The position numbers and the translations under genes are program-made. Below, one piece after another: positions 1 to 64,000 of a DNA stretch of 64,000 bases; positions within the stretch are counted from its first letter, which is position 1, and each line of letters starts with the position of its first letter. This DNA comes from Acidobacteria bacterium SCN 69-37. GTDB lineage: Bacteria > Acidobacteriota > Vicinamibacteria > Vicinamibacterales > SCN-69-37. The stretch spans positions 158,359 to 222,358 of the forward strand of contig MEDJ01000019.1 in assembly GCA_001724025.1 (NCBI GenBank), read 5' to 3'. The notes beneath the pieces are model-generated. The model was not told where the DNA came from, did not search any database, and worked only from the letters and a program-made list of their open reading frames with translations.

Positions 1-122
1 TCGTCGTGAGCCGGGCCCCCGGTGACAAGTGTCCTCGGTGCTGGCGTGTCGTCGATCACCTCACGCCGATCGGGACGTGCGATCGGTGTGACGAGGCGAT
101 GAAGGCCCCTGATGTTGCCTGA
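1..122 (+). CDS. ileS: Isoleucyl-tRNA synthetase, C-terminal end only (left-truncated by the window)
   Basis: Reading from base 3, the frame gives a short C-terminal tail with the pattern CPRCW, then about 17 residues later CDRC, ending at TGA 120-122. This is the zinc-binding tail of bacterial class I isoleucyl-tRNA synthetase, where the first pair is almost always followed by Trp. The stop overlaps the start of lspA by 11 bases. An ileS-lspA junction is a very common bacterial arrangement and supports the call. Only about 39 residues are visible, so nothing can be said about the catalytic domain. Confidence 0.85.
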   Translation, partial: VVSRAPGDKCPRCWRVVDHLTPIGTCDRCDEAMKAPDVA

Positions 123-669
123 CACGCCGCCGACGGCCGCAGAGACGGCAGGCGACCGCCCGCGGGCGGTCGTCCGGCCCGCTGCCGGGACCATCGGCTG
201 GTGGCTCGTCGCCACGATCGTCGTCGTCGATCAGATCACGAAGCTGCTCGTGCAGCGCTATATCCCCCTGTTCGACGGTGTGACCGTGATTCCCGGTCTC
301 GTCGATTTGATCCACATCCAGAACGCGGGCGTGGCGTTCGGCTTCATGAACGACGTCGCGCACCCGTACCGGTTCGCATTGACGACGGCCCTGGCCGTCG
401 CGGCCCTCGTCGGGATCGTCTACTACGCGCGACAAATCGCCCCGGCCGAGCGGCTCGCGCGTCTGGGCCTGTCGCTGATCCTGGGCGGAGCGGTCGGGAA
501 TCTGATCGACAGGCTGCGCTTCGGCTACGTCGTCGACTTCATCGACGTCTACCAGGGCGAGTGGCACTTCTGGGCCTTCAACGTCGCCGACGCGGCCATC
601 TCGTGCGGCGCGGTGCTGCTGTTCATCGAACTTTTCTTCGCGGGGCGCCATGCATCCGATCCTGTTTGA
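112..669 (+). CDS. lspA: Lipoprotein signal peptidase II
   Basis: This 185-residue inner-membrane aspartyl protease removes the signal peptide of prolipoproteins after Lgt has added diacylglycerol. Four hydrophobic segments are visible. The family signatures are NAGVAFGF (about 71-78), GGAVGNLIDR (about 125-134) with VVDFID just after, and FNVADAAIS (about 157-165). The catalytic aspartates should be D142 (VVDF) and D160 (NVAD). The N-terminus has an extra polar stretch of about 25 residues before the first membrane helix. The gene starts inside ileS and its last 20 bases overlap lgt, so the two consecutive steps of lipoprotein maturation are translationally linked. Confidence 0.95.
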   Translation: MLPDTPPTAAETAGDRPRAVVRPAAGTIGWWLVATIVVVDQITKLLVQRYIPLFDGVTVIPGLVDLIHIQNAGVAFGFMNDVAHPYRFALTTALAVAALVGIVYYARQIAPAERLARLGLSLILGGAVGNLIDRLRFGYVVDFIDVYQGEWHFWAFNVADAAISCGAVLLFIELFFAGRHASDPV

Positions 670-1435
670 AGTCGGCAACTGGCCGGTCTATTCGTACGGC
701 GTGCTGCTGGCCGCGGCCTACCTGGCGGCACTGCAGCTGGCCGTGGTCCGGGCGCGGCGGATCGGCCTCGACGGCGCGCGCGTGATGGACCTCGGCATCT
801 ATCTAATCATCGCGGCGCTCGTCGGCGCCAAGGCGATGCTGATTGCCGTCGACTTCGACTACTTCGTCTCGAATCCGGGCCAGGTCCTGTCGCTCGTGCG
901 GGCCGGCGGGGTCTTCTACGGCGGCCTGATCCTCGCGGTCGCCGTCGGTCTGTGGCTGGTCAGACGCTACAGGCTGCCGATGTGGACCACGGCCGACCTG
1001 TTCGCACCGGGCATCGCGCTCGGGCACGTCATCGGCCGGTTCGGTTGCCTGCTCGCCGGCTGCTGTTACGGCCGGCCGACAGACGTGCCGTGGGCGATCA
1101 CGTTCTCCGACCCGGTCGCCACCGCCAACACCGGCACGCCGCTCGGGATTCCGCTGCACCCGACGCAGATCTACGACGCGGGCGCCGAGTTGCTGATCAT
1201 GATCGTGCTGCTCACCACGGAACGGCGAGGCCGCCCGTTCGCCGGCCGCACGTTCTGGCTCTATATCCTCCTCTACGGCATCTCGCGATTCATCGTCGAG
1301 ATCTACCGCGGCGACGAGCGCGGCAGTGTGTTCGGGCTGTCCACGTCGCAGTTCATCTCCGTCCTCGCGATCCCGCTCGCCCTGGCCATGCTCGCGTGGC
1401 TGCGTCAGCGACGGACTGCGGCGTCGGCGGCCTGA
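650..1435 (+). CDS. lgt: Prolipoprotein diacylglyceryl transferase
   Basis: This 261-residue polytopic membrane enzyme transfers diacylglycerol from phosphatidylglycerol to the lipobox cysteine, the step before LspA. The family signature GRFGCLLAGCCYG (about 129-141) holds the essential arginine R130. HPTQIYD (about 165-171) and the C-terminal EIYRGDERGS region with its conserved arginine are also present. The first substrate motif reads YGG rather than HGG (about 90-92), a common family variant. The ATG at 650 lies inside lspA, and a pseudouridine synthase gene follows 14 bases after the stop. Confidence 0.95.
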   Translation: MHPILFEVGNWPVYSYGVLLAAAYLAALQLAVVRARRIGLDGARVMDLGIYLIIAALVGAKAMLIAVDFDYFVSNPGQVLSLVRAGGVFYGGLILAVAVGLWLVRRYRLPMWTTADLFAPGIALGHVIGRFGCLLAGCCYGRPTDVPWAITFSDPVATANTGTPLGIPLHPTQIYDAGAELLIMIVLLTTERRGRPFAGRTFWLYILLYGISRFIVEIYRGDERGSVFGLSTSQFISVLAIPLALAMLAWLRQRRTAASAA

Positions 1436-1449
1436 CCGGAGCCCGCGTC

Positions 1450-2466
1450 GTGCGCAGCGTCGTCCCGTCGACCCGACACGAACTGGTGGTCGCCGCAGGC
1501 GACGCGGGACGGCGGCTCGACCTCTACCTCGCACAGATCCTGCCCGGGATGTCACGGTCGCAGGCCCAGCGGCTGATCCGCGAGGGAGCGGTGACGATCG
1601 GCGAGCGCGCGGCGCGACCGAGCGTCATGGTCACGGCCGGGACGACGATCGTCGTCCATGTACCGCCGCCGCTGCCCGATGTCCCACAGCCGGAAGATCT
1701 CCCGCTGTCCATCCTGTACGACGACGACGACATCGTGGTGATCGAGAAGCCGGCGGGCATGGTGGTACACCCGGCAGCGGGCCATCACGACGGCACACTC
1801 GTCAACGCCCTCCTGTTTCACGTGAGCGGCCTCAGTGGCATCGGCGGACGGGCGCGGCCGGGCATCGTGCACCGCCTCGACCGCGGCACGTCCGGCGTGA
1901 TGGTGGTCGCCAAGCACGACCGCGCGCACCAGCACCTGTCGAAGCAGTTCCACGATCGGACGGTCCACAAGGTCTACACGGCGCTCGTGTGGGGGACGCC
2001 CGAGACCGGGCGTGTCTTCGATCGGGCGATCGGACGCGATCCACGCGATCGGCAGAAGATCTCGAGCCGCGCCCGGCGCACGCGGACCGCCTTCACGCGC
2101 ATCGACCACGTCGAGTCGTTCCCCAGGGTCTCCCTCGTGGACGTGACGATCGGATCGGGCCGCACGCACCAGATCCGCGTACACCTCTCCGAGGCCGGCT
2201 ATCCCATCGTCGGCGATGCGCTCTACGGCGGACGCCGGCGGCGCGGTGGCCCTGCGGCCCTTGCCGGGCTCGACCGACCGTTCCTGCACGCCAGGCGCCT
2301 GTCGTTCCTGCACCCGGCCGATGGACGCCCTGTCGCCTTCGAATCGCCGCTGCCCGCCGATCTGACCGCGGTGGTCACGCGATTGCGGCAGTCGTCGCCG
2401 CGCCCATCCCCTGCGCCCGACACACACGATCCGACAGTCCCGGAAGATGCCCATGCCGAACACTAG
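1450..2466 (+). CDS. rluD: RluA-family 23S rRNA pseudouridine synthase (RluD-like)
   Basis: This 338-residue enzyme isomerises uridine to pseudouridine in rRNA. An S4 RNA-binding domain comes first (RRLDLYLAQILPGMSRSQAQ, about 18-37). The catalytic domain has the family motif HRLDRGTSG, whose aspartate is catalytic, and the later motif GRTHQIRVHL. The frame stays open far upstream inside lgt, so the start is inferred: the GTG at 1450 puts the S4 domain near the N-terminus. RluD-type enzymes modify helix 69 of 23S rRNA, but RluC or RluB-like specificity cannot be excluded by eye. The last 20 bases overlap the Nudix gene. Confidence 0.88.
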   Translation: MRSVVPSTRHELVVAAGDAGRRLDLYLAQILPGMSRSQAQRLIREGAVTIGERAARPSVMVTAGTTIVVHVPPPLPDVPQPEDLPLSILYDDDDIVVIEKPAGMVVHPAAGHHDGTLVNALLFHVSGLSGIGGRARPGIVHRLDRGTSGVMVVAKHDRAHQHLSKQFHDRTVHKVYTALVWGTPETGRVFDRAIGRDPRDRQKISSRARRTRTAFTRIDHVESFPRVSLVDVTIGSGRTHQIRVHLSEAGYPIVGDALYGGRRRRGGPAALAGLDRPFLHARRLSFLHPADGRPVAFESPLPADLTAVVTRLRQSSPRPSPAPDTHDPTVPEDAHAEH

Positions 2467-3010
2467 TCGACCGAAGCTGCGCGCGAGCCGCACGATGTAC
2501 AAGGGCCGCGTCATCAGCGTGGCGCAGGATACGCTGACGACCGCCGACGGGCGGACCGTCCGCATGGACGTCGTCAGGCACCGGGGATCGGTCGTCCTCG
2601 TGCCGCAGCCCACGCCGCGGACCGTCGTGCTGATCCGGCAGTATCGCTATGTGATCGACAAGTGGATCTGGGAACTGCCGGCTGGTTCGCTCGAAGAGGG
2701 TGAAACGCCGACGCGCGGGGCCCGGCGCGAGTGTGCCGAGGAGATCGGCTGGTCCCCGAAGACCCTCGTGCGGCTGGGCGTGTATTACCCGACGCCGGGA
2801 TTCTGCGACGAGAAGCTGACGTTCTTCGCGTGCCGCGATCTCGTCAGGCCGTCGGGCGCGGTGCACCGCGACCCGGACGAGCAGATCACGACAGCGGAGA
2901 TGACGCTGCGCGAGGCGTGGCGGATGATCGAGCGCGGCGAGATCCTCGACCTGAAGACCGTGGTCGGCCTCGGCATGGCCAGGGGCCGGCTGCCTGCACG
3001 CGAACGCTGA
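2447..3010 (+). CDS. Nudix hydrolase, ADP-ribose pyrophosphatase type
   Basis: This 187-residue protein has a perfect Nudix box (GX5EX7REXXEEXG) spanning GSLEEGETPTRG and ARRECAEEIG, which coordinates the catalytic divalent metal. The preceding VVLVPQPTPRTVVLIRQYRY and the WELPAGS lead-in are typical of the ADP-ribose/ADP-sugar pyrophosphatase (NudF) branch, which hydrolyses ADP-ribose to AMP and ribose 5-phosphate. The exact substrate cannot be read from sequence. It is the last gene of the ileS-lspA-lgt-rluD chain and converges on lon. Confidence 0.88.
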   Translation: MPMPNTSRPKLRASRTMYKGRVISVAQDTLTTADGRTVRMDVVRHRGSVVLVPQPTPRTVVLIRQYRYVIDKWIWELPAGSLEEGETPTRGARRECAEEIGWSPKTLVRLGVYYPTPGFCDEKLTFFACRDLVRPSGAVHRDPDEQITTAEMTLREAWRMIERGEILDLKTVVGLGMARGRLPARER

Positions 3011-3023
3011 TCGTCCGCGTGCA

Positions 3024-3037
3024 GGCACGGTCGTGCC
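3024..3037. terminator. Short inverted repeat between convergent genes
   Basis: The 31-base gap between the Nudix gene and lon holds GGCACG-GT-CGTGCC, a perfect 6-bp inverted repeat. It may serve as a bidirectional terminator for these convergent genes. No U-tract follows on either strand and the loop is very short, so this is weak. Confidence 0.3.
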
Positions 3038-3041
3038 GGCG

Positions 3042-5474
3042 TCAGGCGAGGTTGAAGCGAGGCCTCGGTCCGCCGGTCCGCGGCGAATCGGTCTTGCGCG
3101 TCGATGGCTGCAGGGCGAGGACGAGCACCTCGTCCATCTCGGCCACATAGTGGATGGTGAGATCCTGCCGCTGAGCCGGCGTCAGATCCTCGAGGATGTT
3201 GCGCTCGTTCTGGCGAGGCAGGATGAGCTCCTTCATCCCCATGCGCCTGGCCGCGAGCACCTTCTCCTTGATCCCGCCGACGGGCAGCACGCGTCCGGAC
3301 AGCGTGATCTCGCCCGTCATCGCCAGATCCCGTCGCACGGGCCGTCCCGACAGGGCCGACGCCAACGCCGTCACCATCGTCACCCCGGCCGAGGGGCCGT
3401 CCTTCGGAATGGCCCCGGCCGGCACGTGGAGATGGATCTCGGCATCCTTGTAGAACGTCGCATCCACGCCGTACCGCGCCGCGTTCGCACGGAACCACGA
3501 GAGCGCGATGCGCGCCGACTCCTTCATCACATCGCCCAGTTGCCCGGTCAGCGTCAAGTGACTGGCGCCGGGCATCCGTGACGCCTCGACGACGAGCACG
3601 TCGCCCCCCACGGGCGTCCAGGCCAGCCCGATCGCCACGCCCGGATCGCGCGTCCGGTCCCGCATCTCCTCGTCGAGGTGGCGCGGGGCCCCGAGCAGGT
3701 CGGTGACGACGTCCGGCGTGACCGTGACGGGGGTGGTGTCCCCCTCGGCGTGGCGGCGGGCGATCTTCCGGACCACGGATCCGATCTCCCGCTCGAGGTT
3801 GCGGACGCCGGCCTCGCGCGTGTACCCGTGGATCAGGGCGACAAGCGCCTCGTCGGTGAAGGTGACGGCCTCACGGGCCAGGCCGTGACTGCGGATCTGG
3901 CGATCGACCAGATGATCGCGCGCAATCTGCAGCTTCTCTTCCCCCGTGTAGCCCGACAGTTCCAGCACTTCCATGCGATCGCGCAGGGGCGGCGGCACCG
4001 TGTCCATGACGTTGGCCGTGGTGATGAACAGCACCTCGGACAGGTCGAACGGCACGTCGAGGTAGTGATCGCGGAACGCGTTGTTCTGTTCCGGATCGAG
4101 GACCTCGAGCAGCGCCGATGCCGGATCGCCACGGAAGTCCGAGCCGAGCTTGTCGATCTCGTCGAGGACGAACACGGGATTCTTCGACTCGGCACGACGC
4201 AGTCCCTGGATGATCTGACCCGGCAGCGCCCCGACGTACGTGCGGCGATGCCCGCGGATCTCGCCCTCGTCGCGCATGCCGCCCAGGGCGACGCGAACGA
4301 CCTTGCGGCCGAGCGCGGTCGCGATCGAGCGGGCCAGTGACGTCTTGCCCACGCCCGGAGGACCGACGAAGCACAGGATCGGGCCCTTCACGTCGGGCTG
4401 CAGCTTGCGCACGGCGAGGTATTCCAGGATGCGGTCCTTGAGGCGATCGAGCCCCGAGTGATCGGCGTCGAGGACGTCCTTCGTCTTCTTCAGATCGATG
4501 ACCTCCTCGGTCCGCTGATTCCACGGCAGCGTCACGAGCCAGTCGATGTAGGTCCGCGCCACCGTGTACTCGGCGGCGGCCGCAGGAATCTTCGACAGGC
4601 GATCGAGCTCGCGCATCGCTTCCTTGCGCACCTCGTCCGGCATGCCGGCGGCCTCGATCCGATCGCGCAGTTCTTCGAGTTCACGCGCCTGGTCGTCGCC
4701 CTCGCCGAGTTCCTTCTGGATGGCCTTCATCTGCTCGCGCAGGAAGTACTCGCGCTGGCCCTTGCCCACTTCGGACTGGACCTGCGACTGGATCTTCGAG
4801 CCGAGTTCGAGCACCTCCAGTTCCTTGGTCAGGATGCGGTTCAGCTTGTCCATCCGATCCCGGACCCCGGCCGTCGACAGCAGATCCTGCCGCGTGGCCG
4901 TCCCGATCGTGCTGAGGCTCGACGCGATGAAGTCCGTGAGCCGCGGCACGTCCGTGATGTTGCTGGCCAGCGCGGTGAGATCCTCGGACAGCACCGGCGA
5001 GAGCTGCACGACCTGCGTGAAGTTCGCGCGGATGTTGCGTTCGAGCGCATCGATCTCGAGCGCATCCGTATCCACGGCGCTGTCGGTCAATTCGCTGACC
5101 TCGGCGCGCAGGTACGGCCGCGTCGACACGACACGATCGAGGTGCAGCCGCGTCAGGCCCTGCACGATCAGGCGGAGGCTGCCGTCGGGCAGCTTGAACA
5201 TCTTGTGGATATGGGTCAGCGTGCCGACCTCGTGCAGGTCGGCTTCGCCGGGATCCTCCTGGCCGGGTTCCTTCTGCGTGAACACGCCGATCACCTTCGC
5301 GTTCGCGATCGCATCGTCGATCAGGGCGACGGACGACTCGCGGGCGACGGCCAGCGGCATGAACGAATTCGGGAACAGCACGGTGTCGCGCAGCGGCAGG
5401 GCCGCGACCTCGCGTGGGACTGTGAAAGTCCGCTCGGGCGTACCGGGATCGTGATCGAACGTGGAGTCACTCAT
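3042..5474 (-). CDS. lon: ATP-dependent Lon protease
   Basis: This is an 810-residue cytoplasmic AAA+ serine protease that degrades misfolded and regulatory proteins. In order it has a LonN substrate-binding domain ([19 protein letters not shown] at about 24-42), a coiled linker, and an AAA+ module with Walker [10 protein letters not shown] and Walker [12 protein letters not shown]. The C-terminal protease domain has the serine in KDGPSAG and the lysine in [10 protein letters not shown]. The frame is open 79 codons further upstream. The ATG at 5474 is chosen because it is preceded by an AAGGGG-like ribosome site and gives the usual family length. It lies 140 bases downstream of dksA, separated by a terminator-like hairpin. 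Confidence 0.96.
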
Positions 5475-5556
5475 CTCAGTTCCCCTTGTCGTCGTGGAGA
5501 GGCGTCCCCCGGACCCGCAGTCCGGCGGGACACCCGAAATCAGGTACAAACGAGAA

Positions 5557-5590
5557 ACGCGCAGATTCCGCCACCGCGGAACCTGCGCGT
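5557..5590 (-). terminator. Intrinsic terminator downstream of dksA
   Basis: The arms CGCGCAG/CTGCGCG and TTCCGC/GCGGAA pair around a CACC loop with one A-C mismatch, giving about 14 paired positions. On the minus strand the hairpin is followed by TTCTCGTTTGT, a T-rich run. It lies between the dksA stop and the lon start, so it either ends the dksA transcript or attenuates read-through into lon. Confidence 0.65.
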
Positions 5591-5614
5591 CGAGACCTCG
5601 GCGAAGGTGCCGGG

Positions 5615-6064
5615 CTAGCTCAGGTCGATCAGAAAGCCGGCCGGACGTCGCTGGGCGAGATGCCGCTCGCGCAGCTCGGCCATCTCGCGCTCTTCCTCGC
5701 AGTCCTTGCACCTGACGGCGAACGGGAGCGCCCGCAGACGGCGCTCGGAGATTTCATCGCCGCACTCGTTGCAGTAGCCATACGTCTTCTCGTCGAGCCG
5801 GGTCAACGCTTCCTCGATCTTGTGGAGCGTCTCGGACTTCATCTGGATCAGGGCGAGTTCGATGTCGTCCTGGATGTCCGCCTCGGTCGTCTCGGCCGCG
5901 TCGAGCACGCCCTGGCCTTCGCCGGAAGCCCCGAAGGCCCGGACGTCGCGCATCTTCTCCTGCACCTCGCTGAGAATCTCACGACGCCGTTCCTCGAGGA
6001 TCCGCTTCAGCTCCGCATATCGTGCAGTTGGCATGTCGTCCGTGCTGGTAGTCCGTCGAGTCAT
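5615..6064 (-). CDS. dksA: DksA/TraR-family zinc-finger transcription factor
   Basis: This 149-residue protein has a long predicted coiled-coil (about 20-95, rich in E, R, K, D) followed by a four-cysteine zinc finger, CNEC then CKDC about 20 residues later. That is the architecture of DksA-type proteins, which enter the RNA polymerase secondary channel and work with (p)ppGpp. The ATG at 6064 has a strong GGAGG ribosome site 6-7 bases upstream. An in-frame ATG ten codons later (MPTARY) is a weaker alternative. The acidic coiled-coil tip (TTEADIQDD) is consistent with a functional factor. A rel/spoT gene lies 1 kb away on the same strand. Confidence 0.88.
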   Translation of the reverse strand: MTRRTTSTDDMPTARYAELKRILEERRREILSEVQEKMRDVRAFGASGEGQGVLDAAETTEADIQDDIELALIQMKSETLHKIEEALTRLDEKTYGYCNECGDEISERRLRALPFAVRCKDCEEEREMAELRERHLAQRRPAGFLIDLS

Positions 6065-6130
6065 TGCGCCCTCCTCACAGGTCGATTCGCGCCAGACGAA
6101 AGGTCGAACCCGAAATGAATCATTCCTCAA

Positions 6131-6147
6131 AGCAATAATTGTGCCAA
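6131..6147 (-). promoter_or_regulatory. Sigma54-type -24/-12 promoter upstream of dksA
   Basis: On the minus strand the sequence reads TTGGCACAATTATTGCTTT. It matches the RpoN consensus TGGCAC-N5-TTGC with the invariant GG and GC dinucleotides correctly spaced. It would start transcription about 55 bases before the dksA ATG. No enhancer-binding-protein site was identified. Confidence 0.5.
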
Positions 6148-6175
6148 TTCTACACACATCGAGACCGAGATGCAA
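6147..6175 (-). promoter_or_regulatory. Sigma70 promoter upstream of dksA
   Basis: On the minus strand TTGCAT (6170-6175) is separated by 17 bases from TAGAAT (6147-6152), with TG three bases before the -10 box. The -10 box shares one base with the -24 element of the sigma54-type site, so the two would compete or act under different conditions. Confidence 0.6.
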
Positions 6176-6346
6176 GCTCGATGCTGTCACCGACCGGCCT
6201 GAAAATGTGTCACGCCTGGTCCACTCCCTGGGGACACTGGAGCGGACTGCCGGGCCGTCGCGTGCAGACTTAGACGGACGACCGGGCGATCAAGTTCTTT
6301 GTTGCAACACGCACCGGTAGTTGCCCGCCGGGCGCCGGCCTTCTGC

Positions 6347-6352
6347 TATACT
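6347..6352 (+). promoter_or_regulatory. Candidate -10 box for rpmB
   Basis: TATACT lies 56 bases upstream of the rpmB start. No good -35 hexamer is found at 16-18 bases; TTGCCC occurs 20 bases upstream. The rest of the 6065-6408 gap holds only the dksA promoters and no further recognisable gene. Confidence 0.4.
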
Positions 6353-6408
6353 TCCGTGTTTGCCACGACCGGCAGTCGCCGGTCCATCAGTCACGGGACA
6401 CGAGCATC

Positions 6409-6600
6409 ATGGCCAAACAGTGTGAAGTCTGCGGCAAGACGCCGGTCGTCGGCCGCGTCGTCAGCCACGCGCATAACGTGACCGCCCGCCGGTTTGAGCC
6501 GAACCTGCAGCGCGTCCGCGCGGTCGTCAACGGCGGTATCCGCCGTCTGCGCGTCTGCACGCGCTGCATCCGCTCCAACAAGGTCGTCAAGGCGGCCTGA
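6409..6600 (+). CDS. rpmB: 50S ribosomal protein L28
   Basis: This 63-residue basic protein begins [15 protein letters not shown], has [13 protein letters not shown] in the middle and ends with [11 protein letters not shown]. The CxxC...CxxC pairs mark the zinc-binding form of L28. The length is typical of the short bacterial form. It stands alone behind its own -10 box, with ridA following after 106 bases. Confidence 0.95.
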
Positions 6601-6706
6601 TCGCGGCCGCCGGGGCCAGGCCGTCGGGCCTGTCCGGGCGCCGTTCACGCCACAGCCGGTGCGCACATGTCACGCGTACCGGACACGACCGGGACTACTG
6701 ACACTC

Positions 6707-7090
6707 ATGACCGAACGACGGGCCATCGCCACGACGGACGCACCTGCGGCCATCGGTCCGTACAGCCAGGCCGTCGACTGCGGCGCCCTGGTCTTCGTGT
6801 CGGGACAGATTCCCGTCGACCCGTCCACGGGGCAACTGGTCGACGGCGACACGGCAGCCCAGACCCGCCAGGTACTCCGCAACCTGGCGGCCGTCCTCGA
6901 GGCCGCGGGGCTCTCGCTCGGCCACGTCGTCAAGACGACGGTCTACCTGAAGGATCTGACGGACTTCCCCGCCATGAACGCGGTCTATGCGGAGGCGTTC
7001 ACGGCCCCGCTGCCCGCCAGGGCCACGGTCGAGGTGGCCCGGCTGCCGCGCGACGTTCGCGTCGAAATCGAGATCATCGCCGCGCGGTAA
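6707..7090 (+). CDS. ridA: RidA-family enamine/imine deaminase
   Basis: This 127-residue protein speeds hydrolysis of reactive enamine/imine intermediates such as 2-aminoacrylate. The N-terminal GPYSQAV, the central [10 protein letters not shown] and the C-terminal [20 protein letters not shown] are the family hallmarks. The arginine of PARATVEV is the substrate-carboxylate ligand. The frame extends upstream through the rpmB shadow, but the ATG at 6707 gives the canonical length. The last 17 bases overlap the end of rel/spoT on the opposite strand. Confidence 0.93.
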
Positions 7091-9257
7091 CGCCGCCGGT
7101 CTCCCGCGCCGCCCGTTCCACGGCCAGGACGCCCTCCACATTACGGATCGACTTCATCACCGTCTCGAGGTGCTTGACGTCACTGATCTCCACGCTCATC
7201 CGGATCGATCCGCGGTGGTCGTCGTTGGCGTTGGCCTCGACCTCCCGGATGTTCGTGTTCATGTCAGCGACGCTCGCCGTGACATCGGCGAGGATGCCGC
7301 GACGGTCCTCGACGCTGATCTTCAGGCGGACCGTGTACGGCATGACGTCCGTCCCGCCATCCCACTCGACGTCGATGCGGCGCTCGGGATCGAACAGCAG
7401 GTTCACGACATTCGGACAGGTCGACGCGTGTACGGACACGCCCTTGCCACGGGTGATGTACCCGACAATCTTCTCCCCGCGGATCGGATTGCAGCACTTC
7501 GCCCGGAAAACCATCACGTCGTCGATGCCGCGGACCTTGATCTTCTGGTCCTCGCCACCGGCCGCCGGCCGGCGAGGCGGCGTCGACGGCGCGGCCTCGG
7601 CCTCGCGCTCCTTCAGCGCGTCCTGTCCCACCAGCCTCGTGAGGACCGTGCGCGCCGTGATCTTGCCGTAGCCGATCGACGCGAACAGATCGTCGACGCG
7701 GGGCCCGCCGAACTCGGCGGCGATGCGGCCGAGCGCCTCGTCGGTCACCAGCGCCCGATCCACGGTGAACCGCCGCAGTTCCTTGTCGAACAGCCGCCGG
7801 CCCAGATCGACGCTCCGCACCTTCTCCTGTGCGTGGATGAAGTGCTTGATCTTGTTGCGGGCGCGTGACGTGGCGACGAAGGTCAGCCAGTCGCGGCTCG
7901 GTGTGTGCCCGGCCTGCGTCAGTACTTCGACGATGTCGCCGTTGTTCAGGCGCGTGCGCAGCGGCACCATGCGGCCGTTGACCCGCACGCCGACGCAGCG
8001 GTGCCCGACGTCGGTGTGCACGAAGTAGGCGAAGTCCACGGCCGTCGCCCCGCGCGGCAGCGACTTCACCTCGCCCTTCGGCGTGAAGATGTAGACGTCC
8101 TCCGGGTAGAGTTCGATGCGGAGGTTCTGCATGAATTCCTGCGGATCGCGTACTTCCTGCTGGAGCTCGAGCAGGCGCCGCAGCCAGGCGAAATACTGCT
8201 CGTCGCGATCCGCTCCGACGCGGCCTTCCTTGTACTTCCAGTGCGCCGCAATGCCCTCCTCGGCGATGCGGTGCATCTCCTCGGTGCGGATCTGCAGTTC
8301 GAACGGCACGCCCCCGGGCCCGACGACCGACGTGTGCAGCGACTGGTAGCCGTTCGGTCGCGGCATCGCGATGAAGTCCTTGAAGCGGCCGTGGACCGGC
8401 GACCACATCTGGTGGACGATTCCGAGCACGCCGTAGCAGTCCTTCACGCTCGGCGTGATCACGCGCAGCGCGATGAAGTCGTAGACCTGGTCGAGCGAAA
8501 TCTTCTGTCGCTGGAGCTTCTGGTAGATCGACCAGAGGCGCTTGATCCGCCCCTGGATGCGGACCACGGGAATCTGCGCGTCGCGCAGGTGTTCGCCGAG
8601 CTCGTGCGTCAGTTCCTCGATGAGCCCCTCGGTCGCCTGGCGCTTGCGCTCGACCTCCAGGCGCAGGGCCTGGTAGGTGGCCGGCTCGAGGTGTCGGAAC
8701 GCCAGTTCCTCGAGCTCGTTCTTGACCTTGCTCATGCCGAGCCGGTTGGCCAGCGGCGCGTAGATGTCGCGCGTCTCCTGGGCAATTCGGATGCGCCGGT
8801 CCTCGGATAGGTGGTGCAGCGTCCGCATGTTGTGGAGCCGGTCGGCGAGCTTCACGAGGATGACACGGATGTCATCCACCATGGCCATGAGCATCTTGCG
8901 GAAGCTCTCGGCCTGGCGCTCCTCGCTCGAGGCGAACTGCAGGGCCGACAGCTTGGTGACGCCCTCGACGACGTGCGCGACCTGCTCGCCGAACAGCTCG
9001 CGGATCTTCTCGATCGTGTTCGGGGTGTCCTCGACGATGTCGTGCAGCAGCCCGGCGGCGATCGCCACGACGTCCAGCCGCATGTCGGCCAGGAGGTCGG
9101 CCACCAGCAGCGGATGGATCATGTACGGCTCGCCGGATCGGCGGACCTGTCCCTTGTGCTCGTAGGCCGAGAAGACGTACGCCCGTCGGAGCAGTTCCAG
9201 GTCGGCGTCGGGACTGAACGCCCGGACCTTTTCCAGGAGATCTTCGAACCGGATCAT
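7074..9257 (-). CDS. relA/spoT: Bifunctional (p)ppGpp synthetase/hydrolase (Rel/SpoT)
   Basis: This 727-residue protein controls the stringent-response alarmone. The N-terminal HD hydrolase domain contains MIHP (H48), HDIVEDT (H72, D73, E76, D77) and [11 protein letters not shown], so hydrolysis looks intact. The synthetase domain has [19 protein letters not shown]; the RxKD form is the signature of bifunctional enzymes. [11 protein letters not shown] follows. A TGS domain ([19 protein letters not shown]), a helical/zinc region (KCCNPIRGE) and a C-terminal ACT domain complete it. It is the only alarmone enzyme in the window and lies close to dksA. The start at 9257 gives [11 protein letters not shown], as in the family. 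Confidence 0.95.
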
Positions 9258-9390
9258 AGGGGCCGGTGTCTAACCAGACATGTCACCGGCAGGGTCGGCG
9301 AGCCAGCGGCTGGTCCCCATGATAGCCGGAAACGACGAAACCGTTGAATCCCGGTCGGTTAACTGGCGCCGACCGACGAGGCAACCTTGC

Positions 9391-9419
9391 TTGACGACCA
9401 CCGGACCGGTCACTATACT
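9391..9419 (+). promoter_or_regulatory. Sigma70 promoter of the TPR lipoprotein gene
   Basis: TTGACG (9391-9396) is followed after exactly 17 bases by TATACT (9414-9419). The transcript would start about 63 bases before the ATG at 9489. It points away from the divergent rel/spoT gene. Confidence 0.75.
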
Positions 9420-9488
9420 GAGCCGGTTCTAGACACAGCGCCAGCCGCCCAGGGAACTCCTCGGCGTCAGATAAAAAGGGGACGTGGC

Positions 9489-10457
9489 ATGCAATTCCGA
9501 TTCGCCCGCATGATCGTGCTCGTCGCCGGCCTCGCCGTCGCAACGAGCGCCTGCGGCAAGTACTCACTGAGCAGCATCCGCTCGCTCAAAGCGTTCAAGG
9601 ACGGCGCGACCCTGTACCAGAAGGGTGATTACCCGGGCGCAGCGGCCAAGCTCGAAGAATCGCTCTCCTTCAACCCCGATTTCGGCTTCTCCTACTTCTA
9701 CCTGGGCAACAGCTACGACAACATGTATCGTCCGGTCCGGAAGGGCGAAGCGGCCAATGACGCGCTTCTGCCCAAGGCCGCGGAGAACTACCGCCTGGCC
9801 GTCGACAAGCTGGCAGGGTCCGAAGAGCCGCAGGCGGCCCAGTTCCGCAAGCTCGCTTTCGAGTACCTGATTGCCATCTACGGGTCGGACAAGCTCGACG
9901 ACTTCAGCAAGGCCGAACCGGTGGCCAGGGAGCTGATTGCCTACGAGCCCAACGAGCCGGGCAACTACCAGCTGCTGGCCCGTCTCTACGAGGAGCAGGG
10001 CGACTACGAGCAGGCCGAGGCCATGTTCCTCAAGGCCATCGACGTCCGCCCGGATGCTCCGCTCGGCCACCAACTGCTCGCGCACTACTACAACCGCCAG
10101 GGCGAGTTCGACAAGACGATGGAGGAGTTCGCGAAGCGCGCCGAACTCGAACCGAACAACCCGGAAGCGTGGCACACGATGGGCCACTACTACTACGAGA
10201 AGGTCTACCGCGACGCCAGTGTGCCGCGCGAACGCGCGATTGAATACCTGAAGAGCGGCATGGAAGCCGAAGACAAGGCCCTGGCGATCAACCCCGACTA
10301 CTTCGAGGCGGTCACCTACAAGAGCCTGCTCCTTGCCATGCAGGCCAATCGCGAGCGGAGCCCCGCCGAACAGAAGCGCCTGCTGGCCGAGGCCGCCGAG
10401 CTTCGCGAGCGGGCCGTCGCGCTGCAGAACAAGCAGGGCTCGACAGTCAACAATTAG
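9489..10457 (+). CDS. TPR-repeat lipoprotein of unknown function
   Basis: This is a 322-residue protein. A hydrophobic signal (about 5-22) ends in VATSAC, a non-ideal lipobox with Thr at -3, so lipidation is probable. At least five TPR-like helical pairs follow: GATLYQKGDYPGAAAKLEESL, then YFYLGNSYDNM and LARLYEEQGDYEQAEAMFLK, then LAHYYNRQGEFDKTMEEF and WHTMGHYYYEK. TPRs are protein-docking scaffolds; the partner is unknown. The gene has its own promoter and a strong terminator, so it is monocistronic. The start at 9489 gives a proper signal peptide. Confidence 0.82.
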   Translation: MQFRFARMIVLVAGLAVATSACGKYSLSSIRSLKAFKDGATLYQKGDYPGAAAKLEESLSFNPDFGFSYFYLGNSYDNMYRPVRKGEAANDALLPKAAENYRLAVDKLAGSEEPQAAQFRKLAFEYLIAIYGSDKLDDFSKAEPVARELIAYEPNEPGNYQLLARLYEEQGDYEQAEAMFLKAIDVRPDAPLGHQLLAHYYNRQGEFDKTMEEFAKRAELEPNNPEAWHTMGHYYYEKVYRDASVPRERAIEYLKSGMEAEDKALAINPDYFEAVTYKSLLLAMQANRERSPAEQKRLLAEAAELRERAVALQNKQGSTVNN

Positions 10458-10479
10458 CCAGTCCCCGCGACGAACGCCG

Positions 10480-10522
10480 AAAGGGCTGGTGATCGTTCCC
10501 GATCACCGGCCCTTTCTCTTTG
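10480..10522 (+). terminator. Intrinsic terminator of the TPR lipoprotein gene
   Basis: AAAGGGC-T-GGTGATC pairs with GATCACC-G-GCCCTTT around a GTTCCC loop, a stem of 15 with one wobble. CTCTTTG follows. It starts 22 bases after the stop codon. Confidence 0.8.
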
Positions 10523-11066
10523 CGCCGACGATTCGCCCGTTTAGTCCGCTCACACCCGCGCCCCCTCGCGCGATGCCCCGGCGAGCTTGCTCGCAGGCAG
10601 CCGCGACACTTCCCTGCGCTCCCTTCAGCCTTCCCGCGAATCCAGCTTTCCCCACGAATATCTGGCGGCGACCGGTCGCTCGCAGCCGACGTCGCGGGCA
10701 CACGCGCACGCGAGGCACAGAGACGGAGAGTCGAGATCGCGCGGGTGCATCGCGGTCCTCGTCCAGCCTCGGCAGACGATGCTCGCGCATCCGTGACAGG
10801 CATCGCGCGGGCGTCGGCTTCAGCCGAGGCCCGCGCGGCCCGTGCGACCAGCCGCTGGAGAACGGGGACCGTCAGCCACGCCCGGGCAACGGCCTGGTCG
10901 AACGAGGACGGCACGGGCCCGCAACGAGCGCCAGCCACGAACGACGGGAATGCGCGGGAGAAATGAAGCGGGCGCGAGCGGGCGGGACGCTGGTTGCGCC
11001 GACGAGTTCGAGATGTCGAGCGAGGGCCAGAGAGGGCCGAGCGGACACTCGGCGGGCCCAGCGACA
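10523..11066. other. Gene-poor intergenic stretch with hairpins
   Basis: No convincing coding sequence is seen here. The open frames are low-complexity R/A/P/S strings without ribosome sites, as expected from very high GC. Two structured spots stand out. GCGAGC-TT-GCTCGC is at 10581-10594. A long stem at 10804-10838 pairs CGCGCGGGC and GTCGGCT with AGCCGAG and GCCCGCGCG around TC. Its GGCTTCAGCC core resembles the hairpin repeats at 52810-52992. Function unknown. Confidence 0.45.
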
Positions 11067-11157
11067 AACGGGCAGCCCTCGCACGAGGGCTGCCCGTTAC
11101 GTCCAGTGAGAAACGACGTGCGCGGCCCGGCGGTCGAGAGACCGTCGCGCCGCGCAC
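11067..11157 (-). terminator. Two strong tandem hairpins downstream of the tonB-exbBD genes
   Basis: The first hairpin (11067-11098) is a perfect 14-bp stem with loop GCAC. The second (11119-11157) pairs GTGCGCGGC with GCCGCGCAC and CGGCGGTC with GACCGTCG around GAGA. They lie 5-65 bases past the end of the second exbD on the minus strand. No long U-tract follows either stem, so termination or 3'-end protection is an inference. Confidence 0.5.
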
Positions 11158-11162
11158 CGGTC

Positions 11163-11624
11163 CTAGTTGCCGCCGGCCGCTTCCCGGCGCATGCCTTCCG
11201 TGACGATCCCGACCTTCTCGACGCCGGCCCCGACGGCCGCGTCGATGACCTGCATGATCTCGCCGTACCGCACGGTACTGGCGCCGATCAGGAACACGGT
11301 CTTCTCGCGGCGATCGCGGAACACCTCGGCGAACCGGGTCGGCAGCATCGAGACGGTCACGTCCTGCTTGTTGATCGTGATCCGTCGATCGGCCGTGTAT
11401 TCGACCACGACCTGCCCGAGCGTCTCGGCCGCCTGCGTGCTGCGGTTGGTTTCGAGCGGAAGGTTGATGTCGACCCCCCGCTGCGTGAGCGGGAGGGCGG
11501 CCAGGAACACGACGAGCAGCACGAGCAGCACGTCGATCAACGGCGTGACGTTCATGTCACCCGTGATATTGGCGGCCTGCGCCTCGGCTACCTCTTCAGC
11601 GCCGTGGTGTTTCTTCGAAGCCAC
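11163..11624 (-). CDS. exbD: ExbD/TolR-family biopolymer transport protein (second copy)
   Basis: This 153-residue protein has a short cytoplasmic tail and one membrane helix beginning DMNVTPLIDVLLVLLVVFL. Its aspartate in PLIDV is the proton-path residue. A periplasmic domain follows (about 50-150). It forms the proton-driven motor with ExbB that energises TonB. The start is a GTG at 11624 whose first base is shared with the TAG of the upstream exbD (TAGTG), indicating translational coupling. It differs clearly from its partner, so the pair is not a recent duplication. Confidence 0.9.
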   Translation of the reverse strand: MASKKHHGAEEVAEAQAANITGDMNVTPLIDVLLVLLVVFLAALPLTQRGVDINLPLETNRSTQAAETLGQVVVEYTADRRITINKQDVTVSMLPTRFAEVFRDRREKTVFLIGASTVRYGEIMQVIDAAVGAGVEKVGIVTEGMRREAAGGN

Positions 11625-12055
11625 TATTGCGCTCCTTCCAGGGGGGCCACCGTCTCGGTAATCAGCGCGACGGTTTCGATCTGAGCGGCTCGAAGGGCGT
11701 CCATCATCTGCATGATGGCGCCGTAGGGCGCGTCCAGGTCACCCTTGAGATACACCGTTTGCGAGCTGTTCGATTCCACCATCGAGCGGAGCCGGGCAAC
11801 CACCTCCGCCTCGGTCATCTCGATGGCATTGACGTACAGCCGGCTGTTCGCGTCGACGTAGACCGTTGTCTGATCGTCAGTGTCCGGCTTCGCCACCGAA
11901 TTACTGGCGGTCGGCAGGGTCAGCGAGACGCCCTGCTGAATCAAGGGGGCGACGAGCATGACGATGATCAACAGCACGAGCATCACGTCGACCAGCGGGG
12001 TGACGTTGATGTCGGACTTGATCCCGCCCTTGCCGCCGCCTACATCCATGGACAT
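11624..12055 (-). CDS. exbD: ExbD/TolR-family biopolymer transport protein (first copy)
   Basis: This 143-residue protein has a glycine-rich start and a single membrane helix, DINVTPLVDVMLVLLIIVM, with the functional aspartate. A periplasmic C-terminal domain contains VYLKGDLDAPYGAIMQMMDA, the typical ExbD fold segment. It lies 21 bases behind exbB and overlaps the second exbD by one base. Two ExbD proteins per ExbB are known from several Gram-negative TonB systems and may form a hetero-dimer in the motor. Confidence 0.92.
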   Translation of the reverse strand: MSMDVGGGKGGIKSDINVTPLVDVMLVLLIIVMLVAPLIQQGVSLTLPTASNSVAKPDTDDQTTVYVDANSRLYVNAIEMTEAEVVARLRSMVESNSSQTVYLKGDLDAPYGAIMQMMDALRAAQIETVALITETVAPLEGAQ

Positions 12056-12076
12056 GGGACGTACTCCTTCAGGGGC

Positions 12077-12745
12077 TTACGACTTCTTGATGAAGTAGTC
12101 GACGAGCTCGGACGACGAGTTGGCCATTTCGACGTTCAGGTACTCGAGACGACCGGCAAAGTAGTTGTAGAGCCACACCGCGGGAATCGCGACGACCAGG
12201 CCGAGCGCGGTGCCGACGAGGGCTTCCGAGATACCACCCGAGATGGCGCCCAGGCCGCCCGACCCGGAGGCCGCGATGCCGTGGAACGCGTTGATGACGC
12301 CGAGGGTCGTGCCGAGCAGACCGACGAACGGAGCCGTGGCGCCAATCGTCGCGAGCGCCGGAATCCCCTTCTTGAGGTCGTTGGCCGTGAGGGCCGTCGC
12401 ACGCTGGATGGCGCGGCGCACCGTGTCGACCATGTCGCCGTGCTCAATCGTTCCGCCGGCTTCCTGCTGGAACTGGTATTCCTGCAGACCGGCCAGCACG
12501 ACCTTCGCCAGGTGGCTGTACTGGTACTGCTTCGACTGGGACACGACGATCGCGTCCTTCGAGCGGCCTTCCTTCAGCAGCTTGGCCACCTGCGGCGCGT
12601 AGAGCTTCGACTGCTTCCGCGCCTGCGAGAAGGCGTAATAGCGTTCGATCGAGACGCCGAATGACCACATCGACATGAAGATCAGGATGAACATGAGCAC
12701 CTTGACCAAGAAGCTCATCTCACTCCACATTTGCATCAGATCCAT
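12077..12745 (-). CDS. exbB: ExbB/TolQ-family motor protein
   Basis: This 222-residue inner-membrane protein has three helices: about 13-32, then GIPALATIGATAPFVGLLGTT at about 128-148, and ALVGTALGLVVAIPAVWLYN at about 174-193. The last two are the MotA/TolQ/ExbB proton-channel signature. It forms the pentameric stator ring around ExbD. It lies between tonB and the two exbD genes on one transcript, so ExbB fits better than TolQ, although the families cannot be separated by eye. No pal or tolB is nearby. Confidence 0.92.
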   Translation of the reverse strand: MDLMQMWSEMSFLVKVLMFILIFMSMWSFGVSIERYYAFSQARKQSKLYAPQVAKLLKEGRSKDAIVVSQSKQYQYSHLAKVVLAGLQEYQFQQEAGGTIEHGDMVDTVRRAIQRATALTANDLKKGIPALATIGATAPFVGLLGTTLGVINAFHGIAASGSGGLGAISGGISEALVGTALGLVVAIPAVWLYNYFAGRLEYLNVEMANSSSELVDYFIKKS

Positions 12746-12857
12746 TTTCCAGCCTCCGAACGAACGTGTCCCACCGGCAACTGCCTGGACGGATTGAGGC
12801 GCCCGGTCACCCTCTGGCCAGACGCCAAGCCAAACGAACCACTCTGCACACTGACCA

Positions 12858-13565
12858 TCAATTCAGCGTGAAATTCACGGTGACAGTCATGATGATGTCG
12901 ACCGGGACGCCGTTGAGCAGCGTCGGCGTATAGCGCCACTGGCGCACGGCCTCGATGGCCGCATTGTCGAGCATCGGAATCGACCGCAGTACTTTCACGT
13001 CCCGGACCTCGCCCTCCTTCGAGATGGTGGCCTCGAGGATGACGACACCCGATACCTTCGCCGCCTGCGCAATCTTCGGATACACCGGATTGACGTTGCG
13101 GACCTTCTTCGGCTCCTTGATCTCGCCACCGACACGCACCGGGGCGGGCGGAGGCGGCGGGGGCGGCGGGGCCATCGTCTGGACCGGCGCCTGCACCGGT
13201 GCCACGGGCTGAATACCGCCCACGACCGTCCGCATCACGGGCGGCGGCTCGGGCTTGAGCTCGCGCGGCGCCTCGACCGGCGCGGCCGCCGGGTTCACGT
13301 CGACCTCGACGGGCGGCGGCGGGGGCGGCGGCGCCGCATCCGGTGGGGGCGGCGGCGGGGGCGGCGGGGGCGGCGGAGGTGGCGCCACCGCAAACGCCAT
13401 GACCGACTGGGGAGTCGGCAGCATGTCCGTTGCGAGCAACGGAATGACGACCATGGCGCCGAGAGCCACCGCATGGGCCAGGATCGACAGTGGCACCGTA
13501 TACCACTGCTTCGTCCCAACCTTTATGGACGGGTCTACAACGTCGCCGAACATCTCGCGTGGCAC
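12858..13565 (-). CDS. tonB: TonB-type energy transducer
   Basis: This 235-residue protein has an N-terminal cytoplasmic tail and one membrane anchor (about 24-46). A periplasmic linker with two uninterrupted proline tracts (14 and 7 residues) and further Pro/Val/Glu repeats follows. The C-terminal TonB domain has VNPVYPKIAQAAKVSGVVIL and RQWRYTPTLLNGVPV. It transmits the ExbBD proton-motor force to outer-membrane receptors. The GTG at 13565 is chosen because a perfect AAGGAGG site sits 7 bases upstream; an internal ATG at 13553 lacks one. It is first in the tonB-exbB-exbD-exbD operon. Confidence 0.94.
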   Translation of the reverse strand: MPREMFGDVVDPSIKVGTKQWYTVPLSILAHAVALGAMVVIPLLATDMLPTPQSVMAFAVAPPPPPPPPPPPPPPDAAPPPPPPPVEVDVNPAAAPVEAPRELKPEPPPVMRTVVGGIQPVAPVQAPVQTMAPPPPPPPPAPVRVGGEIKEPKKVRNVNPVYPKIAQAAKVSGVVILEATISKEGEVRDVKVLRSIPMLDNAAIEAVRQWRYTPTLLNGVPVDIIMTVTVNFTLN

Positions 13566-13703
13566 AGGCGAACCTCCTTACAACGCTCCAGCAATCCTTC
13601 CGGTCCCCGCATCCAGCGACGCCACAGGGCCGAACTACACACGGGTTGCCGCGGTACTGACACACCAGCCACCGGCGACACCACTGATCTCTGAAGGCCC
13701 GGC

Positions 13704-13733
13704 ATTATAGTCAGACCCGAAAAACAGTGTCAA
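13704..13733 (-). promoter_or_regulatory. Strong sigma70 promoter of the tonB operon
   Basis: On the minus strand TTGACA (13728-13733) and TATAAT (13704-13709) are both perfect hexamers separated by 18 bases. The transcript would carry a leader of about 130 bases before tonB. No Fur-box-like dyad was recognised. Confidence 0.8.
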
Positions 13734-13821
13734 CGAATCGGTGTGAACTCCCGCTTCCAGAGTTAGACACCGGTTCCGCCGAAACGGACGCACGCCCGTC
13801 GTCGCCGCCGGCCGCGGCTCA

Positions 13822-16296
<2,475 letters not shown>

Positions 16297-16372
16297 GCTG
16301 CCCGTCCTCCCCGAGAAGGTCGCGTGGCTGACACGAGCCGTCGTGAATAAGCGATTCAGTCGTGATGGTGTA

Positions 16373-17008
16373 TCACGAAACGGGGCGGGCGTTGTCGGGC
16401 GGATGGGTGTCGTGGGCGTCCCTGGCGCGACCGACGTGATCGGGCAGCGCCATTCCCCCGGTCAGGAAGATGCGAATCCCCTCTTCCACCGTCAGGTCGG
16501 GGAAGACGGCGCGTTCCGGAGGACATAACACCACGTCGCCGAGATACAGGTGGTTTGTCGGAATATACACCGACAGCAGCGTCTGGGGCCCGTGCGGCGT
16601 CTCGAGCGTGAATTCCTTCGTCAGGAAGCCCAGCAGGAACCCGCGCACGGGATCCTCGACGAAGACCATCCGCTTGAAGCCGACCTCGCTGTCGGGCGAG
16701 AAGGCCGACAGCAGCTGTTTGACCGGTGCGTAGATCGTCCGGAACACGGGCACGTGCAGCAGGATCTGCTCGGCGCGGCCGAGCAGCTGACGACCGACCA
16801 CGTTGGTGGCCAGCAGGCCCACCAGCAGGACGATGCCGGCCGTCACCACGATGCCGAGGCCGGGGACGTGGACCAGGCCCATCCGGGCCGTAATGCCGCT
16901 CGTCAGCCCGTCGGCCCAGCGGAACAGCCAGACGATGGCCACGACGCTGACGACCAGCGGGACGATCACGAAGAAGCCGGCGACGAACGTCCGCCGGAGC
17001 CGCGACAT
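16373..17008 (-). CDS. DUF502 family membrane protein
   Basis: This 211-residue protein has two N-terminal membrane helices (about 8-30 and 51-73). A soluble domain follows with PVFRTIYAPVKQLLSAFSPD, FKRMVFVEDP and SVYIPTNHLYLGDVVLCP, characteristic of DUF502. The biochemical role is unknown. It starts 5 bases after uppP and ends the tgt-yajC-secDF-uppP run. The ATG at 17008 follows a GTG three bases upstream (VM), so either could serve. The C-terminus is His/Asp-rich and probably disordered. Confidence 0.85.
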   Translation of the reverse strand: MSRLRRTFVAGFFVIVPLVVSVVAIVWLFRWADGLTSGITARMGLVHVPGLGIVVTAGIVLLVGLLATNVVGRQLLGRAEQILLHVPVFRTIYAPVKQLLSAFSPDSEVGFKRMVFVEDPVRGFLLGFLTKEFTLETPHGPQTLLSVYIPTNHLYLGDVVLCPPERAVFPDLTVEEGIRIFLTGGMALPDHVGRARDAHDTHPPDNARPVS

Positions 17009-17013
17009 CACGT

Positions 17014-17823
17014 TCACCGCCCCAGCAGCCAGGCGAAGGCCGCCAGTGCCAGGCCGACGCGATACCACGCGAACACGTCGAGCCGGTTCGTCGCGAGGAA
17101 GCGGATGAAATACGTGACGGTCAGGTACCCGACCACGGCCGAGACCCCGATGCCGACGAGGAACACCTGGGCGTCGGCCGCGCCGAAGGCCGCGTGCCGC
17201 AGCGTGAGCGCCTCTTTCACGGCCGCGGCGGTCACGGCGGGAATGCTCATCAGGAACGTGAACCGGGCCGCCACGTCCCGGCGCAGGCCGAGCGCCATGC
17301 CGGCCGCAATCGTGGCGCCCGATCGCGACACCCCGGGAACCAGCGCCGTCGACTGCGCCACGCCAATCAGGAACGCCCCCCCGAGCCCGAGCTGCGATTC
17401 GTCGCCGCCCGTCGGCTTCCACCGTTCGATCAGCAGGAGGAGTCCGGCCCCGAGTGCCAGGGCCGTGGCCGCCACGAGCGGCGTCCGCGTCGACGCCTCG
17501 ATGACGTCAGCGAACAGCAGCCCGACAATGACGATGGGAATCGTGCCGACGACAATCAGCTGGATGCGGCGGCCGTCCCGATCGGGATGGGCCCGCAGGG
17601 CCCGCGGCCACGCCGACAGCATCGCGATCAGATCGTGCCGGAAATAGACCAGGACGGCCAGCAGCGTGCCCACGTGGCAGGCCACGTCGAACGCCAGGCC
17701 GAACCGATCGGTATCCCAGCCGAAGAACGCCTTGACGAGGATCAGGTGCGCCGAACTGGAGACCGGCAGGAACTCGGTGACGCCCTGCACGGCGCCCAGC
17801 AGCGCGGCTGCGAGCAGATCCAC
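17014..17823 (-). CDS. uppP: Undecaprenyl-diphosphatase (UppP/BacA type)
   Basis: This 269-residue polytopic enzyme dephosphorylates undecaprenyl pyrophosphate to recycle the lipid carrier of cell-wall precursors. The two family signatures are AVQGVTEFLPVSSSAHL (about 11-27), with the catalytic glutamate, and PGVSRSGATIAAGM (about 163-176), with the essential arginine. Seven or eight hydrophobic segments are visible. The start is a GTG at 17823. It lies between secF and a DUF502 gene in one operon. Confidence 0.95.
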   Translation of the reverse strand: MDLLAAALLGAVQGVTEFLPVSSSAHLILVKAFFGWDTDRFGLAFDVACHVGTLLAVLVYFRHDLIAMLSAWPRALRAHPDRDGRRIQLIVVGTIPIVIVGLLFADVIEASTRTPLVAATALALGAGLLLLIERWKPTGGDESQLGLGGAFLIGVAQSTALVPGVSRSGATIAAGMALGLRRDVAARFTFLMSIPAVTAAAVKEALTLRHAAFGAADAQVFLVGIGVSAVVGYLTVTYFIRFLATNRLDVFAWYRVGLALAAFAWLLGR

Positions 17824-17850
17824 GGCGATGCCGACCCGGACGCGCGGGCG

Positions 17851-18798
17851 CTAGGCCCGCGCCCGCTTGCGGCCGTCGGGCTGGGCGGCCGGGGCCTTGG
17901 TCCTCGTCCGGCTGCTCAGCACGATGGCGACCGACGAGGCGATGAAGACCGTCGAGTAGGTGCCGGCCACGACGCCGACGATCATGGTGAAGGCGAAGCC
18001 GCTCAGCACGTCGCCCCCGAACAGGTAGAGCGCGATCACGGCGATGACCGTCGTGCCGGCGGTGATGACCGTCCGACTGAGCGTCTGGTTCACGGCACGG
18101 TTGACGACCGTCGCGAGCCCGTCGCGCTTGGCGAGCCGCTGCGTCTCGCGCACCCGGTCGAAGACCACGACCGTGTCGTTGACCGAGTACCCGGCAATGG
18201 TCAGGATGGCCGCGACGACGTTCAGCGACAGGTCGTACCCGAACCAGGTCAGGAACGCCAGCGTCACGAGAATGTCGTGGAACGTGGCGACGACGGCGCC
18301 GACGGCGAAGCTGAACCGGAAACGGAACGCGATGTAGGCGAGGATGCCGCCGAGCGCGGTGATGGTCGCCCAGATCGCCTTGCTGCGCAGGTCTCCGCCA
18401 ATCGTCGGGCTGACCAGTTCGCGGTTGATCACGGTGAACTCACCGAGGTTGCCGCCCCGGAGACGATTCTGGACGTCCGCCGACACGGCGTCGATGCTCT
18501 CGTTCCCCGTGTCCTCGAGCGGCAGACGGATCATCATCTGATTCGTCTCGACGGCCCCGAACCGCTGCACCACGGCATCAGCGGCCTGGTCGCCCAGCGC
18601 GCCGCGGATGTCGTCCTCGCTGACCGCCTGCGCGAACTGGACGATGACGACCGTACCGCCGGTGAAGTCGACCCCGAGCGGCAGGCCGCCGCGCACGATC
18701 ACCGTGACCAGCCCGGCCAGGATGATCAGGATGGACAGCGCCGTGGCAGGCCACCGCCATCGGATGAAGTCGAAATTCGGGTTATCGAAGATGCGCAT
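17851..18798 (-). CDS. secF: Protein translocase subunit SecF
   Basis: This 315-residue subunit has one N-terminal helix (about 18-37) and a periplasmic domain opening with GLPLGVDFTGGT, the SecF hallmark. Five C-terminal helices include YSVNDTVVVFDRVRE, the conserved RND-type segment, and FGGDVLSGFAFTMIVGVVAGTYST. With SecD it uses proton-motive force to pull exported proteins through SecYEG. It lies 23 bases behind secD. The C-terminus is Arg/Lys-rich. Confidence 0.96.
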   Translation of the reverse strand: MRIFDNPNFDFIRWRWPATALSILIILAGLVTVIVRGGLPLGVDFTGGTVVIVQFAQAVSEDDIRGALGDQAADAVVQRFGAVETNQMMIRLPLEDTGNESIDAVSADVQNRLRGGNLGEFTVINRELVSPTIGGDLRSKAIWATITALGGILAYIAFRFRFSFAVGAVVATFHDILVTLAFLTWFGYDLSLNVVAAILTIAGYSVNDTVVVFDRVRETQRLAKRDGLATVVNRAVNQTLSRTVITAGTTVIAVIALYLFGGDVLSGFAFTMIVGVVAGTYSTVFIASSVAIVLSSRTRTKAPAAQPDGRKRARA

Positions 18799-18821
18799 GG
18801 CGCCAGTTCACTCCCGGAAGC

Positions 18822-20378
18822 TCAGATGCTCAGACGCGTCGACCCGGCCGGCCGTCTCGACAGAATCAGCTCGAACAACGTGCGTGACACGAACACGGCC
18901 GTGAAGATGTTCGAGACCAGGCCGAAGAAGAGCGTGGTGGCAAACCCGCGGATCGGGCCGGTGCCGAACTGGAAGAGGAACGCCGCGGCGATGAGCGAAC
19001 AGACGTGCGTGTCGATGATCGTCGTGAGGACGCGGTTGAAGCCGGCCGAGACGGACTGCCGTGCCGTCCGCCCCTCGGCGAGTTCCTCGCGGATGCGCTC
19101 GAAAATCAGCACGTTCGAGTCGACGCCCATGGCAATCGTGAGCACGAAGCCCGCGATGCCCGGCAGCGTCATCACCGCACCGAGGTACGCCATGAATCCG
19201 AGGAGGATGACGAGGTTGAGCGTGATCGAGACGCAGGCATTGATGCCGGCCAGCCGGTAGTAGAACAGCATGAAGGTCGTGACCATCAGCAGTCCGGCAA
19301 TCGACGACAGCACACCGGCACGAATCGAATCGGCGCCGAGCGACGGGCCGACCTCGCGCTCTTCGAGATAGGTCAGCGACGCCGGCAGCGCGCCCGACCG
19401 GAGTACCAGCGACAGATCACGCACTTCCTGCTGCGTGAACCGGCCGGTGATGCGCGCCTCGGCCGAGGAAATCGCCGACTCGATCGTCGGAGCCGACTGC
19501 ACGCGGCCATCGAGCACGATGGCCATCTGCCGGCCGACGTTCGCGGCCGTGGCACGGCTGAACTTCGACACGCCCTCGGCGTTGAGCGTGAAACTCACGG
19601 CCGGCGTGTTGTATTCGTCGACCGTCGGCCGCGCGTTGCGCAGGTCGCGGCCCGTGACGGCCGCCACGCGCCGGAGCAGATAAAAAGACGGCACGCCAGC
19701 GGCGTCGCCCCCGGGCACGACCTCCATGTCGGCCGGCACCGTGCCGCCGTAGGCCTGCAGCAGCGACGCCCGGTCGGGCATCGGCCCGTACTCGACGAGC
19801 TTCCACTCGAGGATGGCCGTCGACCTGATGATCTCCTTGGCCCGCGCCACGTCCTGCAGGCCCGGCAACTGCACCATGATCTGGTCGCCCGCGCTGCCGT
19901 ACTCGGCGATGTTCGGCTCGGCGACGCCGAGTTCGTTGACGCGCCGTTCGATGGTCTGGATGGCCTGGGTGACGGCATCGCGACGCGTCTGCGTGACGAT
20001 GTTCGGCCGCATCGTGAAGGTGTAGTTGCCACCGCCCGACGACGACCGGTCCCAGGACGTGCCGACGATCGAGTCGGCAATCGTCCGGAACTCCGCATCG
20101 CGGTCCGACGGAACGCCCTGGACGGCAAAGCTGGTCAGAGCGGGGGTCGTCGTGACGATCAGCGTCTGATCGGCGGCGGCCTGCCGGAGCTGCTCCGACG
20201 TGGTCGCGCTCTCGAGGCGCAGCGCGTCGTCGGTCTGGACGCCGAGGACGAGGTGGACGCCGCCCTTCAGGTCGAGCCCGAGGTTGACCTTCTCGGACAG
20301 CGGCGTGAACGACCAGACCGCGAGAGCCGTGACGAGGACGACGAGGCCCAGCTTCAGATACAGGTTGTTCTTGTTCAT
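18822..20378 (-). CDS. secD: Protein translocase subunit SecD
   Basis: This 518-residue subunit has an N-terminal helix followed by LGLDLKGGVHLVLGV (about 33-47). A large periplasmic P1 domain carries RRVNELGVAEPNI and IMVQLPGLQDV, and six C-terminal helices include GIAGFVLTIAMGVDSNVLIFERIREEL. All are SecD signatures. The length is typical of the short bacterial form. It works with SecF and YajC, encoded on either side. Confidence 0.97.
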   Translation of the reverse strand: MNKNNLYLKLGLVVLVTALAVWSFTPLSEKVNLGLDLKGGVHLVLGVQTDDALRLESATTSEQLRQAAADQTLIVTTTPALTSFAVQGVPSDRDAEFRTIADSIVGTSWDRSSSGGGNYTFTMRPNIVTQTRRDAVTQAIQTIERRVNELGVAEPNIAEYGSAGDQIMVQLPGLQDVARAKEIIRSTAILEWKLVEYGPMPDRASLLQAYGGTVPADMEVVPGGDAAGVPSFYLLRRVAAVTGRDLRNARPTVDEYNTPAVSFTLNAEGVSKFSRATAANVGRQMAIVLDGRVQSAPTIESAISSAEARITGRFTQQEVRDLSLVLRSGALPASLTYLEEREVGPSLGADSIRAGVLSSIAGLLMVTTFMLFYYRLAGINACVSITLNLVILLGFMAYLGAVMTLPGIAGFVLTIAMGVDSNVLIFERIREELAEGRTARQSVSAGFNRVLTTIIDTHVCSLIAAAFLFQFGTGPIRGFATTLFFGLVSNIFTAVFVSRTLFELILSRRPAGSTRLSI

Positions 20379-20382
20379 GCGT

Positions 20383-20736
20383 CTAGAGGCCCGAGCCTCC
20401 CTGCGGAACGACCGGATCCTGTCCCTGGTATCCGCCGACGGCCGCGCGCGCGACGTCGATCCGGACCTTGTCGGCGATCTGTACCTGGACAGACTGCTCG
20501 TCGATCTTGGTGATGACCCCGTAAATGCCGCTGGTGGTGATGACCCGGTCGCCCACCTTCAGGGCCGACTGGAAGTCCTGGATCTTCTTCTGGCGTCGCC
20601 GCATCGGCAGCAGCACCAGCACGTAGAAGATCCCGATCATCAGGGCGAACGGCATCAGCGACACCCAGATGCTCTGGTTGGACTGCGCCGGCTGGGCCAT
20701 GGCGAGGAGGAACGGAATGGCGGGAACTGGAGTCAT
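20383..20736 (-). CDS. yajC: Preprotein translocase accessory subunit YajC
   Basis: This 117-residue protein has one membrane helix (about 25-43: SLMPFALMIGIFYVLVLLP). The basic RRRQKKIQDF and GDRVITTSGIYGVI that follow are the YajC pattern. It associates with SecDF. Its start overlaps the tgt stop by 4 bases and secD starts 4 bases after its stop. The N-terminus is somewhat longer than in enteric homologues. Confidence 0.94.
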   Translation of the reverse strand: MTPVPAIPFLLAMAQPAQSNQSIWVSLMPFALMIGIFYVLVLLPMRRRQKKIQDFQSALKVGDRVITTSGIYGVITKIDEQSVQVQIADKVRIDVARAAVGGYQGQDPVVPQGGSGL

Positions 20737-21905
20737 TTACTCAGGTGATCGGCTGATCGGCGCGAGTACGTCTCGTGAAACCCACGCCTGAACGTATCGA
20801 AACGGCCGGACTCAATAGCCTTCCTAATCGCCTGCATCGTGTCAAGGTAAAAGTATAGATTGTGGACCGTGTTCAGCGCCGCCGCACTCATCTCCCCGGC
20901 CATGAACAGGTGGCGGAGGTAGGCGCGCGAGTGCCGCCGACAGGTCGGGCAGCCGCACTCCGGATCGGGCGGCAGCGGATCGCGGGCGTAGCGTGCATTC
21001 TTGATGGCGATCGGGCCACGCCGCGTGAAGAGCTGGCCGTTGCGGGCGTTGCGCGTGGGCAGCACGCAGTCGAACATGTCGATGCCGCGCGCCACGCATT
21101 CGACCAGATCGTCGGGAAGCCCCGCGCCCATCAGGTACCGTGGCTGGTGCGTCGGGAGTTGCGCGGCGGTGTGCGCCACGACCCCGTACATCACGTCCGT
21201 CGGCTCGCCCACCGACAGGCCGCCGATCGCGTACGCCTCGAAGCCGACGGCCACGGTTCCGGCCACGCTGCGATCGCGCAGCTCGGGCCACGTTCCGCCC
21301 TGCACGATCCCGAACTGCGCCTGTCCCGGGGTCGAAGACACCACGTCGTCGACCTGGCCGGCCCCGACCTTCAGGAAATGATCGCGGCCGCGACGCGCCC
21401 AGCGGAGCGTGCGCAGCATCGACACCTCGGCCTGCTCGATCGTGGCGGGCCAGGCCGGACACTCGTCGAACACCATCGCGATGTCGGATCCGAGACGCGC
21501 CTGGATTTCGACCGCCGACTCGGGCGACAGCGACAGCGCCTGGCCATCGAGGTGCGACCGGAACACAACGCCCTCTTCCGACATCGTCCGTCGCGACGCG
21601 AGCGAGAACACCTGATAGCCGCCCGAATCGGTGAGGATCGGCCGGTCCCAGCCCATGAACCGGTGCAGGCCGCCCAGGTCGCCGACGAGGCGATCGCCGG
21701 GCCGCAGGTGGAGGTGATAGGTGTTGGCGAGGATGATGTCGGGGTCGAGCGCCTCGACCTGATCGATCGTCAGGCCCTTGATCGCCCCCCGTGTGCCGAC
21801 CGGCATGAATGCGGGGGTCTCGACGACGCCGTGCGGCAGCACGAGACGGCCCCGTCGTGCCTGGCCATCCTGATGCTGCAGGGCGAACGAGAACGATGCG
21901 GTCAC
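20733..21905 (-). CDS. tgt: Queuine tRNA-ribosyltransferase
   Basis: This 390-residue enzyme exchanges guanine-34 for the queuosine precursor in tRNAs with GUN anticodons. The nucleophile region is LTDSGGYQVFSL, the second aspartate lies in FDCVLPTR, and GIVQGG and YAIGGLSVGEP are conserved. The zinc site is CGCPTC with a second cysteine and histidine about 25 residues on. The start is GTG at 21905, in a 67-base divergent gap with ddl. A tgt-yajC-secDF order is common in bacteria. Confidence 0.96.
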   Translation of the reverse strand: MTASFSFALQHQDGQARRGRLVLPHGVVETPAFMPVGTRGAIKGLTIDQVEALDPDIILANTYHLHLRPGDRLVGDLGGLHRFMGWDRPILTDSGGYQVFSLASRRTMSEEGVVFRSHLDGQALSLSPESAVEIQARLGSDIAMVFDECPAWPATIEQAEVSMLRTLRWARRGRDHFLKVGAGQVDDVVSSTPGQAQFGIVQGGTWPELRDRSVAGTVAVGFEAYAIGGLSVGEPTDVMYGVVAHTAAQLPTHQPRYLMGAGLPDDLVECVARGIDMFDCVLPTRNARNGQLFTRRGPIAIKNARYARDPLPPDPECGCPTCRRHSRAYLRHLFMAGEMSAAALNTVHNLYFYLDTMQAIRKAIESGRFDTFRRGFHETYSRRSADHLSK

Positions 21906-21915
21906 GGCGTTAGCC

Positions 21916-21921
21916 TATAAT
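21916..21921 (+). promoter_or_regulatory. Candidate -10 box for ddl
   Basis: TATAAT lies 51 bases before the ddl GTG. No -35 hexamer is recognisable 16-18 bases upstream. The complementary strand reads ATTATAGG, so the same A/T patch might serve tgt. Confidence 0.4.
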
Positions 21922-21972
21922 GGCCGCCACCCGCCGCGCTCGGGCGTCGGGCATCGCATCTTCATCACACTC

Positions 21973-23133
21973 GTGAAACGTCTTCGCGTTGGCGTGTTGT
22001 ACGGCGGCCGGTCCGGCGAGCACGAAGTGTCGCTCGCATCGGCAGCCTCGGTCTTCGCGAACCTCGATCGCGCCCGGTACGAACCGACGGCGATCCGGAT
22101 CGAGAAGGACGGACGCTGGGTGCTCTCCGATCGACCGCCCTCGGCCATCTCCGCAGGCGACGTGATCGATCAGATGCGCGCCGAGGCCGGACGCGCACGC
22201 ACCGGACGCGACGTCGTCCTGCCCGCCCGTCCCGGTGACGACACGCTCATCCTCGTCGATCGCCGGACACCGCGTGCCGACGACGCCGAGGCCACGGCGT
22301 CGGTCACCGGCCTGGCCCTCGACGTCATCTTCCCGGTGCTCCACGGGCCGCTCGGCGAGGACGGCACGATCCAGGGGCTGCTCGAACTGGCCAACGTCGC
22401 GTACGTCGGCTGCGGCGTGCTCGCCTCGGCGGTCGGCATGGACAAGGCGGTGATGAAGACGCTGTTCCGCGCCGCCGGCCTGCGCGTCACCGACTGGCAG
22501 GTCGTGCATCGTCACGAGTGGGCGGCCGCGCCCGACGCGGTGCGCGCGCGACTCGAGGCCGCCCTGCCCTATCCCGTCTTCGTCAAGCCCGCGAACATGG
22601 GCTCGAGCGTCGGCATCTCGAAGGTGACCGAACCGGCGGCGCTCGACGGCGCCCTGGCACGCGCGTTCGAGTTCGATCGCCGCGTGGTCGTGGAAGTCGC
22701 CGTGCCCGACGCGCGCGAGATCGAGGTCGCCGTGCTCGGCCATCACGATCCGCAGGCATCGGTCCCCGGCGAGATCGTGCTCGCGTCCGACTTCTACGAC
22801 TACCAGGCGAAGTACGTCGCGACCGGATCGCGCACCGAGATCCCCGCACCGCTCGACGACGCGATCGCCGACGAGGTACGGCGTCAGGCGATCGTCGCGT
22901 TCCAGGCGATCGATGGTGCGGGCCTCTCGCGCGTCGACTTCCTCCTCTCGCGCACGTCGTCCGATCTCTTCGTCAACGAGATCAACACGCTGCCCGGGTT
23001 CACCGCGATCAGCATGTACGCGAAGCTGTGGGCGGCGAGCGGTCTCGACGTGCCGTCACTCGTCGATCGCCTCATCACGCTCGCCCTCGAACGCCACGCC
23101 GAGAAGCAGCAGACGCGCACGAGCGCCTTCTGA
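21973..23133 (+). CDS. ddl: D-alanine--D-alanine ligase
   Basis: This 386-residue ATP-grasp enzyme joins two D-alanines for peptidoglycan. It opens with LRVGVLYGGRSGEHEVSLASA. The first family signature is VLHGPLGEDGTIQGLLE and the ATP-grasp metal site is NEINTLPGFTAISMY. KPANMGSSVGISKV is the ATP/phosphate loop. The start is a GTG at 21973 (reading VKRLRVGVLYGG). It is divergent from tgt. Confidence 0.95.
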   Translation: MKRLRVGVLYGGRSGEHEVSLASAASVFANLDRARYEPTAIRIEKDGRWVLSDRPPSAISAGDVIDQMRAEAGRARTGRDVVLPARPGDDTLILVDRRTPRADDAEATASVTGLALDVIFPVLHGPLGEDGTIQGLLELANVAYVGCGVLASAVGMDKAVMKTLFRAAGLRVTDWQVVHRHEWAAAPDAVRARLEAALPYPVFVKPANMGSSVGISKVTEPAALDGALARAFEFDRRVVVEVAVPDAREIEVAVLGHHDPQASVPGEIVLASDFYDYQAKYVATGSRTEIPAPLDDAIADEVRRQAIVAFQAIDGAGLSRVDFLLSRTSSDLFVNEINTLPGFTAISMYAKLWAASGLDVPSLVDRLITLALERHAEKQQTRTSAF

Positions 23134-23187
23134 GTCTCATCAAGACCGTCAGCGGTCTCATTTTTGACAAACATTGCGACTTTGTGC

Positions 23188-23216
23188 TTGACACGTCGCA
23201 TTCTCGTCCCTAATCT
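23188..23216 (+). promoter_or_regulatory. Sigma70 promoter upstream of the mini-protein gene
   Basis: TTGACA (23188-23193) is followed after 17 bases by TAATCT (23211-23216). A second TTGACA occurs at 23164-23169 without a matching -10 box. The promoter starts 55 bases after the ddl stop. Confidence 0.6.
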
Positions 23217-23491
23217 ACATCTTGCGTGGGCGCTTCCTACTCAGACCACCTATTGCGTACGGTCCGCAGGACGCTTCCCATGGTGTCTCGACGCACGGCG
23301 ACGAACGACAGACCTCGTCGCAACAGGTCGACTGGACAACGCGTTTTTCCCAGTTTGCCGGCAACGCGCGACATGCGGCCGGCCTCGACGCTGAGGCACG
23401 TCACGGGCGGGTCGATCGAGCCGAAAGGCCGCGACGCCGTCCGGACGTAGCAGCCTCCGCAGCATCCCAACGCGAAAGGAGGGACAACACC
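23217..23491 (+). other. Long leader or small-RNA region before the mini-protein gene
   Basis: About 265 bases separate the promoter from the mini-ORF. No coding sequence with a ribosome site is seen, although an open frame in phase with the mini-ORF runs through it. A small stem GCCTC-GACGCT-GAGGC lies near 23381-23396. No known RNA family (tmRNA, 6S, SRP RNA, RNase P) was recognised. Confidence 0.35.
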
Positions 23492-23545
23492 ATGGCGAAG
23501 AAGGCAGCCAAGAAGGCCACGAAGAAGGGCGCGAAGAAGCGGTAA
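23492..23545 (+). CDS. 17-residue Lys/Ala-rich mini-protein
   Basis: The ATG at 23492 opens the peptide MAKKAAKKATKKGAKKR before TAA. A near-perfect AAAGGAGGG ribosome site sits 8-9 bases upstream. A promoter lies 275 bases upstream and a strong terminator 20 bases downstream. The KKA/AKK repeats resemble the basic tails of histone-H1-like nucleoid proteins, so binding to DNA or RNA is conceivable but unproven. Longer readings from an upstream TTG would begin at the promoter's transcription start and have no ribosome site. It may be missed by automatic annotation because of its size. Confidence 0.6.
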   Translation: MAKKAAKKATKKGAKKR

Positions 23546-23564
23546 GCACGCCCTCCCGCGAGGG

Positions 23565-23594
23565 AAAGGGGGCAGATCGTCGCCCCCTTTTTTT
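23565..23594 (+). terminator. Intrinsic terminator of the mini-protein gene
   Basis: AAAGGGGGC pairs perfectly with GCCCCCTTT around an 8-base loop, followed by a further TTTT. It is one of the clearest terminators in the window. Confidence 0.88.
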
Positions 23595-23608
23595 CCTCGC
23601 TCCATCGA

Positions 23609-25780
23609 TCAGCGCAGATCGATGCCGTCCCAGATCCGCACGCGCTCGATCACGTCGTGCGCGGCCACCTGATCCAGTACGTCCCATCCCCCCACCACAC
23701 GACCGAACGCGGTGTACTTCGCATCCAGGTGCGGCTGCGGTGACGTCGTGATGAACCACTGACTGCCGGCCGTCTCGGCCCCGCCGAGCGCCATGCCGAT
23801 CGTCCCGCGCAGGAACGGCGTCGACGAGAACTCGTCACGCTGCGTATACCCCGGGCCACCGGCCCCGTCGCCGCGCGGATCGCCCGTCTGCACGACGAAG
23901 CCCGGCACCACACGGTGCACAGGCAGCCCGTTGAACAACCCGCTGCGCACCTGCTCGACGAACGTCGCGACGGTCAGCGGCGCATCCATCAACTCGAGCT
24001 GCACTTCGATCACGCCCCGGCGCGTCTCGATGAACGCGCGCGGCGAATACGACGGGTGCAGCAGCGCGTCGGAGGTGAAAAACGATGCCGGCCGCCGCAG
24101 CGGCGCCGGACGTTCCGGCTCCGCATCGGCCACACCCGCCGCGCGCAGCAGCGCCGCGGCGCGCACGCGCACCGGCCACTCGCGATCGGCGAGCGCCTGC
24201 CGCCACGTATCGACGCCGGCCTCGCCGTAAGGCGCCAGCGCCTCGATGGCAGCCAGCCGCGCCGCGTACGTCGAATCGCTGACGCCGCGCGTGAACGCCG
24301 CCGCGAGCAGCGTCGCGCCGCCGTCGATCCTGGCGACGCCGACCAGGTCGGCGGCCGTGGCGCGCTCCGCGAAGTCCGCGGCCTCGAGCGCCACGCGCAG
24401 ACGCTCGGCCAGATCGGGCACCTTCACCGCCGCGAGCGCCCGCAGCGCCGACCCGTGCACGCGCGCGTCGTCGTCGGCCGTGAGATCGACCAGCGCCGGG
24501 GTCACCCGATCGGCCGGGAGCGTCCCGAGTACCGTGGCCAGCGCGGCACGGACGGACCAGTCGCGATCGCGACCGAGCCCGGACAGGACGAGCAGGAACG
24601 CGTCCGGATCGAGACGCGCCGCCGCCGCGTACGCGGCCGCACGCATCGCCGGTGCGGGATCAGAAAACGCATCGATCAACAGATCGAACGTACCCGGCGC
24701 CGGCGGCAACGTGCCAATCGCCGCGACCGCCTCGATCGCCAGCGGCGACGATGACGGCACCTGCGACAGCAGCGTGGTGAGCCGCGCGACATCGTCGGCC
24801 GTCCCGCTGTGTCCCAGCAGACGCACGGCCGCCACGCGCAGCTTGACGTCGACGCTGTTGTCGACGGCCAGCGCGCGCGCGCGCGGCAACGCCTCTGGAT
24901 CCCCGAGCGCCGTCAGACCGCGCAACGCGAAACTTGCCGTGTACACGCCGGGCACGTTCGCCAGGCTGCGCAGCGCCACGAGCGCGCGCCGATCGCCGCT
25001 GCGCTGCAGCGCATAAGCCACCGGCCACCAGCGCGAGACCGGCTGCCCCTGCGCGTCGAGCGCCACGCGCGCGAGCGCGTCGAAATCGCCAAGCCGCACG
25101 AGCGCATACAGCGACTGGCGGCACACCTCGATCTCCGGCGTCTGCGGCCACGCTTCATCGTCGGGCTCGATCCCGGCCAGGAGGGCCGGACAGCCGTCGG
25201 CGGCCTGGGCAATCGCCGTGGCCACACGCGCGTCACCAATCAGCCCGAGCGCTTCGATCGCGCGGCCCCGCACCGCCACCGAGGGATCGGCCAGGGCGGT
25301 TTCGAGCGGCGAGACCGCGTCGCGGGCCCCGAGCAGGCCAAGGCCGAACGCGGCCTGGCCGCGGACGTCCTCGACCGGATCCGACAAGGCGGCCACCAGC
25401 GGAGCCACGCCCTCGGCCATGCCGACCCGACCGATGGCCACGGCCGCCCGCGCGCGCACGATCGGGTCCGGATCGCCGATCAGCGCGACGAGATCAGGTG
25501 TCATCGCATGATGAAAACCCGCCGGCCGCTCGACGACCGCTGCGGTCCCGGCGGCTTCCGCAGTCTCGGCCTCCGGCGCGACGGCCGGTGCGTCACGGAG
25601 CACGCGCTGCTGCTCGAGCCGCAGCAGCCACCCGACCTTGGTATCGAGCGAGGGCGGCGGCACGACGGGTCCGGCCGGTGCGGTGGCGACCGCGCCTCTC
25701 GACGCGCACCCCGACAGGCCGAGCGTCGCCGCCAGCACCACTCCCCCGATCACGGCCCGATACACGCCATTCCGCAGCAT
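23609..25780 (-). CDS. HEAT-repeat lipoprotein fused to a cyclophilin-type peptidyl-prolyl isomerase
   Basis: This 723-residue protein begins with a signal ending LGLSGC, a good lipobox, so it should be membrane-anchored in the envelope. Residues about 85-540 consist of HEAT/PBS-lyase-type repeats, such as IGDPDPIVRARAAVAIGRVG and LSDPVEDVRGQAAFGLGLLG, about 12-14 units. The last ~150 residues form a cyclophilin domain: VHRVVPGFVVQTGD carries the catalytic arginine, and GTIGMALGG and GSQWFITTSPQPHLD match the family. A periplasmic folding factor with a large docking platform is the likely role. It is monocistronic and divergent from the kinase gene. Confidence 0.88.
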   Translation of the reverse strand: MLRNGVYRAVIGGVVLAATLGLSGCASRGAVATAPAGPVVPPPSLDTKVGWLLRLEQQRVLRDAPAVAPEAETAEAAGTAAVVERPAGFHHAMTPDLVALIGDPDPIVRARAAVAIGRVGMAEGVAPLVAALSDPVEDVRGQAAFGLGLLGARDAVSPLETALADPSVAVRGRAIEALGLIGDARVATAIAQAADGCPALLAGIEPDDEAWPQTPEIEVCRQSLYALVRLGDFDALARVALDAQGQPVSRWWPVAYALQRSGDRRALVALRSLANVPGVYTASFALRGLTALGDPEALPRARALAVDNSVDVKLRVAAVRLLGHSGTADDVARLTTLLSQVPSSSPLAIEAVAAIGTLPPAPGTFDLLIDAFSDPAPAMRAAAYAAAARLDPDAFLLVLSGLGRDRDWSVRAALATVLGTLPADRVTPALVDLTADDDARVHGSALRALAAVKVPDLAERLRVALEAADFAERATAADLVGVARIDGGATLLAAAFTRGVSDSTYAARLAAIEALAPYGEAGVDTWRQALADREWPVRVRAAALLRAAGVADAEPERPAPLRRPASFFTSDALLHPSYSPRAFIETRRGVIEVQLELMDAPLTVATFVEQVRSGLFNGLPVHRVVPGFVVQTGDPRGDGAGGPGYTQRDEFSSTPFLRGTIGMALGGAETAGSQWFITTSPQPHLDAKYTAFGRVVGGWDVLDQVAAHDVIERVRIWDGIDLR

Positions 25781-25801
25781 GGCCTCATGGTAGCGCAGCC
25801 G

Positions 25802-25830
25802 ATGACGCGTCCCGGCCGCGCTGCTATACT
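25802..25830 (+). promoter_or_regulatory. Promoter of the nucleoside-kinase gene
   Basis: ATGACG (25802-25807), 17 bases, then TATACT (25825-25830). The predicted transcription start near 25837 is only about five bases before the first codon, so the mRNA would be essentially leaderless. Confidence 0.6.
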
Positions 25831-25841
25831 TCGCCGGCAGA

Positions 25842-26489
25842 TTGGACTTCCGCTACATCGCCATCGAGGGACCTCCGGGACTCGACAAGACCCGGCTCGC
25901 CGAACGTCTCGGCACGCGACTCGACGCCAGCGTCATCCTGGAGGATCACGACAACCCGTTCCTCGCCGACTTCTACAGCGGCCGGCCCGGGGCCGCGTTC
26001 CAGACCCAGCTCTTCTTCACGCTCGCGCGGCATCGCCAGCTGGCGGCGCTCCGGCAGCGCGATCTGTTCAGCCAGGCCACGGTCTGCGACTACCTGTTCG
26101 AGCGCGACCAGATCTACGCGTTCACGAATCTCGACGACAACGAGCTGTTCATCCACAAGCGCCTCTTCGAGCTCGTCGCCCAGGACCTGGCGGCACCCGA
26201 CATCGTCGTCTACCTCCAGGCTCCGACAGATCTGCTGATCCGGCGCTGGAAGGTCCGCGCCGATCAGATGGCCGAAGAGGGGCTGTCCGCTCCCGTGCCC
26301 GACGCCGAGTACCTCGCCGAGCTCAACGAGGGCTATACCCACTTCTTTTTTCATTACACGGCCACGCCGCTGCTCGTCGTCGAGACGTCACAACTCGACC
26401 TGACCTGGGGTGACGAGACGGTCGACGAAATCCTGCGCCAGATCCGCAGCATGGGCCGCGGGACGCGCTACTACGTGCCGCGCACCTGA
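25842..26489 (+). CDS. Deoxynucleoside-kinase-like P-loop protein
   Basis: This 215-residue protein resembles the dNK family that phosphorylates deoxynucleosides. It has IAIEGPPGLDKTRLAERL at 6-23, LEDHDNPFLADFY, the long helix with QTQLFFTLARHRQ, then VCDYLFERDQIYA (ERD/DRS-type motif). VVYLQAPTDLLIRRWKVRADQMAEE fits the lid with its arginines. The P-loop reads GPPGLDKT: the glycine before the lysine of GxxxxGK is aspartate here. The start must be the TTG at 25842 or very near it, because the P-loop begins at residue 10. It precedes accD and folC on the same strand. Confidence 0.8.
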   Translation: MDFRYIAIEGPPGLDKTRLAERLGTRLDASVILEDHDNPFLADFYSGRPGAAFQTQLFFTLARHRQLAALRQRDLFSQATVCDYLFERDQIYAFTNLDDNELFIHKRLFELVAQDLAAPDIVVYLQAPTDLLIRRWKVRADQMAEEGLSAPVPDAEYLAELNEGYTHFFFHYTATPLLVVETSQLDLTWGDETVDEILRQIRSMGRGTRYYVPRT

Positions 26490-26534
26490 GGCAGACCGTT
26501 GCCTCGGGCCGGCCAGAACCGGTAGAGTCCACGG

Positions 26535-27446
26535 GTGGCCTGGTTCAAGAAGACCCGCAAACCGATTGCCGCTGCCGACAAGGCCAGCCGCGTCCCGGAG
26601 GGCCTGTGGGTCAAGTGCCCCTCGTGTCAGCGGGCGCTCTATCACAAGGACCTCGTCGACACGTTCCAGGTGTGTCCGCACTGCGCGCACCACTTCCGGC
26701 TGTCGGCCCAGGATCGGCTCGCGCTGCTGTTCGACGACGGCCGCTGGACGGAGCACGACGCCGGTCTGCGTTCGCTCGATCCCCTGCACTTCACCGACAC
26801 CAAGCCGTACCGCGATCGCCTGGCCGCGACGATGGAGAAGACGCACATGAACGACGCCGTGATCGTGGCGTCGGGCCTGGTCGATCAGATCCCGGTCGTC
26901 ATCGCGGCCATGGAGTACTCGTTCATCGGCGGCAGCATGGGCGTCGTCGTGGGCGAGAAGATTACGCGAGGCGCCGAGCGGGCGCTCGCCACACGGTCAC
27001 CGTTCGTCGTGGTGTCGTGCTCGGGCGGTGCGCGGATGATGGAAGGCGCGCTGTCGCTCATGCAGATGGCGAAAATCAGCGCGGCGCTCGGCCGCCTGGA
27101 CCGCGCCGGCCTGCCCTACCTCTCGATCCTCACCGACCCGACCACGGGCGGCGTGACCGCGAGCTTCGCGATGCTCGGCGATCTGAACATCGCGGAGCCG
27201 AAGGCCCTCATCGGCTTTGCCGGCCCGCGCGTCATCGAGCAGACGATCCGCCAGAAGCTGCCCGAGGGCTTCCAGCGCAGCGAGTTCCTGCTCGAGAAGG
27301 GGTTCATCGATCTCATCGTCGATCGGCGGGCGCTGAAACAGACGGTCGCCACGACCCTGCGCATGTTCACCGGCCGCCAGGCCGTGCCCGCGGCGCCGTC
27401 GGTTGCGCCCGAGGCGGTGCCCGACGAACCGCCGCCCGGCGTCTGA
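26535..27446 (+). CDS. accD: Acetyl-CoA carboxylase carboxyltransferase subunit beta
   Basis: This 303-residue subunit transfers the carboxyl group from biotin to acetyl-CoA, the first committed step of fatty-acid synthesis. An N-terminal zinc ribbon (CPSC at about 28-31, CPHC at about 47-50) is followed by the carboxyltransferase domain with FIGGSMGVVVGEKITRG, SCSGGARMMEGALSLMQMAK and LTDPTTGGVTASFAMLGD. The start is a GTG at 26535 (VAWFKKTRK). The C-terminal 25 residues are Pro/Ala-rich. folC follows 17 bases later, as in many bacteria. Confidence 0.96.
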   Translation: MAWFKKTRKPIAAADKASRVPEGLWVKCPSCQRALYHKDLVDTFQVCPHCAHHFRLSAQDRLALLFDDGRWTEHDAGLRSLDPLHFTDTKPYRDRLAATMEKTHMNDAVIVASGLVDQIPVVIAAMEYSFIGGSMGVVVGEKITRGAERALATRSPFVVVSCSGGARMMEGALSLMQMAKISAALGRLDRAGLPYLSILTDPTTGGVTASFAMLGDLNIAEPKALIGFAGPRVIEQTIRQKLPEGFQRSEFLLEKGFIDLIVDRRALKQTVATTLRMFTGRQAVPAAPSVAPEAVPDEPPPGV

Positions 27447-27463
27447 TCCGGCGGCAACGCCCC

Positions 27464-28729
27464 ATGTTGGCTCCCAGGACGTACCTGTCCTCACTCGAAC
27501 TGATCGGCATCAAGCTCGGCCTCGACCAGATCCACGCACTGCTCGCGGCGCTCGATCACCCGGACCGCGCGTATCGTGCCATCGTCATCGCCGGCACGAA
27601 CGGCAAGGGTTCGGTCTCGGCCATGCTCGAGCGCGGCCTGCGCAGCGCCGGCTACCGGACCGGACGCTACACGTCGCCCCATCTCGTCCGGCTCGAGGAA
27701 CGGTTTGCCGTCAATGGCGTCGACATCGAGGCGGAGGCGCTCGAGGCGGCCATCGCGAGGACCGCGCGCGCCGCGGCCTCGCTGCCGGCACCGCCCACGT
27801 TCTTCGAGGCCACGACCGCCGTCGGCCTGGACCTGTTCCGCGACGCTGCCATCGACGTCGCCCTGCTCGAGGTCGGCCTCGGCGGCCGCCTGGATGCCAC
27901 GAACGCGGTGGCGGCCGAAGCCTCGGTCATCACCGCGATCGATTTCGATCACCAGCAGTACCTCGGTCACACCATCGAGGCGATCGCGGGCGAGAAGGCC
28001 GGTGTGATCAAGCCGGAGACGTTCTGCGTGCTCGCCCGCAATCCTCCCGCCGTCGTCGGCGTGGTCGAGGCCCAGTGCCGGGCGGTCAACGCGGACCTGG
28101 TGCTGGCCGCGAACGATATCGATGTGCGCACGACGTTCGCCGACGGCCGGGCGCGGATCTCGATGCGGACACCACGCCGTCAGCACGACGATCTGACGCT
28201 GGGCCTGCGCGGTCGCCACCAGATCGATAACGCGATCACGGCCGTCCGCGCGCTCGACGAACTCGACGCCCGCGGCCGTTTCACGGTAGGTGCCGCGGAC
28301 GTGCGCGCGGCCGTGGAGGATGTCACCTGGCCGGCGCGGCTCGAGACCGCCCGCGTCCACGGGCACGACGTCCTGATCGACGGCGCCCACAACGCCGCGG
28401 GCGCCGCGGCACTGGCCGCGTACCTGCGCGAGGTGTATGGGCGGCCGGTCCCCGTCGTGCTGGGCGTGCTCGGCGACAAGGCTCTGGAGGCCGTGGTCTC
28501 GCGCATTGCAACCGCGGCCTCGCACGTCGTCTGCACGACGCCGGCGTCGCCGCGCGCCGCAGCTCCCGCCGATCTCGCCGCCATCGTCAGGCGCGTGGCG
28601 CCCGGTGTCGGGGTCGAGACGGTCGACCCGCCGGTGGCCGCCATCGAGGCGGCCGCGCGTCACGGATCGCCCGTGGTGGTGGCTGGATCGCTCTACCTGG
28701 CCGGCGAGGTCCGTGCGCACGTCTCGTGA
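27464..28729 (+). CDS. folC: Folylpolyglutamate synthase / dihydrofolate synthase
   Basis: This 421-residue Mur-ligase-type enzyme adds glutamate to folates. The P-loop is VIAGTNGKGSVSAMLE, followed by RTGRYTSPHLVRLEERF, the metal-binding LLEVGLGGRLDATN and GEKAGVIKP. The C-terminal domain has LIDGAHNAAGAAALAAYL. The frame is open far upstream inside accD, but the ATG at 27464 gives the expected start. The order accD-folC is widespread. Confidence 0.95.
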   Translation: MLAPRTYLSSLELIGIKLGLDQIHALLAALDHPDRAYRAIVIAGTNGKGSVSAMLERGLRSAGYRTGRYTSPHLVRLEERFAVNGVDIEAEALEAAIARTARAAASLPAPPTFFEATTAVGLDLFRDAAIDVALLEVGLGGRLDATNAVAAEASVITAIDFDHQQYLGHTIEAIAGEKAGVIKPETFCVLARNPPAVVGVVEAQCRAVNADLVLAANDIDVRTTFADGRARISMRTPRRQHDDLTLGLRGRHQIDNAITAVRALDELDARGRFTVGAADVRAAVEDVTWPARLETARVHGHDVLIDGAHNAAGAAALAAYLREVYGRPVPVVLGVLGDKALEAVVSRIATAASHVVCTTPASPRAAAPADLAAIVRRVAPGVGVETVDPPVAAIEAAARHGSPVVVAGSLYLAGEVRAHVS

Positions 28730-28820
28730 TACTCTGCCGGCGTTGTCGGGACATACGCGCCGGATCGCCGGTGGCGGCCTCCAGTCCCGACTGGATCGGC
28801 CATTCCACGTCAGATTCCTC

Positions 28821-31145
28821 ATGCGTCGCACGATCGGCTGCCTCGCGCTGCTTGGTGCCCTGCTCGGCTGGCCCGACGCGGCTGCCGCCCAGAGCAACCC
28901 GTTCTCGTCGTGCAAGCCCGACGACCCGTCCCGGTTCCAGGGCAGCCGCCCCGATCCGATTCCCGAGCGCCCGGGTGAATTCCGGATTACGCTGTTCGGC
29001 CCCGTCGAAATCGTCTGCGACGACGTGAGCCTGTTCGCCGATGAAGTCGTGTACGAGACCGACACGCGCTTCATCGTCGCCACGGGCAACGTGACGATGC
29101 AGCAGCCGGGGCTGCAGGTGTTTGCCGAGCGTGCCGAAATCGACGGCCGGACGCGGCTGGGCACGTTCTTCAACGCCAACGGCACCGCCCGCATCGGCGG
29201 CACGACGCCCGAGCGGAACGTGTTCGGCACGCAGGAGCCGGACGTGATGTTCTACGGCGAGGCCATCGCCCGCACTGCACCGACAACCTACACGCTGACG
29301 AACGGCTACTTCACCACGTGCGTGCAGCCCACGCCGCGCTGGGAGTTCTCCGGCACCCGCGGCACGATCAAGCTCGATCGCTACGCGCTGCTCCGCCACG
29401 TCGTGCTGCGGGTGAAGGACGTCCCGCTGCTCTACCTGCCGGCCATCTACTACCCGATCAACAAGGAGGATCGGGCCACGGGATTCCTGATGCCGACCTA
29501 CGGCACGTCGACGTACCGGGGATCGAGCATCAGCAACGCCTTTTTCTGGGCGATCGGGCGCAGCCACGACGCCACGCTGTTCCACGACTGGTACACGAAG
29601 ACGGGCCAGGGCGTGGGCGCCGAGTACCGGTACGTGGCGTCCGCCGGTTCGCAGGGCCGCATGAACTTCACGATGCAGAGCGTGCGCGAACTCGACAACG
29701 ACGGCCGCCTGTCCGAGGACGCCGCCACGACGAAGACGTTCCAGCTCGACGGCGATCTCAACCAGACGCTGCCCGCCGGGTTCCGCCTGATCGGAAGCGC
29801 CAACTACTTCTCGGACGTCTCGTCGCTCCAGTCGTACCAGAACCTCAACGCCTACTCGCGACGGCAGAGCGGCTTCCGCGCCCAGGTCAGCGGTACGGTC
29901 GGCCGCCGCCTGCGCCTGGCGGCGACGGCGGAACAGAACGACTACTACTACGGCACGCAGAAGGGACAGCGCACGGGTCGCGCTCCGGCGATCAACCTGT
30001 CGCTGAGCGATGCGCCGATCGGCCGCACGCGCATCTACTACGGGATGTCTGGTGAGGTCGCGAACCTGATCCGCCAGAGCGATCTGTCCGATCCCACGAC
30101 CAATACCAGCCTGTGGCGCTTCGACGGCGGGCCCTCGATCCGCGCGCCGCTCAGCACGCTGCCCTACCTGTCGGCCACCGGCACGGCCTCGTGGCGCATC
30201 ACCCGGTGGATGGAAACGTACGATCCGCTGACGGGCGACAACGTGCCCGTTGCCATGAACCGCCAGCTCTTCGACCTGCGGGCGCAGGTGGTCGGTCCGG
30301 TGCTGGCGCGCGTGTTCCAGACGCCGGACAACAAGTACGCGAACGGCTTCAAGCACCTGATCGAGCCGTCGTTCTCGATTCAGCGCACGATGCCGTTCTT
30401 CGACGAAGCGCAGTCGGCCCGCGTCGTCAAGAACGATTACGCCGTCGACTACCTGGTCGGCGGGGTGACCACGATCCGGTACGGGATCACCAACCGGCTG
30501 CTGGCGCGCCGGCCCAATCCCAACGCCGCGCCGGGCACGCCCGCGGCACGCGGTATCGCCCGCGAAATCCTGTCGGTCGAAATCGGGCAGACCTACTACA
30601 GCGACGTCCGGCAGCGGCTGGCCGATTCGCAGTACGAGTCCGTGGGGACGCGCAGCACGCTCACCCCGTTCTCGCCGATCCAGATCAACGCCGCGTCGCG
30701 CCCGACCGACACGGCATCGGTGCAGTTCCGCACGGAGATCGATCCCGACGTCAAGAAATTCCGCAGCGTCTCGACATCGGGCAGCCTGCACTCGAGCGTG
30801 CTGCAACTGACGGCCGGCTGGTCGCGGCGCCTGGTCATCGAGGAACTGCCGGACTTCACCGCGGATCGCGCCTACCATTTCCTGGAAACGTCGGCGACGG
30901 TGCGCACGCGCGACAACCGCATCGGCGGCACGTACGCGTTCAACTTCGACGTGAAGAACAGCAGCTTCCTGCAGCAGCGCGTCCTGGCGTACCTCAACAG
31001 CCAGTGCTGCGGCGTGTCGTTCGACTGGCAGTCGATCTCGCTGCCGCTGCTCGGCGTGCCGTCCGACCGCCGCTTCGGGATCTCGTTCACGCTGGCCGGA
31101 ATCGGATCGTTCTCGAATCCCATGGGATCGTTTGGTGGCCGCTGA
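28821..31145 (+). CDS. lptD: LPS-assembly outer-membrane protein LptD
   Basis: This 774-residue protein has a signal peptide (about 1-23, ending AAAAQ). An N-terminal OstA/LptA-type beta-jellyroll (about 50-150, with DEVVYETDTRFIVATGNVTM) and a long C-terminal beta-barrel (about 200-774) follow. Cysteines near the N-terminus (SSCKP) and in TTCVQPTPRW, and the adjacent pair in NSQCCGVSFDW, match the disulfide cysteines of E. coli LptD. It inserts LPS into the outer leaflet with LptE. Its presence argues for an LPS-bearing outer membrane. The ATG at 28821 is the first that gives a proper signal peptide. Confidence 0.93.
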   Translation: MRRTIGCLALLGALLGWPDAAAAQSNPFSSCKPDDPSRFQGSRPDPIPERPGEFRITLFGPVEIVCDDVSLFADEVVYETDTRFIVATGNVTMQQPGLQVFAERAEIDGRTRLGTFFNANGTARIGGTTPERNVFGTQEPDVMFYGEAIARTAPTTYTLTNGYFTTCVQPTPRWEFSGTRGTIKLDRYALLRHVVLRVKDVPLLYLPAIYYPINKEDRATGFLMPTYGTSTYRGSSISNAFFWAIGRSHDATLFHDWYTKTGQGVGAEYRYVASAGSQGRMNFTMQSVRELDNDGRLSEDAATTKTFQLDGDLNQTLPAGFRLIGSANYFSDVSSLQSYQNLNAYSRRQSGFRAQVSGTVGRRLRLAATAEQNDYYYGTQKGQRTGRAPAINLSLSDAPIGRTRIYYGMSGEVANLIRQSDLSDPTTNTSLWRFDGGPSIRAPLSTLPYLSATGTASWRITRWMETYDPLTGDNVPVAMNRQLFDLRAQVVGPVLARVFQTPDNKYANGFKHLIEPSFSIQRTMPFFDEAQSARVVKNDYAVDYLVGGVTTIRYGITNRLLARRPNPNAAPGTPAARGIAREILSVEIGQTYYSDVRQRLADSQYESVGTRSTLTPFSPIQINAASRPTDTASVQFRTEIDPDVKKFRSVSTSGSLHSSVLQLTAGWSRRLVIEELPDFTADRAYHFLETSATVRTRDNRIGGTYAFNFDVKNSSFLQQRVLAYLNSQCCGVSFDWQSISLPLLGVPSDRRFGISFTLAGIGSFSNPMGSFGGR

Positions 31146-32118
31146 TCGCGACGCGGTCCTGGCTCACACGACAATCGTGACGGGGGCCGCCGGTTTCGCG
31201 GGCGGACACCTGCTCGATCGCCTCGCCGCGACAGGCACGGTGATCGGCTGGCATCGCCCTGGCAGCCAGCCGCCGCGGACGTCACCGCCGGCCGTCCGCT
31301 GGATGGCCGTGGACGTCACCGACCGCGCGGCGGTGGCCGCGGCGATTGCAGACGCGCGGCCCGATCGCCTCTTCCACCTGGCCGGTGCCGCCAGTGTCGA
31401 GACGTCGTGGACGAACGCGGTCCCGCACCTGCGCGTCAACGTCATCGGCACGCAGCACGTCCTCGACGCCGTGGCCCGTCTCCCCCATCCCTGCCGCGTC
31501 GTCGTCGTGACGTCGGCGCAGGTGTATGGCGCGAGCGACGCGCCGATCACCGAAGACGATCCGCTGCGGCCGCAGAGTCCCTACGGCCTGACGAAGCTCG
31601 CGCAGGATCGTCTCGCGCAGGCAGCGGCCGCGGCCGACGGTCTCGACGTCGTGGTGGCCAGGCCCTTCAACCACATCGGTCCACGGCAGGCGCCCGGGTT
31701 CGCCGTGTCGAGTTTTGCGCGGCAGATCGCGCAGATCGAGCACGGGCTTGCGCCACCGGTCATCGCGGTGGGCAATCTCGACACGCGGCGGGACATCACC
31801 GATGTCCGCGACGTGGTCGATGCGTACATCCGCGTGATGACGCACGGCCAGTCGGGACGGGCCTACAACGTCTGCTCGGGCCGCGCGTGGCGCATCCGCG
31901 ATCTGCTCGACGGCCTGCTGCGGTTGTCGACGACGACGATCGAGGTGACGACCGATCCGGCCCGCTTCAGGCCCGTCGACGTGCCCGTCGTGCAGGGCGA
32001 TCCCTCACGCATCCAGTCGGAGACCGGCTGGGCGCCGCGAATAGACATCGCGCAGACGCTGGGAGACACGCTGGAGTGGTGGCGGGGAGAAACGACAGGC
32101 GACGCCCGAACAGCGTAG
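31132..32118 (+). CDS. NAD(P)-dependent NDP-sugar epimerase/dehydratase (RMD/GMD-like)
   Basis: This 328-residue extended short-chain dehydrogenase opens with the nucleotide-binding VTGAAGFAGGHLLDRL. It then shows FHLAGAASVETSW, the catalytic VVVTSAQVYG with SPYGLTKLAQD (YxxxK), and RPFNHIGPRQ followed by TRRDITDVRDVVDAY. The FNHxGPRQ and RDxxDVRD motifs are typical of GDP-mannose 4,6-dehydratase and GDP-4-keto-6-deoxymannose reductase. The exact sugar is not predictable. TTG 31132 or GTG 31135 are the possible starts, overlapping lptD. The TAG stop lies inside a palindromic repeat. A role in O-antigen sugars would fit the LptD neighbour (inference). Confidence 0.87.
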   Translation: MVAADRDAVLAHTTIVTGAAGFAGGHLLDRLAATGTVIGWHRPGSQPPRTSPPAVRWMAVDVTDRAAVAAAIADARPDRLFHLAGAASVETSWTNAVPHLRVNVIGTQHVLDAVARLPHPCRVVVVTSAQVYGASDAPITEDDPLRPQSPYGLTKLAQDRLAQAAAAADGLDVVVARPFNHIGPRQAPGFAVSSFARQIAQIEHGLAPPVIAVGNLDTRRDITDVRDVVDAYIRVMTHGQSGRAYNVCSGRAWRIRDLLDGLLRLSTTTIEVTTDPARFRPVDVPVVQGDPSRIQSETGWAPRIDIAQTLGDTLEWWRGETTGDARTA

Positions 32119-32142
32119 GGGCGACGCATGCGTCGCCCCTGC
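32115..32142. repeat. Interspersed palindromic repeat, copy 1
   Basis: The core AGGGGCGACGCA at 32117-32128 is followed immediately by its exact reverse complement, and outer bases extend the pairing to 28 nt with one G-T pair. It lies between the convergent epimerase and htpX genes and contains the epimerase stop codon (TAG 32116-32118). It could form a bidirectional terminator hairpin. Confidence 0.85.
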
Positions 32143-32150
32143 AGTCGCGC

Positions 32151-32984
32151 CTATCTCGGGCCCAGCAGGGCCGCGACGCGGGCTTCGGTCGGTGGGTGCG
32201 TCGAGAAGAGCGACGCGAGGCCCTGGGCGGAGAACGGCTTCATGATGAACATGTGGGCCGTCGCCGGATTGGCGTCCATCGGGATCTGGCGACTGGCGGC
32301 ATCGAGACGCCGCAGCGCCTGGGCCAGCCCCATCGGCGAGCCGGCGATCTCCGCCCCGGTCCTGTCGGCCTGGAACTCGCGCTGCCGCGAGATGGCCGCC
32401 TGGATCAACCCCGCGGCCAGCGGCGCCAGCATCGCGGTGGCGAGCATCGCGATCGGACTGCTGCCCCGGTCGCCATCACGCTGGCCGCCACCGAAGATCG
32501 CCGCGAACTGCGCCATCTGGGCCAGCATCATGATCGCCGCACCAATCGTCGCGGCCACCGAGCTGATCAGGATGTCGCGGTTGCGGACGTGCGCGAGTTC
32601 GTGCGCCATCACGCCCTCGAGCTCCGACTCGGGCAGCAGGCGGAGGATGCCCTCCGTGGCCGCGACGGCCGCGTGGTTCGGGTTGCGCCCGGTCGCGAAC
32701 GCGTTGGCCGCCTGGTCGGGCAGCACGTAGACCTTCGGCATCGGCAGCCCGGCACGCTGCGCCAGGCGTTCGGTCATACGATAAAGAGGATGCTCGGGCC
32801 CGACCGGCTGTGCGCGGTACATCCGCAGCACGATCTTGTCGGAGAACCAGTAGCTGCCGATGTTCATCACGACCGCGAACCCGAACGCGATGATCAGCCC
32901 CGACTCCCCGCCGACAGCGCGGCCGATGAGCAGGAACAAGGCACTCAGACCACCCAGGAGCACTGCCGTCTTCAGTCCAGACAT
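32151..32984 (-). CDS. htpX: HtpX-type membrane zinc metalloprotease
   Basis: This 277-residue heat-shock-type protease cleaves damaged membrane proteins. Two N-terminal helices (about 5-48) are followed by [20 protein letters not shown], the zinc motif [12 protein letters not shown] (HExxH) and two further helices, with the third zinc ligand in [25 protein letters not shown] is also typical. The ATG at 32984 gives the standard [10 protein letters not shown] start; the frame extends nine codons upstream. A GATAAT box lies only 6 bases upstream of the ATG on the minus strand, so an almost leaderless transcript is possible. Confidence 0.93.
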
Positions 32985-33060
32985 GTTTCGATTATCGCAT
33001 GGAGCCGACACACCAACTCAGTGGTGTAATAACCCGGAACTCATTGATAATGAAGGGAGT

Positions 33061-33654
33061 ATGAAGATGCGTCGACTCGTGCTGCCGATCGTGATCCTGG
33101 CCGTGGGTGTCGTCTCGGCGGCGGCCCAGGCGCCCGTGCCCGTGCCTCGTCCGTTCCCCGGCGCCCCGACACCGCCGGCCACGTCGGGCTCGGCTCCGGC
33201 CACCGCCGCCCCTGCGCCCGCCACCACCGCGATCGCCGGGTCGCCGCAGCCTGCGAATTCGCCGGTGATCGCCCCGGAGCCGGCCGCGCAGCCGTCTCCC
33301 GACCTGCCGGGCGTGCCCGCACCGTATCCGACGGCCGAATATCTCGAGAGCTTCGATGCGGGATCGCAGCAGCAGTACGTGCTGTACGGCACGGACGCCC
33401 CGTTTGCCGAGGTCGTGACCTACTACCGCACGCTGCTCAAGACCGGTGGCCGCGAAATCTATCGCACGCCAGGCGTCTACCAGTTCGATCTCGGCCGCTT
33501 CGACGACAACCGCATGGCCTTCCCCCCGAGCATCGTCGTGAAGGACTACGCGGGCGGGACCTCGCCGGGATACCTGCACGTGTCCGGCACCGAGGAGAAG
33601 CGCTTCCGGACGATCATCCAGATCGTCCCGCCGCCCCCGGCAACAGCGAGATAG
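33061..33654 (+). CDS. Secreted protein of unknown function with Pro/Ala-rich linker
   Basis: This 197-residue protein has a signal peptide (about 1-22, ending SAAAQ) and a disordered P/A/T-rich stretch to about residue 95. A compact C-terminal domain (about 100-190) contains YVLYGTDAPFAEVVTYYRTLL and VYQFDLGRFDDNRMAFPPSI. I do not recognise the domain. The ATG at 33061 has AAGGGAG six bases upstream, and GATAAT (33046-33051) could be its -10 box. It is divergent from htpX and convergent with thiC. Confidence 0.7.
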   Translation: MKMRRLVLPIVILAVGVVSAAAQAPVPVPRPFPGAPTPPATSGSAPATAAPAPATTAIAGSPQPANSPVIAPEPAAQPSPDLPGVPAPYPTAEYLESFDAGSQQQYVLYGTDAPFAEVVTYYRTLLKTGGREIYRTPGVYQFDLGRFDDNRMAFPPSIVVKDYAGGTSPGYLHVSGTEEKRFRTIIQIVPPPPATAR

Positions 33655-33659
33655 ACCCT

Positions 33660-33687
33660 GTAGGGGCGACGCATGCGTCGCCCCTAC
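33660..33687. repeat. Interspersed palindromic repeat, copy 2 (perfect)
   Basis: All 28 bases are self-complementary: GTAGGGGCGACGCA followed by its reverse complement. It sits 6 bases after the unknown secreted protein gene and 13 bases before the end of thiC, again between convergent genes. This is the best-conserved of four copies. Confidence 0.9.
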
Positions 33688-33700
33688 GATCACGTCGTCC

Positions 33701-35517
<1,817 letters not shown>

Positions 35518-35540
35518 CCGCGACCACCCATTCCCCCCAC

Positions 35541-35848
35541 AGCGACGACTCGTCGAACCCACAGTGTCACCACGCGCAGGTCACACCCAGCATGTGCGGC
35601 GGTCGCATCGACGGACCGCAGAACCCGCAGCGACGACCCTTGGAGGTGACCGGCAGCACCTGCGGCGGTCGGTGTGACGAGTCGGGGCAACAGGGACGAG
35701 CAGGTAGCGAACCAGCGGCGACGAGTCGGGGAAGGACGTGCCACCACGCGCGGAGGGCACGATCACCACCCGAGGAAGTCACGATCAGCAGTCGGAGCGG
35801 TCACGATCACCACCCGGGGAAGGCACGATCAGCAGTCAGGGAAGTAAC
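35541..35848 (-). repeat. 22-bp periodic repeat array, left block (about 14 units)
   Basis: Cutting the sequence every 22 bases from 35541 aligns 14 degenerate units. The last four (35761, 35783, 35805, 35827) start GATCA and three of them end CAC; nearly all units have A at position 5. Earlier units match the consensus at 11-17 of 22 positions, against about 8 expected. One more weak unit (35519-35540) reaches the thiC promoter. Read on the minus strand the clean units begin GATCGTG and the alternate ones end GGTGGT, resembling the right block in the opposite orientation. The period is not a multiple of three, so it is unlikely to be coding. Confidence 0.75.
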
Positions 35849-35922
35849 AAAAGCAGCTAAAGCATGGGGTAACTGATTGATACGACGAGAGTTGCCGGAC
35901 TGCGGAATATTTCTCGTTTTGT
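35849..35922. other. AT-richer centre between the two 22-bp repeat blocks
   Basis: This 74-base segment contains CAAAAGCAGCTAAAG just at its left edge, AACTGATTGATACGACGAG and GGAATATTTCTCGTTTTG. It is visibly less GC-rich than the flanks. No 22-bp unit aligns well here and no gene is seen. It separates units of opposite orientation. Confidence 0.5.
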
Positions 35923-36230
35923 GACCTGCGCGACCGGTCACAGTGGTCTGCGAAAACGCGATCACCGATCGCGCCGATCGCTTTGCCTGATCGACGCGAT
36001 CCGTTCGGGTGATCGGCGTGCGTCGATCGGGCGATCCGCGCGCGGGGTGTAGGTGATCGGCGCCGTCCGTTTCGGTGATCGCGGCGACCGGTTCCAGTAA
36101 TCGCGAGGCCCCGTTCGGGTGGTCGCTCCGCGCCGTTGACCTGGTCGGCACGACCTGTGTCCCCAATCGCGCCGATCCGTTCCAGGTGTCGGCGCGACTG
36201 GTATGTGTGATGGCGGCGACCGGTCGCACC
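35923..36230 (+). repeat. 22-bp periodic repeat array, right block (about 14 units)
   Basis: Fourteen consecutive 22-base units can be laid out from 35923 without a gap. Most begin with GATCG, AATCG or GGTCG, have CG at positions 7-8, and many end in GGT or AGT. The best units are at 35989, 36055, 36077, 36099 and 36165. TC at positions 3-4 is kept in twelve of the fourteen units. The repeat is highly degenerate between units but strictly spaced, near two turns of B-DNA. Open frames on the minus strand here are a by-product of the stop-free unit. Confidence 0.78.
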
Positions 36231-36261
36231 ATCTGCCAAGGCGTCCACTGTGCGCACGTGA

Positions 36262-36759
36262 CTGGGCCTCCAGACGACGGGTGGACCGTGCCGTGCGGGG
36301 CATCACGGACGAGGTCGGCGCCGTGGTGGAGCGGCACGACGACCGGCTCTTCGGCGAGGACGTGGCGCCGCTGACGGACGACCCGAACCGCTTTGCGGGC
36401 AAGCAACTCGACCCGGAAACGGCCCTGGTGGACGAGCGCGCGGTCAGCGAGCGAGTCGACGGAGCGGCGCGGGGCGTTGGGGCCCCGCGAGCGACGTCGA
36501 GGGGAGTCCGCAGGGGCGCAGCCCCTCGGATCGATCTTCGACGCGCGCTACTACCGTCAGACATGGGGACGGTTCACGCAGGTGGACCCCGTGCACGTCG
36601 ACGCGGCGATGACCGATCCACAGCAGTGGAACCGGTATGCGTATGCGCGGAATAACCCGCTTAAGGACAGATCCGACGGGGCTGAATGTCGTGGCCCCGG
36701 ACGGCCGGGGAGTTCGATTCAATCCGGACGGCAGCTTCCGGGGCTTCTTGGAACCTTAG
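36262..36759 (+). pseudogene. Rhs/YD-repeat protein, C-terminal core remnant (frameshifted)
   Basis: Three frames together spell the Rhs-associated core. ITDEVGAVVERHDDRLFGED and NRFAGKQLDPETAL come first (to about 36427). An insert follows, then DARYYRQTWGRFTQVDP and QQWNRYAYARNNPL in another frame (36540-36660). DPTGLNVVAPDG and FNPDGSFRGFLEP in a third frame end at TAG 36757-36759. The conserved GARYY core and NRYAYxxNNPL are the signature just before the variable toxin tip. There is no upstream YD-repeat region and only about 26 residues after the core, so this is a decayed fragment, not an active toxin. Confidence 0.8.
36428..36533. repeat. Palindromic insert inside the Rhs remnant
   Basis: About 106 bases interrupt the Rhs core and shift its frame. 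The insert carries the stem GCGGGGC/GCCCCGC (36469-36488) and the nested stems GAGGGG/CCCCTC and AGGGGC-GCA-GCCCCT (36499-36527). GCGAGCGA occurs twice with a GTCGAC/GTCGA motif after it. It looks like a small REP/MITE-type palindromic element. No other copy was noticed in this window. Confidence 0.5.
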
Positions 36760-36768
36760 GGGTCGTAC

Positions 36769-37053
36769 ATGGATACATTGGGCGATTTCCGAATTCAAGC
36801 CATGTCTGACGCAGACTACGACGATTTGATCGTCGAGGTCCTCCACAAGGGTGAGTTCTGCCTGCTGATTAGCCAAGAGGCCGGCTTTGAGGACCGGCGT
36901 GTGGCGATTCAACCGAGGCGGGACGGCCAACCTTGGGATTTCGCCATGAAGGACTTTCAAGCTGTTCTAGAGGCGGCTGCCAGTCGCCTGTGGGAGCTTC
37001 GCAAGCAGCCCGGCGGGTCTGATGCCGCGGGCGGCAGCACGGTTCCGAATTGA
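36769..37053 (+). CDS. Small immunity-like protein downstream of the Rhs remnant
   Basis: This is a 94-residue acidic protein: FRIQAMSDADYDDLIVEVLH, then EFCLLISQEAGFEDRRVAI and WDFAMKDFQAVLEAAASRL. The 'YDDLIVEV...LISQE...' pattern is one I associate with small proteins encoded after Rhs toxins, but I cannot name the family. The ATG lies 9 bases after the Rhs stop, and the ribosome site AGGGG overlaps that stop, so it was probably coupled to the toxin gene. Base composition is less GC-rich than the neighbours, consistent with transfer. The cognate toxin tip seems lost, which makes this an orphan. Confidence 0.65.
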   Translation: MDTLGDFRIQAMSDADYDDLIVEVLHKGEFCLLISQEAGFEDRRVAIQPRRDGQPWDFAMKDFQAVLEAAASRLWELRKQPGGSDAAGGSTVPN

Positions 37054-37133
37054 ATCGCCGAAGAACATCCGAGGCTCCGACGGGGAGCGCCACGCCCGCG
37101 AGAAGCGCGAGCACCTGAATCTGCGCCGCGCTC

Positions 37134-38246
37134 TCAGTCCAGCCCGTGGTCCATGTGCATCGCCCGGCGCACCTGCTGCAGGGTCGTCGTCGCTTCCTCG
37201 CGGGCGCGGGCCACACCGGCGCGCAGGACCTCGAGCACGTAGTCGCCGCACGCGGCATACTGCGCACGACGCTCGCGCAGCGGCGCGAGATGACTGTTGA
37301 GGGCGTCGGTGAGCAGCGCCTTCAGCCGGCCGCCGCCGCCATCACCGATGCGCTCGGCTACGGCCTCCGGCGTCTCGCCGCTGCACGTCGCCACCAGGCG
37401 CAGGAGGTTGGCCACCTCGGGCCGCCCCTGCGGGTCGTAGGTGATGTGCCGATCCGCGTCGGTCTTCGCGCTCTTGATGACCTTCGCCGTTTCGTCGGCG
37501 GTCATCTTCAGCAGGATGCTGTTGCCGCGGCTCTTGCTCATCTTCTGGCCATCGGTGCCGAGCACCACCGGCAGGTCGCTCAACAGCGCGTCGGGAATCG
37601 GAAAGACCGGCGCGTCCGGCGAGAACCGCTCGTTGAACCGGCGCGCGATCTTCCGCGTGAGTTCCAGGTGCGGCAGCTGATCGCGCCCGACGGGCACGAC
37701 GTTGCCCTTGCAGCACAGGATGTCGGCCGCCTGGTGAATCGGGTACGTGTACATCAGCGCGTTCACCTGGCGCAGCCCGGCCGCCTGAATCTCCTCCTTG
37801 ACCGTTGGATTGCGATCCAGCTCGGCCGTGGTGACCAGCGACAGGAACGGCAGCAGCAGCTGGTTCAGCTCAGGCACGTGACTGTGGCTGAAGAAGAACG
37901 TGTGGCCCGTGCCGGGATCGAGTCCCGCGGCCAGGTAGTCGAGGATCACCTCGCGCACGTTGTCACCCACGGCCTCGGCGGTGTCGCGATCGGTCAGGAC
38001 CTGATAGTCTGCGATCACGATGAACGTCGTCGCGCCCAGGTTCTGGATGCGCACGCGGTTGGCCACCGTGCCGAACAGGTGGCCGATGTGCAGCGCGCCT
38101 GTCGGCCGCTCGCCGGTCAGCACGCGGTATTTCTCCGGGTGCCTGGGCAGGTCGTCCCACAGGGCCTGACTGCGCCGCGCCGCTTCCCTGAAGGTGGCCG
38201 ACTCGCCCACCGCGTCCTCGGGACGCACCTCGAACCGACTTTCCAT
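37134..38246 (-). CDS. trpS: Tryptophanyl-tRNA synthetase
   Basis: This 370-residue class I synthetase charges tRNA-Trp. The HIGH motif is GALHIGHLFG and the KMSKS motif is QKMSKSRGN. IVIADYQVLTDRD and VPVGRDQLPHLELTRKIARR are typical of TrpRS. GTG 38249 and ATG 38246 are adjacent start candidates (VM); an AGGAGAGG site lies upstream. It is convergent with the immunity-like gene and closes the accessory island. Confidence 0.94.
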   Translation of the reverse strand: MESRFEVRPEDAVGESATFREAARRSQALWDDLPRHPEKYRVLTGERPTGALHIGHLFGTVANRVRIQNLGATTFIVIADYQVLTDRDTAEAVGDNVREVILDYLAAGLDPGTGHTFFFSHSHVPELNQLLLPFLSLVTTAELDRNPTVKEEIQAAGLRQVNALMYTYPIHQAADILCCKGNVVPVGRDQLPHLELTRKIARRFNERFSPDAPVFPIPDALLSDLPVVLGTDGQKMSKSRGNSILLKMTADETAKVIKSAKTDADRHITYDPQGRPEVANLLRLVATCSGETPEAVAERIGDGGGGRLKALLTDALNSHLAPLRERRAQYAACGDYVLEVLRAGVARAREEATTTLQQVRRAMHMDHGLD

Positions 38247-38331
38247 CACCCAGCCTCTCCTGTCGCGGCACGACGTGTCATCCGCGCGCCGCCCGTATTA
38301 TCCGCCGCCGCGGGCCCGCCGCACCTGTCAG

Positions 38332-39513
38332 TCACGCCACGCGGCGGAGGATCAGGCACTTCAGGTACGACGTTTCCGGTACGGTGACGAGCGCGGGGTG
38401 ATCGAGCGCCTGCGCGCGCCGCTCGATCAGCCAGAGCCCGGCCCGCGCATCGGCCGCCGCCGCCCGCACAATGTCCAGGAACAGCGCGTCGTCCACGTTG
38501 TACGAGCAGCTGCACGTGATCAGGTGACCGCCGGGGCGCAGCAGCCGCAGCGCCCGCAGGTTGATCTCCTTGTAGCCGCCGATGGCGCGCTCGACCGACG
38601 CCTTGTTCTTCGCGAACGCCGGCGGATCGAGGCTGATCGTGTCGAAGCGGCGGCCACTCACCTCGAGCTCGCGCAGTTCGTCGAACACGTTGGCCTCGCG
38701 CACCTCGACGTGGGTCAGCCCGTTCGCCTGCGCGTTGTCCGTCGTGGCCGCCACGGCTGCCGCCGACGAGTCGAGCGCCAGGACGGACGAGGCGCGCGCC
38801 GCCATCTGGAGCGCGAAGCCGCCGTTGTAGGTGAACGCGTCGAGCACATCGCCCCGCGCGATCCGGCCGGCGGCCGCGTGGTTCTCGCGCTGATCGAGGA
38901 ACAGCCCGGTCTTCTGTCCCGTCCGCAGATCGACAGCGTAGCGCACGCCACCCTCGCGGACATGCACGCGATCGGGAACCTCGCCGAACGCCACGACGAC
39001 CTGCGTCTCGAGCCCCTCGAGCGCACGGACGCGGGGGTCGTTGCGCACCAGGATGCCTGTCGGCTGGAACTGCGAGACGAGGGCCTCGACGAGCTGGCCT
39101 GTCCGCCTGTCCGATCCCTGCGCCAGCGTCTGCACCACGAACCACGTGCCGGTCTCGTCGCCGTACCTGTCGACGATGGTGGCGGGCAGCCCGTCGGCGT
39201 CGGCGTGCACCAGCCGCCAGGCCGTGTCCGCAATCGCGAGGTCCGCCCTGTAGGCGGCCGCCGCGCGCACGCGATCGCCGATCCAGGTGCGATCGTCAGG
39301 TGCCGGCCCGGTGCCGCTGACGAGCATGCGCAGCGCAATCTGGGACTCGCTGCTCCAGTACGCCCAGCCGAGGGGCCGGCCGCGATCGGAGACGACGCGC
39401 ACGATGTCGCCCCGCCCGGCGTGCGCCTCGACCAGGTCCGAGCGATAGATCCAGGGATGTCCGTTCCGGAGCCGATCGGCTCCACGCCGCGAGACCACGG
39501 CCGCAGGTGTCAT
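38332..39513 (-). CDS. Class I SAM-dependent RNA methyltransferase, RlmI-like
   Basis: This 393-residue protein has an N-terminal PUA-like domain (VVSRRGADRLRNGHPWIYRS, about 6-25), a middle EEHEE region with DGLPATIVDRYGD, and the methyltransferase domain. That domain has TGQKTGLFLDQRENH, VLDAFTYNGGFAL (SAM motif I), SLDPPAFAKNK (motif IV) and TCSCSYNV (motif VI with the catalytic cysteine). This is the architecture of RlmI, which makes 5-methylcytosine in 23S rRNA. The target base is inferred. The start is divergent from rpiB. Confidence 0.9.
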   Translation of the reverse strand: MTPAAVVSRRGADRLRNGHPWIYRSDLVEAHAGRGDIVRVVSDRGRPLGWAYWSSESQIALRMLVSGTGPAPDDRTWIGDRVRAAAAYRADLAIADTAWRLVHADADGLPATIVDRYGDETGTWFVVQTLAQGSDRRTGQLVEALVSQFQPTGILVRNDPRVRALEGLETQVVVAFGEVPDRVHVREGGVRYAVDLRTGQKTGLFLDQRENHAAAGRIARGDVLDAFTYNGGFALQMAARASSVLALDSSAAAVAATTDNAQANGLTHVEVREANVFDELRELEVSGRRFDTISLDPPAFAKNKASVERAIGGYKEINLRALRLLRPGGHLITCSCSYNVDDALFLDIVRAAAADARAGLWLIERRAQALDHPALVTVPETSYLKCLILRRVA

Positions 39514-39550
39514 GCGGCTATAGTACGTTTTCAGCTATCATTTGCGGGTT

Positions 39551-39997
39551 ATGCGCATCGCGCTCGGCGCCGACCATGCCGGCGTCGCCCTGAAGGACCG
39601 GATCAAGGTCCACCTCGAGGCACGAGGCATCTCTTACACGGACGTCGGGACCACTGGCACCGAGTCGGTCGACTATCCGGACTTTGCCGCGGCCGTGACG
39701 CGGGCGATCGCGTCCGGGGTCTGCGATCGCGGCGTCCTGGTGTGCGGCAGCGGCATCGGAATGGCGATCGCGGCCAACAAGGCGGCCGGCATCCGCGCCG
39801 CGGCCGTCACCGACGACGAGTCGGCCCGGCTGTGCCGCGCCCACAACGACGCGAACGTCCTGGCGCTGGGCGCCAGGCTCACTGACCCCGATCGGGCAAT
39901 CCACCTGCTCGATCTGTTCCTCGACACCGCCTTTGCCGGCGGCCGGCACCAGCGCCGCGTCGACAAGCTCTCGGCTCTCGATCAGGTTTCCTCATGA
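39551..39997 (+). CDS. rpiB: Ribose 5-phosphate isomerase B
   Basis: This 148-residue enzyme interconverts ribose 5-phosphate and ribulose 5-phosphate. It opens [16 protein letters not shown] and has the phosphate loop [16 protein letters not shown] with the catalytic-base cysteine, then [15 protein letters not shown]. All are standard for RpiB/LacAB. TATAGT at 39519-39524 may be its -10 box. The stop overlaps the glyA start as ATGA. The rpiB-glyA pair is common in bacteria. Confidence 0.95.
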
Positions 39998-41241
39998 CAC
40001 ACCTTGCCGCGTTCGACCCCGACATCGCCACTGCCATCCGTCACGAAGTCCAGCGCCAGGAAGAGGGCCTCGAGCTGATCGCGTCCGAGAACTTCGTCAG
40101 CCTGGCCGTGCTCGAAGCGGCCGGCAGCGTCATGACGAACAAGTACGCGGAAGGCTATCCGGGCAAGCGCTACTACGGGGGCTGCGAGTTCGTCGACGTG
40201 GCCGAGACGCTGGCGATCGAGCGGGCCAGGGCGTTGTTCGGCGCCGACCACGTCAACGTGCAGCCGCACTCGGGCGCCCAGGCGAACACGGCCGTCTACC
40301 TGGCAATGCTCCAGCCGGGCGACACCATCCTCGGCATGAACCTGGCGCACGGCGGCCACCTCACCCACGGCCACCCGCTGAACTTCTCGGGCAAGTACTT
40401 CACCATCGTGCCGTACGGCGTCCGGCAGGACGACGAGCGGATCGATTACGACGAGGTGGCGCGCCTGGCGGCCGAGCACAAGCCGAAGATGCTCGTGGTC
40501 GGTGCCAGTGCCTATCCGCGCCAGATCGATTTCGCACGGCTCCGTGCCATCGCCAACGCGTCGGGATCGCTGGTGATGGTCGACATGGCGCACATCGCCG
40601 GGCTGGTCGCCGCCGGCGAGCACCCGAGCCCGGTCCCGCACGCCGACTTCGTCACCACCACCACGCACAAGACGCTGCGCGGACCGCGCGGCGGCATGAT
40701 CCTGTGCCGCGCGGCCTACGCGAAGGACATCGATCGCGCCGTGTTCCCGGGCGTGCAGGGCGGTCCGCTGATGCACATCATCGCGGCCAAGGCCGTGTGC
40801 TTCAAGGAAGCCCTCGCGCCGGAGTTCCGCACCTACCAGCAGCAGATCGTCAGGAACGCCGCGCGCCTGGCGGCCGCGCTGTCGGGCGCTGGGTTCCGGC
40901 TCGTCAGCGGCGGCACCGACACGCACCTGATGCTCGTCGACGTCTTCTCGCGCGGGCTGACGGGCAAGGTCGCCGAGGCCGCGCTCGGCCGCGCGGGCAT
41001 CACCGTCAACAAGAACGCCATCCCGTTCGACACCAACTCGCCGATGGTCGCCAGCGGCATCCGCGTCGGCACGCCCGCGGTCACCACGCGCGGCATGCGC
41101 GAGGCCGAGATGGACGAGATTGCCGCGCTCATCGGCCGTGCCCTGGCCGCGCCCGACGATGAGGCCTCGCTCGCGGCGGTGCGGGCCGACGTGGAAGCGT
41201 TGTGCCGGAAGTTCCCGCTGTATCCGACGCTGGCGCACTGA
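39994..41241 (+). CDS. glyA: Serine hydroxymethyltransferase
   Basis: This 415-residue PLP enzyme interconverts serine and glycine with tetrahydrofolate and feeds one-carbon metabolism. The PLP lysine lies in [51 protein letters not shown] and [18 protein letters not shown] are all conserved. The length is canonical. It starts within the rpiB stop (ATGA) and its last 40 bases overlap the annotated start of the helicase gene. Confidence 0.98.
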
Positions 41242-43172
41242 CCGATCGCGTCGCCGGACTCTTCGATCCGGCGACCGGCGCCCTGGCCGCGCGGCTCGAC
41301 GGCTTCGAGCCACGCCCCGGCCAGCTGGCACTCGCCCGCGCCGTTGCCGACATCTTCACCACCGGCGGCGTGCTGCTGGCCGAGGCCGGCACGGGCACGG
41401 GCAAGACGCTGGCCTACCTGGTGCCGGCGGCGCTCTCCGGCGCGCGGGTGCTCGTCTCCACCGGTACGCGCAACCTGCAGGATCAGGTGTTCTACAAAGA
41501 CATCCCGGCCCTGACGCGCGCGCTCGACGCCCCGGTCCGCGCGGCCTACATGAAGGGCCGCACCAACTATCTCTGCCTGCACCGGTACGACAGGCTCCGC
41601 GAGACGATCACCCCCTCGCACGCCGACTGGCACTGGCTCGCCCGCATCGAGGAGTGGCTCCCGCACACGGTCACCGGCGACCGCGCGGAGATCGAGGATC
41701 TGCCCGATGCCCTGCCCCTGTGGCAGGACGTGACGGCCAACCACGAGCAGTGCCTCGGCCGCGACTGCCCGCGATACACCGAGTGCTTCGTCACGCGCAT
41801 GCGCGAGCGGGCCGCCGACGCGCAGATCGTCGTGGTCAACCATCACCTGCTGTGCGCCGACGCCGCCGTGCGGGACGGCGAGTTCGGCGAGGTCATCCCC
41901 GCGTGTGACTACCTCGTCGTCGACGAAGCGCACCAGCTCGAGGACGTGGCTACGCAGTATTTCGGCGTGGCGCTCGGGGCGCACCGCGTCGAGGAGCTCG
42001 TCCGCGATGCGGCCACCGCCGCGGCCGTGCGCCGGGACGGCGCCGCGACCGTGGCCACGGCCCTCGGCGGAGCCGCCACCGCGATTCAACAGACCGCGCT
42101 CCAGTTCTTCGACCGCGTACGGCTCCAGGCCCACGCCCGCGGCGGCGATCGCACCAAGATCACGCCGGACGTCGCTGCCCACCTGACCGCGGCCCGCGAC
42201 GGGTTCGTCGAGGCGCTCGCCGCGCTCGAGGCGGCCGTTACCGCCGCGCCCGATCAGGCCGACGATCTGAAGCGACTGGCCACGCGCGCGGGCACGGCAA
42301 AGCGCGACCTCCTCCTGCTCACGGCCGCAGACGACGAGCGGTACGTGCACTTCGTGGAACAGCGCGGCCGCCACGTGGCACTGCGCGCGGCCCCCATCGA
42401 CGCGTCCGCGATCGTCCGGGAACTGGTGGTGGCGCCGAAGCGCGGCGTCGTGCTCACTTCGGCCACCCTGACCGTCGGTGGATCGTTCGACTATGCCCGC
42501 ACCCGGCTGGGTCTCGCACACGCCGACACCCTGCGGGTGCCGTCCGAGTTCGACTACCGGACCCAGACCATCCTGTACCTCCCGGCCGACATGCCGGACC
42601 CGCGCTCGTCCGACTTCAACGCCCGCGCGGCGCACGAGGTGGCCGCGCTGCTCGACTGCTCGCGCGGCCGGGCGTTCGTGCTCTTCACGTCGTACGCCGC
42701 CATGCGCGAGGTCCACGCCGCGCTCGAGGACCACCTCGAGTGGCCGCTGTTCGTCCAGGGGACGGCTCCGCGATCGTCGCTCCTGCGCGACTTCCGGGCC
42801 ACGCCGCACGCCGTGCTGCTGGCCACGGCCAGCTTCTGGCAGGGCGTCGACGTGACGGGCGACGCGCTGAGCTGCGTGATCATCGATCGGCTGCCCTTCG
42901 CCTCGCCCGCCGATCCGCTCGTGGAGGCGCGCATCGAGGCCATCACGGCGCGCGGCGGCAACGCCTTCCGCGACTACCAGGTGCCGCTGGCCACGCTGAC
43001 GCTGCTCCAGGGCCTGGGCCGGCTGATCCGGAGCCGGTCGGACCGCGGGGCCCTCGCCGTGCTCGATCCGCGCCTCACGCGCATGCCCTACGGCCGGCGC
43101 TTCCTGGCCTCCATGCCGCCGGCGCCAATCACGTCGGCACTGGAGGACGTCTGGCGCTTCTTCCAGGGCTGA
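41202..43172 (+). CDS. DinG/XPD-type iron-sulfur superfamily 2 DNA helicase
   Basis: This 656-residue ATP-dependent helicase has Walker [17 protein letters not shown], the DEAH-type box [12 protein letters not shown] and motif IV-VI sequences such as [20 protein letters not shown] and [14 protein letters not shown]. Four cysteines in NYLC, CLGRDC and YTEC, placed between motifs I and II, form the 4Fe-4S site of the DinG/XPD group. It probably unwinds damaged or R-loop DNA. The only start giving an intact N-terminus is GTG 41202 inside glyA. A CTG around 41239 would be the alternative without the long overlap. Confidence 0.92.
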
Positions 43173-43282
43173 AGGCTCGTGCGCGTGTCGCCCGGGGGCG
43201 CCCGTCCGCGAATCCGTCCCGGCGCTGCTCCGGTGTAATAAACTTGACGCATCCGTCGTTGAGACGTGTAGTGGAGGCAGCA

Positions 43283-44260
43283 ATGATGCGTCATCGTTCG
43301 ATTCCCGGAATCCTCATTGGAGCGTGTGTCGCGCTCCTGCTGGCGCTGGCCGCGCCGGCGTATGCGCAACTCGGCTCGCTGCAGGGCCGCGTCGTCGACG
43401 AGTCCGGGAAGCCGGTTCCCGATGCCGAGGTCGTCTTCGAGTTCACAGGCGGCATCCCGGTGAAGTTCACCGGCAAGACCGACGCGAATGGTGAGTGGGT
43501 CCGTGCGGGCCTGAACGCCGTCGGCCGCTGGAACATCTCGGCGTCCAAGGACGGGGCCACCGGCTTCGTGAACAACGTCGAGGTCTCGATCGGGTCGGCC
43601 GGCAAGGTTCCCGACATCGTCATCCAGAAGGGTGGCGCGGCAAGCCCGGCTGACGAAGCTGCCCGCGCGAAGGAAGCGGCAGCGCTCAAGACGCTGCTCA
43701 CCGAGGTCAACGCCGCCCTGACGGCCAACAATTTCGACGTGGCCGTGACCAAGCTCAACGAGGCGGTCGAGAAGATTCCGACCTGTGCGGAGTGCCACGT
43801 GCAGCTCGGCGAGATCTACGCGCGCCGGAAGCAGAGCACGGAAGCCGAGGCCGCATTCAAGAAGGCCATCGAGGTCGATCCGAAGTCGGCGGCCGCGTAT
43901 GACGGCCTGGCGGCGCTCTACAACACCACCGGCCGGCTCGACCTGGCGTCCGACGCCGCCGCCAAGGCCATGGAACTGCACGGCGCCGACGGCGGCGGCG
44001 ACGCGACGTCGGCCTACAACGCCGGCGCCATCATGATGAACTCCGGCAAGATTGCCGAGGCCAAGGCGCAGTTCCAGCGCGCGATCCAGCTCGATCCGAA
44101 CATGGCGGAAGCCCACTTCCAGCTCGGCATGACGTTCATCAACGAGGGGAACGTCGGCGAGGCGATCAAGTCGCTCGATCAGTATTTGACGCTCGCCCCC
44201 AACGGTCCGAACGCCCAGATGGCCAAGGACATGCTCCCCGAGCTGAAGAAGATGCAGTAG
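43283..44260 (+). CDS. Secreted TPR protein with an N-terminal carboxypeptidase-regulatory-like domain
   Basis: This 325-residue protein has a signal peptide (about 1-29, ending PAYAQ). An Ig-like CarboxypepD_reg-type domain (GSLQGRVVDESGKPVPDAEV to about residue 110) is followed by three or four TPRs, for example CHVQLGEIYARRKQSTEAEA and YDGLAALYNTTGRLDLASDA. The combination is frequent in Acidobacteria and Bacteroidetes, but no specific function is known. GTGGAGG lies 6 bases before the ATG. TTGACG-17-TGTAGT upstream is a possible promoter but would leave that ribosome site untranscribed. yggS follows without a gap. Confidence 0.85.
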   Translation: MMRHRSIPGILIGACVALLLALAAPAYAQLGSLQGRVVDESGKPVPDAEVVFEFTGGIPVKFTGKTDANGEWVRAGLNAVGRWNISASKDGATGFVNNVEVSIGSAGKVPDIVIQKGGAASPADEAARAKEAAALKTLLTEVNAALTANNFDVAVTKLNEAVEKIPTCAECHVQLGEIYARRKQSTEAEAAFKKAIEVDPKSAAAYDGLAALYNTTGRLDLASDAAAKAMELHGADGGGDATSAYNAGAIMMNSGKIAEAKAQFQRAIQLDPNMAEAHFQLGMTFINEGNVGEAIKSLDQYLTLAPNGPNAQMAKDMLPELKKMQ

Positions 44261-44974
44261 ATGCCGCCCCTCGCGGACATCAGGACCAACCTCGACTCGG
44301 TGCGTCGTCGCCTGCAGGCGGCGGCGCACCGCGCCCACCGCGCGCCCACAGACATCACGCTCGTTGCCGTGTCGAAGACCTTCGGTCCGGACCTGATCAG
44401 GGCCGCGGCTGCCGAAGGCCAGCGAATCTTCGGCGAGAACCGCGTTCAGGAAGCCCTCGCCAAGCGCGATGCCCTCGAGGATCTGCCGCTCGAGTGGCAC
44501 CTCATCGGCCACCTCCAGTCGAACAAGGCGCGCAAGGCCGTCACACACTTCACGTGCATCCACTCTGTCGATCGGCTCGACCTGCTCACCCGGCTGGATG
44601 CAGCCGCGGCCGAGGCCGGCGTGACGCCGCGCATCCTGATTCAGGTCGATCTCGCCGGCGAGGCCACGAAACACGGGGCTGACCGCGCCGTCCTGGACGA
44701 TCTCGTGGCCGCAGCCGCCGGGGCTGCACACGTGCGCTTGTCGGGCCTGATGCTGATTCCCCCCAACCCGGACACGCCGGACGCCTCGCGGCCCTGGTTC
44801 AGACGCCTGCGCGATCTGCGCGACGAGCTGGTGGCTGCGAGGACGGCTCCCGCCGACTGCCTGCGCGATCTCTCGATGGGCATGAGCCACGACTTCGAGG
44901 TGGCGATCGAAGAGGGCGCCACGATCGTGCGCGTCGGCACGTCAATCTTCGGCAGCCGCCCGGCGCCCGCATGA
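44261..44974 (+). CDS. yggS: YggS-family PLP-homeostasis protein
   Basis: This 237-residue single-domain PLP-binding barrel protein (PLPBP) buffers pyridoxal phosphate and affects amino-acid pools. The PLP lysine is in VAVSKTF (about 36-42). FGENRVQEALAK, WHLIGHLQSNKARK and LSMGMSHDFEVAIEEGATIVR are family signatures. Its ATG follows directly after the TPR gene's stop, and its last four bases overlap the DUF167 gene, as in the common yggS neighbourhoods. Confidence 0.95.
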   Translation: MPPLADIRTNLDSVRRRLQAAAHRAHRAPTDITLVAVSKTFGPDLIRAAAAEGQRIFGENRVQEALAKRDALEDLPLEWHLIGHLQSNKARKAVTHFTCIHSVDRLDLLTRLDAAAAEAGVTPRILIQVDLAGEATKHGADRAVLDDLVAAAAGAAHVRLSGLMLIPPNPDTPDASRPWFRRLRDLRDELVAARTAPADCLRDLSMGMSHDFEVAIEEGATIVRVGTSIFGSRPAPA

Positions 44975-45267
44975 CGGACGCCGGTCCGGTGCGTGAGACG
45001 CCGAGGGGTGTGCGGATCGAGTTGCGCGTCATGCCCCGGTCGCCGCGCGCGGGGATCGAGGGCGTACGCGACGGGCGGATCCTGGTGCGCGTGACAGCGC
45101 CGCCCGTCGATCACGCGGCCAACGAGGCTGTGGTGACCGTGCTGGCCGAGGCCCTCGATGTGCCGAAGCGCGCCGTCCGGATCGTGGCCGGTCAGACAGC
45201 GCGCAACAAGGCGGTCGAGATCGAGGGTGTCGACGCAGCCACGGCGATACGGATGCTGTCGCGGTAG
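44971..45267 (+). CDS. DUF167/YggU-family small protein
   Basis: This 98-residue protein contains RIELRVMPRSPRAGIEGV, ILVRVTAPPVDHAANEAVV and VRIVAGQTARNKAVEIEGV, all typical of DUF167. The family often follows yggS; its biochemical role is not established. The ATG overlaps the yggS stop (ATGA). The stop TAG at 45265-45267 is provided by palindromic repeat copy 3. Confidence 0.93.
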   Translation: MTDAGPVRETPRGVRIELRVMPRSPRAGIEGVRDGRILVRVTAPPVDHAANEAVVTVLAEALDVPKRAVRIVAGQTARNKAVEIEGVDAATAIRMLSR

Positions 45268-45291
45268 GGGCGACGCATGCGTCGCCCCTGC
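45264..45291. repeat. Interspersed palindromic repeat, copy 3
   Basis: The same 28-nt element as at 32115, with the identical inner 24-nt palindrome and outer GT/GC. It sits between the convergent DUF167 gene and gdhA, contains the DUF167 stop codon and ends 3 bases before gdhA ends. Confidence 0.85.
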
Positions 45292-45294
45292 GGT

Positions 45295-49150
<3,856 letters not shown>

Positions 49151-49204
49151 GCCGGGCAAGCCCGTCTATTATGCCCGTTCTCGGCCGAATGTCGCGGAAT
49201 TGCC

Positions 49205-49232
49205 GCAGGGACGACGCATGCGTCTCCCCTGC
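49205..49232. repeat. Interspersed palindromic repeat, copy 4 (diverged)
   Basis: GCAGGGACGACGCA followed by TGCGTCTCCCCTGC is the same element with two internal mismatches. The outer pairs are C-G where copy 2 has T-A, a compensatory change that keeps pairing. It lies between citrate synthase and lepA, both on the minus strand, so here it would separate two transcription units. Confidence 0.75.
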
Positions 49233-49252
49233 ACCGAAGGCGTGTCCGCCCC

Positions 49253-50401
49253 CTATCGCTGATCGAGCGCCAGGACGTGCTGCGGATAGGCCGGGCCGAT
49301 GTACTCGGTCCGGGGCCGGATCAGCCGGTTATTGGCGTACTGTTCCAGCACGTGCGCGGTCCAGCCGGAGATGCGGCTGACGGCGAAAATCGGCGTATAG
49401 AGGTCGATCGGGATCCCCAGCGCGTAGAACGTCGAGGCCGAATAGAAGTCGACGTTCGGGTTCAGCCGCTTCTCGGCCTTCACCAGGGCCTCGATCCGCT
49501 CGGACATGGCGAACCATTCCGGCTGGCCGGCGCGTTCGCCGAGCATCTTCGAGAACCGGCGCAGGTGCGTGGCGCGCGGGTCTTCCGTGTGGTACACGCG
49601 GTGCCCGAACCCGGCAATCTTCTCCTTGCGCGCGAGCTTGGCCCGTACGGCTGCCTCGGCCCGCTCCGGGCCCGCGTCGCGCCCGATCTCGAGCAGCAGG
49701 CGCATCACGTCGGCGTTGGCCCCACCGTGCAGCGGGCCCTTCAGCGCCCCGATCGCCCCGACGATGGCCGAGTGCAGGTCGGTGAGCGTGGCGGCGGCCA
49801 CGCGGGCGGCAAATGTCGACGCGTTCAGCTCGTGGTCGGCGTGCAGGACCAGCGACACGTCGAAGGCGCGCGCCTCGAGCGCCGACGGCCGACGGCCCGT
49901 GAGCATGTAGAGGAAATTGGCCGCGTGGCCCAGGGCCGGATCCGGATCGATCGGCCCGCCGCCGGCCGCCAGCCGGCCCCAGGTCGCGACGATCGCGCCG
50001 ATCTGCCCGGTCAGGCGAATCGCCTTGCGCACCTGCGCCTCCGGCGTCCGCGCCGCCGCGTCGGCGTCGTAATGCGCGAGCATCGACGTGAGCGTGCGCA
50101 GCGCGTCCATCCCGTCGACGGCCGGCAGCATCCGCATTGCGCGGAGGATCGGATCGGGCAGCCGCCGCGCTGCGGCCAGCTGCGTCTGGAGATCGCCCAG
50201 TTCGGCCCGCCGCGGCAGGCGGCCGTGCCAGAGCAGGAAGCAGCACTCCTCGAACGAGACGCCGCGCTCGGCGTCGGCGAGTTCGTGGATGTCGTAGCCC
50301 TGATACGCCAGGATGCCGCGATCGCCGTCGATGAAGCAGATCGCGGACGTGCCCGCGACGACGTCTTCGAGTCCGGCTTTGGGTCTGGCGTCTGTCGACA
50401 T
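49253..50401 (-). CDS. Citrate synthase (short bacterial/archaeal type)
   Basis: This 382-residue enzyme condenses acetyl-CoA and oxaloacetate. Catalytic residues are H in LHADHELNASTFAAR, H in LKGPLHGGANADVM and D in NPNVDFYSAS; GFGHRVYHTEDPRA is the phosphate/CoA region. The short form also includes 2-methylcitrate synthases, so a propionate role is possible, but no prp genes are adjacent. It lies 21 bases behind the GT2 gene and probably shares its promoter. Palindromic repeat copy 4 ends the unit. Confidence 0.92.
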   Translation of the reverse strand: MSTDARPKAGLEDVVAGTSAICFIDGDRGILAYQGYDIHELADAERGVSFEECCFLLWHGRLPRRAELGDLQTQLAAARRLPDPILRAMRMLPAVDGMDALRTLTSMLAHYDADAAARTPEAQVRKAIRLTGQIGAIVATWGRLAAGGGPIDPDPALGHAANFLYMLTGRRPSALEARAFDVSLVLHADHELNASTFAARVAAATLTDLHSAIVGAIGALKGPLHGGANADVMRLLLEIGRDAGPERAEAAVRAKLARKEKIAGFGHRVYHTEDPRATHLRRFSKMLGERAGQPEWFAMSERIEALVKAEKRLNPNVDFYSASTFYALGIPIDLYTPIFAVSRISGWTAHVLEQYANNRLIRPRTEYIGPAYPQHVLALDQR

Positions 50402-50422
50402 GGCCGCCGTCCTGCTCGCCGG

Positions 50423-51922
50423 CTACTTGCCGCCAGCCGTCTGCGGCGCCTTCACGAGGACGGCGTCCCCGCGGAACTGCTGCAGGATCGACGTCAGGCC
50501 GAGGTAGAGGTAGCCGAACTGGAACAGGATCAGGAACGGCAGCGTGCCGTAGATCCCGTTGGCCAGCGCGTAGAGGACCGTCATCGTGAAGTAGAGGCCG
50601 AAGGCAACCTCGATGAACGGCTGGATCGGCATCGACTGGTGGTACTTCTTGTGTTGCCACTCGTCCTGCCGCCGCTCGATGCCGTACTTCGGCGTCCGCG
50701 TGAACTCGCCCGGCTCGCCGAACAGCGCTTCGATCACGGCCTTCGTGTTGTTGATGGCCAGCCCGATGCCGATCGCCATGACGACCGGCAGGTTGCGCAC
50801 GCGCGTCTTCCAGTCCGTGTAGGCCTCGCGCTGGCTGATGAGGTAGAAGTTGAACACCGACATCGTGGCCGCGGCAAACAGCGGGATGTCGATGAGCAGC
50901 ATCTCCGTCCAGCCCATCTCGTACCGCACGACCATCGCGGGGAACATCAGCAGCGACAGCGCGATCATCAGCAGGTAGTTGAAGTTCGCGGTGAGGTGGA
51001 AGAAGGCCTCGATCTTGACCCGGGCCGGCAGGTCGGCCACCAGGATGTACGGCAGGATCTTGCGGCAGGTCTGGATCGATCCCTTGGCCCAGCGGTGCTG
51101 CTGCGACTTGAAGGCGTTCATTTCGACCGGCACCTCGGCCGGCACGACGACGTCGGGGACGAAGAGGAAGCGCCAGCCGCGCAGTTGCGTCCGGTAGCTG
51201 AGGTCGAGATCCTCGGTCAGCGTGTCGTGCTGCCAGCCGCCGGCGTCGTCGATGGCGATGCGGCGCCAGAGGCCGGCCGTCCCGTTGAAGTTGAAGAAGC
51301 ACCCGGCGCGGTTCCGGCCGCCGTGCTCGAGGACGAAGTGCCCGTCGAGCATGATGGCCTGCACCTTGGTCAGCAGCGAATACCCCTGGTTGAGGTGGCC
51401 CCACCGGGCCTGGACCACGGCGATGCCCGGATCGGTGAAGTACGGCACCGTGCGCCGCAGGAAGTCGGGCTCGGGCAGGAAGTCCGCGTCGAAAATCGCG
51501 ATGAACTCGCCCTTCGCCACCTTCAGCCCGGCATCGAGCGCGCCGGCCTTGTATCCGGTCCTGTCGGTCCGGTGCACGTGGACGATGTCGAAGCCGCGCT
51601 CCCGCTGGCGCTGCACGGCATGCGCGCAGATCTCGCGTGTCTCGTCGGTCGAGTCATCGAGCACCTGGATCTCGAGTCGATCGATCGGGTAATCGAGCGC
51701 GCACACGGTGTCGATCAGGCGATCGACGACGTACATCTCGTTGAAGACGGGCAGCTGCACCGTCACGACCGGCCACTCGTCGACAGGCGGGGGCGGTCCC
51801 GGCGCCTTGTCCCGGTTCTTCATGTACTGGTAGACGATGAAGTACCGGTGCCACCCGTAGATCCCGAGAATGCTCAGGACGAAGAAGTAGGACACCAGCG
51901 TGAGAGTCTCGAGTGTGGTCAT
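50423..51922 (-). CDS. Membrane-embedded family 2 glycosyltransferase (cellulose-synthase-like)
   Basis: This 499-residue protein has an N-terminal helix (about 8-26) and a GT2 domain with VQLPVFNEMYVVDRLIDTV, DDSTDETREI, the metal site FDADF, TEDLDLSYR and the processivity motif QQHRWAKG (Q/RxxRW type). Five C-terminal helices follow. It therefore polymerises or transfers a sugar at the membrane, possibly a beta-glucan or mannan; the substrate is unknown. No bcsB-like partner is adjacent. The ATG at 51922 follows a good promoter by about 28 bases. Confidence 0.9.
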   Translation of the reverse strand: MTTLETLTLVSYFFVLSILGIYGWHRYFIVYQYMKNRDKAPGPPPPVDEWPVVTVQLPVFNEMYVVDRLIDTVCALDYPIDRLEIQVLDDSTDETREICAHAVQRQRERGFDIVHVHRTDRTGYKAGALDAGLKVAKGEFIAIFDADFLPEPDFLRRTVPYFTDPGIAVVQARWGHLNQGYSLLTKVQAIMLDGHFVLEHGGRNRAGCFFNFNGTAGLWRRIAIDDAGGWQHDTLTEDLDLSYRTQLRGWRFLFVPDVVVPAEVPVEMNAFKSQQHRWAKGSIQTCRKILPYILVADLPARVKIEAFFHLTANFNYLLMIALSLLMFPAMVVRYEMGWTEMLLIDIPLFAAATMSVFNFYLISQREAYTDWKTRVRNLPVVMAIGIGLAINNTKAVIEALFGEPGEFTRTPKYGIERRQDEWQHKKYHQSMPIQPFIEVAFGLYFTMTVLYALANGIYGTLPFLILFQFGYLYLGLTSILQQFRGDAVLVKAPQTAGGK

Positions 51923-51956
51923 AGAATGAAGCGACCGATTGGCGGAAGGCTGAGCA

Positions 51957-51985
51957 ATTCTAGGAACCCGCCGCCATCGAGTCAA
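51957..51985 (-). promoter_or_regulatory. Sigma70 promoter of the GT2-citrate synthase genes
   Basis: On the minus strand TTGACT (51980-51985) is separated by 17 bases from TAGAAT (51957-51962). It is in the divergent gap with larB; the -35 box ends 11 bases before the larB start. Confidence 0.72.
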
Positions 51986-51996
51986 ACTCCCCAACC

Positions 51997-52773
51997 GTGG
52001 CGCCTGACGACGTTCCGCCCCTGTCTTCCCCGCTGGCCGTGCGATCCCTGCTGGACGCCGTGCAATCCGGTGCCCTGGCGCCGGCCGAGGCCGAGCGCCG
52101 CCTGCGCGAATCGCTCGACACCGAACACCTGGGCTACGCGCGGATCGATCACGCCCGGCGACTTCGTCAGGGATTTCCGGAAGTCATCTACGGCCAGGGC
52201 AAGACCCCGGCGCAGATTGCCGGGATCGCACGGGCGATTGCGGCGCGTGGCGAGGCGCTGCTCGTCACCCGGACCGACGGGGCATCCTTCGAAGCCGTTG
52301 CGAAAGTCGTACCGGATGCGGTGTTTCACGAACAGGCACGCCTGATCGAGCGACGCCGGCCTGGGCCCGACGGGCACGGGGTCATTCTGGTGGCAGCGGC
52401 CGGTACTTCTGACCTGCCCGTGGCCGAAGAAGCGGCGATTTCGGCCGAGGTGATGCACAACCGCGTCGACCGGCTGTACGACGTGGGCGTGGCCGGCCTG
52501 CACCGGCTGCTGGCCGAGCACCAGCGGTTGTCTGCCGCACGGGTCATTATTGTCGTCGCCGGCATGGAAGGTGCGCTGGCCAGCGTGGTCGGGGGGCTGG
52601 TGAGCGTGCCCGTCGTGGCGGTGCCGACGAGCACGGGCTACGGCGCGAGTTTCGGGGGCGTGGCGGCGCTGCTGGCGATGCTCAACTCCTGCGCGAGCGG
52701 CGTATCCGTGGTCAACATCGACAACGGTTTCGGCGCCGCGGCGAGCGCGAGCGCGATCAATCACCTCGCGTAG
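51997..52773 (+). CDS. larB: LarB: pyridinium-3,5-biscarboxylic acid mononucleotide synthase
   Basis: This 258-residue protein resembles PurE-type AIR carboxylases in its C-terminal half (GVILVAAAGTSDLPVAEEA, VVAGMEGALASVVGGLV, VPTSTGYGASFGG). It has the LarB N-terminus LGYARIDHARRLRQGFPEV and VIYGQGKTPAQI. LarB starts synthesis of the nickel-pincer cofactor of lactate racemase from nicotinate mononucleotide. The partner genes larC and larE are not in the window. The start is a GTG at 51997, close to the divergent GT2 promoter. Confidence 0.92.
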   Translation: MAPDDVPPLSSPLAVRSLLDAVQSGALAPAEAERRLRESLDTEHLGYARIDHARRLRQGFPEVIYGQGKTPAQIAGIARAIAARGEALLVTRTDGASFEAVAKVVPDAVFHEQARLIERRRPGPDGHGVILVAAAGTSDLPVAEEAAISAEVMHNRVDRLYDVGVAGLHRLLAEHQRLSAARVIIVVAGMEGALASVVGGLVSVPVVAVPTSTGYGASFGGVAALLAMLNSCASGVSVVNIDNGFGAAASASAINHLA

Positions 52774-52809
52774 GCGGCGGGCCGCGCGGCGGCACGGCGG
52801 CGGGCGGCC

Positions 52810-52880
52810 GTGGCAACCGGAGCCCCGAGGCTTCAGCCTCGGGGAATGCCCCTGGGGCTGAAGCCCCAGGGCTCCGAGCG
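52810..52880. repeat. GGCTTCAGCC hairpin repeat, unit 1
   Basis: The unit reads CAACCGGAGCCCCGAGGCT, TCAGCCTCGGGGAATGCCCC, TGGGGCTGAAGCCCCAGGGC, TCCGAGCGG. GGAGCCC pairs with GGGCTCC, and GGCTTCAGCC with GGCTGAAGCC, so the whole unit folds into a long compound hairpin. A near-identical unit lies 112 bases downstream. Confidence 0.8.
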
Positions 52881-52921
52881 GCGCGGACCCAGGGCCGCAG
52901 GCGGCACGGCAGCGGGTGGCC

Positions 52922-52992
52922 GCGGCAACCGGAGCCCCGAGGCTTCAGCCTCGGGGGAATGCCCCCTGGGGCTGAAGCCCCAAGGCTCCGAC
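52922..52992. repeat. GGCTTCAGCC hairpin repeat, unit 2
   Basis: A second copy of the preceding repeat with a few substitutions (an extra G and C in the spacer; CAAGG for CAGGG). The 40 bases between units are a G/C-rich string. The pair lies between larB and mutS2, which run in the same direction; no gene is seen in 52774-53085. Confidence 0.8.
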
Positions 52993-53085
52993 CGGGGCGG
53001 CGCGGCGGCGGGCGGCACGGCGGGCCGCCCGGGCGGGGTCCGTGCGATAATGGAAGGCTCGCCCGTCGCAACGGCGGGATCCCTC

Positions 53086-55536
53086 ATGCAGGCTGCTGCG
53101 CTTCGTGCGCTGGAATTCGATCGTGTCCGCGAACTCGTGGCGTCCCGGGCGCTCACGTCGCTGGCGCGGGCCCGGCTGCTCGCCCTCGAGCCGCACCCGG
53201 CCGCGGCAGACGTGCGCGCGGCGCTCGACCTGACCCTCGAGGCCGTGGCGTTCGAACAGCACGGCGGTTCGCTCGATATCCACGCCCCCGATGATCTCGA
53301 CACGTCGCTGGCGGTGCTCCAGATCGACGGCCAGCCGCTCGAACCGCTGGCCCTGCTGGGCCTGGCGCGCCTGCTCGAGTCGGTCGACCGCGTGGCAGCC
53401 GCCGCCTCCAGACGTGCGGGATCGGCCCTCGCCGGGATCGCGGACGGCGCCGCCACCTTCACCGACGAGACCGCCGCCGTCACGCGCGCGATCGAACCGA
53501 CGGGCGATATCAGCGACAGGGCCAGCGGCGCGCTTCGCGACATCCGCACGGCCCTGCGCCAGCAGCGCGGGCGCCTGCGCACGGCGCTCGATCAGCTCGC
53601 CCGTCACCGCGACCACGCGAAGTACCTGCAGGATCAGATCGTCACGGATCGCAACGGCCGCTACGTGCTGGTCGTGCGTGCCGAGCACCGCGATGCAATT
53701 CCGGGGCTCGTGCACGGCAGTTCGACGAGCGGCGCCAGCCTCTACCTCGAGCCGCTTGCGACCGTGGCGCTCAACAACGAAGTCGTCGCCCTGGTCGAGC
53801 GCGAGAAGGCGGAGATTCACCGGATCCTCTGCGCGCTGACCGACGCCTTCCGCGCGCGCGGCGGCGACCTGGACGCCACGATCGAGGCCGCGGTCCAGTT
53901 CGACGTGCTCCGCGCGAAGGTCGATCTGGCGCGGCGCGTCGACGGCATCGCCCCCGCGCTGACGACCGACAACCGGCTGGAGTTCCTCGGCGCGCGCCAC
54001 CCGCTGCTGATCCCGGCGGTTCGCGACCTGGCCGGCCGCGACGACCGCGCTGGCGTCCACCCCGTGGCCTCCGACCTGACGCTGGCGCCCCCGGCCGGCG
54101 CGCTCGTCATCTCGGGTCCGAACACCGGCGGCAAGACCGTGGCGCTGAAGGCGTTCGGCCTGCTCGCGCTGATGGCGCAGTCGGGCCTGCTGATTCCCGC
54201 CGAGGCCGGCAGCCGCTTCACGCCGTTCCGCACGGTGTTCGCCGACATCGGCGATGCGCAGTCGATTGCCGCCAGTCTCAGCACGTTCTCGGCACACGTG
54301 GCGCGGCTGGTCCACGTGGAGCGCACGCTCGCGCTGCCCGCGCTCGTCCTGCTCGACGAAGTGGGCAGCGGTACCGATCCGCTCGAGGGCGGCGCACTCG
54401 GGGCCGCGATCATCGATCACTTCCGTCGTCGCGGGGCGCTCGTCGTCGCCACGACGCACGACGACGCGATCAAGTCGTACGCGGCCACGACCGACGGCGT
54501 CGTCACCGCGGGATTCGGGTTTCACCCGGAGACCTATGCGCCGACGTACCGGCTGCTCTACGGCTCCCCGGGCCGCAGCCTGGCGCTCGAAATCGCCGAG
54601 CGCCTCGGCATGCCGGCCGGCGTGATTGCCGACGCGCGCAGCCGGCTGTCCGGTCGCGAGTCGCTGCTGGCCGCGCACCTGGCGCAACTCGATCACGCGA
54701 TGGCGACCGTGGCGATCGAACGCGAGCAGGTGGCCGAGGCCCGTGCGGCCTCGGCCGCCGATCGCCAGCGCCTGTTCGAGAAGGAGGCCCGCCTGGTCGA
54801 ACGCGAGGCGGTGCTCAGGCGCCGCCTCGACGATCGGGTGAACGAGAAGCTGCGCGAAGCGCGGACCGAGGTCGACCGCATCGTCGGCACGCTCCGCGAG
54901 CGTGCCGACGTGCTGGCGCGCGACGCCGAGCAGCGCGCGGCGCGCGGCGCCACGCTGTCGACGGGCGACGTCGGCGCGCTGCGCGCCGAGGCGCGCGGCG
55001 CGCTCGGGGCCGTCGCCGCCGCGTTGTCGGCCGACGCTCCGGCCGACGACGCGGCGCTGACGACGCCGCCCGCGGTGGGCGACGCCGTGTTCGTCGCCAG
55101 CCTGAACGCCGAGGGCGTGGTGCGCGGCGTGTCGGGGAAACAGATCGATGTCGACGTCCGGGGCAAGCGCCTGCGCACACGGCTGGCGGATCTGCGGCGT
55201 CGCGCGCCGGGCGAGGCCCGGGCGGACCGGCGCGAGGCGCGCCGGTCCGGCCCGGCGCACATCCAGGTCGCGGCGGCCGCGCAGGCCGGCGCGACGCGCG
55301 ATCTCGTCCTCGTCGGCCAGACCGTCGATCAGGCCCTCGATCGCGCCGGCAAGTTCCTCGACGACGCCCTGCTGGCCGACGAACGACGGCTGCGCGTGGT
55401 GCACGGTCACGGCACCGGACGCCTGCGCGACGCCCTGACCGCGTTCTTCCGGGACCATCCGCTCGTGGCGAAGGTCTCGGCCGCGGCCGATAACGAAGGG
55501 GGCCGCGGGGCCACCATCGTCGAGTTGAAGGACTGA
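53086..55536 (+). CDS. mutS2: Endonuclease MutS2
   Basis: This 816-residue MutS-family ATPase suppresses recombination or rescues collided ribosomes, depending on species. It starts with ALRALEFDRVRELVASRAL, as in the family. The ATPase has Walker A VISGPNTGGKTVALKAFGLL, Walker B LVLLDEVGSGTDPLEG and the signature SLSTFSAHVARL. The C-terminal Smr nuclease domain has LRVVHGHGTGRLRDAL. The frame also contains an ATG at 53050, but a GATAAT box (53046-53051) overlaps it, so the ATG at 53086 is preferred. dnaG follows after 3 bases. Confidence 0.94.
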   Translation: MQAAALRALEFDRVRELVASRALTSLARARLLALEPHPAAADVRAALDLTLEAVAFEQHGGSLDIHAPDDLDTSLAVLQIDGQPLEPLALLGLARLLESVDRVAAAASRRAGSALAGIADGAATFTDETAAVTRAIEPTGDISDRASGALRDIRTALRQQRGRLRTALDQLARHRDHAKYLQDQIVTDRNGRYVLVVRAEHRDAIPGLVHGSSTSGASLYLEPLATVALNNEVVALVEREKAEIHRILCALTDAFRARGGDLDATIEAAVQFDVLRAKVDLARRVDGIAPALTTDNRLEFLGARHPLLIPAVRDLAGRDDRAGVHPVASDLTLAPPAGALVISGPNTGGKTVALKAFGLLALMAQSGLLIPAEAGSRFTPFRTVFADIGDAQSIAASLSTFSAHVARLVHVERTLALPALVLLDEVGSGTDPLEGGALGAAIIDHFRRRGALVVATTHDDAIKSYAATTDGVVTAGFGFHPETYAPTYRLLYGSPGRSLALEIAERLGMPAGVIADARSRLSGRESLLAAHLAQLDHAMATVAIEREQVAEARAASAADRQRLFEKEARLVEREAVLRRRLDDRVNEKLREARTEVDRIVGTLRERADVLARDAEQRAARGATLSTGDVGALRAEARGALGAVAAALSADAPADDAALTTPPAVGDAVFVASLNAEGVVRGVSGKQIDVDVRGKRLRTRLADLRRRAPGEARADRREARRSGPAHIQVAAAAQAGATRDLVLVGQTVDQALDRAGKFLDDALLADERRLRVVHGHGTGRLRDALTAFFRDHPLVAKVSAAADNEGGRGATIVELKD

Positions 55537-55539
55537 CGC

Positions 55540-57315
55540 ATGGCGCTGTTCCCGCAGTCGTTCATCGATGACCTGCGTGCGCAGGTCGACCTCGTGGCGC
55601 TGATCAACGAGGTGGTGCCGCTCCGGAAAATGGGCGCGGCGTGGAAGGGGCTCTGCCCGTTCCACCAGGAGCGGACGCCCTCGTTCAACGTGAACCCGGA
55701 CAAGGGCATCTTCAAGTGTTTCGGCTGCGGGAAGGGAGGCGACGTCTTCAAGTTCATCGAGCTGCAGCACAACGTCCCGTTCCCCGAAGCCGTCCGGATG
55801 GTGGCCACGCGCGTCGGCATGCCGGTGCCGGAGACCGGCGGCACGCCCGAGGACCGCGAGGCGGCCACCGAACGGGAGTCGCTGCTCCGCCTGCACGAGG
55901 ACGCGGCCGCCTTCTTCCGGGCCCAGCTGGCGGGCCCGGCCGGCGCGCGGGCGCGACGGGAGCTGGAATCACGGGGCCTGACGCCCGAAACCGTGCAGAC
56001 GTTCGGTTACGGGTTCGCCCCGGCCGGGGGGCGGGAGACGCTCGCGGCGCTGCTCGCCGACAGGCACGTCCCGGTCCCCCTGCAACTTCGCAGCGGTCTC
56101 GTCGTCCAAAGAGAGGATGGGCGGATCGTCGACCGTTTTCGTAACCGCCTGATGATCCCGATTGCCCGCGACACGGGCGCCATCGTGGCCTTCGGCGGCC
56201 GGGCGCTCGAGGAGGGGCAGGTGCCGAAGTACCTGAACTCGCCGGAAACGCCCATTTATTCCAAGGGGCGGATGCTCTACGGCCTGGATATCACCAGGGC
56301 GGCGGTGCGGAAGGCGAACTACTGCGTGCTCGTCGAGGGCTATTTCGACCTGGCGCAGGTCTGGCAGGCAGGCCTCCAGTCGGTGGCGGCGCTCTGCGGC
56401 ACGGCACTGACGCCGGCCCAGGTCCGCACGCTGAAGCGCTTCACGACCAAGATCGTGCTCAGCCTGGATCCGGATACTGCGGGGCAGGGTGCGGCGGCGC
56501 GGTCGTCGGAACTTCTGGTCGCTGAAGGGTGTCAAGTAAATGTGGCGCTGCTGCCGGAGGGGTCGGATCCTGATACCTTTATTCGCCGTTCCGGTGCGCA
56601 GGCGTACCGGGAGCGGCTGACCGGATCGCGCCCGTATCTGGATTTCCTGCTCGACAGGGCCAGTGCGGGCAAGGACCTGAACCGGCCGGATCACCGGCGT
56701 GCCTTCCTGAACCAGATGCTGGTCGTGGCAGCGACGATTCCGGACGCCGCCCTGCGCGATCAGTTCGCGGACCGGCTGGCCGTGAAGGCGCGCATCACCG
56801 AGTCGGTGGTACGCGACGAGATTCGCCGGACGGCGGCGCAGCGGCGGACGGAGGCCCCGGCCGTGGCGGTGGCGGCCGTCTCGCGGCTGCGGCCCGACGA
56901 GCAGGGGCTGCTCTGGACGCTGGCGCACCGACCCGTGGAAGGGATCGCGGCGGTCGGCCAGATCGAGCCGGAGGATCTGGAGGGGCTGCTGTCGGCCCCG
57001 ATTCTGCAGCTGGCGGCATCGCTCGTGGATCTGCCGCCGGATCTCATCCCCGAACTGCTGCGCGAGCGGCTGGGCGAGGGAGAACGGGCCCTGTTCGAGC
57101 GGGCCGCGCGGGCCGAGGCGCCATCGGCGCCCGCCCCCGACTGCGTGCACGCGCTGCGGCGCGAGCGCGTGAAACGCGAGAGTGCGCACGTCCAGCGCGA
57201 AATCGACCGGCTCCAGCAGGAGGCCCGGGTAGACGACGAGACGTTGACGGTGCTGTTCAGACGCAAGGATGAACTGGCCCGGCGGCTGGAAGATCTGATT
57301 GTGGGGAACGTGTGA
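55540..57315 (+). CDS. dnaG: DNA primase
   Basis: This 591-residue enzyme makes RNA primers for replication. The N-terminal zinc motif is [11 protein letters not shown] followed by [16 protein letters not shown]. The catalytic core has [17 protein letters not shown] and the Toprim elements [14 protein letters not shown] and [14 protein letters not shown], where the usual DGD reads DPD, a known family variant. A helicase-interaction domain follows. It is in the conserved dnaG-rpoD order, its stop overlapping the first rpoD start candidate. Confidence 0.95.
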
Positions 57316-59009
57316 AGGAGAACACCTTGTCCATCGAAGAAAAGTACGACGAGATCCGGCAGCTCATCACCATCGGCAAGGAGAAGGGCTATCTCCTGTA
57401 CGAAGAGGTGAACGAACTGCTCCCGGCCGACATCACGTCGTCCGAAGAGCTCGACGATCTCTTCAGCACGTTCGGCAGCGCGGGCATCGAGGTCGTCGAC
57501 TCCGAGAAGGCGTACCGCGACGATCACCGGCAGGGCGAGGGCGGCGAAGAAGGCGAGCTCGACTTGACGCCCGGCGCGCTCGACAAGACGAACGATCCGG
57601 TCCGCATGTACCTGCGCGAGATGGGCACGGTCCCGCTGCTGACGCGCGAGGGCGAGGTGGCCATCGCGAAGCGCATCGAGCAGGGCAAGCTCGCGGTCAT
57701 CAAGTCGATCTCGCGCACGCCCAAGGTGACGCACGAGGTCATCGAGATGGGCGAGCAGCTCAAGCGCGGCGAGCGCACGGTGCGCGAGCTGGTGGTCTTC
57801 AACGAAGAGGAGATCACCGACGAGAAGATTGCCGCCCGTCAGCGCGAGCTGCTGAAGCAGATCGACAAGGTGCGGCTGCAGCTCGACGCGGTGAAGAAGC
57901 TCGAGGAGAAGCTCGGCGCGATCGCGAAGTCCGAGAAAAAGAAGTACCGCAAGGCGCGCTGGAAGGTGCTGCGTGCGCGCGTGGACCTGTCGCGCCTGAT
58001 CCGGAAGATCGAGTTCACCGAGATGGTCAAGCGCCGCCTGATCGACGGCATGAAGACCGCGGTCGAGGACATCCAGGCACGGCAGCGCGAGATCCGGATC
58101 ATCGACCAGAAGCTCGAGCCGAAGGGCAAGAAGAAGATCCGCGAGGAAGAGAAGAAGCTCCTGCTCAAGCACAAGGACGAGTTCCGCAAGGAAATCAAGG
58201 CCATGGCCTTGAAGCTCGAGCAGCCGGTCGAGGAGCTGACGCAGACGCTGCACACGATCCTCGAGGGCGAAGCGCAGGCCGAGCAGGCCAAGAAGGAACT
58301 GGTCGAGGCGAACCTGCGGCTGGTCGTGTCGATCGCGAAGAAATACACGAACCGCGGCCTGCAGTTCCTCGACCTGATCCAGGAAGGCAACATCGGCCTG
58401 ATGAAGGCGGTCGACAAGTTCGAGTACCGCCGCGGCTACAAGTTCTCGACGTACGCCACGTGGTGGATCCGCCAGGCCATCACGCGCGCGATTGCCGACC
58501 AGGCGCGGACCATCCGCATCCCGGTCCACATGATCGAGACGATCAACAAGCTGATCCGCACGTCGCGGGCGCTCGTGCAGGAGCTGGGCCGCGAGCCGAC
58601 GTCGGAGGAGATCGCGCAGCGGATGGACATCCCGGTGTCGAAGGTCCGCAAGGTGTTGAAGATCGCGCAGGAGCCGATCTCGCTCGAGACGCCGATCGGC
58701 GAGGAAGAAGATTCGCATCTTGGCGACTTCATCCCGGACACCAACGTGATCTCGCCGTCGGAAGCCGTCATCAACCTGAACCTGAAGGAACAGACGGACA
58801 ACGTGTTGAAGACGCTGACGCCGCGCGAGGAACGCGTCATCAAGATGCGCTTCGGCGTGGGCGAGGGGTCCGAGCACACGCTCGAAGAAGTCGGCCAGAG
58901 CTTCGCGGTGACGCGCGAGCGCATCCGGCAGATCGAGGCCAAGGCGCTCCGCAAGCTGCGCCACCCGTCGCGCAGCCGACGCCTCAAGCCGTTTCTCGAA
59001 GGCCGCTGA
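57312..59009 (+). CDS. rpoD: RNA polymerase primary sigma factor (sigma70)
   Basis: This 565-residue factor has region 1.1 ([20 protein letters not shown]), region 1.2 ([20 protein letters not shown]), a non-conserved acidic/basic spacer, region 2 with [20 protein letters not shown] and [20 protein letters not shown], and region 3. Region 4 has [20 protein letters not shown]. Two starts compete. GTG 57312 overlaps the dnaG stop (GTGA). TTG 57327, five codons later, is preceded at 6 bases by a perfect AAGGAG. The latter may be the real one. Confidence 0.96.
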
Positions 59010-59016
59010 AGCGGCC
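59001..59016 (+). terminator. Hairpin over the rpoD stop codon
   Basis: GGCCGC-TGAA-GCGGCC is a perfect 6-bp stem with a tetraloop that includes the TGA stop. No U-tract follows, so it may be Rho-assisted or merely structural. Confidence 0.35.
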
Positions 59017-59025
59017 TGCGAGGAC

Positions 59026-59188
59026 GGAAGTTAGAAGTGTGACGTTAGAAGTCAGAAGTGCGGGAAAGTTTGAACTGTGAACTGAGAAGTCAGAAGTTGG
59101 AAGCTGACGGCATCGTCGTGCTAGTTTCTAACTTCCAACTTCGAAGTTCTCAGTTGAGTGAACTTCTGACTTCTAACTTCTAACTTGA
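59026..59188. repeat. TTAGAAG-type heptamer repeats in inverted arrangement
   Basis: The left arm (59026-59104) is built from 7-base words such as GTTAGAA, GTCAGAA, GTTGGAA and GAACTGA. The right arm (59125-59188) carries the complementary words TTCTAAC, TTCCAAC, TTCTGAC and TTCTCAG. Together they can form a long imperfect stem with a loop near 59105-59124. It is strikingly A/T-rich for this genome. It lies between rpoD and the tRNA. Confidence 0.75.
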
Positions 59189-59204
59189 CCAGCGTCAGTC
59201 CCCC

Positions 59205-59280
59205 GGGCCCCTAGCTCAGCGGTGAGAGCTGCCGGCTCATAACCGGTTGGTCCCAGGTTCGAATCCTGGGGGGCCCACCA
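59205..59280 (+). tRNA. tRNA with CAU anticodon (probably Ile2, otherwise elongator Met)
   Basis: The cloverleaf is complete: acceptor GGGCCCC/GGGGCCC, D arm GCTCAGCGGTGAGAGC, anticodon stem GCCGG/CCGGT with loop CTCATAA (anticodon CAT at 59238-59240), T arm CCAGG-TTCGAAT-CCTGG and an encoded CCA. It lacks the unpaired position 1-72 and the three G-C pairs of initiator tRNA. The C4-G69 and C5-G68 pairs and the CTCATAA...TTGGTC stretch resemble tRNA-Ile2, whose C34 is changed to lysidine by TilS. Confidence 0.9.
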
Positions 59281-59462
59281 GCCTTCGCCAGACGCTCGCT
59301 TCGCCTTGACCTCCGAAGCGTTTGGCGGATGAGGCTCGCGGCTCCGGTTGGCAGGCCGCGTCACAGCAAGCGTTCTGCGAAGGTTGTCCGCCGGGCGCGC
59401 CAGTGCCTCCGGGACTTGCATCGCCCGGCGATTCCTTCTAACGTTCTACTCATCCCCCAACC

Positions 59463-60206
59463 GTGCTACCTGCCCTTGCCACACTGATCGTCGTCCAGGA
59501 TCTCGATACCGCGGCCGAAACCGCCCGGCATCGACTCGCCGGACTGCCGGCACTCCTCCAGCAGCTCGACCGGGATTCGTCCGAGGCAGCCGGCGTCGTC
59601 GAGGCGGCGAAGCAGCAGCTGGCCGCCAACGGCGCGGCCCGCCGGGATCTCGAAACCCAGGCGTCGGCCGTCGAGGCGCGGTTGTCGCGGTTCGAGGATC
59701 ACAAGGCCGCGGTCAAGACGAACCAGGAATTCACCGCCCTGCTCCACGAGATCGAGGTGGCGCGCGGCAGCAAGGACGCGCTCGACGACCAGATTCTCGG
59801 GCTGCTCGAAGACGCGGATGGGATCACGGCGGCCATTGCCGAGGCCGAGCAGACGCTCGCGCGCGTGAAGGCCAAGGGTGAGGCCACGCGGCGGGAGATC
59901 GAGGCGGAGAAGACCACCATCGAGCACGAACTCGCGCGGCTCGGCGGCGAACGGTCGCGCGAACTGGCCGGCCTCGAGGCGCCGCTCGTCGCCCGCTACG
60001 AGCAGATCCTGAAGCAGCGCCGGATGCTCGCGGTGGCGCGCCTCGAACGCGACGTGTGCAGCGGCTGTCACGTGAAACTCCGGCCCGTTGTCGCACAGCA
60101 CGTCCGGCACAACGACGCCATCGTGACGTGCGACAGTTGCCAGCGCATCCTCTATGCGCCGGCCGCCCCCGCGACGGTCGAGACCAGCGACGCGTCGCCG
60201 GCGTAG
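59463..60206 (+). CDS. Coiled-coil protein with C4 zinc ribbon (zf-RING_7/HP0958 type)
   Basis: This 247-residue protein has long heptad-rich helices (about 20-180), then a C-terminal zinc ribbon CSGCHVKLRPVV...CDSCQRILY (cysteines about 200, 203, 223, 226). The KTNQEFTALLHEIEVARGSK segment is highly conserved in the family. In Helicobacter and Chlamydia relatives it acts as an RNA/flagellar or type III secretion chaperone; the role outside those groups is unclear. The start is a GTG at 59463. The next gene, 25 bases on, is another zinc-ribbon protein. Confidence 0.85.
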   Translation: MLPALATLIVVQDLDTAAETARHRLAGLPALLQQLDRDSSEAAGVVEAAKQQLAANGAARRDLETQASAVEARLSRFEDHKAAVKTNQEFTALLHEIEVARGSKDALDDQILGLLEDADGITAAIAEAEQTLARVKAKGEATRREIEAEKTTIEHELARLGGERSRELAGLEAPLVARYEQILKQRRMLAVARLERDVCSGCHVKLRPVVAQHVRHNDAIVTCDSCQRILYAPAAPATVETSDASPA

Positions 60207-60230
60207 CCCGTCCGCAGAGATCGTTTTTCC

Positions 60231-60719
60231 ATGTCCGATCGCAAGTATCGCCAGCGGGGCTATCAGGACTCCCCGGGCCAGGCCCGCCGCGACGACGACC
60301 GTCCGCAGCGGCCGCGACGGCCTCCGGAGCCGCGCGATCCGCGCATCGCCCGCGATCCGCGTGTGCCGAACATGCCGGGATTCCGCGAGGTCGTCCGGTG
60401 CGCGCGGTGCGGCGCCCTGGCGCCGGCGGCCATCGGGCCCGACACGGTGTGCCGCGCGTGCGGCACGGCACTCCACAGCTGCGCCCAGTGCACGTCGTTC
60501 GATCCCGGTGCCGTCTACGAGTGCCGCCAGAAGATTCCGACGCGCATCAGCCCGAAGGATGCGAAGAACACCTGCACGCTCTTCTCGCCGCGCGTACAGG
60601 TCGAGCGCGAAACCGGCTCCACGCCGGCCCCGGCCGCCCGCCCGCCCTCGTCATCGACGCCCCGCCGGGAGCCGATGTCGGGTGCACGCAAGGCCTTCGA
60701 CGATCTGTTCAAGTTCTGA
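60231..60719 (+). CDS. Small cysteine-rich zinc-ribbon protein of unknown function
   Basis: This 162-residue protein has an Arg/Asp/Pro-rich, probably disordered N-terminus (about 1-50). A cysteine-rich core follows with CARC, CRAC, CAQC and two later single cysteines (YECRQKIP and NTCTLF), enough for two zinc sites. The tail ends in a helix GARKAFDDLFKF. The F-D-x-L-F-x-F end resembles a short docking peptide, which is speculative. I do not recognise the family. The spacing suggests co-transcription with the coiled-coil zinc-ribbon gene. Confidence 0.72.
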   Translation: MSDRKYRQRGYQDSPGQARRDDDRPQRPRRPPEPRDPRIARDPRVPNMPGFREVVRCARCGALAPAAIGPDTVCRACGTALHSCAQCTSFDPGAVYECRQKIPTRISPKDAKNTCTLFSPRVQVERETGSTPAPAARPPSSSTPRREPMSGARKAFDDLFKF

Positions 60720-60760
60720 CGGGCGCACCAGCGCCCGCCGCGCTGCGCCCGTCCCGACAC

Positions 60761-61546
60761 TCACCTGCCCTGCGGACCGCCACGCCCACGCAGACGGATG
60801 GCCGCCACCATGCGTCCGGCCTCGGCCCCCTGCGTCCTGTGTGAATACCACGCGCCTGGGTCGTCGGCCGTGCAGGCCTGCGCCACGTGAATCGATGACG
60901 CCGGGACGCCATGCGCTTCGAGCTGGGCGCGGTTCGCCGTCCAGAGATCGAGGCGCCACCGGCCCGGGGCGTCTGCGTCTGCGGTGAACCACGCGGCAGC
61001 CGCGTGGCCGTGGGCGCCAAAGGCCTCACGGACCGCGTCGTCGACCTGGTAACAACAGGGACCGATGCTGGGCCCGATCGCCACGATCAAGTCGGCAGGC
61101 GCCACGCCAAGCGCCGCAAAGGCCTCGACCACGCAGCCAGCCATGCCGGCGGCCGTCCCGCGCCATCCCGCGTGCACAGCGGCCACGGCGCGACCCTGTC
61201 GATCGGCGAACAGCAGCGGCACGCAGTCGGCGACGCGCACGAGCACGACCCTGTGCGGGTCGGTCGAGACGATCGCGTCGGCCTCCACACCGGACGGCAC
61301 CTCGTCGCCCTCGCGCACCATGAGGATGGCGCAGCCGTGTACCTGCCTGACGCGGACGACATCGGTCGCTTCCACGCCGAAGGCCCGTCCCACCGTCGCG
61401 TATTCGGGCGTGTGGACTCCCGGTGCCGTCACGTCGCGGCTCGAGAACAGGTGATCGGCCACCGCGTGCAGGAGCGGTGACACGAGCGCGCGGCCCGCAG
61501 GCGTCGCGCGCCACGCGAAGGTAACGCCCGGTGTCGACTCAGCCAT
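60761..61546 (-). CDS. pgeF: Laccase-domain purine nucleoside phosphorylase (PgeF/YfiH family)
   Basis: This 261-residue protein has the three family motifs VVRVRQVHG, VADCVPLLFADRQG and AVHAGWRGTAAGM, plus IGPSIGPCCYQVDD. The His-Cys-His zinc triad of the family is present. Members phosphorolyse adenosine and inosine or edit peptidoglycan precursors (PgeF). It converges on the zinc-ribbon gene. The ATG at 61546 gives MAESTPGVTF. Confidence 0.92.
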   Translation of the reverse strand: MAESTPGVTFAWRATPAGRALVSPLLHAVADHLFSSRDVTAPGVHTPEYATVGRAFGVEATDVVRVRQVHGCAILMVREGDEVPSGVEADAIVSTDPHRVVLVRVADCVPLLFADRQGRAVAAVHAGWRGTAAGMAGCVVEAFAALGVAPADLIVAIGPSIGPCCYQVDDAVREAFGAHGHAAAAWFTADADAPGRWRLDLWTANRAQLEAHGVPASSIHVAQACTADDPGAWYSHRTQGAEAGRMVAAIRLRGRGGPQGR

Positions 61547-61720
61547 CAGATCCGGCCCTCAGGGTAACGCACGGTCACACCTGGCGCACTCTGGCAGCAC
61601 GCTCCAGATGTGTGTATCCCACAACACATTGTTCGTCAGTCATTTGCGGCGGACGTGCAGGCTGGCCGCGTCCTTGCTCCTGATCGAGGCGAAGACCACA
61701 ACGCCAAGGAGACATCACAC

Positions 61721-62020
61721 ATGACGGTCCACTTCTTCCCGAACGACAAGGGCAACCCTCCGGGGAAGCTCGCCGACGCCGAACTGCACTTTGCCGAGGG
61801 GCCGCTCGACGGTCTGAAGCTCGCCGGGTTCGCTGTCTGGGAGCGCCGGAATGGCGGCCGAAACGTCACGTTCCCCGCCCGCCAGTATTCGGTCAACGGT
61901 GAACGCCGGAGTTTCGCGCTCCTGCGATCGACAGGCGACTCGGCAGCCCAGGATCGATTGCGCGACCTGATCATCGAGGCGTACCGCGAGCACGAGGAGG
62001 CCATGGCCGAGGCCGTCTGA
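61721..62020 (+). CDS. Small SpoVG-like protein
   Basis: This is a 99-residue protein: VHFFPNDKGNPPGKLADAEL, then GLKLAGFAVWERRNG, NVTFPARQYSVNGERRSFAL and a C-terminal helix AAQDRLRDLIIEAYREHEE. The order 'intrinsic beta strands, (V/M)xFPARxxxxNGE, then a helix ending xxAYxxHEE' is reminiscent of SpoVG (AMPSK..DGE..DAVLxEYH), a nucleic-acid-binding regulator. The likeness is structural, not proof of homology. An AAGGAG lies 9 bases before the ATG. It seems monocistronic. Confidence 0.72.
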   Translation: MTVHFFPNDKGNPPGKLADAELHFAEGPLDGLKLAGFAVWERRNGGRNVTFPARQYSVNGERRSFALLRSTGDSAAQDRLRDLIIEAYREHEEAMAEAV

Positions 62021-62109
62021 TCCCGACGTCGCCAGGGCACGCCGCGCATGCAGGATGGCCGGGTGAGCAGCGACGGTCTGGCCGGAGCGGTCATCATGCC
62101 GCGACTCGT

Positions 62110-62133
62110 CCGCCGACGCACTCGCGTCGGCGG
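62110..62133. terminator. Bidirectional hairpin between convergent genes
   Basis: CCGCCGACG pairs perfectly with CGTCGGCGG around a CACTCG loop. It lies between the small SpoVG-like gene (+) and the MFS gene (-). U-tracts are lacking. Confidence 0.5.
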
Positions 62134-62215
62134 GATCTATCGAGTCTACCTGCGGCCCCGCCCGTCACCTGCCCGCACGGCCGTCCGCACCGGGGGATGG
62201 CCCTCGACGGCCGCG

Positions 62216-63412
62216 TCAGGCCTGGGCTGCCTGCTTTCCGGGACGGAACGCCAGGGCGAACAGGAGGAAGATGACGGCCGACATGATCGCCGGGACCACC
62301 CAGATCGATCGCCAGTCGTGCGATCCGTCGGCGCGGACGTAGAGATCGACCACCCATCCCGAGGCAAAGGCGCCGATGAAGTAGCCGACGCCGTTCGTCA
62401 CGAAGTTCAGCAGCCCCTGGGCGGCCGCGCGGGTCCGGGGACCGGCCTGGTTGTCCGTGTAGATCTGGCCGCTCACGAAGAAGAAGTCGTAGCAGATGCC
62501 GTGGAGGAGAATCCCGAGGTAGATCAGCCACATGCCGCTCATCGCGTCGCCCCAGCCGAACGCCAGGTACCGCAGCGCCCAGGCCGCCATGCCGGCGAGC
62601 ATGATCACCTTGATCCCGAGGCGACGCAGCAGCACCGGCAGCAGCAGCATGAAGAAGAACTCGCTCATCTGCCCGAACGTCTGGATGAACGCGGGTTCCG
62701 GCGCCCCGATCTCGTTCAGGAACGGGTTAGTGAACGCGTAATAGAACTGGAGCGGGATGCAGAGGAGGAACGATCCGATCACGAAAATCAGGAACGATCG
62801 ATCGCGCAGCAGGTGCAGGGCATCGAGACCGAGTGCATCGCGCACCGAGAACGGCGATCCGGCCGCCTTCGGGGGTGTGTGTGGCAGGGTGAACGAGAAC
62901 ACCCCGAGCACCAGTGAACCGGCAGCGGCCAGCAGCATCGGCGTGGCCTGGGCATCGGCCATCAGCACGCGGCCCACGACGATGCCGGCGACGATCCAGC
63001 CGATGGTGCCGAGCACACGAACGGCCGGAAAGTCGCGCGTGGGATCCGCGATGTGGTGGAACGCCACGGCATTGCTCAGCGACAGTGTCGGCATGAAGCA
63101 GACGGCGTAGGCCAGCAGCACGGCGTAGAACCAGGTGAAATCCGTCTGTCGGGCCAGCAGCCACAGCAGCACCGCTCCGGTCAGGTGCAGGACCGCGAGA
63201 ATCTTCTCCGACGCGAAGAACCTGTCGGCGACGATGCCGAGGAAGAAAGGAGACACGAGCGCGGCCACGGCCGTTGCCCCGTAGGCGAGACCGACCTGGC
63301 CGCCGGAAAACCCGAGCGTCTGGCCGAGATATGTCCCCATCGTGACGAACCATGCGCCCCAGATGAAGTACTGGAGGAACATCATCGTCGACAGCTTCAC
63401 GCGAATGCCCAT
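62216..63412 (-). CDS. MFS transporter, nucleoside:H+ symporter (NupG/XapB) type
   Basis: This 398-residue protein has twelve predicted helices. It begins [20 protein letters not shown], with [20 protein letters not shown] next, and has [14 protein letters not shown] (loop 2-3), SNAVAFHH and the C-terminal [20 protein letters not shown]. This pattern is characteristic of the nucleoside:H+ symporter family, so purine or pyrimidine nucleoside uptake is likely. Sugar uptake is also possible given the NagB-like neighbour. The ATG at 63412 follows AGGGGAGAG; another ATG lies eight codons upstream. Confidence 0.87.
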
Positions 63413-63516
63413 GCGCCGCTCTCCCCTGTCCGTCATGTGCCGGACGAAGTCTGGGTATCATACGCGCTGACCTGCCGGCCGATCATCGATGGCCGACAGA
63501 CATTCACGGAGTCCCG

Positions 63517-64000
63517 ATGCGCATTCGTGTCAGTTCGACGGCCGATGAGTCGAGCCGTCTGGCGGCCGCACACGCCGTCGCCGTCCTCACCCGCACGCTC
63601 GACGAGCATGGTCGCGCGCGTTTGGTAGCGGCCACGGGCAGCACACAGATCCAGTTCCTGGAACTGCTGACGGCCGCGCCCGGGCTCGACTGGACACGCG
63701 TCGAATTGTTCCACCTGGACGAGTACATCGGCCTCGCGGCCGATCACCCGGGCAGCTTCCGGCGGTTCCTGCGCGATCGCCTCGTGCAGCCCACGGGCAT
63801 CGTCGACAGCTTCCTGATTGACGGGGAGGCGGAGCCGGCTGCGACGATCGCGGCCCTGACGGACGCGCTGCGGCGCAGGCCCGTCGATCTGCTGCTCTCG
63901 GGTATCGGCGAGAACGCGCACCTGGCGTTCAACGAACCACCGGCGGATCTGACGACGGATGCGGCATTCACGGTGGTCACGCTCGACGAGACGAGCCGGC
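63517..64000 (+). CDS. nagB: Glucosamine-6-phosphate deaminase-like protein (truncated by the window edge)
   Basis: From the ATG at 63517 the frame stays open to the last base (161 residues). It contains VAATGSTQIQFLELL, the signature FHLDEYIGLAADHPGSFRRF and LLLSGIGENAHLAFNEPPA. These are the phosphate loop, catalytic aspartate and histidine regions of the NagB/6-phosphogluconolactonase fold, in the glucosamine-6-phosphate deaminase subtype. It would convert GlcN6P to fructose 6-phosphate and ammonia. It is divergent from the MFS gene. The C-terminal third is missing. Confidence 0.9.
   Translation, partial: MRIRVSSTADESSRLAAAHAVAVLTRTLDEHGRARLVAATGSTQIQFLELLTAAPGLDWTRVELFHLDEYIGLAADHPGSFRRFLRDRLVQPTGIVDSFLIDGEAEPAATIAALTDALRRRPVDLLLSGIGENAHLAFNEPPADLTTDAAFTVVTLDETSR

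Follow-up and report, generated by a model that had tools for sequence, protein, structure and literature searches.

The window, the whole stretch of 64,000 nucleotides that was analyzed, lies on contig 19 of a genome of 4.43 Mb in 25 contigs. Between thiC and an Rhs remnant, it contains an array made up of two arms of 22-bp units (Table 1), the units of the left arm reading outward on the minus strand (TGATCGTGACYTCC...) and those of the right arm outward on the plus strand (TGATCGGCGCGACCCGTTCGGG). The most uniform part of the array, at positions 35727-35837, was the only one detected by Tandem Repeats Finder. The four units of the left arm that adjoin the core are most alike, two of these being 91% alike. 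The neighboring Rhs remnant is apparently interrupted by a GC-rich stretch (about 36440-36535).

Table 1. Coordinates of the array and its neighbors in the window, and of near-perfect 22-bp repeats in other genomes of the order
Feature	Position	Strand	Remarks
TPP riboswitch of thiC	35389..35508	-	48 bits versus an Rfam gathering score of 54.3; neighbor, outside the element
-10-like TATAGT of thiC	35517-35512	-	Touches the left array edge; read from the sequence
Left arm	35520..35841	-	About 15 units of 22 bp; outward consensus TGATCGTGACYTCCGCGCGTGG
Core	35842..35947		AT-richer than the arms by sequence; AAGTAACAAAAGCA ... TTTCTCGTTTTGTGACCYGCGCG
Right arm	35948..36233	+	12-13 units of 22 bp; outward consensus TGATCGGCGCGACCCGTTCGGG
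Non-repetitive outer end	36234..36292		Common to the C17, C16 and C9:439k copies; CACGTGAC..GGCCTCCAGACGACGGGTGG
Rhs core-domain remnant	36393..36809	+	TIGR03696, 36.3 bits; neighbor, outside the element
Near-perfect 22-bp repeats	L165 9644-9957 (G117); L166 1-253 (G118); L167 9928-10129 (G014)		

Lag-22 self-identity amounted to 0.524 in the left arm (35519-35870), versus 0.284 (sd 0.025) after shuffling, and to 0.552 in the right arm (35950-36232), versus 0.282 (sd 0.027); none of the 2000 shuffled controls reached an identity of 0.38. Lags 44, 66, and 88 scored almost as high as lag 22, the right flank (36232-36700) gave no lag-22 signal (identity 0.262), and the array had the top lag-22 z-score of the entire 64-kb window, with nothing else close. 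The initial annotation had described a strictly 22-bp-periodic array, free of spacing slips, in two opposed blocks around an AT-richer center, located between the thiC riboswitch promoter and an Rhs remnant. Indeed, all of this was confirmed, the absence of slips applying within both arms. Its estimate of about 14 units per side became about 15 units to the left of the core and 12-13 to the right, and its extent (35519-36230) fits the repeat arms, which stop near 36233, and not the block common to other copies, which extends to about 36292. The units are generally not palindromic, as their dyad score did not exceed that of column-permuted units in 10 of 11 arms, and an 11-bp sub-period within the units was not found. 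An array of RNA hairpins was rejected as well, given these generally non-palindromic units and the fact that the right arm folded better than its shuffles (z -3.0) whereas the left arm did not (z +0.3). Long open frames within the array result from the inward strands containing few stops.

The search for further arrays proposed in the initial annotation revealed at least 13 period-22 arrays, together with two fragments, in the same genome. These arrays fall into several families with differing unit sequences and display a polarity from the core, as described below. In intact copies, a core of about 60-120 bp is flanked by two arms whose 22-bp units point away from it. DNA searches within the genome retrieved a colinear copy of the window element (C17:44.7-45.4k), two copies with internal deletions (C16:7.1-7.4k and C19:408k), and one copy nearly reduced to its ends (C9:439k); the core of the window array is recognizable in four copies. 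A second subfamily (C24:186k and C9:120k) has its core and inner arms in common with the window element. The left arm, core, and inner right arm of these two arrays are about 95% alike, and their outer right arms consist of different unit strings, as if exchanged. Further arrays, retrieved by period scan or pattern, occur at C8:82k, C9:219.7k, C1:51.7k, and C1:339.4k, of which the C8 and C9:219k arrays look one-armed. A second family, with quite different units, is represented by the array at C24:85.7k (left outward units TGGCACC....., right outward units CCGGTCGCnGTGGATC..), of which C21:90.9k is a full second copy with both ends sharp; two further partial matches occur in the genome. The copies are thus dispersed and have common ends, both of which are sharp in the second family; certain copies keep the ends alone. 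Unit profiles are weakly alike between arrays, mostly on the same outward strand. At C1:339.7-340.0k (L017 1700-2020), the contig is broken by an IS5-like insertion sequence located where an array borders on its core; this sequence is present at four places of the genome with 100% identity.

The period itself recurs when the search is blind to sequence. Indeed, a period scan of 0.8 Mb yielded four period-22 arrays at z>6, two of which had been missed entirely by the DNA search, and single matches only for periods 20 and 28. At z>5, and over 1.13 Mb, or about a quarter of the genome, six period-22 arrays were found, the other recurring non-triplet periods being 14, 28, and 38; a 7-bp simple repeat accounts, at least in part, for periods 14 and 28.

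Homologous arms, compared over 1907 aligned bases in total, differed by 172 substitutions and six gaps, all of which were whole units; no gap of any other kind was present. The gaps measured 22, 22, 22, and 66 bases, plus 21 and 65 bases; the last two correspond to one and three whole units, respectively, in an arm where units of 21 bp occur. Eight arm pairs in anchored global alignments contributed 1403 aligned bases with 145 substitutions and gaps of 66, 22, and 22 only, and the second family, added separately, contributed 504 arm bases with 27 substitutions and gaps of 22, 21, and 65. The core and outer end, by comparison, had 42 substitutions and four 1-bp gaps in 323 aligned bases. Before addition of the second family, the gaps differed between arm and non-arm sequence with p=0.003 (Fisher), in a comparison of few events, in which the control stretch was short and some pairs shared a copy and were not fully independent.

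Within the units, substitutions were as frequent at conserved as at variable columns, both in the right arm (17.7% versus 15.1%, p=0.40) and in the left arm (10.0% versus 11.6%, p=0.48). Since column-wise purifying selection was thus not found in the present copies, sequence-specific binding today is unsupported. Transitions dominate the substitutions between copies, and no codon-position bias was found, so that a protein-coding repeat was rejected. In short, the letters drift freely and the spacing holds. The initial annotation had read the array as phasing for protein binding or as a decaying minisatellite, in either case not coding. This interpretation was partly supported: the non-coding nature was borne out, and the equal rates across columns agree with decay, but the spacing is kept, and simple decay does not account for arm gaps of whole units only. 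In the L176 / L231 family, the left arms differ at 8.4% of sites and the right arms at only 1.7%, which suggests a recent conversion of one arm.

Similarity of a unit to other units falls with its distance from the core. Over nine largely independent arms, with the first ten units of each taken into account, the mean Spearman rho was -0.54, eight of the nine arms being negative and none of 300 permutations being as low. Similarly, neighboring units had an identity of 0.64 in the first three steps and of 0.46 farther out (p=1.4e-6), and five of the six unit gains or losses occurred within about four units of the core. Unequal exchange is expected to homogenize the interior of an array and to leave its edges diverged; here, instead, the most similar units were those at the core-side edge. 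The arms change length by whole units, mostly beside the core, and their outer units are more drifted. Most simply, units would enter and leave the arms next to the core and grow older with distance from it.

A DNA search with the element gave no match in the sister species, the sole other species of the genus, and a period scan of 647 kb of that species revealed no array, its weak period-22 match reading as a coding stretch. Similarly, no array was found in 367 kb of a genome of another genus of the same family. Four matched sites lacked an array in the sister species. At the thiC locus, the two flanking matches lie 117 bp apart, the array, the Rhs remnant, and the trpS gene all being absent, and the same TATAGTC precedes thiC. 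At the C16 site, the intergenic region measures about 120 bp versus about 770 bp, and has no array; no array occurs at the queE and PBP-gene flanks either. With one sister species compared, this absence shows a lineage-specific gain or loss. The initial annotation had counted absence from close relatives against the array; although the array is indeed absent from this sister species, its phasing recurs in other copies of the same genome, so that the absence does not undo it. The thiC gene carries a TPP riboswitch here, and the thiC leader of the sister species is short, with no TPP match found (L213 1380-1500). Beyond the family, tandem repeats of 22 bp that are nearly perfect and built from other unit sequences are present in three genomes belonging to a different family of the order (Table 1). 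The core motif was matched in six other genomes of the order and in one Rhizobacter contig, in all cases only at three mismatches and without a 22-bp period, and these matches were discarded. Plasmid, phage, and viral-contig records contained no matching element. Viral contig IMGVR_UViG_3300045772_000026 matched a unit pattern and was rejected, as it carries a strong 11-bp tandem array (L211 345-715; GATCACTGAGC).

The explanation proposed here, which we favor tentatively and hold to be somewhat short of probable, is that the elements form a lineage-specific, non-coding family dispersed among intergenic regions, each intact copy having a core flanked by two outward-facing arms. The 22-bp spacing would correspond to two helical turns, with one weakly specific DNA-binding protein per unit, all on the same face of the helix. 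Active elements would have required such same-face phasing, and the copies present today would mostly be relics in which the spacing alone is still visible. Since the spacing is exact across unlike units, the 22 bp appear to be set by something physical, for which a two-turn protein footprint is the simplest candidate. Exact two-turn phasing suggests same-face binding by the candidate protein, as on plasmid iterons, the nearest working analogy. The plasmid origins of R6K and pPS10 contain 22-bp iterons, and a half-turn shift between iterons leads to loss of cooperativity (PMC4980987). Several results weigh against this explanation: column constraint is lacking, which also speaks against a function of the present copies; a Rep3 initiator was not found in the genome; terminal inverted repeats and target-site duplications were not seen; and some arrays (C8 and C9:219k) look one-armed.

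The main rival is a plain minisatellite that happened to spread, i.e. an ordinary degenerate array shaped by slippage or unequal exchange, dispersed by segmental duplication, never functional, and owing its 22 bp to one ancestral unit. This is possible, albeit doubtful. It fits the neutral-looking substitutions without column constraint, the dominance of transitions, the unit-sized gaps, the weak resemblance of units among several arrays when read on the same outward strand, and the near-exact 22-bp minisatellites in other genomes of the order, but it accommodates less well that no non-unit gap accompanied the 172 substitutions in the arms, that families differing in their units nevertheless have the two-armed design in common, that copies have sharp ends and internal deletions, and that homogeneity lies at the core-side edge and not in mid-arm. 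Alternatively, the arrays may represent a class of elements that build their own phased arrays. In this case, the core would direct how whole 22-bp units are added or removed at both of its borders, so that the arms would grow outward with time whatever the unit sequence, and copies would disperse between genes; we consider this unlikely.

The elements could also be what is left of iteron-type replication origins, or of partition sites, from a plasmid or phage satellite that integrates, the units serving as initiator sites and the core as melting region; this is improbable. The known 22-bp iterons of R6K and pPS10, for which helical spacing matters (PMC4980987), and the tandem sites at constant helical spacing beside an AT-richer core flanked by oppositely facing arrays speak for it. 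Membership of this class is nevertheless not supported, as the genome has no match to Rep3_N (Rep3 being the initiator family searched); moreover, no plasmid or phage record matches, no replication genes adjoin the copies examined, and about 27 units exceed the three to seven listed for known origins (PMC4980987). Finally, the arrays could be upstream regulatory sites, phased beside core promoters and controlling thiC, toxin-antitoxin, and other genes; this is improbable as well. In its favor, the array of the window stops at the -10-like box of thiC, and parD, a PIN-toxin operon, queE, and a PBP gene each have an array immediately upstream (promoter positions being read from the sequence). 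Against it, the neighboring genes have no common pathway, some copies are situated behind greB or flanked by unrelated genes, column constraint is lacking, and the sister thiC has the same -10 without any array.

Dispersed repeats of bacteria are normally palindromes or transposon relics. The window element and its kin fit no named repeat type, and literature on 22-bp arrays yielded only plasmid iterons and unrelated VNTRs. With the iteron arrays of R6K and pPS10, they share 22-bp direct repeats, helical phasing, and a location beside an AT-richer region (PMC4980987), but they differ by two opposed arms, about 27 diverged units, many chromosomal copies, a unit sequence that varies between families, and the lack of a Rep3 initiator. 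Whole-unit gain and loss of degenerate tandem units recalls minisatellites or VNTRs, from which the recurrence of one period in families of different sequence, the opposed arms, and the polarity from the core set them apart. As in MITEs and other non-autonomous bacterial elements, short, non-coding copies with common ends are dispersed between genes, including internal-deletion forms that keep the ends. In contrast to these, the body consists of phased tandem units. Neither terminal inverted repeats nor target-site duplications were seen by eye in the aligned ends, the copies being old. By analogy only, CRISPR arrays also have similar units beside a core or leader and diverged units distally, but no repeat-spacer division exists here, decay being even over the unit columns. 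Within one genome, several families with different units thus combine one exact period, opposed arms, and unit turnover beside the core. These elements point to a process that counts 22 bp, via a protein footprint or a unit-sized copying step, and provide a testable case of spacing that is kept while sequence drifts. Lastly, like REP, BIME, and REPIN sequences, they are dispersed intergenic repeats, some copies adjoining REP-like palindromes, although their units are generally non-palindromic and arranged in arrays of exact period. A block of about 200 bp that contains REP-like GGGGCTTCAGCCCC palindromes occurs with high identity at L033 ~5400-5700 and L034 ~5150-5400 and is joined to the same array end, indicating that the copied unit can exceed the array.
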